From: Pocillopora verrucosa
Taxonomy: Eukaryota > Cnidaria > Anthozoa > Scleractinia > Pocilloporidae
Length of the DNA stretch: 64,000 bases
Assembly: GCF_036669915.1 (NCBI RefSeq)
Contig: NC_089322.1
Location: forward strand, 2,834,551 to 2,898,550
Direction: 5' to 3'
In this document: positions 1 to 64,000 of the stretch, piece after piece
Layout of the letters: each line of letters begins with the position of its first letter
How positions within the stretch are numbered: the first letter of the stretch is position 1
Position numbers and translations under genes: made by a program
Notes under the pieces: model-generated
Told to the model about the DNA's origin: nothing
Databases searched by the model: none
Seen by the model: only the letters and a program-made list of their open reading frames with translations

Positions 1-518
1 AAACAGAAGCTAGTTTGTCTTTTTGATTTTGGGGTAGACCCTTTAAACTGGCAAAGTTTCATTGGAAACAGCGAGATGGTATGTAGCACGACTGCCCGGT
101 TCTCTCGTGGACACGCTCTTAAAACTTTGTTCATTTCCTAGCATGGCAGAAATCACCATAACCGGAACGGACATACAAAGAGTGTAAAATGTTCACATTT
201 CGGAATAGTTAGCGTTGTAAATCGTCGCGTTTTATTTTTCGACCACAGCTAGGCGGGTTACCTCACCTACCTGGGGTCCCCCACCTCCATGTAAACAGGG
301 ATCGAGCGCTTATTCGGAGGTGCGCGGTTATTTGAGGAATTGCCATTTGAGTCAGCGGTCAATCAACCCAATGATTCACGCTGCAATATTTTGCATTCAG
401 TTACCTAGACATATACAGAGGGAATTCTAGTAACTCCTCAGTTCCCTGTGCGACTCTCAATCGAAGGCGCTCAGCGTGTCCAGAATGAGCTACAAGACGC
501 TGTTTTTCTTTGTTTCAG
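1..518. other. Upstream flank of secreted-protein copy 1
   Basis: No gene is supported here. The expected first exon of copy 1, a short signal-peptide exon ending in phase 1 before a GT, was looked for on the + strand and not found. It is probably left of the window or lost. The stretch is otherwise unique-looking with no clear repeat. An ATG at 485 opens a frame that runs through the acceptor at 517-518 into the first visible exon and would itself give a hydrophobic leader. Confidence 0.5.
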
Positions 519-2902
519 TTTTCTTCACCACTGGCTATGCTATCCGCTGGCCTAGGTTCACCGACTGTACGCTTACGGAGTACCTCTGCGATACGCGTAA
601 GTGCATGACACAGTTCATCAAAAACGTTCAAAATGACACCGAAGGAGATTGTGGGTAAGTTTGTTTGATTCCAGGTAATCGCGAAAGCTTTCCCTGCTTC
701 TTTTTCAGGAGGAACTTAAAAGTCTAAGAAATTTACGGGTGTTGGTTATTGTTTTGGTGTAAATTTTTTTTACCGCGAGTTGATGATGCGATTTCAAGTC
801 GTCCAGTCTTTAACTGGAGCACTACAGAGGTGCTAGCTTGAAAAGACGAAGGAGAATTTCAGCCCAATAATTTCCTGATGGCGTTAAAGTTCTTGAATTG
901 CTCTCTCGTAACAGACTTTTACTTTTATGCCTTGATCTTTTGCGTGAATTTTGAGAATGTTATTGGCCATTGATATTGATACAGCTGTCTTCCCAGGGAA
1001 GCTCTATGTTTTCGTTTTGCCTCAAACACGCGCGAGAGGTAGCTTTTCTTCTAACTTCTTCCTCCAAACAGGCAGAATACAACTTTCAGATTATGTTTTC
1101 GTCGAGAGAGAAAAAACTGAAATTTGATAAAAATCACCGGAAACGATGAGAGCATAATTGTGAAGATAACTTTGTTTTTGGGATTACCTCGCATCAAATA
1201 AGACATTGCGTGACCCCAAGAAACTTGTGGTTGGCGGCTTTTAGCAGTATTAGCTCTGCTTCTTTTCAATGAAGGGATCAGTGACAAACAGAGCAGAATC
1301 TTGAAATATTTTCCCTCAGGGAAAGAAAAGGAAAAAAACCTAGCTGAATGTGATGGCTCGAGAAAATTCCACAACACCCTTTTGACATTGGGTACCTTTG
1401 TCATAGATCACTATGGAAAATATCGTAATTCTCTTGCAGATTTGGGTGATGTCTCATGTAAGCTAGCTTGTAGAACAGGCGTAATTTTGGCGAGCGAGTG
1501 CTCAGTAGTTTCTTAACCAAAGTATGGGCCGCCACTGGGGAAAGAAACAATTTGTATCAAGGGGGCGGTCGACAGTCCAAAACAAGGAGAGGGGTGGGGC
1601 TGGGGGAGTAAGGATCTCTTCGCCTTCCCCCCACCTCCTACCCCCACCGTCCACTCTAATTCCAAATCAGTGAACTCCAAATAGCTAAAGCTTGAGCAAT
1701 TCTAGGCCAAAAACAAGTGTTTCCATCTTTTCCACTGCAGAGTTCAGTACAACAAAACTCTAGCTTGCATTATTACGTCGAACAAGATTTGTGGCAGAGT
1801 GTATTCTAGCGACTTATCCAACATGACGTTGGATGATTCGTTACGTGCAGGCATCAGAGAGGACCAAATGTGTAAAGAGGCCTTTCTGGGTGAATTTCTC
1901 GTTCCTAGGCATATAAGCACTCTGAACGGGTACTGCTCAAGTGTGTTGTCAACAACACAGAAGCGTGTTTGAAAACTTTCCATGACAAGTTTATGGCTAA
2001 CAGATCGGACACCACTCTTTGCGAGTAAGTTATAATTTTGTATCGAGTATTTTAATGTTAATAAGAAATGCAATTGTCTCATCTTCACATGAGAGACAGA
2101 TTAATATTTATCGCAGATGGGGGGGGGGGGGGGATGGGGAAGAGGATTTTGGCTGTGCCACAATAAGATTTACGAGATCTCCCCCCTGATGCTCTGTAGT
2201 ATTCTAATGATCCTCCCTAATCGGAAGTGAAATTTTTAAGTCTCTTACCCCCCCCCCCTTCAATCCCCCCTGAAAGGCATGTGATCACCCCAAAAATCCA
2301 TCCAACCCCACCCCTCCCTTGATAAGTATCGATTGATCCCTCATTAAAGAAAAGGTGCGTCCGGATCATGATCATGATAGACTGACAACAGTCGAGTGTG
2401 GATCAATTTTTTTAGTCAATTTTTCGCGTGTACAATTCCCCTGACGTGTTTCTTCTGAGGGAAAGAAAATTGTTGCTTGATCTTGTTGTTGAGTGATTTA
2501 AATTCTGTGCGATTTTCAGCATTTTTTTAATTTTATGTTTTCTTTTCCTGATTTCAACAGGGAACATGCTGAAGCAAAAAGGTGTTGGATGGAAGCCATT
2601 ATGTCCGACTGCAAATTTCCTACTGATGTCTTTGAGGTGATAAAATTTGATCTGGTCGACTACAATCCTTTCTGCGCCAACAATCGGGATCCTGGGGCGA
2701 CCGGAAATGATGAGTGTGCCATGGCGTGAGGGATCTAAAGGACGACGTCAGTGCAGCCGCTGTTATAAAGATTAATACATCGCTGGCTCTGCTTCTTCCT
2801 CTTGTGTCATTTTTGTTCGTACTTAGGTTTAAGAGAATCAAAGAAACACTCTCGGGTGATCTCCAGATTTTTTATCTCTCATCCGTAGCCTTGATACCGT
2901 GA
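519..2902 (+). pseudogene. Cysteine-rich secreted protein, copy 1 (frameshifted)
   Basis: First of three copies of an unrecognised family. Exons by similarity to copy 2 are 519-654, 1741-2024 and 2561-2902. All keep GT-AG sites and the family phases (1, 2, 2). The 14 family cysteines (4+6+4) are present. Two lesions break it. Exon 1741-2024 is 284 nt, but family exons here are multiples of three. Its opening frame stops at 1969-1971, while the frame matching NNxxxCLKxF resumes from about 1952. In the last exon the frame stops at 2727-2729 (TGA), while the matching frame (CHGVRDL, then a hydrophobic LALLLPLVSFLFVL tail like a GPI signal) continues to 2902. A leader could start at ATG 485, reading through the acceptor. 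A poly-A signal lies at 3095-3100. It could instead be a functional gene with local sequence errors. Confidence 0.72.
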
Positions 2903-5021
2903 TCCAGTCTGTGCTTGTGTAAACGATATTTTTATAGTTTTTTTTTAATTTTTTAAAATTTTTTTTTTATAAAAACTCTCTTGGTGACGTACTTTCGGGC
3001 TATTAGAACCAAGTTGTCACATATCAATTCGAAGCAATCACATTAGCCAGTGAGTTTTAAAACCGTAATACTTTTTCGATGAAGCCAGTAAAAAAATAAA
3101 GTTAATTGGTAAATCAACAGGATACGTGAGATCAATAAGCTTTGACTTCGAAAAGTCTCGAGTTTTCATTATCCCTGCTGTTTTTCCTTTTACGGTGATC
3201 TATTGACGTTTAGATTCTTTCGTGCATATTCTACATGAAAGTGTTTTTTGATGTTTCTTTTGATACCGGCGAAAGGAGGTCTCCCTTGTGCATGCCCAAT
3301 GTTTGGGACCGCCGTGTCCCAATATATGTGAAGTAACGACATTGAAAGGGATTCTTTTTCGTGAAATTTTAACATATTCATGTTTGCATGCACGTTTCAT
3401 CTTCAAAACGAGAAAGCATTTAACTGCATATTCCACTTTATCAGACAAGGAGCAACTGGCAGATGTCAACAACGAGGTTGTTTATGGCTTAAAGACTAAA
3501 GACTAAAGTCCAATTTATCCTTACAATATCACTGCTGTATCCCATATTAACTCATTTAGTATAGAAAAAAAAGTGACAAGTGATAACAACCTTTTTTTAA
3601 ATTTTTTTTTTTGTTAACAGTGTTTACATTAGTGAGTAGTGCTCTATCTCATTTAAGCCATGAGAATAAAGGAAATGATAGCTCTTGATTTTCAAGCAAA
3701 TTCTCCTTGTCAATATAATGAGAAATGTGTGAATAATTGTATGGAGAATATTCATATTGATGTTAGGGTGTAAAGGGTTGAGTAATTCTTTCCTAGGAAC
3801 GATTTTTTTTTAAAATGGAATCAATATGATATGGAATGAATGTAGAAAAAGAACCTTGTCGCCCATTCCTGTAAAAAATAAACGTCTTTTGCTTCGACTC
3901 AAAAAATGAAAATTTAAGTCAGAGAAAGATAATGCTGCAATGGTTGTTTTTTAAATTCTGTCCGGTGGGTGGGGTGGGACACGAGGTCTCTTTTTGTCCT
4001 TCTTCGTTCAAGAATTTTTCTGTGAAGAAAAAAAAAATTGATCTGTATTGATCGCTTGTCATAATTCCTTCGATCTCGTAGCTACAGACTCCAGGCATTT
4101 ATTTCCTAAGAGTGCACAGATCCGGAATTTTCGGCTCATCATTGTTTTCCGGACAGAGTTCGTAGTCGGTACGTGGGTTTGTTCGTCTTTATCGAAGATT
4201 GTGTTTCGTCTGGGCAAAGTCCGACTAATCTTATTTCAGTCGCAGTCGGGTATATTCAAAATAAAATGGGGATGAGTTCCTGTGTTTCTTTGAATGGAAA
4301 TTCGGCGAGGGACAATCGTCTTTGTCGATCCGGGCCATAAACAGTTTGGTCTATACCATGACGTATACGGTCACAGTCTAATTTTTAAAAACTTAGGCTA
4401 GCCCCACATTTTAGTTCCGCATTTTTGTCTCGGTATCCATGGCCTTTGAGACCTAGTTCACCTGATAAAGCACAGAAAGAGCTTTGCGTCGACAGCAGTT
4501 TGAATGGCGTTGGTTGAAATGCGTTGGGAGAAGTCAAGCTGTGATTGCTTATTCGGAACGGTTGTGAACACACAAGCTATCAATATCGCGTTAATTTGAG
4601 GTAAACATGCTTTTTTTTTTTTGGAAAGAATAAAAACATTATGGTAAAGATCGATCTTTGTGTTTCACATTCATTAAAACAGAAGTAGAGTGCTCGTAGG
4701 GCACGCCGTCGGGTTTCTTCGGGCTGCAATAGTGATTATTTCTTGAGTTTGATCGATTAGTAGGACTGTATCGCGAATCGGCGTGCTTTGATCTCGCTGC
4801 TTACTCGTGGTCGTACTTAAAGTCGGGTTAGCCGTCGGGGTTTTTTCGGGTGCAATCGTAATAAGTCGTCGCACTGGAATTTGGTACGAAGTCGGACTTA
4901 TTCGGAATGTAATCGTTCGGAAGTGGTAGGTATGTCCTGATTTTACTGACGACTGATGCCAAAAGTGTCGGCTCATCTTTGAAGGAGACATCAATTCTTC
5001 TTTCCTCTTCGCTCGACGTTT
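2903..5021. other. Region between copy 1 and the spare first exon
   Basis: No coding exon is supported. It holds an AT-rich 3' flank with an AATAAA at 3095-3100, a diverged copy of the window's palindromic short repeat (about 3505-3780), and the start of a duplicated block: a poly-T tract with a following motif at 4605-4690 recurs at 5160-5245, and 4726-5145 recurs near 6493-6925. Confidence 0.5.
3505..3780. repeat. Palindromic dispersed short repeat, copy
   Basis: The right half matches the window-wide repeat (aaggaaatgat, then aaattctccttgtc, then atggagaatattcatattgatgttagggtgtaaagggtt). The left half reads as a diverged version of its complement. The same family recurs many times in the TUBGCP6 introns. 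No protein is encoded. Confidence 0.5.
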
Positions 5022-5145
5022 ATGGAGGAGCTCGTGGCAGTTCGGATGCGATCGTTCTTCGCCGTAGTTTTCCTTCTCGGTAAGAAAATGAGTCCTTTAA
5101 TTAACTTGGCTCACTTCAGGTTAGCCGGAAAGATTTCGAGATTAA
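4726..5145. repeat. Duplicated block, left copy
   Basis: This stretch is nearly repeated at 6493-6925. Shared landmarks are a run beginning gggctgcaat, a tgtatcgcgaatcggcgtgc block, and the signal-peptide exon followed by an identical donor and intron start. The offset is 1766 bases at the shared ATG. The right copy lacks a few short segments present here. Confidence 0.8.
5022..5079 (+). other. Spare signal-peptide exon (duplicate)
   Basis: An ATG at 5022 opens a 58-nt reading frame (MEELVAVRMRSFFAVVFLL plus one base) ending at a GGTAAGA donor in phase 1. It differs by only two residues from the first exon of copy 2 at 6788-6845. It could be spliced to the copy 2 exon at 9506 as an alternative first exon, or be the relic of a lost gene copy. 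No body exons follow it before the second copy of the exon. Confidence 0.6.
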
Positions 5146-6787
5146 TTCAGTGTTTGTATGTGATTTTTTTTTTCTTTTTGGAAAAAATAAAAACACGGTA
5201 AAGCTCGATCTTTTTGTTTCACATTCATTAAAACAGAAGTTGAGTGCGCGTGGTTATTTCGAGTACAAGGTCGATGTTTTTGTGACTTGTTGTCCGGCCT
5301 CAGCTGTCATGGCATTATTGCTTCTGCCAGCTATCGATTTTCACAGTATTCCTAAAGGTCCTTTTGTTTATCGTTTCAGCTTTTGAGAACAGTCTATCGA
5401 CTTTATGATACAGGAATGCCGAGTAAGACGGTCTTATAGAAGCTAATTCAAGATGAGCTTTCGGTATTTAATTCAAATTAATATTAACCCGGACTCTGAG
5501 GAAATTCCGGCATCTCAAATATGTCTGTTCGGCATGCAAACGTCTGAAAAAACGTCTGGGAAGACTCAGGAAAACAAAAATAAATGTTAGACCTTAATGA
5601 TTTTTTTCTGTGGATAACCCGTCGCGAACAAGACTTCCCTTGGGTAAAAAAAAGCGAGAGGTCGCCCTACAAATCAAGCAAAAAGGTAACCGACAGCTAA
5701 GGCTTGTCGAAGCGTGTTCCCTGGAATTCTTGCAGAACTACTGTCCTTCCAATACAAGACATTTCCTTTAACATTTATTTTGAAGTTACAGATGAGATTG
5801 AAATAAATATGTTATTTCATGGGTCGCTACCTTCCACGAGGTTATCTTTCAGACGTCTCACCGGAAAAGGATAGAATTTGATAATTTTTTTGCGGACATC
5901 TCATCGTGCACAAGACTCTGCCCTTGTGTGAAAAAGCCGGAGGGCACCCTTAAAATCAAGCAAACAAACAACCGGTGGTTAAAGTTGGTTGAAGTGTTCC
6001 CTGAAATTCTTGCAGAACTACTTCTAATACGAGACATTTTCATTCATGAAGAAATTGCAGATGGAATTGAAGTAAATATGTAATTTCATCGGTCGATGCT
6101 CTCCGCGAGGTGTCTTTTAGACATGTCACCGGAAACGGATAGAATTTGATAACAAACCACTGCGAGCAAACGACATGATGACATACCTGTCAAAAAATTA
6201 GATTTGTAATACTGTAATACAGAAATAAATTAGTCAATGATGTCTTTTTTGAAATGTTTCATTCTGTTTTGCCGCTCCTTTCGCATTACGAAATGGCCGC
6301 CACGAGAAAGCTGGCAAAAAGTATCGTTCCAATCCTCTCTCGGCCACGCCAGTTTGTTTTGGTTTTGTCTAGACCAATCATATCACAGGAAACGGTAAGA
6401 CAAAACTGCCGCAATCAATATGAATTCTTGAATTTTGTCCATGACTCTGCCTGCTTTGATTTTTCTGCTCACTGTTAGTCGTGCCTAAGAATCGGGCTGC
6501 AATCGTGATTATTTCTTGAGTTTGATCGATTAGTAGGACTGTATCGCGAATCGGCGTGCTTTGATCTCGCTGCTTACTCGTGGTCGTGCTTAAGGATCGG
6601 TTTAGCCGCCGGGGGTTTTTTTCGGGATGTAATCGTAATATGTCGTCGCACTGGAAGTCGGACTAATTCGGAATGTAATCATTCGGAAGTGGTAGGTATG
6701 TCCTGATTTTGCTGACGACTGATACCAGAAGTGTCGGCTCATCTTTGAAGGAGGCCTCAATTCTTCTTCCCTCTTCGCTCGACGTTT
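5080..6787. repeat. Tandemly duplicated non-coding stretch
   Basis: No gene is supported. Two diverged units of roughly 280 bases follow each other, about 5600-5885 and 5870-6160. Both contain aattcttgcagaacta, then gagacatt or aagacatt, then a run ending caccggaaa..ggatagaatttgata. The short frame at 6254-6478 has no supporting features. Confidence 0.55.
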
Positions 6788-6925
6788 ATGGAAGAGCTCG
6801 TGGCAATTCGGATGCGATCGATCTTCGCCGTAGTTTTCCTTCTCGGTAAGAAAATGAGTCCTTTAATTAACTTGGCTCACTTCAGGTTAGCCGGAAAGAT
6901 TTCGAGATTAATTAAGTGTTTGTAA
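6493..6925. repeat. Duplicated block, right copy
   Basis: Near-repeat of 4726-5145, including the exon at 6788-6845 and the first 75 or so bases of the following intron, with small indels relative to the left copy. It carries the presumed promoter and first exon of copy 2. Confidence 0.8.
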
Positions 6926-9900
6926 TTCTTGACAGATGGTGGCAAACTGTTTTTAGTTTTGCTGTCTATATTTTCAATTTCTCTGCATGACTACGCGAAA
7001 CTGTAAACTCACGATGGAAGGTAGCCATTTCGCTACTGAAACAGTGGCTCTTTTAGAAAGCACTGTCTATAAGCAATCTTGGTATTCCTTATTTATGCCA
7101 ACTCATTTTAGGGACGAGTTATATCATCCTGTTGTTTGCTTATCTAAGCATAGAATATTGCGACTTCATACCATAAATTGTGAAAATACGAATATGAAAT
7201 TTATCAAGTCTTGGCCAAAATTTGCTCATTGAAATGCATCCAAAACTACCTGCATGAATTATCCATAAATCTCCTTTTGGTATATACAGTTAAGGTTTTT
7301 CAGTCTCTAGGTTTCAGAGAATAGAAAGAATTTTGAAAGCTTGCTAACTATGAAGATAATTATATTAATCTGGAGACAAAATATATTAAATAGGAGAAGC
7401 AGTCAAGATCTAGGTGGGAGTTAAAATGCTATTTTTGCTGTTATGAAAAAATACTTCTTTTGTCTTGTGGCGCGTAAGTTAAGAGCTTAAATCTAAATTT
7501 TGGCGGATGGAGATTTAGAGGATTGCTCTGCACCCAGCCTTTTTTAAGCAATCTCAAAACAAATTTCAAGTTTCTTTCGGGTAAATGAACTTGGCGCGAG
7601 TCCAATTTTTAATGAAAATAAGGTTATATTGTTTCAGAAGGAGTGATTTATAGACAACTTCGCTTTGAGATGTAGTTACGATTTTACTCTGATAAACTCT
7701 TCATATAGCTTTAAATGTCTAGTCTTCATTTTTTTCTTGCTTGTAAGTAGTTGCAAAATTAATTAGTACTTTCTAAGACCTACTGTAAATTTAGAAGGGG
7801 AATCGACGGTGCGCTTTGAATCCTCGATGATTTGATAAATATCGAGTTTGGCTTTAAGGCTGGCGGAGGAAAATTCCATAGTGGCTAAGAAGTGAGAAAG
7901 TTCCAAGAGAAATCTTTTTCTGAGTGTAAGAGAAAGTGGTTTGTGGGTTTACACACGAGTATGGTGGGTTGAAATTCACACTGTTATAATTCATCAGCTG
8001 TCTACTGCGGTCTGGCACTAGTTCAACCAAAATATTAAATTAAAACGGAAAAGAAGCAAAATATGCCAAATAAACAAGGAGCTTTCATTTAGTTAAATTT
8101 AAAATTGCAGTTTTCATTTTTTAGGAAAGGTTGTTTAATTATCAGATCTCCTGAGAAAATATCTATAAATGCACAATTTTGTACCATTGCAATATTCATT
8201 AGGATTAGCTTGTGATTTCTCGCAATTAATTAATAAAAATGTGATTGACGCAAGTTAGAAACTTATTGAGATCAAGGATTGTAATGCCGGGTTTCAATGT
8301 TTTTTTCCTTTTTTACCGAAGCCGACGTGCAGTGAAGATGTTTCGTCTATTTCTTGTAAATCTGATTTGTAATTTTACGACTTACAAATATTTTCTGTAC
8401 TCTCTAAAGTCTAGCTACTTCAACTTGCCACATTTGACTCGAGAGCAAAGCTAAAAATAAAAATATTGCAGATGCCTTTCAGTCATATGACATGGAACAA
8501 TTTCGTTTCCTTTAAACGAAGTCACGTCGAAAGAAGCCACTTCAAAAGTTCATTTCATACAGGGTTTGGGTCACCAAAAGGTTTCATCTTATAGTTCACT
8601 TATCAAAGGTTTTCGCTAAGTACTTGTAATAAGTATAAAACACAACGGGTGATATTGCTTTTAGCTCCCGCTAATTAATCGACAGGCTCAGATATGATAA
8701 GCAAGTAGTACTGCACCATAAGACCTGTCCTGATTGTGCTTTTACAAGGCTGGAAAGTTGCTCACTGGGAGACCGAAAAAGTTTCCAAAAAAATTGGTAA
8801 AAATCCAAAAAGTTGCCACCTAAATTTCAAAAGTTGTTACCTAAATTTTATTATATTTTCATATGAACGTCAACTGAAAGTCCGTTTTTTGTTATTCACA
8901 ATAACTGCGAACATCGGTCAAGAAAAATAGCTTGAAACTTAGAGTTGCTCGCAAATATGGGCTAATTTTTAAGGATATCTAACTTTCACCGAACAAAACA
9001 TATGGTTCTGTCTTGCTGAACGTCAATTTAGCCAATTATCCGTTATCATATTAGATAACGATTGCAATAGGCCTTCAAAACGTTGTCAGTCACAGGCTAT
9101 GTGTTTGAAAGGTTGATCAAAATTCATGAAACTCTCATAAACTTTAGTTTTTGTAGGAGATCGTTGACTTTTCGTGCTTAATATGGACTCCAAACTTATA
9201 TTTTGCTCAAAAATTGCACAGAAAGGCAAAACTGTTCAAGGTTGCAAGAACCCCAAAAAGTTGCTCCAAACGCCAAATGTTGCTCAATAGTTGCCTAGCA
9301 CAGTAGCAACAGGTCTATACACCATACACCATTTACCTCCGAGGTGCTAGAGAGATAAATTCGCGCTTCAACCATATCTTCACCTAAAATAAACCAATTT
9401 CAGAAGTAGGAGGAAAAATCAGGTGCTCGCCTGATACCAGATGATATCGAATATGGGGTCAGATAAATACACGTTTTTGTTTCTAACCTGTATGATTTGA
9501 TTTAGTTTTCCTAAGTGGAAACGAGGCTACCCTGTCCAATTCATATGTTGGCGATTGTAGATTTCTGGAACTCTTCTGTGACATGCGCAAATGCGTCACG
9601 ATGTTCATCAAAGAACTGCAGAACGATTCCGTGGGAGATTGTGGGTAAGTTACAACCTGTCTCACTTCCATTGTTCCAGTTTTTTTTAAATTTGTTATTT
9701 TATTTTTTGAGTTGCCCTAACCCGTTATGAGCTGAAAATAAGCCGTTGAGATTGCGAAACTAATTTTCGTCTTATTTCGGATGTAGTTTAGAGGGAGTAT
9801 AAAATTACAGAAAGTCCACCACTGTTTCAATTTTAACTCGGCTTTCTTTCAATAAGCAAGACGGGGTTGCCTACATTATAATGCAGCAGACTCCTTCTTC

Positions 9901-11208
9901 TTTGCCAAAACATTTTACGCAGGGATATAAAATGGGTACCGGAAAACTGAAAACACGACAAAATACCACGGAGTGAGGAGGAGAGGGGAGCGGTTGGAAA
10001 GGCATGTCACCCGAGGTGAAGGACTATTATCCTTGTCGCCTTGTGCTATGAAATCCGATGAGCGCCGCTAAGGTTATATCTCGGGAGTTATCCCAGGGGT
10101 TATCCCTGGGGCGACCCTCTGGCTTTTACGGCTTACGGTTACAGTTTTAGTCACTTCACGGCTAACGTTTAATTTCAAATTCGTTCCTTTACGGTTATCA
10201 GAAAAAATTTCTACGGTTAACTTTTCCTTTACCATCATTGGTTAGAATTTGTAAATTTTCACGCCTAACGGACACCTGTTTGCCTGCTTCTGGACTGACT
10301 TTATAATAATTTTACCTACCGTCCTTTTTATTTCCATTGTTAGGGCCAAGGTAAACAAAACTATCAATTGTATACGAAGGACATACAACATCTGCTTTGG
10401 AGCAGATTATGCGCGTCATTTTGAGAGTGTTCGAGTACAATTCACAGAAACTTCCATGTGCCATGAGGGGGCATTGGGATTACCTACTTCACACTCGTTG
10501 GAAGTTTTGGCCGCTCATTGCCCCGAATCGTTCAGCACTAATCTAAACAACTGTTTAAAGTCCTTTCAAGGGACTTTTGCCAGAGACAAGACTGATCCAG
10601 ATCTTTGCAAGTAAGTCGATATGAAGCATTTGAACAAAATTTTGTGCTTGGTGGGGGGGGGGGGGGGGGGGAAGTGCATTGAAACGAACCAATCTCCAAT
10701 GTCCGGAGGTTTGCCCCGGCGGGGATGTTGCAGCTTCGAACTGATTAACGTATCAATGTTACCTAACGTTCCATCGAATTTCAACAGGGAACATGCTAAG
10801 GCCACAGAGTGTGTGAGAAAGCTCTTTGCTTCAACCTGCCCCAAGTTACCAACATCATACCGAGAATTGATTGATTTGACTTTCATCAAAAACAATTACA
10901 ATCCTTACTGCGACAACAATCGTGACCCTGGAGCTTCCAAGATTCCGGATCAATGCAACGGAGTGCGTGAACTTGACAACCCCTGGACAAAGCTGCTGAA
11001 AAACAACTCAACAAGCAACATCAATAACAACTCCAAGAGTGCGCATAATATCACAAGTAATACAATCACCACTCCTACAGATGACATTCGTAGAGAATTC
11101 GTGAGTTGTTCACCGAAGCATATCAACGCCGCTACAGGCACTAGTATAAATACGTTTCAAGCTTTCTTCTTTCCTTGCGTGATTCTGCAGTTGTTTTATA
11201 CGGTTTGA
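6788..11208 (+). CDS. Cysteine-rich secreted or GPI-anchored protein, copy 2 (intact)
   Basis: Four exons: 6788-6845, 9506-9644, 10344-10610 and 10788-11208. All have GT-AG sites and matching phases (1, 2, 2), giving 885 nt and 294 residues. The start is ATG 6788; a second in-frame ATG at 6812 sits directly before the hydrophobic leader FAVVFLL and may be the true start. The mature part has 14 cysteines, 4 in exon 2 (DC, FCD, KC, GDCG), 6 in exon 3 and 4 in exon 4, with the motif NPYCDNNRDPGA. A Ser/Thr/Asn-rich linker follows, then a hydrophobic tail (FQAFFFPCVILQLF), which fits a GPI-anchor signal. No known domain is recognised; the helical, even-cysteine layout could be compared with the nematode DUF19 type. 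Function unknown. Confidence 0.8.
8718..9318. mobile_element. Possible MITE in intron 1 of copy 2
   Basis: The ends AGACCTGT at 8721 and ACAGGTCT near 9310 are inverted, with partial matches extending inward. Motifs of the type aaaaagttgc recur near both ends in opposite orientations. The right flank has a tacaccatacacc tandem. No open frame of note lies inside. Target duplication is not clear. Confidence 0.3.
10130..10275. repeat. Degenerate ACGGTTA-type repeat
   Basis: Several spaced copies of ttacggtta, cggctaacg and acggttaac lie just before exon 3 of copy 2. They look like a degenerate simple or dispersed repeat. No coding content is seen. Confidence 0.5.
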
Positions 11209-14200
11209 TTCAATGAAGTAAACTTTCTTGAAACCTTCGGAAGATCATACACGTCCAATCCACACAAACAGATTCCGATGGTAGAATGTGTTTATCTAAC
11301 GGGATAGGCTAAATTATATTCGCAACACCTTCCAGACGAGGTAATTAGTAATATTACCGGAACTCGTGGCGCGTAGAGTACCGGAAGTCAGACAATCAAC
11401 AGCGAGGGTAAAATGTTGTCCTCATTTTAGCAGTATAAATAACATTTGTTTCATGTCATTTTCGTGTCACACCTTGCACACCTAAGAGTTCTCGAGGACT
11501 CAATTACTCGAGCAACCAAACAAGGAATTGGAAGATCGGTCGATTGAATCCTAACAGAGGACCTAGAATTGTTTTTATTCTCTGAGCGCTCATAACAAAA
11601 GCATCTTTTCTTACGCTTCGATTGGTTGTCCTTCCACAAATTTTATTCACGATGGTAACTCTTTCACTCCATTATTTACCCATAAGACAACGTAACTTAA
11701 ATGCGCTTATAACCAACAAATAGATTATATGCTCGAAACATCACGAGAGAACTGGCGCCGAGTAGTAAATGAAATAAGGTGAGGGGGAGAGGGGGAATTA
11801 ACGCAAGAGCCTCTCCATTCCCCTGAGGAGCGCTTCGCGGTTACCACGCTTGTAATGAGACATAGTATTTCAACTCATTTTAATGCAAGGCTGTATAAAG
11901 TTAACATGCACGGCAGCTTACACAACAACGTACACGCATATTGTAAATTAATTAAAGTGATTAGCTGCAAAAAAAGCTTATGAACTGTTACTTATTAGAA
12001 AAGTGTGCAGGTTCTCCATGTTTTATGGGTCAGTAGTCACCACTTAGAGTTTGTGAAAATCTTTTAAAGCTTAAAACCATTTGAATTAGCTGACAAGTTT
12101 AATCTGAGTGCTAGTTATTGATATCCTATCAAGTAATGATCCTTAGAGCAAATAAACACATCTTGTCGCCCGACTGCGTATCTTTCTCAGTTCAATTACT
12201 CAGTTGTTCAGTTGGCGGTAGGTTCACATCGACCTTTATTTTATCAAGTTTGATTTTAAGTCTTCAACCTTTTTGAGGTATTGTCCACAGAACCTCATAC
12301 ACTGTTTGGAATTGTCAAGCCTTTTTCATTTCATTGTAGTTTTGGGGTTTTTCAGTTAAAAGACTTTCAAAATTTACACTTTCATTACTCATAACCGGAC
12401 TTCTATAGGGGATGAACATGTCCCGGCTGGAGGGGAGTTGTATGATTCGTTGAATTTTCTTAAAATCTATAGCGCCGCTGACAATATACCTAGGGTAGAG
12501 TTTCCCGCGCCATGTGCGTTGCTTGGGAGTCGTTGGCATTTTTTTTGGTGTCTTTTTGCCAAGTTTAGGTTTTGGCTGAGGTTTTTGAGGTTATCCTGTG
12601 AAGCAATAACTTCGAATCGTCGCCGGGCAGATTCTCGTATGTAAATCGTTGTTTATAAGAATGTAAGGAAGCTGGACGCATACAAGTTGTTGTGTCGTAC
12701 TTATTTTCGCCAAGCTTAGCTGGCCCCTCAAGGAGTGTTGGTTCTTCTCAGCCTCCACCACTCGCTAATAAAAAAGGGAAAAGTAGTAAAAATGATGCCC
12801 GGTCAAAGTGCGCGAGAAAAAAAACACAAATCAGAATACTGCAGACTACGAGCAATCCTTCCTCGTAGTCCATCGCGCAATTAAAAAAATATGAATGAAG
12901 AAAAAATTTGATTTTGTGTACCACTTACTCACAGAATTCTGGTCGATACCAATCATATATTTTTTTTGCCTTCTGAGCGGAGCGCAGAAATCAAACTCTC
13001 TGGCTTAGCTTGTAGTCACTTCTTTTCATGAGCCTTCTTTCAGAGTTCCGCGCGGCGTGCGGACATAATTTTTTTTTCCTTTTCACTGTTTTTTCTTGAC
13101 AGATCGTAATGCTTAAGAATCTAAAACAAGTCAAAACAAAATGTTAAACTGACTTGTCATGTTGCCTGAGGCATAGCAATTAGAGGGTAATCATATAATT
13201 TTTGGGCGTTCTTAAAATGAAATGCATTTTCGGATTTTGTCGACAATACAGGTCAAATCATTCATCGGGACTTATAGCGCGCTATCCAATTTGCTCGATC
13301 TATTCCGTTCCAGTTTCTCTGCGTTTCAAGGTGAAAATTAATCCGGAGAAATTGCCCTCTTAAATGGGAATTCCACTTAATATTTTCCCCTTTGTAATTA
13401 TTATTGTCACTGTAAAAGTTTTCTTAACCTACCTTATTATTATTCTTGTCAACAATTACGCCCCGCGAAAGTTTGATCGTAAACGCTCATGATGTTCCGA
13501 GGACCCACTTGAAAAGGTCAATAAACCGTGCACATGATATAATTGTGTTCTAAAGCTGTATGCCGACTTCTTTGCTACTCATGGAGCCAATAGACGATTA
13601 CTTTGAGAGAATTTTAAAAGACCGGTCCTTATGCATCATGTGCGAAAAGTGAAGTACTGATCGGAAAAAAAACTTAACAGGGTTTGGGAAAAATTTGCAC
13701 CTCATTTGAGCTGAAGGAGCGATGGTCTTTGCAATGCACGCACAGACCGCTTAAGTTAGAAATCAATTTTGCATACCATAACAGAAACTAGATCTGTTAA
13801 CAAGAAGACTTGAGAACGAGGCAGGGGGGAGGCTTAAGTCGCGTGTAGGGGAAGGATAAGGTAGTCTTCTGTGACAACATAGCGCCGTGAATTTCACTCT
13901 ATGATTTCAAGATTTTAATTCAAGAAAAGATTTGGAAGCCAACTTCAGATTTTTCAAGCCGGGCACGTCTAACTTAAGACTTTTCAATTGAGCGTAACAT
14001 TCCTTGGGCCTTCTGTGTCACGCTCCGCTGTTATGCTAGTTACCCGATAGTTTATAGCAACAGCATTAGAAGTTTTATTCGCAGTAAATACTTTATAGCG
14101 GTTGAATTTTTCTTTTGTTTTCTTCTTTTTCTTGCGAAACGTAATACCAAAACACCTATTCTTTCGCTTATTTTATCAGAATGCGTTAACATTGCCCTCT

Positions 14201-14682
14201 ACCTCCCCGGTCCCCTCCCTAAGAAATTGCAGCATTGATTTTATCTCCCCCGGAGGATGTATCAAACACAAGATTGTTTCAATTAATTCTAGATCACGCG
14301 AACTTAAAGTGCGAGTTGATGAGATGCAAGGCCATTTTTTGGGGGACCGAAAACTGCAACAATTCAGTTTTGGACAAAAGAAACTAAGCAGTTCACTTTG
14401 CTGATTTCCTAAGTGAAGCATCAATCGAGCTATCTTTCGCCAAACCGTTGAGAAAGATATACTTCAGTAGCATCTGGGGATTATTTTGAGCAAAGATGAA
14501 CATCTGCAGCATTAGTGACGTTTTTCTGAGATACGACGGAAGACAATAGTTCAGCCTGTCAGATCAAAACTTGGGGGCTGTGGAAGAAATTCTACAGCTT
14601 CGCTCGCGTTCATTCGTGATCGAGTCTTCGATTGCGCACTTTTTACAAGTTTCTACTTGGCCTGTTAGGCCAAAATATACTT
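11209..14682. other. Intergenic region, copy 2 to receptor gene
   Basis: No gene is supported across about 3.5 kb. Short frames are present, such as 12315-12539 on the minus strand, but they lack splice support or recognisable domains. No striking repeat was seen. The last few hundred bases should contain the receptor gene promoter and 5' untranslated region. Confidence 0.45.
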
Positions 14683-17199
14683 ATGGTTCCAACCATGAAA
14701 GAGAGCACAAGTTTCAGCGTACAAGAACATACCAGTGCAGCATGTGTTTTGATAAATGGATCGACATTTTCCGAGAACCCGACAACGGACGTTTTGGTCG
14801 GCGAATCACCAGAATTCAAAACTTCCAAGTTATTTTTGTATTTCATCATTTTAGCGTTCAGTTCACTTGGCAATGGACTAGTCTTTTGTTTAATTTCCTG
14901 CAATCGCCGGCTTCGTCAAGCTTCGTCGAACAGGTTGTTGTTAAATCTGAGTGCTTGCGATTTTCTAACGCCATTATTGAGCATCCCGTTCGATTTAGCT
15001 CTGGAGGAACGTAGTTACATGTGGCCTTACGGCGCGATAATGTGTCGAATGTTGTGGCCAGCAACGACATTTACAGCTACAGCCTCTGCCTTAACCTTGG
15101 CGGGCATTTCTTTAGACAGGTTAGTATAGAACGAGTTTTAAAATGAACCTTATAATTTACATGATTAGAGATACAGCGACGATTGTTTCACAAAAAGTTA
15201 CCGTAGCAATTCTAGATAATTGGAGTTTGGTCCTTCGCTGATGGAAATTCTTAATCAATGCCAACGGAATTATTTATCACCAAATTTATTCCAAAAATTC
15301 AGATACTGTCAATTAATTAACTAACAGGAATTTATTATTCAAACGAAACCAGTGAGGAGGGAAGACACTTCTTTTTTTATTTTTTATTTTTTTTTCGCGC
15401 ATGAGGTCCTTTTAATTAGTTATTTACATTTCAGCACAGTTCATTTGGCAGGGTCAGATAAATTATGCTCGAAAATTTGAACATTCTGCTTTTAAGCGTC
15501 ACCCCATGAAAACAAGGCATTGTGCCAAAAATTATGTTCAAAATGTTTCATGATGCTAAATTTAATAATTCAAAATTATGGCTTTTAGGAGCCCTTCAGA
15601 ACAAAATATTTTAGTGGATCGAATTCCTGAAGCGCAGACAAGAGAAGCAGGCACATTTGTGGCAGTACTCAGGCCACAGAATTTATCTTTTATTGGACTG
15701 TAATATGGAGTGAATTTTAAACAACTTTAGCAATTGCGCCGACATCATGCTCGATGCTCTGGCTATAGAATTATGCCCAAAATTATAAAAATGTAACCCT
15801 TGCAAATGAAAAGATATATGCGTTGTTTACCAAGCGTGAGGTCGAGATGATATTGGCGGAGTCTTTTTTTTTCCTTTTTTTTTTTTGCATTTTTCGAGGT
15901 CCATAAAAACGCCCCCCAAATAAAAAACCTAAGATAATATCCAGCCATCTTGACCGAGCAAGCTTGCTCATTAAAAGATTAATCATATGGCAAAAACTGA
16001 TTTCGCTTTGATAAGAATCAAGAATGACTTGTTTCTTTCGAGAGCCGGGAAAGGAAACCAACTGGGTCGTTTATGTTTTCTATGTTTGGACTGTGCTCTG
16101 CCGCTTTAACGACTCCATCACCGACACTGTCCAAAAATTTCGAACTTTGTACGGGCGCTTCACGCAGTTTTTTTCCTAGCACGGGATCACAGCGGACAAG
16201 ATAAGCTCATCTTTCCCGCTCGGGTAGCCAATCAGAGCACAGGATTCGCTTCGTAATGCCCGCGGCCACTGCAAGCTTTATAATAAGATTACTTAGTGAA
16301 GTTGTGAATGATTCAAGCTTCAGGAGTTTTATATGCATTTTCGTTTCTATTTATAACACTCCGACGGAAATGATACTGACTTATGTTAACTGCAATACCA
16401 AGACATGTGTTTACTTTTCAGATTCCGCCTTCTAATGCACCCCTTTACCCCGCGTCTTACGAAAAGACAGATAACCTTTCTCATCTCAAGCGTTCATATT
16501 CTGTCAGCGGTTGTGGTGGTACCCTATGTCATCGTCTTAAAACTTGAAGATCACAATTGCGGGGAAGCATGGCCAAACTTCACCTCCAGACAAGCCTATA
16601 CGGTAATCTTGTTCCTGGTACAGTACGCATTGCCTCTCAGCTTTATGACAGCCATGTATACATTGGCGTTGACGAAACTATATAATGTGACCAGTAACAC
16701 GACTAAGATGCGCTCAAGGGGAGAAATACACCGAGATCGCGAGAGCAACAACAGCACAGAGAGAGGTAGGGGAGTGGTTCGGAAGATAAGCTCTCGCGTG
16801 GCTAAGAGCATGAGGCGTGGTTTCGAGGTGGAGTCGAATGTACGGGTGACAAAACTTTTCATCGTTATTGTTGCAATTTTCGCCGTCTTTATGCTGCCCA
16901 ACCAGGTACTCTGGTTATGGTCAGATTTTGGCGGAGGACACACACACCAGGATTTGAACTCAATTAAGATTATCTGTTGGCTTTTCACGTACACTAATTG
17001 TGTTTGCAATCCTGTTATTTTTATAATATTTTGTAAGGAATTTCGAGCAGAGTTAGCAAAGATTCCAAAGAAACTGTGTTCGAACGGTCCCAGACCCCAG
17101 CTCAGCCTATCGCGGTCGAGTGGGCCTCCAACCCAGTGTATACCAATGATAGAATGCGTTTCCTCACCAAACCATTACCAGTCCCTAGACGATAAATGA
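14683..17199 (+). CDS. Rhodopsin-class (class A) G-protein-coupled receptor
   Basis: Two exons, 14683-15119 and 16422-17199, joined in phase 2, give 404 residues. Seven membrane segments are visible. TM1 has the GN pair (SSLGNGLVF). TM2 has LSACD. A Cys begins TM3 (MCRMLW), which ends LDRF in place of DRY, with the intron inside the Arg codon. TM4 lacks the usual Trp. ECL2 has the partner Cys (DHNCGE). TM5 has ALPL. TM6 is FAVFMLPNQ rather than CWxP. TM7 ends NPVIF in place of NPxxY. The extracellular N-terminus has N-glycosylation sites, and loop 3 is long and basic. The TM6 and TM7 style resembles neuropeptide and amine receptor groups. The ligand cannot be named. ATG 14695 is an alternative start. 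A poly-A signal lies at 17512-17517. Confidence 0.85.
15120..16421 (+). other. Receptor gene intron
   Basis: This intron splits the DRY-equivalent codon at the end of TM3. It is AT-rich with poly-T tracts near 15371-15393 and 15860-15885. No second gene was found inside it. Confidence 0.7.
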
Positions 17200-19089
17200 C
17201 TTGAAGGAAAACACACCATGATCGACGTGTAAAGCAGTTCGACTGTGAAATACGAATTGATGATTTTAGCAAATTCTTAGATTCTTGAGATTTCAACATT
17301 GTGGTTTTAGACTGCATCAGTCTGACAAGTTGATGACAAAGTGAAAATTTCCCTCGTGGGTCTGTTGATAGTAGACTGGAAAAAGGTGGGAGAAAGTAAA
17401 TCCCACTAAACTACCGTTTTTTCAACAATCATCTAATTCAGAACATGTGAATAGTCACATAAAACTACTTCATGATACATCAAGGCCATTCAGGACGATA
17501 CATTATTTTCAAATAAACATAATAACAACGTAAAAGTGTGGACACAATGAAAATGGTCAGATTATTTCTTACTTTCGCAGCAAGAAACTAAAGCTTAGAT
17601 CCATAACTTAAGCGAAATGAAGTTCTTTGTTAATACCCAATACCATGGTCAGAGCAGTCACACAGTTTCATGTAACAATAACAATGATGGAAATGATGAC
17701 CCATATATGCAGAAGGAAATGTACAGTGACCGAGCATAAAACTTCATGATTTCCCACAAGAAAACGGTTCCTGCCCCTTTTTGAGTTCATATGCATTCTT
17801 AATTGAAGACGGTCTCGTGGGCCTGTGATCGAGAGGAGACCAGGTATTACCTCGTTTTCAGAGAAGCTTTTCGACTCTGAAAGAAAATTGTAAAATTTAA
17901 ATCTCAAAATCATAAGATAAAATTGATAAGTGTTCTGAGATGAGGTGTCGGGTAAGACATAATTTGCAACACACGCCGCTTATGTGACAAAATCTCGTTA
18001 ATAGCAGAAAATCAAAGTGAAGAGAAAAATGGCCATTAGCTGTAAACAGGATGAAAAAACCATATCAAGGGAGAATTGTAAATGGTGGTAATTACATGAG
18101 ACTATCAGCTAAGAGTAAAAAAGGACAAATCAGATAATTTCCACATCAATTGTCAGGTTTATAACAACATTCATGACCTTAAAAAACGCTAAATTAGTGT
18201 TTAAGGAATTCTCAAATGATTCACACAGAAATAGAGACCGTACTATTTTACATCGAATAGTGCCTTGCAACGCAAATTAGTTACACTTTATACAGATCCT
18301 GCAAATTGAGTAGCAGTATATTATCATTCAAGGCTTATTGAAAACGTGAAAAAACTGTACCACGCTTCCTTATAAAGTCACGGTTTATTCATTTGATTCA
18401 ACGATTCTTTACAACGCTTCGGTTAACTCCTTCTCACAGCTCCTGGCTTATCCGAAAAGGATATAAAAAACGTGGGGTAGCAAGCACGTGGAACAAGGCC
18501 ATATATGGGCGAAAAAAAACACGTGTTGCATACATGTTTGGTTAAGTAATTCACAAATGAAATCGCTTACAAATGTCAATCAAATTACGACTAATTAACG
18601 TATCGTACAGTTTTCAACAGGCTCTAATATGAATAAATCTTTAAAATTGGAATCCGGTTCCTGGAGGCTAATCACTCCATCTCATACAACTGCTATTTCA
18701 TGAAAAAATTTATCAAGCATTTTTCGTGTCGTCGTCCAAAATTGACCAAAATTTATACAAATAACTTTTAATAGCAATTGAGAAGAAAGAAAGTCCTCAT
18801 GAGGACTCATAATTTTTCTTTGTCCCATAAAAGAAGGTCCTCATTGGGACTCAGAATTTTTTCTTTGTCCCACGCTAGCGTTAAGACGAAAAAAAAACAT
18901 CTTTCTCTAAAGAAAATATGATTAAGAAAAGTCGATTGCCTGAAGCGCGGGAAATACAACTGATGGACTAATTGACCGCGCCACAATTTCATCTAATTTC
19001 GTTTCTGATTGGTTTAGGGGGCAGCACCTTTTTTTTTTTTTACACCAATCACGAAGCTTTGTCTGATAAAGACATACATTTACCGGTTA
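17200..19089. other. Convergent intergenic region, receptor gene to copy 3
   Basis: No coding exon is supported. It holds the receptor gene 3' flank and the 3' flank of the minus-strand copy 3. The only structured item is a pair of direct repeats at 18789-18875. Confidence 0.5.
18789..18875. repeat. Two-copy 45-base direct repeat
   Basis: Two adjacent diverged units share the layout tcctcat..ggactca, then aatttttctttgtccca. They begin near 18793 and 18838. Each unit also contains a small tcctcatgagga-type inverted motif. Confidence 0.65.
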
Positions 19090-22000
19090 CTATCGACACT
19101 GAACTGAAAATTTCTCCACAAGGAGAATTAGAATCAGTAGATGTAGCTCAGAATACAGTTTATTGCAGCACGCACCGCTGGAAGAAATTTTTTTTCTGCT
19201 AAGGACCGGTTTGATCGTAGGTCCCGGTACCTTTTCAGATTTCTGCTGAGTTCTGCGTGTGGGTGCTGTAACTGTAGTCGGAGGATAGTAAACTCTGTTA
19301 GGGCAGAAGGGATTGTAGCCGTCAAATAATATCTTCATGAGAGGTGATTCTGAGCCTTTCTTAGCAGGACATTCAATGTTTAAAAGATTATTTATACAAT
19401 CCTTTGCCTTTGAGTACTCGCTGCAATATTAGAAATGGAATGTTAATAGAACTCAAGTCTTTTATTTAAAGTAAAAAATAGGGCAGGGCTCCCATTGATA
19501 GCAGGTGGCTCTTTAGGGCCTCTGACGGGGCTACCCTGAGGTTTATTTTTATTTTAAATAAAGGCATTCATCCAAAAATAATACTGAAAAAACATTGGAA
19601 ATTTTTGCTCTTGCCTGAAGGGCTAAAGATTAATGCAAATAGATAAAAAACTTTAAAAATGTTTTTGGGAAAAGTGCGAAATACTTGACCCGGGCCAGTT
19701 TCTTGAAATTCTTAATAACCGGAACGGGCCTAAAGCCATATTTGAAAAGCAAAATTTAAAGAATAAAGAAACAGGCTCTGGCACCTAGACCAGTCCATTT
19801 TGTTTCTTTAGCTGATATTTTAATTGTATAGTTCTCAAAACTTAATAAAAAATAAACAGAACAGCTTTACGGGTCCACTAAGTTACCAGGACCTTCGAGA
19901 AAGTGCCTCAGGACCGCAATCGGACAGAGAGGGACAAGAGGGGGGGGGGGGGGTAGGGGGATCGGGACTTGTAAGAGTTTCACATGGGAGGTTCCTTACC
20001 CGCAGGTTAAATTCCTTCCCCTGGTATATACAAGTTTTGATGGGAAATGTTTCTCTATCAAACTATACATCCCTAAACCTTGAAAAGGACCTTATTTGGG
20101 CGGAGCCTTCTAGTATGGGCCTTTCTAAGGAGTACTCACTCCCTCGAGACGAGCGGGTCATAGCGCGCTCTCGTGACAGCACCATCTCCTCCTCAACAGA
20201 CAATGATCGGTATAAATTCAACCCATCAAAGAAACGTTAAGGCTCGATCGGCCCCCAGAAGTGTCTCCTTAAAAGCCACTTACTCGCACAGCGACGGGTC
20301 ACTGGTGTCGTTTCGAAACTTCCTATGGAACTCTCGTAAGCATTTCGGACCTTTTCTGTAGTAACCGCTCCCACACAAAGCCATGGGAAGAATCAAAGCC
20401 CCATCATGACAATAAAACTGCTTCCTGAATTTCAATCTGACGTCCATGTCTATCCATTTATCGCTTCGCCAACTGTGTTCACAAACGCGAGTGACGTTCT
20501 TGATGCAACTAATGAGACTTTCAAAACTATCACTGTCAAGAGAAATTAAAAATTGATTCAGCCTTTTCCTCAGTCTCTTTATTTATGAAGATCGATACAC
20601 TGATTTTTTTAAAATGAAACTAGACGGGTAGATAGCCGAGATGAGTCGGGGGGGGGGGGGGGAGCACTATCGCATGGAAATCTGAGTGATGCTCGGCTGT
20701 CTCCAAAGACGAGTGTTTGGGACGATACGGTTATATTTGACTCATCGTTTTTTATCTTTAAAAAAATCAAATGAGACTTAAGCTACTCTCAGAAGATTAA
20801 TTCAAACTTCTGATATGCCTTCCGATAATTTTCAAATGGGAGACTCCTCCTAGCTCGATCAGGACAGGCTGGGGGCATGGGGGGGAGCTGACATAGGTGA
20901 TATAAACTTTAGGCCCTCCTAGGGCAAGCGAACGGATTGTTTTACGAGACTCTACGACATTACTTAAGGATATTAAAACAAACCTCCGACGAACTACCCA
21001 ATATTTTCCATGTGGTAGCCCTTTTCTTGGGAAAGGCTGGGGGAGGGAAAGCGGTGATGTAAACTTTAGTCTCTCAGAGGGCCCTCTCAGCACATCAATT
21101 AGGGGCATCGTTTCGAACTTTAGACAGTCAAGCTCCTCAATATTTTTCATAAAGGGACATCCCTTTTGCGACAAGGAATAGGTGATTTAAACTTTAGTCT
21201 AGAATCGGAGAGAAGGCTCTCTTTGAATAACACTTATTGTTAGAAGTAACATGCCTCTCGCACCTGCAGTTGGCTGTGTGACCGAGCTGAAGTCTCCGAT
21301 AAAAAGGAGTCTCACAACTGCTCCGGGTTTCATAAAAATACATGTGGAGACTGCAAGAGCCGATATCGCCATCAGTTATTTGAACCATCATTTGAAAAAC
21401 TGACACAGAGAACAAGAACGCAAATTAGAGAGAGATACCAATTCTCCTCATCACCAGCCATACATCTCACGTAATTTTAGCTCCGAGAATTTGGTGTTAG
21501 ATCAAAAAATAGAGGGTAGGTGATACATTAAAAATTCTCTCTTGTCACAGTAATATGCCTGAACTACTTTTGCAAGTGGTTGTAGTTCTTTCGGGAAATT
21601 GCACCCAGGAGAAAAAGGAACGCTTTTGTATTCATTAAATTTTCATGATGTTTTAATTAAACGCGATAAGGATGTCAATTTTTATTGTTATATGGTCCAT
21701 TAAGGTGAGTATCAAAGTTCTGGAAATTTCTAGTCGGGATACAACTAGTTCGGATTTAAACTGTCGCTACAGGACTATATTTCAGTTTAAAACCTAGAGA
21801 AGATTCCCTTTCTATCAGCAAATATAAAATATTAAAAGGAGTTTTGCTATTTAATCCTCATTTACCATGCACAGCTCAATCAGGTTTCGTCCCCACAAAA
21901 TAATTACGAATAATTTTTTGCGGAGCTGAGCTGAACCTCAGAAACCACATGGCGACAGCGTCTTTTTCATGAATAATTTTGAAAAGTTCTTTTTTAATTT

Positions 22001-22664
22001 TGAATTCAGTAACCTCTTTACAAACAAATATAGGTTCTTTACTTTTCGCTAGTAATGATTCTCGAGATTTGGCCACTCGAAAAAAACCAGTTAGGAGATT
22101 GAATCAACGAGGTCCCCCTTTTAAAAGTTAGAATTAAATAGTAACTTTGTCGTATTTGCAAATATTACTTCTCATCGCGAGTTTCTTTAAACCAAGAACT
22201 AAGCTAAATTGAAATCTTTGAATATCATTCAGTATTGCACATTATCCTAAGATCGAATTATAACAATCTTGGAGCGGGTTTCATGATGGAACTGATAGGA
22301 AATGACCTTTCCAACACCCAAAAAAGGATTCCTAAAATTTAGAAGGGTATCTCTATATTCCGACCCAGCATTGTCAAAAGTCAGAAATTCTGAAGCTTAC
22401 TGAATCTTACATGAATATTACCTGCAACATTGAATCGAGGCTTGTGTCGTTTTCAATTTCTTTATGAGATATACCGCGGTAATTTTTTTCATGTTTTTTT
22501 TTTTCGAGAAATTCTTTGAGCGAATCTGTCAGTTTCTGTGAATACTTCAAGTTTGAAAAGGTATTTCTGCTAACAAACTTTTTTTGAGACTTACCTAAAG
22601 TAGAAAACAGCAGAAACAACATCGAAGTCTGGAAATTCATTTGCGCTGAAGTAGACTCGGGCAT
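19090..22664 (-). CDS. Cysteine-rich secreted or GPI-anchored protein, copy 3 (intact)
   Basis: Minus-strand exons are 22595-22664, 21264-21399, 20284-20532 and 19090-19420, with phases 1, 2, 2 identical to copy 2. The total is 786 nt, 261 residues. The start is ATG at 22664; a second in-frame ATG at 22640 precedes the leader MNFQTSMLFLLFSTL. Exon 3 aligns well with the other copies (CIKN, FYCHDGAL, CLREFHRKF, SLCE), and exon 4 has KAKDCINNL and YNPFCPN. It lacks the second cysteine of exon 2 (Tyr instead) and the fourth cysteine of exon 4. The tail ends with a hydrophobic LHLLILILLV stretch, possibly a GPI signal. It lies opposite to the other copies, so the cluster is not a simple tandem array. 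Function unknown. Confidence 0.8.
20640..20665. repeat. Poly-G tract in copy 3 intron
   Basis: A run of about 15 G on the + strand. Similar tracts occur at 2119-2134, 10650-10671, 19939-19952, 25740-25749, 28698-28709 and 38241-38251. They are simple repeats prone to length error. Confidence 0.85.
20830..21200. repeat. Tandem repeat of about 160 bases in copy 3 intron 2
   Basis: Two and a partial third diverged units lie between 20830 and 21200. Each has aggctggggg followed by aggtgat..aaactttag and a short ccct run. The minus-strand open frame at 20797-21174 is a by-product of this repeat, because its translation repeats with the unit. Confidence 0.65.
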
Positions 22665-23784
22665 GATGACTCTCCTGTCGTATCAAAGATCTCTTCTTCA
22701 CAGGAGACATGCTAAAGGAGCGATGAAGATTTCCTCTGATCACGAAAAGCGATTACAATCGTATAAATATCATCAATAATTCTGTAATCATGAGCTAGAA
22801 ATTAAATTAAAATGATTTGTATTCTACCGCTAAAATGTACATAATTTGAGTGGTTAATCTTGAGACCGATTTCGTCTCTGTATCACAACAACAAGGCGTC
22901 GCTTAGGCGGGATGTCAGACTAGTTTCGATGATAAAATTTTAAGTGTAGTTTAAGTAGATATGACTGTAACCCTAAGCCTGGATGCGTCGGGGTCTTTTC
23001 CTGAATAAGCCGGGTATAAAATTGGTATAACTTGAAAAACCACGGGTCTAACAACTCATGCTTGTACGCGATCTATAGATCTTGTCAGGCTTCAGTGGTA
23101 AGTCGTTAAGTTTCTTTATTTCGGTCACGTACGAAATTTCACATGAAATCTGAAATTTTTTCAGAGTCTTTTTAAAGACGGATATTTTTTTTCTTATAGC
23201 GGAGGGTCTCTATCAAACGATAGCCGAGGCGAGTTAGAGTCATCTTTGGGAGAAACGAACTGTTCTGTACTTTACCGCTGTTGTTTGAAAATGACCTCGG
23301 CTCGCGATGGTATAGATTCCGCTGATACATCGCAATTTAAACGCAGTTCTACCGCAAAACTTCCCTGTCATTTTAAGTACCCTGCCTTAATCTAAGCACA
23401 ATTTATAGTTAAAATTAAAGATTTTGTGTAGCTAAAATTGTTTAGGATTTTAGACGTGGGTTTTGTCGTCTTGCAAGTCTTTAACCATTCGCTGCCCCCT
23501 TAATTTTAAATACATATCTGTCCAAAGTCTTATCAGATTTTTTCAACCATAATTTATCTTGCCGTGCCACCTTTCATTTCAAAGGAGGGAATTAATTTTT
23601 GAACAATATACCGGAAAAAAAAAATTGTGCAAAGAGTAACCGATAAAGTTATCTATACGTATAATGTTGCGTGATTTCGAACTTTTTGCATAGTTAGCTG
23701 CGCGTGAACCGCGCGTGGGAAGTACAAAAGGTATGGTTACCAAGCATTTATATTGATCGTTATTGGCGGGGAAAATGGAGGAAT
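22665..23784. promoter_or_regulatory. Divergent promoter region, copy 3 and TUBGCP6
   Basis: Copy 3 starts leftward and TUBGCP6 starts rightward across 1.1 kb. No gene is supported inside. A short upstream ATG at 23775 in another frame (ATG GAG GAA TAT GGA TGA) overlaps the TUBGCP6 start and might modulate initiation. No definite core element is claimed. Confidence 0.45.
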
Positions 23785-37100: not shown

Positions 37101-40100
37101 AAGAACACGTCTTCTTGTTCACACATGGTTTGGATGTCAGTCTATTTCACTACTGATTTAATTCAAACCGGAGTAGATCTGCGAAGAACTATTTTCAGAA
37201 TGAAAGTATCTTTTTTTTTTTTTTTAAGTTCTTTGGCGCCTTCTTTAAAACCTCAAAACGTGGAAGTATTGGAATCCCTTACCACAACACTGTGCATCGC
37301 AATAGGTCATGGAACGAAATATTAGATGGTTTTCCCCCAATTTCAAACAATACTAAGCGTGGATCCTTCTACTTTTTTCTGGGATTATTAACCATAGGTT
37401 GAAGGAGTCGTAGGAACTCCCAGAGTAAAATTTTGAGGGAGAACCTTAATTCTCCCTGCCCCGTCCCTCTCCCCCACCCCCCTCAAAAAAAAGTGTAGAA
37501 GTATTTTGTAATCGATGAAGTCCTTTGTAATAGTCTTATTTCGAAATTATTGTCTCATTTTATCAGAGGAAAGTCATTGAGGACGAAAGAGAACGTGAAA
37601 TTGTTGAAGAACGTGAAAGGGCTGCAAAAGCCTTAGCGGAGATAACAGGTTGGTTTTTATAAAGCTAGATTTGTTCTGTACTGCGACACGAGCGTTTCTA
37701 AGCCCGTGAGAAAGTCTGAGTCCTTGGGTAAAGAGGGCTGGCGAAAATTCGGCGAGGTGTCTGGCATTAATCTTTATTAGTGCCAGACCTTCGGTAAACC
37801 TCTCTTCGACTCGTCTCTAATCTTCCCGCGGGTGGAGAAATGCGCATGCAGCAGCGCTTATAAGGGCATCCTCCAGGCGGCCTCCCTTGAGAGGAGCTGA
37901 TGGCTATCAACGCTTTTTTCTCAATAGAGCTTATTCAAAAGGCTAAAGAAGCAGTCGAGGAGAAGAAGCGAGAAGACTTAAAGATGTTAAAAGAACAAAT
38001 GGAAGAGGCGTTTAAGGTTTGTTGACTCCGATCAAATTTAAAGTTCTCTTAAAGACATCGAGTCAATCTTGGTTGTAATGATAATTATAAGAAGTCCTTT
38101 ACTGAACACGTCTAGTGTAGGAGAACAAATAGCCTGGGAAGAGTTTCTAGAGCTTTTAGCAAATTTTGGAAATCTTCCGCGAAAATACAGACTTCTCCCT
38201 GATCTGATTGGTGTGGCGCCATGAAAGGCATAACTAAGGAGGGGGGGGGGGGTGATCCCTTTAGTTGTTAAGGTGCAGATCCCCTTCATCTCTTCAATTC
38301 CTTTTCGTGCCAGACCCCTCGCAGACCTCGCACGCTCACATCGCTTGCCTGCTCGAATCTCGCGGGCCAGAGTTTCGTGCCTATTGGCTCATCTGCCGTC
38401 GATTACTCATGCTACTTTTTATGCTAAATCTGCACCCTCATTAAGTTAAGGTTACTAAACCAAACGGAGCACAGGCAGTAACTTTCCAAAATTTTGTTGC
38501 CTCTAACAGCATAAGGCCTTGGCGAGAGAAGAGGAGAGGGAGGAGGACATTAAACGTTTAAAAGCAGCGAAAGACAAGGAGGTCACTACTGCAACAGTTG
38601 AAGAAGAGATGAAGAACAAAGCAAGGTATTGAGGGTTCCATATCTTTTCTGTTTTCCAAAGTGTCCTCGCGGAGTAGTGTTTCTGTCGTGTCGATTTGGA
38701 GCTAAGTGGTCGTCACTGTGAGCTCTTGTAGTGCGTGGAGTGTGCTACAGCCAGTTGGATTACAGACGCTTGTTCTTAGCTTATTAGAAAACATAGTTTT
38801 GGTTTGAGTCACGTGATTGTCCCGCGCGTGGCACCATTCGTACTCTGTTTCTCGCCCTTGGTATGATCGTGGCGGTTGATAAGATTTCCGTGTTTGCAAC
38901 TAGTTCCTTTGGTGTCAAGATGCAAATTGCACGAAGTCGGTTTCCTTAAGAGCTCACTAGAGTGGAGGTGAATTCTCTGAGTTCCTAAAAAATTCGAATT
39001 TTTAAATTTCTTACACAGGGAAGAGCTCATCAAGTACTATGAGGAACTCAGCCGTGAGGTGGAGTACAGAGAGTTTCGTGCCCAATGGCACATCCGCCGT
39101 CGGTTACTCGACCCTGCTAGAGCCCAGTTCTTTGTGCAGGAGCAGGCTCGGTTAGACAGCTTACAGGAGCAGATGACACAAGCGTCTGGTACCCAGACTT
39201 CTGGTGAAATAACGGATGAAAGTGACGAACGGCGTGAGAAACGACTCGAAGAAAAGTCTGTTTCCAAGGAAGAAAGAGCTTCCACTCCAATTTCGGCTCC
39301 GAGTCCAAGCCTTGTGTCACTTATAGCCAGTGGCGTAAAAACAGATGCCTTGGTTAGAGCAGGGCACACGAGCTTAGGCGAAAGCACGCAGTTCGATAGG
39401 GAGGCTGGATCGCACTCGGAGGAATCTGCTTCGGAAAACAGAGTCAGAAGGACTTGGGAGAGCCCTGCTGAGAGTGTTGCCGAGCTTGGGAAGATGACTG
39501 AAGCAGGTTCGGGCAGAAAGACTTGGGAAGCCCCACCCGATGGTGAGGTGAAGATAGCATCTTCTCTTCCTAAGAGCCATCCTTCCGATTCCTCCATACA
39601 GTTTGCCATGTATAGCGACAAACGTAAGACCAGCGAAGAAAGCGAGACGCCAGATTATGGTTTACACGATCGCAGTTTAAAAACCTGCACTCCTCACGTT
39701 GGTGATTCATCTTTGCAAAACGTTTTGTATCCCACTACACCCTCAAACTCGACATTAGGCCTGGATGCTGAGTCTGTGACCATGGTAACCCGGCCTTCAG
39801 ATGTGAACGTTTGTGGCCTTGTTTCGAGTCATCCCTCGGATTCTTCAGCCCAAGACATTTTATACGGAAACAGCGCAATGGGAGCGGCGTCTGAAGTTCG
39901 AACGCCGTCCGCACAAGGACATCCATCCGATTCCACTGCCCAGTACCTTCTAAACACTAGCGGTACCCAGGAAGGAACCATTTCTGAAGCTCGTTCTTCG
40001 GAACATGGACACCCCAGTGACTCATCTGTAAGCGGGTTGTTGTACCCCGATACTCTGGACACACCCAATCCACAGACTCTTTCTTACTCCCAACATGGGC

Positions 40101-41523
40101 ACCCCTCAGATTCCCAGATGACTTTTTCACACGGCGACAGTGTAGCCCAAGTTATCCAGCGCAGTTCCAGGCAAAATTGGCAACACCCTTCCGACGCCTC
40201 TATTCAGAAGCTTTTAGGAGACATCGATGTTTTGGGTGACAGCCAAAATACGACCCGTGGTACCCCTCCCTCGAGCGTGGTTCAAGATATTCTCTATCCT
40301 AAACCTGATGGACAATCCACACCTGCTCAGGATATCTTGTACCCAAGAGAGGGAGAGTCAGAACAATCAAATAGACCGGTGCACACTCGTGGAGCCCCTC
40401 CCCAAAGTGTTATTCAGGACATATTGTATCCAAGTGGGGAGGGGGCAGTAGGAGAGGGGACAAGGTTGTCAACACGTGGCCAGGAGCCTGCTGGGAAGAT
40501 AAAGAATATTTTGTATTACGTTAAAGAGAAAGAAGGTGAGTCAGAAACGATCTTGTGACCAATTTTTCGTTTCGTCTTTGAGGAATATCTCAGCTTTGTA
40601 AGGGAAAATGTGAGATGTATTTCTATCAAAGCTGTTAAAGTGGAATTTTCTCACCTTTCTCGTTGGCATTTTCTTATTTCTTAGCGAACGATCCCGAATT
40701 GTGTCATTTACATGTGTGTAGGTACACTGGTGAAAATATGAAATCTGGTCTAAACAATGTTTCCCCTTATATGACTACCCTCTTGCATGAATACTTTCTT
40801 ACAACCAGCTTGTTATTCCCACAATCTTTATCAATTATCGCGAGCTTTAGTCAAAGTCCTTCTGCGCCACTGATTATTTTTTAGGTTTAATTAAGAATTT
40901 GACCATTTCATGGTATAATTTGGTACTGCTTACCGTTTCTGTCGCTTTGTGTGTGTTCTCTAATGGTTTCATTTTAGTCAACCAGAAACATTCCGTACTT
41001 GTTTCGTGAACTTTGGAAGGTTTTGAAGGCAAATGTTGAAATCGTCGTTGCCAGCGCGCGAAATTCGCATATAACTAAGTGTGGGAGATGTGAAGGGAAA
41101 AAAATTTTTGCCTTTTTTCTGAGCCTACATCAACTTTGTTTTGGTAGGGGAAACCTTACAGCCACAATCAAGGCAGTTTGAGTTTGAGGATGTTTGGCTA
41201 GCTTCTCAGGTGGAGCCTCTTCAGGACAACTTTGATGTGTTGGGTAGGTCCAGTGACGAGATTTCAGAAGGGAAAGTTTCAAAAGAAACTGTGGTGCCGT
41301 GTCGTTGGGGGGAGGGAAGGGGAGGGGGTTAACAAAATATTTGGTTATTGTGTTAATTGGCCACCGTAAGAGAGGTTCTAAAGCCGACGTTTCGAGCGTT
41401 AGCCCTTTGTCAGAGCGAAAGGACGATGGACGCTCGAAAAGTCAGCTTAAGAAGAAACTCTTTACGGTGGCCAATTTACATTATCAACAGAGTTGATAAA
41501 ACAAAATTGTGTTGTTATACTCC

Positions 41524-41564
<41 letters not shown>

Positions 41565-44500
41565 TTTATTCGTGTCTAGGAAAGTTGCTTCTCGTGAGTT
41601 CATTTCTGTTTTAATTTGAAATCTTTAATTTTTAGATCAAAAACCGTTATCAAATCTCCTGCGAGGCGCCATGGGCACATTTCCAGTATCGCAAGGTACA
41701 GTATTAAGCATCAAACTGGATTGTTCAGATTTTGTCTTCGTCGTATTTAGAAAGATCTGGATTATGAGATTAAGACATTTCAAAGCAAGAGATGCCTCTT
41801 CTTGGCTTGAGAGATCGTTTTGATACCTGCACTCCCAGGCACATTCGTTGGGAAATCCTTTGCCTATTCTCCCCCTTTCAATGTTGTTCTGCAAGTTGGC
41901 ACAGAAACATTGGCAATTGATGACATTGGAAGGGAGAGAGGGGTGAAAAAATACCATGGGAGTAGTTCTGGATAAGTGTCCCAACTAATTATGTCTAGGA
42001 TTGTGGCTATTCCCAATCTGAACAAAGAAACAAACAAATCTTTTTTTATTGCTCACTTAAGAGATATTGCAGTGAAATGAGAAAATCATTCACACGCAAT
42101 TTTTAACCAAGGTGTCTTATACAAGCTGCAAACAACAACACAAGGTAGTAAGTCATGGTGTCTTAAAAGCGTATAACTTTTTTGTTAAAGTAAAAGCTAA
42201 AAACAAAATTGATAAATCAACAGGATATCAGTACATGAACAGGCCTCGTGTTCTAAAAGTGTTGTGTTTTCCTTTTCCCTACTTTTGTTTCCTTTTGCAG
42301 ATTTCAATGAACGTTCTTTAGCTTATTTTGCGAGACAGCACTTGTTTCTTATCTTTTTCTTTGAACTTTTGCGCGGGAAATTGAGGCCGGCCAGAATTTA
42401 TCTCCTCGCGCATGTCCTACGTTTGACCGCTGTGTTGAAGTAACAATACACCTAGTTGCTTGTTGCTTCGGAAACCGCGATAGGTTCCGGCACTATTTGA
42501 CCATTACGCTGGTGAGACGTGAACCTCGTTCCTCCTTGTTAATGGTGTCTCGAATTTTGTAGTGACTCAGAAATCTAAACCTGAAAGTATGAAAGGTCAG
42601 GGAATATTTTTGTTCTGTTTGCAGGCTCAGATGCTGATGAGAATGACACGGATGCAGCGCGTCTGATGTCACTTCCGGTTTTACTTCAGCGATCTGTCAT
42701 GGCGCCTCTTTTAACCCAGTAAGTTGTTCGTTAGTTTCTATTTGTTACTTTCAAGACCCTGTTTCCATGGAAAAGATCTTCATTGGGATTGATACTTTGT
42801 CATTCTCTGAAAAGAAATTTAAAATCCCAGTGTATTTAATGAGCTGAAGTACGCGCGCATTTCGATTGTATTTCATGATCTGTTGGAGGACCGACGCATA
42901 GATGGCGACTCAATTCACATTTACACCATTTTGCTTCTTTATGATATATAACGCATAGATTCTGTTTTGCCTTAGGTCTGTTTAGTAATATGTCACAGAA
43001 GACAACAAAACCTGGCCAGAACTTCAGTGAGACATTCGGCTGCGCCTTGTGTGCCATTTTTTTGATCTTAACACACTTTGACGCTCGACAACGTGGAATC
43101 TATCAGTTAGATTTGTCATCGTATCTCATTTCCCCTGCTTTGTGTATAACAACGTATTTTCCTCTCTTACTTTCTAGGATATCCCTGGTAAATTCTGCTA
43201 TCGTGGCGTATTTTATCAAAGACTTGCACATCAACAGACACTTTGATCTGTTCAAGAAGCTGCTGTTCATGGAGGACGGTGAATTTTCTCTCTCACTTTC
43301 CAACCAGCTGTTTGAAAAGGTATTTTTTTTGCTCCCTTTTTTTCTATTCGGGGAAGAAATAAGCCTGGTCTCATAATCTTCCCTCTTCAAATACTTCATG
43401 ACTGGCGTTTTAGCTGGTCATGCCATCCTCATCTCTAAGGCCGTGACAACCTCAGAGCTGCAATTTATTATGCAATGTTTTTTTGTTTTTGTTTTTGTTT
43501 TTGTTTTTTTTAACAGCTTGCCTCAGGGGTGTCCCCACGGGAGATGTGTTCTGCCACAGTGATGAACTCCATTGTGGGAAAGGCTCTTCAAGTCTCCATT
43601 TACTCTGATACCACGGAGCATGCGCAGAACCTCGCCTTTGCCCTTAAAAACATGCCTGAGATATTTAAACCTAACGGTTTGTCTCTTCCGTTCCATTGTA
43701 ATATTTTCAATTCCGAACCATTCCTGTTCTTTTAGAGTTAAGTTGCACCTCGTTAGTTTTTGTCCAGCCTTGCAAACTGTCACTTTAGGCAGGGTTTTCA
43801 ATTAAAGCAAGATACTGTCGGTCTGCCGCCGCCTGTAAGATCGCTGACCACTTTCTGTTTAACCTGCGTGCAGGCTCTAGTATTTGGGTCTCGCTTTACG
43901 GCCCCTTTCCGGGCACAGCCGCATATTACATCATCGGCAGCCACTTATGGAAAAAGTTTTTGAAACCCCTGCTATAAATTTCTGTAGGATATAAAGCCAA
44001 TCTCCTGTGCACGAATGATGACTAAAATCGTCATACTGTTGTCTATCGTATGATTACAGAATACATATAAGTACTTTAATGGTTCAAGTTTCATATGAGT
44101 GGCCAAGGAAGACTGGGACTCTAGCACTTTCGCTGTGATTGGTCCAAAAAATTCGTGCCACATTCTCGACCAATCAGATGCATAGCCAAAATAAATCGGA
44201 AATTATCCCTGGCGTTTTCCCGCGCTTCCGGCGGCTCGCGTATTTTTACTTTAATTTTTATTGACGCCCTGTGACACTTTCCTTTGCCCTGGTAGGCTGC
44301 AGTATTACTTTGGATTTGGTTCCAGGCTCTCGACCGAAATGTGCTCAATTTTTACAACCTCATTTTTTTATGATCTTATGTAAAATTGTTTTATCTTGTC
44401 TGTTTTATTTAGAAATGGGGACCCTGGATTTTCTAGAGTTACGGTACAGAGTGAGTAGTTCTAGATAAAAATCACCTTGCTGTTGTTAATCTTTTTCGAG

Positions 44501-47500
44501 TAGTCCACCACATTTTCTTTCTTCAACTGCTTTCATTTCATCTCATCTCATCTCGTCAGGTCGATTGGCCCCTCAATATAGTCATTACGGAAAAGTCTGT
44601 CGTGAAATACAACAAGGTGAGAAATCATGTTTGAATTTATTTAAAAGAAATAAATTCTCTTATTATATGGCAAGGCAGTCCAGATGCAAATCCGACTGAT
44701 CTGACAGAACAAACCCTTTCCACGGAAACGATCATAATCCGTGTATTTTTGGAAGCGAAAGCCGGCAAATTCAAAATGAAGAAGTTTGGTCCGAGTGTCA
44801 TATGATAAACTACTTGCTAAACTCGCTTGCTTACTTAACTCGGGTAGCAAGAATTTATATAGCTGTTTTAACGGTCGGAAACGCCGTTGAAAAAAGATTG
44901 CTTCCGCGGTGCAGCGCTCCACACAGGAGTATAAATGAGTACGGGCAATAGAACTGTGTTCTAATAGAGCTCGAGTGCCACAGACTCACTTTGCGTTTGA
45001 TAACTGAGCAGTTTAGTTCTCAGAAAAGAGCCTTTTCAGTACCTTAGAAAATGTACAGAGAATATTAGAGAGAATATGCATGCTGATGTTTAAGAGGAAA
45101 GTGTTAACTGAACCAGAAAAAGAAGCTTCCTTCTGAGACACTTCCTGACCAGTAACAGGAATAATTTAAGACTAAAAGAACATGGAGTTGTTTTGAACTG
45201 AGATGTGGGCTGTTAGAGTGTCAAACGAAACCTTGAACTAGAAGGAAATGTGAATAGAGAGCCATAGGAATAATGTTTTGTGTAATAGTATAGTTTGATC
45301 GTCCGGGTGAGTGTAGTCCCGAGAAGGACTGTTGTCGGTAGTGGTGACTAACTTTTCGACAACCTGAGCGAAAGTCATCATCAGAGTCAAGTGAAAGGTT
45401 GTTGTCAGTCGAATGTACTTAGTCTGGTTGGTATAAACTGATTGGTCAGTTTTGCCGTGATGTTATTGACTGTGAGACTCAAGTGGCATAGGTCAGTCGT
45501 GATTGGTCGGTTTGGATCCGTTAGTGAAGTTAGGTCGTTCTGTTCGGTTCGTTTGTGATGTTAATGTCGTGAATGAGTTATTTGTATGGTGCCGGTAGTG
45601 GTTGACACCTGCAGAGGGGAGTCTGTTCCAAGTTAGTAGTTAGGAATAATGTTTTTTTTCCTTCAGGTATTCTCTTTTATGTTGCGGTTAAAACGTCTTT
45701 CGTGGGTTCTGCGTGATATTTGGTTTCATTTGAAGCACGTTGGTAAGATTAAAAAATACAACTTTTCGTTTTTAAGGGGTAGACAACAAGCATCAGCTTT
45801 TGTTTTTCAAAGAGACCCTCGGGCAAATGAAACACTTGTGAAGCAATTTTTCAAAATCAAACTGCTAGTTTTTTGGGGGAGTTTCCACTAAAACCAAGCC
45901 CGAGCAGGCCCTCATTATTAGTAGTTCAAGTCGCGCGCTTCTCCGCCAGCGGGAAGATTTGAGGTGTGAGAGGTTTGCGGGAGTCTGGCACTAATAAACG
46001 GTGCTAGACCCCTCGCCGGCTCGTGTCTCGTAAGGCCTCAAACTTAACCGCAGGTGATATATCTCTAACTCTTACAAATGATTAGAATGTATCTTCTCCA
46101 TACCATGGAAATTCTATACCAAGCAAACAGGTTATGAGAAAAACCCCCCCTTAAAACTTAATAAATGTTACTTTGATGTAACAACAAATTCTTTGCACTA
46201 ATTTAAAACAAATGTAAATTATATGTAAGGGAAAATTTGTTTTCAGATTATGATACTTTAAAGGGTTAGTGGGCATTGTTAAATTTTCTTGCTGACGACG
46301 AATGTTCTTGTGTTACAGCCTACTCACGCAATGTAGCCGGTTCGCCCCAACTTCGTCAGCTGCAGCTCTTCAGGTAATTTATAAGAACATCTCTTAGCCT
46401 TCTGTTGCATATTTCTATGACGAAGTTTACCACTGAAAACGTTGTCGAAAACAACAGATCTTTTTTTCGTGCGCTCTTCAGAGTGAATGTATTTTATACC
46501 GTTTTGTAGTGTTCGTGATGGAAGCGGAATATATATTTCGTTTGAGTGGTGATGTCCTCTTGTCTCTCTTGTTTGGCCCGTTGCTGCGCGCACAATCTAG
46601 CTGTGCGTGTCACAAAAGTCGCTCTGCTATCTATGATGGTCCTTTGCAGGCTCGCTCACTGCTGTTAAGTTTACTTGCACACTATAACAGGACTGTCTAG
46701 GAACCTCGTGAAAGGGTAATAAAGTGAAGTCTGCTCACTAGTCAAGTTACCCATCCTGCCCTACCTTACCTTGGTTCAAATAGCATGAAGCGACAAGAAG
46801 TACCGCTATTTCTCATAGACGGAATTGGTCTATCGTTAATTACATTCTCTCTTCCTCTCTTTCTTGCCCGCCTTTTACTTTCCGGCGGGCAAGGAAACGC
46901 CCGCGCCGAAGCGATTAGCTTGCTCACAAGCCAATGACTTTCTCCATGTTGGTTTTAGGCATCCAGAGGTCGGCTGATTTGGTAAATTGAAGTGTCTCGC
47001 ATTTTTTTTACGATGCTGTGATCACGTCTTTGTTGTTTCCTTTTTTCAGGCACGAAATGCAACACTTTGTGCATAATCTTGAAGGATACCTGTCAAATCA
47101 AATTCTAAACGTTACCTGGTCAGAGTTTCAGGAAGGACTTCTAAATGTAGGTGGCCTGGGGACGATTTAGCTGCATTGCACTTAATAAAATAAGCTGAAT
47201 TATATGGGCATTGTGATTGGTAAAACGTTCGCCTTTTCACGGCCATTCATTATATTTTTTCAGGAAAGAGATTGCATAGTTTAGAATGTGTACCAAACGT
47301 TAGTTTGGTAAACGTTTGAAAGAGCAAAAAGCGGTCTTCTTTTGCCAAAAGGAAAATTCAGCTTTGTCGGTGCACACATGCCTAACCAACCATACAATTA
47401 GAAGGAATAAGTCTAAAATTAGCACCACTAATCGACGTTACCACCAGCGCCTTTGTTGGGAAGCCTGGCATATCAACTCCGCCCACGCTCCTTCAAATCG

Positions 47501-48752
47501 TGACGATGGCGACTTACTACCTGACCCTATTTACACCTCGTCAGAAAAAAAGAACAGCTAATTAGTGAGCATATAAAAGGACCTCTTGTTGCAACGATTA
47601 GATCACCCCTGATGAGGGCACCAGACAAAAGTGTCGAAACGTTGGGTCTATGAATTGTAACTTCTCGGTTACATTAATTAAATCGTGAAATCAGAGTAGC
47701 ATTAGGTATGTCTGATTTTCCGCCTGGTTGCTTTGTGGACTTCAATATAACTAATTCTTGATTTTCTTTATCCAGGTAAGAAGCTTGGACGACTTGCACA
47801 ACCAACACACTGACTACCTCCGAAAAGCCATTTTCCGTTCCCTGCTCAGTCGAAAGGCAGCGCCTGTGATGACCATCATTAATGACCTGGGCACGCTTAT
47901 ACTCAAACTGCGCACGCAGCTTTTGGCGTCCCCATGGCAACAAGACCCTGGTACAGGGCACGTGACTCATCCTGCTTATGACATCATGTGTAATACTCAT
48001 AAAGTATTCAAAGAATACTCTACCTTTCTCTTCACAGGTGAGATGTTTCGGAAAATGATTTTTTTTGTTAGTGTTTCTTCGTATACAGTATTTTGGAACT
48101 GGAGAATGTGGTGGGTGTAACAGGGGTCGGTTGAATATCTTTAATTGCGGAGCTAGAAAAACAATTTTTTTTTCCGCGCCCTAGTCATATACGTTTCTCC
48201 GCGCTTCAGGCAATTGCCTTGTTTTTCAGCTCAATTCTCATTGGCTCGTTGTTATAGTTTCCATGTCTCTGATTGGACGTTGTGATGGTTTCTGTGTTAG
48301 TTTCATAACACGTAAGAGAAAAGCACTCTGATGATTTTTTTTTTCTTTTGGCCATCTGCGAATCAGCGGTGGGTTCTTACTGCTGCACAAAAAGGGTGCA
48401 ATCGGCGTGCTGTGCTCTCTGAATAAAGGTGTTCTCCTTATTTTAAGCAGAACAGGAAAAATAAATTTTCAAACTGATAGAGCAATCCTTTACCTGTTGA
48501 ATCTTCAAGAATTCCAAGCGATTTTACGCACCAATAAGAGATACTACGGGCGGAAAGTTTTACCGGTTATCGCCTTAAAGGAGAACACCATTATTCAGAA
48601 AAACCGCTTGATTTAAATCAACGCTAATATTTTTCTAATTTTTTTCTAATTTTTTTTCAGTGGTCAGTAAACTTGTTCGCAGAGGTTATCAATCGCACTT
48701 GGCCGATTTTCTACTAAGAATCAACTTTAACAACTTCTACAATGTGGAATGA
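23785..48752 (+). CDS. TUBGCP6: Gamma-tubulin complex component 6
   Basis: GCP6 is a subunit of the gamma-tubulin ring complex that nucleates microtubules at centrosomes. Thirty-two exons join in phase without any stop: 23785-24130, 25342-25505, 26208-26308, 27613-27691, 27867-27923, 28502-28623, 28825-28858, 29744-29892, 31224-31428, 31878-32106, 32936-32999, 33767-33842, 34686-34795, 35763-35854, 36362-36501, 36829-36978, 37567-37648, 37928-38016, 38510-38625, 39019-40535, 41148-41243, 41636-41695, 42625-42718, 43178-43319, 43517-43676, 44413-44450, 44560-44616, 45667-45742, 46319-46373, 47050-47146, 47776-48037, 48661-48752. The product is 1716 residues, near the size of vertebrate GCP6. 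GRIP1 is about residues 385-700 (GVRLLTYLYQLC, FIQTWVFKG). A charged coiled coil spans about 655-830. A repeat-rich insert spans 988-1300. GRIP2 is 1360-1716, ending NFNNFYNVE. The start ATG is the first in frame. A poly-A signal lies at 49303-49308. Confidence 0.93.
24131..25341 (+). other. TUBGCP6 intron 1
   Basis: No exon or gene is supported. The frames at 24779-25119 have no domain or splice support. It ends with a poly-T tract and a CAAACAG acceptor. Confidence 0.6.
25543..25725. repeat. Palindromic dispersed short repeat, copy
   Basis: Begins with a run like ttttaaccccctaagagtgac and ends near ggagatgtatagattaaagtgtg. It carries ttctccttacaatgtcacccctaaat and ggaaatgatcacc, both shared with the other copies listed in this window. 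Confidence 0.7.
26515..26702. repeat. Palindromic dispersed short repeat, copy
   Basis: Starts ttaaactcttagaagtgataaacatgcaacttctccctataatatcc and ends gggagttaaagggttaac. Same family and same order of blocks as the other copies, but the middle is diverged. Confidence 0.65.
27323..27442 (-). mobile_element. tRNA-derived SINE-like fragment
   Basis: On the minus strand it reads tatggctaagggttta as an A-box-like part, then gtcctgggttcaagt as a B box with the usual spacing. Flanks do not fold into a clean tRNA acceptor stem, so it is a repeat and not a tRNA gene. Confidence 0.5.
28108..28305. repeat. Palindromic dispersed short repeat, copy
   Basis: Contains ttcttcacaatattaccccaaaatc, aaattctccttgtcag and tatggagaatatacatactgatgttagggtgtaaggggtt. 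It lies in TUBGCP6 intron 5. Confidence 0.7.
29893..31223. repeat. TUBGCP6 intron 8, stacked short repeats
   Basis: At least three or four copies of the palindromic repeat lie here (about 29975-30182, 30183-30352, 30765-30850 and 30873-31070), in both orientations. Blocks such as catattctccatactgttct and ggtcactctcagggatta mark them. No exon is supported in between. Confidence 0.65.
32107..32935. other. TUBGCP6 intron 10
   Basis: No exon is supported. The first half (32150-32560) holds internally repeated phrases such as gaccgct.aata and gtgaccactta.tagaggtg, which look like a degenerate dispersed repeat. Confidence 0.5.
33149..33260. repeat. Large inverted repeat (hairpin)
   Basis: The left arm begins aaaagctgagcttttcgtttat and continues cacgatgtagtcacg. 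The right arm is its near-perfect complement, separated by a short spacer of about 15 bases (33200-33215). Arms are about 48 bases with a few mismatches. It lies in TUBGCP6 intron 11 and could be a MITE or foldback element. Confidence 0.8.
33960..34150. repeat. Foldback repeat with GACGTTTCGAGCGTTAGCCC-type core
   Basis: The arms agggtaaaaaagctgacgttt and aaacgtcagcttttttaccct flank a core with gaagggctaacgctcg. Flanks include gtggctaatttacattttcaac and accgacgcagcaccacagtttc. A second copy lies at 41350-41575. Confidence 0.8.
34195..34305 (-). mobile_element. tRNA-derived SINE-like element
   Basis: On the minus strand it has an A-box-like tggctcagtggtcgagcat and, 25-30 bases on, a degenerate B box ggtctgaggttaaattcct. 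A cgtgggacaaag phrase beside it recurs at 34468-34480. It lies in a TUBGCP6 intron. The B box has lost the usual TTCGA core, so it is not a working tRNA. Confidence 0.55.
34796..35762. other. TUBGCP6 intron 13
   Basis: No exon is supported. The frame at 34959-35381 is GC-richer and contains the doubled phrase ggggactgttgtct, but it lacks splice support or a recognisable domain. The 35220-35470 part looks like a dispersed repeat. Confidence 0.45.
35878..36330. repeat. TTCCCTCG satellite in TUBGCP6 intron 14
   Basis: About 450 bases of a C/T-rich 8-base repeat, mostly gttccctc with variants gttccttc and cttccctc. Because 8 is not a multiple of 3, all frames stay open and long repetitive frames appear on both strands. 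These are not genes. It lies 24 bases downstream of exon 35763-35854 and 32 bases upstream of the next exon. Confidence 0.95.
36535..36731. repeat. Palindromic dispersed short repeat, copy
   Basis: Contains gcatattctccaaactgtcct, gtgatcattgcctttattctcgtgacc and gtaaggagaatttaaatgc, ending ggtccaatgggtta. Orientation is opposite to the 25543 and 28108 copies. Confidence 0.7.
37720..37860. repeat. Dispersed repeat with AGTGCCAGACC motif
   Basis: Contains attagtgccagacc, cgactcgtctc and cttcccgcgggtggagaaatgcgc. A related stretch lies in the opposite orientation at 45930-46040 (gcgcgcttctccgccagcgggaag, tctggcactaata). A more diverged piece is at 38305-38420. Confidence 0.6.
39570..40530 (+). 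repeat. HPSD and ILYP protein repeats inside TUBGCP6
   Basis: Within the largest exon the frame encodes at least six HPSDxS units (SHPSDSS, GHPSDST, GHPSDSS, GHPSDSQ, QHPSDAS and a second SHPSDSS) interleaved with short hydrophobic ends such as DILYP, NVLYP, GLLYP and NILYY. The later units swap HPSD for RGTPPSS and RGAPPQS. From memory, vertebrate GCP6 has tandem repeats with an HxSDAS core at the same place, so this is probably the counterpart of that region. Its role is not settled; it is a phosphorylation target in vertebrates. Confidence 0.75.
41350..41575. repeat. Foldback repeat, second copy
   Basis: Contains ggccaccgtaagag and its partner ctttacggtggccaattt, with the core gacgtttcgagcgttagccc between. 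The right flank (accgacgcagcaccacagtttc, then ttagaaacttaccc) is almost identical to the flank at 34105-34150. It lies in TUBGCP6 intron 21. Confidence 0.8.
44617..45666. other. TUBGCP6 intron 27
   Basis: No exon is supported. A remnant of the palindromic repeat is seen at 45005-45110. The stretch 45290-45640 contains aacttttcgacaacctgagcgaaagtcatc and looks like a dispersed repeat. Confidence 0.5.
47147..47775. other. TUBGCP6 intron 30
   Basis: No exon is supported. A repeat-like stretch at 47575-47690 carries cctgatgagggcaccagac and gtgtcgaaacgttgggtc, a phrase typical of dispersed animal repeats. The frame at 47316-47561 has no domain. Confidence 0.5.
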
Positions 48753-50078
48753 ATTCGTTACCACTTGACCTCGACGTCACAAACGAATATAATTTTATGA
48801 CTTGTGTTATTTACTGTGTAGTTCTTTGAGAGACGTCAAAACCACATAAAGCAGGACTGTATTTGCAGGGCTATTATCTCAACTTCGCAAAGATATAGTA
48901 GACAGACGACTCTCGGATTACTAACAACTAGCGACTTTGAAAGAGAAAAATACATTTTTTAGGTAAAGATATGAAGCGAGAGATGATCATGCGCACCTTT
49001 GATTTTTGTCTTAAGTTTTGTCATCTAACGCATTTTTTCGCCTCACCCCTCCCCCCAACCTCTCTACTCACCGAACCGAACCGACAGGAGTTCATTTCAG
49101 TCTTTCCACCTGTTTGAAACTAGGTGTTTCTAAAAGTCGTCTCGATGGATTAGATAGACATGATCTACACAGCAGTGGGATCTCTTTTAAGCTTCGTTTT
49201 TTTTCTGAATTGTCCTTAAAGTTACGTCAAATTAAGGTCTTGGATAATCGTCTTGAAAGGCGTTCGCTCGAGTAAACTTCGACTGCCAAAAAAATTCGGG
49301 AAAATAAAGAGATCCGATCGGGCGGATTGCACCGCAAAAAAAGCATTTTTTTAAATGAGTTAGATTAATTCAAAATGAGTTAGATTAACTCAAAATTTGA
49401 GTTAACTCAGGAATTAACTCAATATATTGAGTTAAGTTACTCAAATATTTCTACTAAAATTTGTCAAGTAATATAACTCACAATATGTGAGTTTATTTAC
49501 TAGGTATTGAGTAAATTAACTAAAAGTTGAGTCTGTCATAAGGAATACAGGGATGAGGGATGATTTTGAGATGGGCTTTACCAGCAAAGGATGCTTTCTG
49601 CTGGGATATTTTTGCTATATTTGCTACACATTATGTAACAGTATAAAGTAACACGTGCACTATGACAAGACATAGTACACAAGCAATTGACACAAATTCG
49701 AACAATATTAAACAACCTTTACAAATCGATCCATCCCTAAAATGGCCAAAGTACATGAATAAAACACCCATAAATCATTGAAATACCCAATAACTCTTTG
49801 ATAATTCAGAGAATCTAACTCAAATGTTGAGTTAAATTACTCAATCGCATTATGATATCCAAGTTGGTTTCTGAGTAATTCTACTCAGAAAAAATGGAGC
49901 ATGAATAGCACCACAACATAGTTGAAACAAAAGTAATTATTTTTTTTAATAATTTTTCTTTATATTTTTGCAGCCATTTTAAGAAACTTTACTTTCTATT
50001 CTGCAATATACTATTTATCATGATTTTTTCTGTATTATTTACATGCATCAATATAGCAAAATGTAACCAAAAATATCA
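48753..50078. other. Convergent 3' region, TUBGCP6 and transposase-like gene
   Basis: No exon is supported. It holds the TUBGCP6 poly-A signal (49303-49308), a repeat cluster rich in ttgagttaa motifs (49359-49890) and an AT-rich 3' flank of the minus-strand gene. Confidence 0.55.
49359..49890. mobile_element. TTGAGTTAA-rich palindromic element (MITE-like)
   Basis: The left side (49359-49530) packs many ttgagtta and taactcaa motifs in both orientations. The right side (49815-49890) repeats them (ctaactcaaatgttgagttaa, ctcaatcg, gagtaattctactcag). The centre (49545-49800) is unrelated. This fits a non-autonomous element with palindromic ends. Target duplication is not resolved. Confidence 0.45.
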
Positions 50079-53000
50079 TTACTGCATAAGATCCAATCTG
50101 TATTTCAATGTCACGAAGACTTGGTTGGCATAGCAACCAAATCCCTTAACGAGACCAAGGGGGTAATAATCTAGAAGCTCAGATTGCTTAATATATCTTA
50201 TTTCGTTCAGTTGCTGAACTTTAAAAGCATTTAAATGACAGACAAATTCAGTAACATTTATTTTAAGGTACTGAAACCAAACTATGTGTCTCTCAACAAC
50301 CAAAACCTTTTGGATCTTTCCCAAAATTGGAAAGCCATGGTGGTAGTCAATTACAATAACATCGCCCTTTACGTATTTGGTTCCATAAACTTTAACCCAG
50401 GATGTGCGTGTCAGTGAACTGTCGCCTTTAGTTTGGGGGTCTGCCTCTTGCAGCTCATCTTCTACTCCTGCTTCTTGAACAGTTGTTACCCTTCCAACAG
50501 CTAAAAAGTTATATAAAATATATATATATATTAAAGGAAACTCTCATGATTTAGCCAATGACATTGAACATGGGGTTAAATTAATTTAATGCTTAGGTCA
50601 TTAATTACTGGGGGAGGGCTGGTAAGTTTAGGGGGCTTTGATTTGGGAAGGGCCAAAAAATTTTGGACCAGCATTTAGGGAGAGGGACAAGGCTTTGATT
50701 TGGGGAGGACAAGATTTCTTGGGATGAAGGTTTAGAAATTTTACTGGCCCTCCCCCCCAGTAATTAATGATGGCTCCCTTACCAGGTCCAATTTCCAAAG
50801 ACACTCTCAAATAGTTGCCTTGTGAACTTTGCATTCGATAAGTCTGAAGGGCTTGATGCCTCATAGCCAAGGAATAGGTGATATTTTTGAAATTGTTGAT
50901 GTTGTCTACCAGCTTTTTAAAGTAGTTATGTTTGGCCTCGAACCTCATGGCCCAGTTTCTTACTAGGGGACCATTTCTGTAAATGGAAGATTACTAGATA
51001 TTATTAAAAAACTCATTAATAATTCATAAGCCTTTGGGCCAACTGGATACACCATACATATTACATGCATGGACCTTTATACTCGATAATGTCCCCCTTT
51101 AAGTCCATCTTTTAGATGAACCTTTATATAAAAAAAATTACCTTCATTAGTATTCTTTATATAAAGAACACTAAGACAGATGACTTTATCTGAGAGGAAG
51201 TATATGTCCATGTTTAGATGAAGACTTAGAGCCTCATCAAGGTCTCATCACACCCTAAAATTCCAGATTGCCATGTATAGAATATTGAGCATGTGGGAGT
51301 TTCTTTTAGAGCTACTCGCACATGCCTGTGACGTCAAATATCTATTGAAGTATGAAAGTCCATGTATGGTGGCTCCAGTGGAACCAAAATCTTATAATTA
51401 TGAGGTCTAAAAACACTCGGCTGCACCTCATGCTTCTAAACCTGATAAGACATTATTGCTCATTCATTAAACATCACATAAAACTATAAGTAATACTGCA
51501 TTATATACCCATGTATAAGCTGCACTGCAAGTTTCAGAAAACTTAAATAATCAGCATGATGAAGTCTGAGTGGGCTAATAATACATATATTGAAAGGGTA
51601 TGTAAAGTTATGAAAGGTGGATAAAGTGGTAATACCCTTCCCCTAACCCCCAGTAGTACAAAATGTACAATGCTTACAATTTCAATATAAAAAGACATAC
51701 TTGATAATTTGATTTGGGTAATGCACCATGTAATGCTGTTTTGGGATTGGAAGCCGGTCATTGAGGTTGACATAGTCCTCTAGGTACTCCTCTATGAGAA
51801 CTCCAAGATATGCAGCCAGCTGTGGTGTTGCTTTAGGAGCAAAAACAATTTCTTCAATTTTCAGTAGTCGCAAAAAGTTTTCCCAGTGCTCATCATTTTG
51901 TGGAATCAAGTCTCCTATAAGTATAGGAAACATTCTTGCCAGGCACCACATCCGAGCTGCTGGTGAAAGAAAGAAAAAGAATATGAAATTATCATGTACT
52001 TTTAGTATACAACAAAGCCTTTTATATATATTTTTTGTATATTTCTTTTTCTTTTTAAAATATAACATAATATATAATAGTAATATGTAACTCAACCATT
52101 GCAAAACATCATTCTCCTAACCTGACTGTGAAATCCTCATTGAATTGTTTGCCAATGACTGCGGCTTTATAGGACTTGGTTTATTGCTAGCATCAGATTG
52201 AGGATACCACAATCTTTCTAATCTGTCATTCACAATTTCAAGTGTGAAATAATTTTCCTCTTGAATGTACTTCTGTAACAGAATCTTGACTTCTAGGGGC
52301 AGCACTCCCTCAAGTTGGTCATGCATGACATCAAGAACAAGTCCATCAGTAATGTGGAAGTAACGGGACTGGTTGAGAACACTTCTTGTTTTTACCCCAT
52401 AAGTTGCTTCTAGATTTGCATCATTTTCTACAAGCCGGCAATGTCTGTCATGGATTGCTCTTGTTCTAATTTGAAAATCTGCTTCTGTAAACTAATATCA
52501 ATGTGACATTCACAATATGAGTTGTATAATAGTATATTCATCTCAAGTCCATGAACTTTGAAGTGTAGACTCATATTAACACTATTGACACAGGGTCTGA
52601 TCAAAAGTCTAAACTTATTTGTAACAAAATTTAGAATGCCGGTAAATAATCTTTTACACTTGACACATTGAATAATGACCAAAAATGCATGCACACTACT
52701 ACTACTACCTTTGTGTTAGTGTCTTCTCTAGTTGCCATACAAATTCTACAAATCCTTAGACCAGAAAAGCTCTCCTGAAAACCACCAAGAGAATGTGCCC
52801 CAAGATTGTCACTTGAATAAGGTCCAATGGAACCACTGAATGTTCTTTCTTGTTCATCTATCCAAAATGTTACACCTCTATCCTAGGAAGAAAACAAATA
52901 CATATTTTTTAATTAAATTATAAATTAATATTAATGACAATGTGCACTTAATTATTTTTATATGGTTGAACTTACATTTAGGTGACAGTTAAGTGTATGC

Positions 53001-55627
53001 TACAATATACTTACTGCCTCTAGTTGATGCAGGTCTTGCATGAATGGCTGCAGTATCCTATTCATTCCATACTTTTTTATGAGCGGTACTCGGCACAAAG
53101 CAATTAGCTGAATTGAGTTGATAACAGAACGGTATTCTGGACTAAGATTTCCCAGATTGAAGTAAAAGGCTCCTGATGTTCATAAAAAAATCAATTTCAA
53201 TGGCAATAGTCATAACATGTTGTGCCAAACCAAATGCATACCTCAAACAATGTTTTCCTTTGATATTTTTCAATTCTGCTTTAATTCTGCTGACTGTTTT
53301 TACCACCTATTTATGTTTAAGGTATTTGGCTCAACATACTAGGTATGACGTATGAATCAAGGCTGAACCTTCTTTAGTTTGGGTCAACACAAATGTGCTA
53401 TTGTGCAGCACAACAGAAGCACGTCGTATGAACCAGACCTTACATTTGCACTTATTTTACACTGCACATTTGAGGGAACTTACTCTCATTGCATGTACGC
53501 ATTCAATATTTTGATATTGAACAGGATTGAAATTTAGGATGGTGGATGTTGCATGTCAAACCTCATAAACATTCATAAGTGAATAGGATATCCCCAAAAG
53601 ATCAGTTTTTAGAGATTTCTCAAAATTTCCCTGCCAGATATTGTTTAAACATGACAAACATGCAATTAATATCTTGTGGATAGTTTGGTTGTAGTTTGTT
53701 TTTTCATCATCTGCAAACACACCATCAACAAGCACACACACACACACACACAAAAACAGGAGATTGTCAGTCAATAAATAATAATGTTCATGATAATTAT
53801 TAATGCTAACAGCAACCTAACAAAACACGTAATAGTTTACATGCCTGTAAATACATGATTGAAAAGCATACCTATTTTATGTTTTTTTGTCTTTGATCCA
53901 AGCGGGTTTGTTACTTGAAAATCATCATAGTAACAATGAAGAAGTAGTGCATTACCAGGTTGTCCAAAAAGAGCATGCATTTTGTACTGTTCACTATCAC
54001 AATAGTCTCTTAGAATTCCATCATTTGAGGAATGACCATTCATAACCTACAAAAGTACCCAAATTATTGAAATGTGCCACAAGTAATTTGTTATTAGAGG
54101 GACTGTCATGTAAAATAATGGTATTGATTCAATATTGTCAACTTCAAAATGATATCTAAATTGTCACAAAAACTAAGAGTTTTCCAAATCACCACACCCA
54201 AGTTCCTCCATAAAAACATGTAACCCATACACTGAAGTGTTTCAATATAACTATTAGTGCAGTTTTCGTATGACTGTGAAACGTTCACGGCATGAACAAT
54301 GTCATGGGAAGGAGTCAGCCAATTAAAAATCTAGAAAACATCACGGTCACTGCAAGACACGCACTCCTCGTCCAATCAAATGCAAGAAACATGGCACGAA
54401 ACACTGCACGGACACTGTCACTACGCGGACACGGCACTGCTTAGCCAATCACATCGCGCAAAAAGAAAATCCAGCCAATTAAAATCCTACGTTACGACAC
54501 GACACGTTCACGGCACTGAACTTTTCACAGTCATACGAAAGCTGCTCTATACAGGGACTGCACAGCATCCTAACAAGTGTGTGTGTGTGTGGGGGGGGGG
54601 GAAGGGGGGGCGCTAACATCAGAAAATGCAAACCTAACCCTACCCATCTCTGCAGTTCCTGTTATATTCCCTGTTCTACATACATCAAATAGGATGCTTA
54701 CCTCACATAAAACATCTGCCTGATTGAGCAAAGATTGTAGGGTTTTCAGTATCGAGATGTAATGAAATGTTTCCTTGACCAGGCAGAGTTTTTGCTTGCC
54801 TTGCAGATAGCGATATTCAGCATATTGATTGAGGATGACTTCCTGTGGCTCCTATATATATTAAAACTCATATCAGCATAATAATCAATATATTTATATT
54901 ATTTTGGTAATGCATGTGTTTATAAGAAGGCTAATTAAGATGACTTTAAAGCAAGTTAACACAAGTGATAAAATACATTAATTTGTCCCATATCTTCTAA
55001 TCACATCTATTAAAGCCTGGACATAAGCTAAGGACTTACCACAAAGTTAAAATTCTCAACAAAGTACTTCATCTGTTGGTATTCATTCTGCAAACGTTGT
55101 TTTGCTTGGGAGTAGATACTTGGCTCATCAAGTACTCCAGATAGGCCCTCAACATCAGCAATTTCTATTCCACTGCTTTGAAGGCATGCCACCACTTTGT
55201 TTTTCATTTCCACTAAGCTACTGTCCACTAGGTCTCCTGTATTGTCAAGAATAGCATTGATTGTCTGTTGGCTTAGTTGATTTTCTTCTTTGGTTTTTAA
55301 AATAAACAGTGCCAAGAATCTTGTCACATCGTCGACGTAGTTTGTGTCTTCATTTGAATCGTTGTCTTCTCCATCTTCTTCATCAGAGTTTTCATCTTCT
55401 ACGTCTTCATCGCCTTGCTCACTTACGTTCGCAAAATTTAACAGTGCATTCTTCTTCTCTTCTCTCTGGATATGGGATTTGAACGAATTGAATTTTCGAA
55501 ATGACTGGCCGCATTGTCTGCATGTGATGCTAAAGTTTGGTTCATGACTGTGAATAAATTTGATATGATGTAATAACTTTTTGAAGCTTCTACCAAGAAA
55601 ACTAGTACAGTATGGACAACTATGCAT
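50079..55627 (-). CDS. Intact C2H2 zinc finger plus transposase-like protein
   Basis: Nine minus-strand exons join in phase: 55040-55627, 54702-54851, 53872-54046, 53015-53172, 52709-52882, 52122-52491, 51701-51959, 50783-50976, 50079-50500. They give 829 residues with no stop. The start is the first in-frame ATG (55627). Residues 1-60 hold two C2H2-type fingers (CPYC..HHIKFIH, CRQC..FKSHI). An acidic stretch follows (about 75-100). The body has NPLGSKTKKHK, GAFYFNLGNLSPEYRS, DVMHDQLEGVLP, MWCLARMFP, KQHYMVHYP and FEAKHNYFKK. I recognise this motif set from uncharacterised proteins in fish and cnidarians that look transposase-derived. The DxMHD motif recalls tnp2-like transposases but the class is not certain. 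No terminal repeats were found around it, which suggests a domesticated or host-like gene. Confidence 0.75.
53733..53754. repeat. CA microsatellite
   Basis: A run of about ten CA units in an intron of the transposase-like gene. A GT-plus-G tract with a similar look is at 54577-54608. Confidence 0.9.
54257..54545. mobile_element. MITE with about 25-base terminal inverted repeats
   Basis: The left end (gtgcagttttcgtatgactg, then tgaaacgttcacggca) is mirrored at the right end (tgccgtgaacg, then agttc, then cacagtcatacgaaagctgc). The element is about 290 bases with no frame, in the intron between exons 2 and 3 of the transposase-like gene. Interior phrases such as cacggcactg and cgacacg also repeat. 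Confidence 0.7.
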
Positions 55628-56092
55628 TTGGATATACGGAAAACCTTCGATAAACAACGACGCGCTGATGAAGGAGAACACAGAAAGACCCTAATTCAAT
55701 GGCTCTTAAACGAATGTCTGGGTGCTGACCAGTAGAAACGCAGGCTCTGGGAACGAGATTGGAATGGTAGTAGGACAAAGTTTGAGACAAATCAACTCTT
55801 TTCTTATAAAAATATTTATAATATATTTCATTACAACGTAGATATTATTTTAGCCGTCTTTATTTAGGATATATTGTATGAATGAATATTTTCCAATTTG
55901 AGTTTCCTGTTGTTTTGGCGCTAAAATTTAACCTCGATGTGATGAACATGACCATGTGATAGTGGCTACCAATCAAAAAAAAGGGCGCGAATGTACGAGA
56001 TAAAACTCTTGTTCTCCATGAATGCTTTCTCTCACGTAGTCCAACTCTTTGCATTGCAATAGTCAAGTGAGCTCTTTAGCGTTTTCAAAAAG
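55628..56092. promoter_or_regulatory. Divergent promoter between transposase-like and SAM-kinase genes
   Basis: The transposase-like gene starts leftward at 55627 and the SAM-kinase gene starts rightward at 56093. Only 465 bases separate the two ATGs. No core promoter element is claimed. The region is AT-rich in its middle and may serve both genes. Confidence 0.45.
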
Positions 56093-58094
56093 ATGGCAAG
56101 TTTCCCGAAGTCTGTGGACGAGGTTAAGCAGTGGATGATACAAAATGGGTTTTCGTCCCACGCTTCTACCTTTGAAGGTAAGCTATAACTAGAGAATTTG
56201 TACAATATTAGGTTAACCTGAATTTCAAGTTTATTCGTACAAAGCTCATTTGTTGTCCTTCAGTACATGCTTAGATCTGAATTTTAGGTAGAGATATAAT
56301 ACAACGATAAATCATGTATTATTTTAGTTTATTTTTGTGAGGATTTCTTTATTTTCCAAGGTTATTTTCCTTGAACTTCGCGCTATCTGTACCATGTACG
56401 ACCATGTACACACTCTGGTAGGATCTAGAGAGCATTACCCGTTGTATTGCAAATCGGTGCCATTTTGAATAAAAAAAAACTAATTCATAAGGAATCCAGA
56501 TGAACAGTAAAACCAAAAATCAAACTCGGGTTTTGGTGATTAAATATTACGAGGAGATTTGGTTGATCTCTTTCCAATGGAAAGATTCTTGGTTTTGTTC
56601 CAATGCAAAGATTCTTGGTTTTGGCGGGAACTTCGGTACCATTCATGCTATGCCGTGCTAAGCACACATAGATAGGTCTTGCCTAATACCTAAGTACAAA
56701 ACTATCAAGCTTTACCCCACATTCTTTCATATTGATTCCAATTGCTCTCTTTTCTTTCATAAGAGAACGAAATCGATGGCGAAGCAATGCAATGCTTAAC
56801 GGAGAATGCGTTAGTGCAACTGATACCTGTGGTCGGCCCTAGAATGAAGTTTATCAAGCAACTTGAATCTTTGAAAAAAACCTCCAGGCCCGAGAGTATT
56901 GATGTAGTTGAAGAGGGTACCCCAATTGCCAATGAAGAAATGGAAGTACAAGACAGAATTCCAGCTGATACAGAAGTAAAAGCAAGGTTTGAATCTTAAG
57001 TTATGGTATAATATTGTGCTACATTATAATACTGGATCATTATTTCTATGACTTGCTTCAACAACCTTGATAACTTTGTTTTTATAACTATTTTTGCAAA
57101 ACAATAGTTTAAAAAAATAAAAGGTGCGGTCGGTTTATAGCCTTAGATCTTACAATCAGTGCTGAGCCTCTGCTTTTGTGTAAGGTAGTTTAACTGCCTT
57201 TTACCATTACTTTACTCAATTGAGTATACATTCGCTTGTAAGTAGAGACTGTTTTGTAAGATACATAAGGACAGTATAAATTTGTTTTGTGCCAACATGG
57301 TTGCTGTGTAAGGTGTTTTGTAAGCACCTTTTACCAGTATCTCTTTTGAGTGCTATATTTAATAGCGCTCATCAAAGAGGACAGAAATGAATTTATACTT
57401 ATTAAAATTTCAGAAAAAGGAAAAGAACTCATTCCTTGACGGCTAAGAGAAGACAAAGGCTTGCTCGCAACAAAAGGAAAAGGGAAGAAAGACAAAAGTC
57501 AAAAACGGGACTTGAATTGCTGATGAGTGATCTAAAACAGAAAAATCAGAATCTGCATGAAGCAATAGGAGTAGAAAAGAAAATGAAAGAAAAGTACTTC
57601 GAGATGTGGAGAGCTTCAGAAAGGAAAAAGAGAAACTAAAAACAACTAAATGTGTATTCCAGGGATGTGCAAGGAATAATATGAAAAATAATACTTCTAG
57701 GGAGCTTTTGCAAATCCAACCAACAATGCTAGAAGATCTTGGACCAGATGATAACCTAAGTAGTGGCAGATTTGGAACTGTGTGCTTAAAAAAATTTAGA
57801 TCCACACCAGTTGCAGTCAAGTATTTAGAGTCATCTAGTGTTAAGGAAGTTCAAAGGGAAGCTTCATTTTTGGACAAATGTTGTCACATAAATCTCCCCA
57901 TTATATTTGGGGTAAACACAATGCAGAAGCCTTATTTCATAGTCGCAGAATTTTATGGTAATGGATCGTTTAAGGCCTTGACACTAAGAGAACTTTTACA
58001 TAAGGATGAAGAACATATTAAATCTTATGTAAATGGTCCAGAGTATTGGCTTCATTTAAGTTTCCAGATTACTGATAGTATTTCACTATGAACT

Positions 58095-58500
58095 GTAGTT
58101 TTATGAAAATTCCATGAATTTCATGTGAAAAACCCATGAAGATCATTTCATGGCCCATGAATACTGCAAAATGAAATTTCATGGGGTTATTTTTAGCCCT
58201 GAATTTTCCATGAATTAGGGGAATTTTTTTCATGACCCATGAATTTCTTCAAAGTCTATTTTTATGACCCATTGATTTGCCATGAAAGTCATCAGAATTA
58301 ATTTCATGACCCATGAATTTCTTTATATGCCTACTTTCATGACCCATGAATTTCTTCAAAGTCTACTTTCATGACCCATTAGTTTCCCCAAAAAGTCATC
58401 AGAATGAATTTCATGCCCATGAATTGCAATCAAACAGCATTTCATGGGCTAACAATTTATTTGTTTTGGGAGAACAAAATTAATGGGCCATGAATATTCC
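58095..58500. repeat. Left subterminal repeats of the CACTA element
   Basis: At least ten occurrences of tttcatgac.ccatgaa, ttcatggcccatgaa or close variants at intervals of about 30-60 bases. The right counterpart is 60650-61170. Spacing and orientation are mixed. Confidence 0.85.
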
Positions 58501-59006
58501 CTGAAATCCCTGAAGTGGCCTTTGTTGACGTAAAATGTACAGGAAATCACAAAACAATGACTAAAAACAATGGATCTTCAATTTGCTCCTTTGTTGAGAC
58601 AAATAGGGCTGGAGGCAATGACCCAGATGTTTGATCCTCACTTTGATTTTTTGGGGCCTTTTTGCCTTCGCCATGCCTGGACGACTTTGTTGAATTTTTT
58701 CTGCCTCACTGCTGGCTTTGATTGTTAGCCATGACTCTGGAAACCTGTTCAAGGCCTTCTCTTACATTCTTACGGCTGAGGAATCTTCTAGGGCTTTTCT
58801 AGTAAGGCACCTGCAGAGTACAGATGCTTAAGTTGCACAGCAACAGTACGCATTGCATCTACACGAAATGTAGAACAAAACAATGAAAAATCAATCACTT
58901 TGTCACCTCAATTTGGAACTTTGAATAGTGTGCAAATGTAACCTGAAAAAAATGCTATTTTTCCCTCGTTCATAGAGTCACCGGTTAACAGAGTCAGGCC
59001 ATCTTC

Positions 59007-60137
59007 TCAGTCGGGATGAAACGTTACCTTCATGTATTCATTGAGATCGCCTTCTACAACATCGTTGTTGATTTCGTGATCGCTTTCACAGGAATCACTG
59101 TCGATGTCAGCTCTGACTTTCTTGGACTCTGATGTCCTGTCGATTGTTACTTGCTTCGAATTCCAAATACCGAACAGCTTTTTGTGCTGCTTTATTTTGT
59201 AAGAATACAGACGCAGCAACGAGACCTCTTCGGAGTCATTTCGTAACGTCGAACACGATAACCTGTGAGGTCACTATGTGACCGCTGACCTATGATGGCT
59301 GCGATGACCTAAGGTCACCACGTGAAAGTACACGTGATTTACGAAGAAGTGGCGGTTTTTTTCGTACCTCGAACGGAATGGTTCCATTCCAATTGCATTT
59401 CTCGTAGTGTTTGTGTAGCGGTCTCTTTTTTTCCAGATCAACGCAATGGACCGTCTGAAAAGTTTTTTCAAAGAGGTTTCCTCAAGATGAAGTTATCGAC
59501 ATGTATTACAACGTGAAGGGGTAAGTTCAAGCTTGGTCATCTTATTACGCGTAAACATCGGAGCGCGCGCGCTAACTATTGATTTAACTTGAAAATTTTT
59601 ATTCTGTGATCATCTGGCGAAACATCACAAGAGTTTGTATGGAAATACCTACGACCGTTCTTAGGAATAAAAAATACAGTCAAATTCTGAATACGAAATA
59701 CCTCACCTCACTTCCATAGTGCGTCGCTTGGTATCTGACGGCTTCATGTTGAAAAGAACCTGTTTTGGCGAGTTATCCATTTCTAGGTTTACTACGTACA
59801 TAAGAAAGGCTCTTAGATAACTGATGATGTGCTCCCTTTATTTTGCAAACAGTAAAGAGTGTTGGTCTACAAAACTGATGAAAGGAAATGCACACTTGCT
59901 AAAGCAGCCTATCTTGGTCCAAACGATGATGAAGATGCAAATAGTAATGATAACCGAAAGAAGGATGGCACATTCAGGTGGCCAAAACAGAGAGACACTG
60001 ACATAGTCAGCCATAGATATATCTTCACACATGCAAGAGTGCAGAAAGTTGGTAATTGTTTTGTTGTTAGTTACCTTGAGAGTATTGATCACAAGTGTAA
60101 AACATATCAAGAAATTTACATGAATGTTGTTACATAA
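59007..60137. other. Interior of CACTA element, unassigned frames
   Basis: Two frames stand out but neither is recognised. Minus strand 59007-59219 encodes a lysine-rich then acidic peptide (DIDSDSCESDHE). Plus strand 59859-60137 encodes a 92-codon frame with DDEDANSNDN and ending at a stop, without an ATG near its start. They could be decayed transposon coding sequence or captured host pieces. Confidence 0.3.
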
Positions 60138-60649
60138 ATAGACATTGTAATAACTGTCCATAACATTTTACACATGATATTAGACGAAGGAAATGATATT
60201 TGAAGTTTAGACAAAAATACATCAAGCCAGTGAGTACATTTTCAATAATTTCGTCCAAATATTTTTGACATCAAATTTATTATATACCTTCAGAAATATA
60301 GGAGCAGAATCTGTCTCCACAAGGAAAATCAGTGATATCAAAATAGAGCTAAAAATCATTAACATCTTAATTTTATGCAGAAAATTTCATACCAACTTTT
60401 TTTATTTAAGAAAGTGTAAACTGAATTATCACAATTTTGGAATCCTAAAGTAATATTTATGTACAGCTGGTGAAACAAAATAAACTATCAGAGAATCCAA
60501 ACTTCTGGTCATGTCTTTCATGTGTGTGTGCTTGTACAACAGGACCAAGAAGTTTCACAGATAGGTTAGTTCTTCAGTGTATAATTTAAGTGATAGTGTA
60601 TGTATTACAGTTATGGTATACTGCAAGCTATACACTGTAGTACAGTCTT

Positions 60650-61170
60650 TGGTACAAGAAAAGTGAAGAATTTTTAATTCCAAATTCATAGGGTTTTCAA
60701 AGAATTTTCATGGTGCTTGCATATTCCTAACAACCCCATGAAAACTAACTGGCAATTAACTTTCATGTGCCATGAAAAAACCATGTAGAGGCCATGAAAA
60801 TTCAAGGAAAATTTTCATGGTCAATGAATTTTTAACGTATTCACAGGATATTCATGGGTCATGATTTGCTGCAACCCATTAAAAACTAGTGAACTTTGAC
60901 ACCATGAAATTTTGGGCTTGAAATTCATGGGTTTCTCAGTACCTTTGAAAAGGCCATGAAATGCCATTTTCATGGGTATTTCATGGCTTCTAGGTCACTT
61001 TACTCAATATTTCATGGGTCGTGAATATGGAAATTTTCACAGGTTTTTCATGGGATTTTTCAGGTCTTTTTCATGGCACTGAGACCATGAAAATGTCATT
61101 GATTTAACCATGAATATCCTGTGAAAAATCTGTGAATTTACAATGAATTATTTCACAAGATTTTCATGGG
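60650..61170. repeat. Right subterminal repeats of the CACTA element
   Basis: Many copies of ttcatggg, catgaaat and related motifs, mirroring the left side. The last is next to the AGTTCATAGTG end. Confidence 0.85.
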
Positions 61171-61777
61171 TTTTGAGTTCATAGTGTTTGCTATTTACAT
61201 ACTATGGGAGTGCTCCACAATGATATAAAACTGACAACATTGTTGTTTCTGTATCACCTGTAAATGTTATCACACCTATCTTAATAGATTTTAGTAAGGC
61301 CACACTGATAAGTGAAGGGAAGATTAAAGTTCTTACTGCTGCGGAGAAGGATCGCTACCGCAAAGAGCACATGCAAATTGCCCCTGAACTCATTGAGGGA
61401 ACTCATCCCCAATCTGTTAAGAGTGACATATATTCTCTGGGAATTGTTTTTGCCAGTATATATAAATTTACTAAATACAAACCCATAAAAGAATTAGCAA
61501 AAAAAAGTTTAATGCCCTTTCAAACCAGATGTACATCATCAGAGATTTTAGCAATTCTAATGGATCTTATGAAAGTCTGATTTACTTTTTTAGATGACTT
61601 CAATCTGATTTGTTTGAATTTGTTTCCATCTTACTTGGAGTAATGTTTTATGCCATTATACATATCAGCCATTGATAAGGTGTTCAGGTGTCATTGAAAT
61701 GATATAATTGTTTTGCTTCAAGATGTCATGTTTGTTAAATAAAAAGTCTATTTTGATCCATTCCTTTCTGTCTTTAG

Positions 61778-64000
61778 GGACATCCATTATCTACAGCTAT
61801 ATTTTACTATTCATACAGAAAGAGGCTGGAATTTGATAACAAAGTTAGCAGTCCCTGCCCTGATGACAATATAGTGCTAAATGCAAAAATGCTTTGGCCA
61901 AGAGTGTTAACACTTCCAACCAGTTTCCGACTGGATGTTACTAGAACACTGGCAAGCAAGGAGAAGCAGAACATCAATAAGAAGTTTAGAAGAGAGTTCA
62001 TAGGCTCAATATACGATCATTTTGCCCGCTACACTTTGTAAGTATACTTGTTTGATATATGTTTACCACTTTTTGATTGATGAAAAGCCATCAGGAATAC
62101 ATTTTATTGTGGTGTAGGGAAATGCTAAAATTGGCTTATTGTATTTTCATCAATGAGATCTTATGTTGAAGAAGAAGGTACTGGTATTAGGTTACTAATT
62201 ATTGTACATTTCATTTTATTTTTTGGTTTGTGAATTGTAGGTATCCCACCAAACATCAACTCACATCTATTTGTGAACTAATAGTCCAGAAATATCCCTT
62301 CCTGAAAGATACCTCAATTGGTACTGGATATGTAAGTACCGAATAAGTACTCTAAGGTTTTGAAACAAATGATATGTTGATATCTGATGCTGTTATATGA
62401 AAACATGAAAAAGTTTGCTACATATCCCTCAAAAAAGTTTTCATATCGAGGCCTTAAAGGTTGATCATGTTCACTAGTAAAAAATGCAAACCATATGTGA
62501 CCTTGCATTTTAGCTTATTACATGTTTTTTCATGACCTATCCAGAGTTTTCCAAATTGCTGACTGATTCAATGATCTAATAAAAAGGTAATTTGAACATT
62601 GACTCCCACAGTCAGAGAAAAGTCAGAGAATTTGGCATTTTTTTCAAGGTCGGGGAATTTTGATTTTGGTCAGGGAAATTTGCAATTCATCAAAATAGGG
62701 AATTTTTCTTTCATCTTTGCAACATCTTCTTGGTGATTATGTTTCCAAATGAAATTTCCCAAATATTCCTGGTGTCCTTCATAACAATGACTAACTAGAA
62801 GTGTGCCATTGGGTGATGGAAAAATTGGTTTTGGTTTTGGTCTTGGTCAGGGAATTTAACTTTTTCATAAGAGTGGGAACCCTGTTGAATTATGGCATGA
62901 AAATAATACTACAGCTACTAGAATGCTGGCACATAGTTTTTTTTATTTTGATTTATTACTCCTTGAGTAGCTTTTGCGAATACTAGGAGATCAAAAAAGG
63001 AGATACAAAAGAGATTCAAAATCTGAAAAAGAAAAAATATATGTGCAGAGGATTCTAGTACTGAAATGTCATATAAATGCAAATCATCTATTACATCAGA
63101 GATAATTGATTTCAATACTATTTCCAGGATTCCTGGTACGCTAGTCTATACGAAAAGTTCCGTAATGAGAGAAAGTCTATTAAAGATGACCCGGAAGTAA
63201 TCCTCAGGAAAAGAAAGCCCAAAGAGAGTTCCAAAGAGTGTGTGAAAGCTAAGCTTCGCAGAGGAGCCATAAACTGGGAGCCACCCTTTCCAGAGGGTGA
63301 GGATGAGGTGTCTCTACAACGACATAAAGATTTTATGAAGAGTGAATTTGAAAAAAGGTCTCCAGATTGGGCAAAGATAAGCAAACGAATGGCACTGACT
63401 TTCCCCAGCAGACGGAGACTAATGAATGACAGTATGAGCATCAAGGAAATAAAAGAACACTACCCTACTCTATTTAAGTTTGAACAGGTATGTTAAGCTA
63501 TATATTGTTGTCCTTGTGAACTATGAGTATGAGCAATCTAATTGTGTTTTCTCTGTGTCTTTCAACAAGAAAGTTGTGTAGAAGAAGGATGAGTTTAATA
63601 AAACTACCCCCACATTAGGGTGATTGGCAGTCTGGTTGTTCTGTCAGGTCAGCACAATTTGCTGCCTTGAGTAACTGGGCAATTCTGGGTGTGTTGGGTG
63701 ATATGCAGACATCCTATGCTTGCAAGATGTGAATGTCCTCTCTTACTTCATATGTTAACAGAAATATAGGAATTATTATTGATGCTATTCAAACCTTTGT
63801 TCCTTAGATACTGGCTGAATTTGAAAGAATTTTGGGTCTAAATTCAAGTGTGGTGGATTCATTCAGGTCTAATTTTCAGCAAGTCACTGACCCGATTGTA
63901 AAACTAGGAAAGACAAAAAATAAGAGTAAATCAAAAGAAGAAATCCAAACGTTCCTGCACCTCCTGGAGGATGATGATAATGACATGAACGAAGATGAAC
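61778..64000 (+). CDS. SAMD3-like protein, C-terminal exons (partial)
   Basis: Four exons with matching phases: 61778-62037, 62241-62331, 63128-63487 and 63808 to beyond the window end. Motifs are TLPTSFRLD, IYDHFARYTL, YPTKHQL, CELIVQKYPFLKD, DSWYASLYEKFRNERK, RRGAINWEPPFPEGEDE and FEQILAEFERILGL. I recognise this from the C-terminal part of sterile alpha motif domain-containing protein 3-like proteins of fish and cnidarians. No start codon or SAM exon is in place for it. The SAM exons at 56093-56986 end in phase 2, whereas 61778 must begin in phase 0, so they cannot join directly. It may be a 5'-truncated copy, or a gene whose first exons lie in the gap and were not recognised. Biochemical role unknown. 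Confidence 0.75.

Follow-up and report, generated by a model that had tools for sequence, protein, structure and literature searches.

Probable insertion of a non-autonomous CACTA transposon into the kinase-like cargo of a second, larger transposon

Within the 64,000 nucleotides of DNA that we analysed (the window), an exon of a kinase-like gene is split by some 3 kb of other sequence, which raises the questions of what entered the exon, in what order the surrounding sequences came together, and whether a working kinase was lost. A first-pass annotation had described a young CACTA transposon inside the catalytic loop of a SAM-kinase gene. Our analysis indicates that, very probably, a 3103-bp non-autonomous CACTA (EnSpm) transposon entered a kinase-like gene, within an exon, and that this gene rides as cargo on a second, larger transposon. 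The features of the inserted element are as follows:

58084..61186, plus strand: non-autonomous CACTA (EnSpm) element, 3103 bp, with perfect 11-bp inverted ends, a 3-bp duplication and 26 terminal-region pairs
58084..58094, plus strand: left terminal inverted repeat CACTATGAACT
61176..61186, plus strand: right terminal inverted repeat AGTTCATAGTG
58081..58083: left copy of the TTT target site duplication
61187..61189: right copy of the TTT target site duplication, a single TTT in five of five empty sister copies
58084..58508: left subterminal repeat region (CCATGAA/TTCATGG)
60691..61186: right subterminal repeat region
59028..59210, minus strand: exon-like open frame (..QHKKLFGIWNSKQ..EYMK), common to relatives on contigs C3, C5 and C7
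59446..59518, plus strand: opening exon-like segment (MDRLKSFFK..) of what remains of a plus-strand gene, with an imperfect frame
59856..60055, plus strand: second exon-like open frame (RVLVYKTDERK..VQKVG), without a Pfam match

The perfect 11-base inverted ends flanked by TTT that had been reported for this element were borne out. The two ends matched each other in inverted orientation at 11 of 11 bases, each occurred once in the window, and TTT lay on either side (58081-58083 and 61187-61189). The window contained 505 inverted pairs of 11 bases, 7 of which had a 3-base direct repeat outside them, and the CACTA element was the sole pair that combined such a repeat with a CACT start; the means of the same three counts in 100 Markov shuffles were 298, 5.85 and 0.02. 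The subterminal regions hold repeat families, with the CCATGAA/TTCATGG motif occurring 13 times in the first 500 bp, 17 times in approximately the last 500 bp and not at all in mid-element (mean of 0.9 and maximum of 4 in 200 whole-element shuffles). We also observed a 187-bp deletion at 58508/58509 that was private to the window copy among the 12 copies compared. Consistent with the definition of CACTA/EnSpm elements in passages of two papers (PMC8978399, PMC4158355), the window element has CACTA...TAGTG ends, a 3-bp duplication and repeats that occupy several hundred bases next to its termini. It differs from such elements in that its perfect ends are short (11 bp), no transposase was found within it, and Transposase_21 is linked to it only as a degraded remnant carried by a single distant relative.

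The interrupted gene comprises the following features:

56763..56996, plus strand: half of a SAM-like domain, 5' of the kinase (PF00536, E 0.0036, short of the cut-off)
57561..58083, plus strand: N-terminal half of the kinase-like exon (PF07714, about 1e-08), interrupted by the CACTA element
61190..61580, plus strand: C-terminal half of the kinase-like exon (PF00069, 8.8e-06, below its cut-off, from 61224)
61778..62038, 62242..62331, 63110..63493 and 63808..63999, plus strand: exon-like frames downstream of the kinase, without a Pfam match, which we take to be SAMD3-like (61778..63999)

The larger element around this gene, the carrier described below, has five sister copies in the genome. The insert was absent and TTT was single in all five, as their alignment blocks overlapped by exactly 3 bases, and all three sisters that we fetched were identical to the joined flanks, base for base, over 301 of 301 positions. 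The pre-insertion site is therefore preserved five times in one genome. These sites uphold both a recent CACTA insertion with a 3-bp duplication and the predicted continuity from SICYLH to HNDIK in empty copies, the latter in five of five sisters by alignment overlap and in three of three by letters.

Joining the flanks with one TTT gave DSICYLHTMGVLHNDIK in frame, and assuming a 2-bp duplication put the join out of frame. The claim that removal of the element rejoins the kinase frame held as far as HNDIK only, with the remaining kinase in another frame after a break at about 61224-61231. The insertion point itself precedes the HND motif by about 10 codons; it had first been placed inside the catalytic loop but falls upstream of it. 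The break was present in the empty sisters too, which all had an open frame of 198 aa (5/5) and identical bases at the break where fetched (3/3). Since the frame was already broken in empty copies, the insert gives no date for when an intact kinase frame was lost, and the earlier proposal of a dated disruption has to be given up: no intact kinase frame was disabled by the CACTA insertion. If the break after HNDIK were a systematic sequencing error in a run of A, the kinase would be intact and the insert would have disrupted a working gene. The frame past the break runs open over 118 aa with a persisting match to the kinase profile, evidence against prolonged decay, but the agreement among the sisters in both bases and frame length makes an error unlikely.

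We attribute the following features of the window to the carrier:

49330..63999: window part of the carrier mobile element, with its left end CACCGCAAAAAAAG at 49330 and its right end beyond the window; six copies in the genome
50082..50543, minus strand: exon-like open frame, without a Pfam match
51685..51966, minus strand: next exon, which we take to be transposase-like, without a Pfam match
52120..52491, minus strand: transposase-like exon without a Pfam match, containing the motif VMHDQLEG, presumably typical of animal EnSpm-like transposases
55031..55690, minus strand: exon-like frame, with zinc-finger matches that are weak and do not reach the cut-off

The six copies lie on four large contigs, and a complete copy on C4 measures 14.5 kb. 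All four left junctions fetched begin at the same CACCGC base and have unrelated flanks, and the right end was visible in four of five fetched stretches. The ends are inverted and of the CAC...GTG type (CACCGC / GCGGTG; CACCGCWAAAAAAG), GAGTTA/TAACTC subterminal repeats occur at both, and the 2-bp flanks match in the three copies seen at both ends (TA, TG and TA). The transposase-like exon accompanies the kinase in every copy, whole at 100% in five and in two pieces in the sixth. Searches with the transposase-like gene gave no Pfam match at E 1, and tblastn detected no match between the carrier and L050-L062, which represent 11 of the 28 places in the genome with PF02992 (Transposase_21). Divergence of the window carrier from its sisters, derived from BLAST bit scores and not from a full-length, letter-by-letter alignment, was 0.013-0.087% in nine of ten blocks. 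The tenth block, C11:21475985-21482972, was 98% identical with at most 1.4% substitution, and the left end of that sister copy was unmatched; therefore, this region of one sister either is older or has been rearranged.

Nearly identical copies could also arise as segmental duplications or assembly copies, with the kinase an ordinary young multigene family, and most carrier copies are indeed nearly identical. However, the spread over four large contigs, the constant left junction after unrelated flanks, the matching 2-bp flanks and inverted ends in three of three carriers, and the transposase-like exon that moves with the kinase in all six copies make duplication very unlikely. The gene hit by the CACTA element travels as cargo of another dispersed mobile element and may not be an ordinary host gene. 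This kinase may serve the carrier or may be a captured host gene.

Like large EnSpm-like elements of the CMC type, the carrier has CAC...GTG ends and GAGTTA/TAACTC subterminal repeats, and it may also share with them a transposase-like gene with the VMHDQLEG motif. Unlike these elements, it made 2-bp rather than 3-bp duplications (3/3), has no Pfam transposase match and holds a SAM-kinase-like gene as cargo. Gene-carrying transposons, both Pack-type and giant, are reviewed in PMC6431247, and the carrier resembles them in having taken a non-mobility gene to several chromosomes and differs from them in keeping its own transposase-like gene; judging by passages of that review, the word 'kinase' is absent from its main text. 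Of the two elements at this locus, the carrier with its kinase is the greater novelty, and the CACTA element adds to a known kind. On balance, we lean slightly toward a live cut-and-paste carrier of about 14.5 kb, eukaryotic and probably animal, that has taken a SAM-kinase-like gene and its own transposase-like gene to six chromosomal places, in most cases recently enough for the copies to be less than 0.1% apart, and that an unrelated CACTA family is already starting to parasitize.

The carrier would have spread first, with the CACTA element then entering one carrier copy. The window CACTA copy has 16 private substitutions (about 0.5%), more than the 0.09% or so that at most separates the window carrier from all but one of its five sisters, which suggests that most of these substitutions probably predate the landing and that the element is probably older than its insertion here. 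The age of the insertion is bounded by the carrier, less than 0.1% from four of five sisters, and dating by the CACTA element's own divergence would overstate it several-fold. A single genome with one filled site and five empty copies is enough to order two transposon bursts, with no need for comparison with a second species. As this locus shows, what looks like a young kinase family can be transposon cargo, which is relevant to counts of gene-family expansions in such genomes, and both the CACTA family and the carrier family are candidates for ongoing movement.

Across the genome, we detected 28 left and 33 right terminal regions of the CACTA family, which formed 26 pairs (with 3 of the 26 left matches partial) and left 2 left and 7 right ends unpaired, of which some were read. 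The expected other copies are thus present as paired regions, whereas the 11-base end alone, with 73 and 83 occurrences per strand, showed no excess over its reversed-pattern control (88 and 89), and we dropped this count as family evidence. The family is visible only through paired ends and body similarity. Spans were 3.10-3.33 kb in 21 of 26 pairs and 1.6-3.3 kb in all except two, a decayed copy on C5 with a Transposase_21 remnant (6304 bp) and a copy broken up by another family copy (6579 bp). Of the 21 aligned copies, 19 had an exact 11-base end on the left and 20 had one on the right. Identical 3-bp flanks bordered 20 of the 22 copies measured at both ends (the exceptions being L034 and L035) and extended to 4 bp in none; with shuffled pairing, the mean was 1.36 and the maximum 7 in 10,000 rounds. 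The duplicated sequences varied, including TTT, ATG, GGG, TCA, AAG, GGA and others. Pairwise divergence was 0.09-2.67% among 12 copies, and the closest of the 21 aligned copies differed from the window copy by 0.87%. L031 and L032 are identical over 3310 bp at unrelated flanks with different duplications; therefore, the family moved recently. Judged from titles and abstract openings, no paper on this family was found.

The element dSpm is an internal deletion derivative and a non-autonomous member of CACTA/EnSpm, and we read the window family likewise as internal deletion derivatives. The family would descend from an element that formerly had a minus-strand Transposase_21 gene and then lost internal sequence; the minus frame at 59028..59210 may be a leftover 5' exon of that gene. 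A transposase supplied in trans would bind the CACTA ends and subterminal repeats, cut the element out and insert it at a 3-bp staggered cut. Across the 26 pairs in the genome and the unpaired ends that were read, no autonomous partner turned up that combined these termini with an intact transposase. The sole Transposase_21 match within a family member is the remnant in the longer C5 relative, which has 6 internal stops in a copy whose left terminus is lost; this segment could be a separate insertion, because a relative on C3 reads through that point without it. The C3 relative, about 15 kb long, contains a nested reverse transcriptase frame (RVT_1) and had no left end in the end-pairing test. 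When the 30 minus-exon matches were compared with the 28 PF02992 places, only the C5 pair was close, with no other within 90 kb.

An intact autonomous CACTA element, whose divergent frames (59210-59028 on the minus strand and 59446-60055 on the plus strand) encode its own mobility proteins, would fit the arrangement of the centre, which by eye resembles a two-gene layout, and all but one of the 29 stretches that match the second plus exon are free of internal stops. The minus frame has a stop in 25 of 30 matches, but these fall at the first residues because the majority frame opens just inside the query start, and they are no proof of decay. Against autonomy, the tested open frames had no Pfam match, and none of the PF02992 places fell inside the window element. 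The majority sequence of 12 copies had no stop-to-stop frame above 109 aa, which is not enough for a normal-sized transposase. Furthermore, the 18 changes in the plus-strand frame comprised 3 silent, 14 replacement and 1 stop, with 23% silent expected, and this frame shows no sign of coding constraint among copies. Taken together, these results make autonomy very unlikely. A donor gene for the plus-strand frame was not found, all 29 matched stretches (E 0.001) lying inside places of the element family, and a scan of the centre with a bacterial promoter model gave nothing useful. Finally, 3-bp duplications are also produced by PIF/Harbinger-type elements, but such an identity is highly improbable here: Harbinger elements prefer TWA targets, whereas the duplications of this family have no fixed sequence, the ends are CACTA, and the C5 relative holds a Transposase_21 remnant.

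The perfect inverted ends and TTT duplication of CACTA type described in the first-pass annotation were borne out. The 3103-bp element begins with CACTATGAACT and finishes with AGTTCATAGTG, an inverted pair of 11 bases without mismatch, and TTT borders it on both sides. Among 505 eleven-base inverted pairs in the window (with 300 bp to 10 kb between their starts), seven had a 3-base direct repeat outside and, of these, the CACTA element alone began with CACT; pairs with both properties averaged 0.02 in 100 Markov shuffles. CCATGAA/TTCATGG is concentrated at the two element ends, with 13 copies in the outermost 500 bp on the left and 17 in about 500 bp on the right; there is none between, and the other 61 kb of the window contain 11. 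According to passages in PMC8978399 and PMC4158355, a CACTA element is characterized by its CACTA/TAGTG ends, its subterminal repeats, a duplication of 3 bp, and a transposase accompanied by a second reading frame. Compared with the elements in those passages, the ends, subterminal repeats, and 3-bp duplication are all present here, whereas the family's link to Transposase_21 is one decayed relative on contig C5. Both the observation and its CACTA reading hold: the window element has the features that a non-autonomous CACTA copy can have, and it almost certainly works like a CACTA element. The insertion itself is ordinary transposon biology; the interest lies in two young mobile families, one nested in the other, where the genome itself supplies five empty sites and the cargo includes a kinase-like gene.

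Features of the nested elements (window positions unless a contig of the same assembly is named)
58084-61186: CACTA element
59856-60055, plus strand: exon-like frame, internal stop absent in 28 of 29 matched stretches
59210-59028, minus strand: exon-like frame common to relatives on C3, C5, and C7
49330-63999: window part of the larger carrier element, defined by DNA matches of its sister copies; window copy seen to the window end
52120-52491, minus strand: transposase-like exon of the carrier, present in all six kinase-carrying copies
61224-61231: frame change directly after HNDIK, with the same open-frame length in five sisters
C1 about 2.10-2.11 Mb and 20.96 Mb, C3 about 10.31 Mb, C11 about 21.47 Mb: other carrier places

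The assembly holding the window (G000:C11:2834551-2898550) comprises 353.4 Mb in 52 contigs. A whole-genome DNA search returned many relatives of the CACTA element, with 40 of 677 first-look candidates scored, so that relative counts are "at least" values. Terminal-region searches matched 33 right and 28 left regions, of which 26 paired (three of these left matches span just part of the query), spanning 3.10 to 3.33 kb in 21 of the 26 pairs. Identical 3-bp flanks were found in 20 of the 22 copies read at both ends, the exceptions being loci L034 and L035, and 4-bp identity in none; randomly paired flanks yielded a mean of 1.36 identical triplets and never more than 7 over 10,000 trials. The expectation of further copies thus held for paired terminal regions but not for the 11-base end by itself, which genome-wide was no commoner than a reversed-pattern control. 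Since the duplicated triplets differ widely among copies, the family has no fixed target. Two copies, L031 and L032, are identical across 3310 bp at unrelated insertion sites, with duplications ATA and TTT, and the family is therefore recently mobile; it is a candidate for the continuing mobility earlier suggested as possible. On C5, coordinates place one family copy within another. Across 21 aligned copies, the window copy differs from its nearest relative by 0.87% and has 16 private substitutions; a 187-bp deletion is private to it among 12 copies compared.

None of the tested frames of the CACTA element matched Pfam, and the genome-wide search listed no Transposase_21 within it. In the plus-strand frame (66 codons, 21 copies), 18 distinct changes were found, of which 14 were replacements, 3 silent, and 1 a stop; without constraint, 23% would be expected to be silent. 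These changes fit no constraint, so the openness of this frame reflects youth. A stop was present in 25 of 30 genome matches of the minus-strand frame, which says little because the majority frame opens just inside the query start. Within the C5 relative, between left and right element sequences and on the strand of the minus-strand frame, lies a remnant of Transposase_21 (PF02992, 56.3 bits, six internal stops). We infer that the ancestor was a CACTA element with a Transposase_21 gene, from which the family arose through internal deletion. Alternatively, the C5 segment could be a separate insertion, since the C3 relative lacks it at the corresponding point. The remnant locus, L060:1271-1873 (C5:3580670-3581272), lies within a 6.3-kb family relative, and its nearest match among compared loci is L050 on C11 (81% DNA identity over 959 bp). 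An older relative of ~15 kb (L061 and L062, C3:16165210-16180457) carries an RVT_1 reverse transcriptase ORF as an insertion within its left part, and also contains a HIRAN-domain frame.

The N-terminal kinase half (129 aa) is 100% identical at five other places, two on C1 and one each on C3, C4, and C11; the next best match is 47%. In DNA searches, sister matching ran from 49330 to the window end: blocks start at ~49330 in four copies and at 51148, with 98% identity, in the C11:21.47 Mb copy, and all five match through base 63999. All four fetched left junctions start with CACCGC after unrelated flanks. GCGGTG forms the right end in four of five stretches examined, including that of the 14,492-bp C4 copy (C4:14276581-14291072), and did not appear where predicted on the minus-strand C1 copy. 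GAGTTA/TAACTC repeats lie close to both ends of the C4 copy, and the 2-bp flanks are equal in all three copies with both ends seen (TA, TG, and TA). The transposase-like exon is whole at 100% in five copies and in two pieces (99% and 94%) in the C11:21.47 Mb copy; its 11 other matches reach 25 to 46%, the nearest lying ~48 kb from any kinase match. Because of the shared ends, equal 2-bp flanks, and co-travelling transposase-like exon, the carrier is best read as a transposon whose cargo is a SAM-kinase-like gene, the SAM match upstream of the kinase being weak (PF00536, E 0.0036, below cut-off). A Pfam search with the transposase-like gene found no match; the carrier is likely EnSpm/CMC-like, a type that its transposase presumably resembles. 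Its left neighbor (about 46870-49200) resembles a C11 cluster at 2.93-3.51 Mb of at least about 15 repeats with 74 to 83% identity over 0.6 Mb (39 of 4614 candidates scored).

The five sister carriers provide the empty site. In each, the alignment blocks on either side of the site share exactly three bases, so TTT is present once and the CACTA insert is missing; at the three sites fetched, all 301 of 301 bases agree with the flank join. Judged by alignment bit scores, substitutions separate the window carrier from its sisters at 0.013 to 0.087% of positions in nine of ten blocks. Identity drops to 98% in the remaining block, which forms the left part of the C11:21.47 Mb copy; this corresponds to 1.4% substitution at most, unlike the right 2.8 kb of that copy (0.04%). 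Given these empty, near-identical sisters, the CACTA insertion took place during a very recent burst of the carrier or after it. The proposed young insertion into a SAM-kinase gene family is thus upheld as to its recency, with the family being carrier cargo. Private divergence of the window CACTA copy (~0.5%) is several times that among close carriers and was therefore probably mostly gained before the jump. Such older divergence is expected under cut-and-paste movement because the donor copy quits its old site or is missing from the assembly.

Removing the element rejoins the kinase frame, as proposed, up to DSICYLHTMGVLHNDIK, after which the frame is lost. The insertion point lies upstream of the catalytic loop rather than inside it. 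The 198-aa open frame is equal in all five sisters, and the bases at the break are identical in the three sequenced. This shared break is either older than the CACTA insertion or a repeated sequencing error, of which the older break is more likely. Past this point, the frame runs on for 118 aa without a stop, and its match to the kinase profile persists. With the frame already broken in empty sisters, "dated disruption" of the kinase was too strong a description. Elsewhere in the window, both strands of 35870-36600 contain long open frames made up of simple repeats (EGTRERRN / LVPSFPRS).
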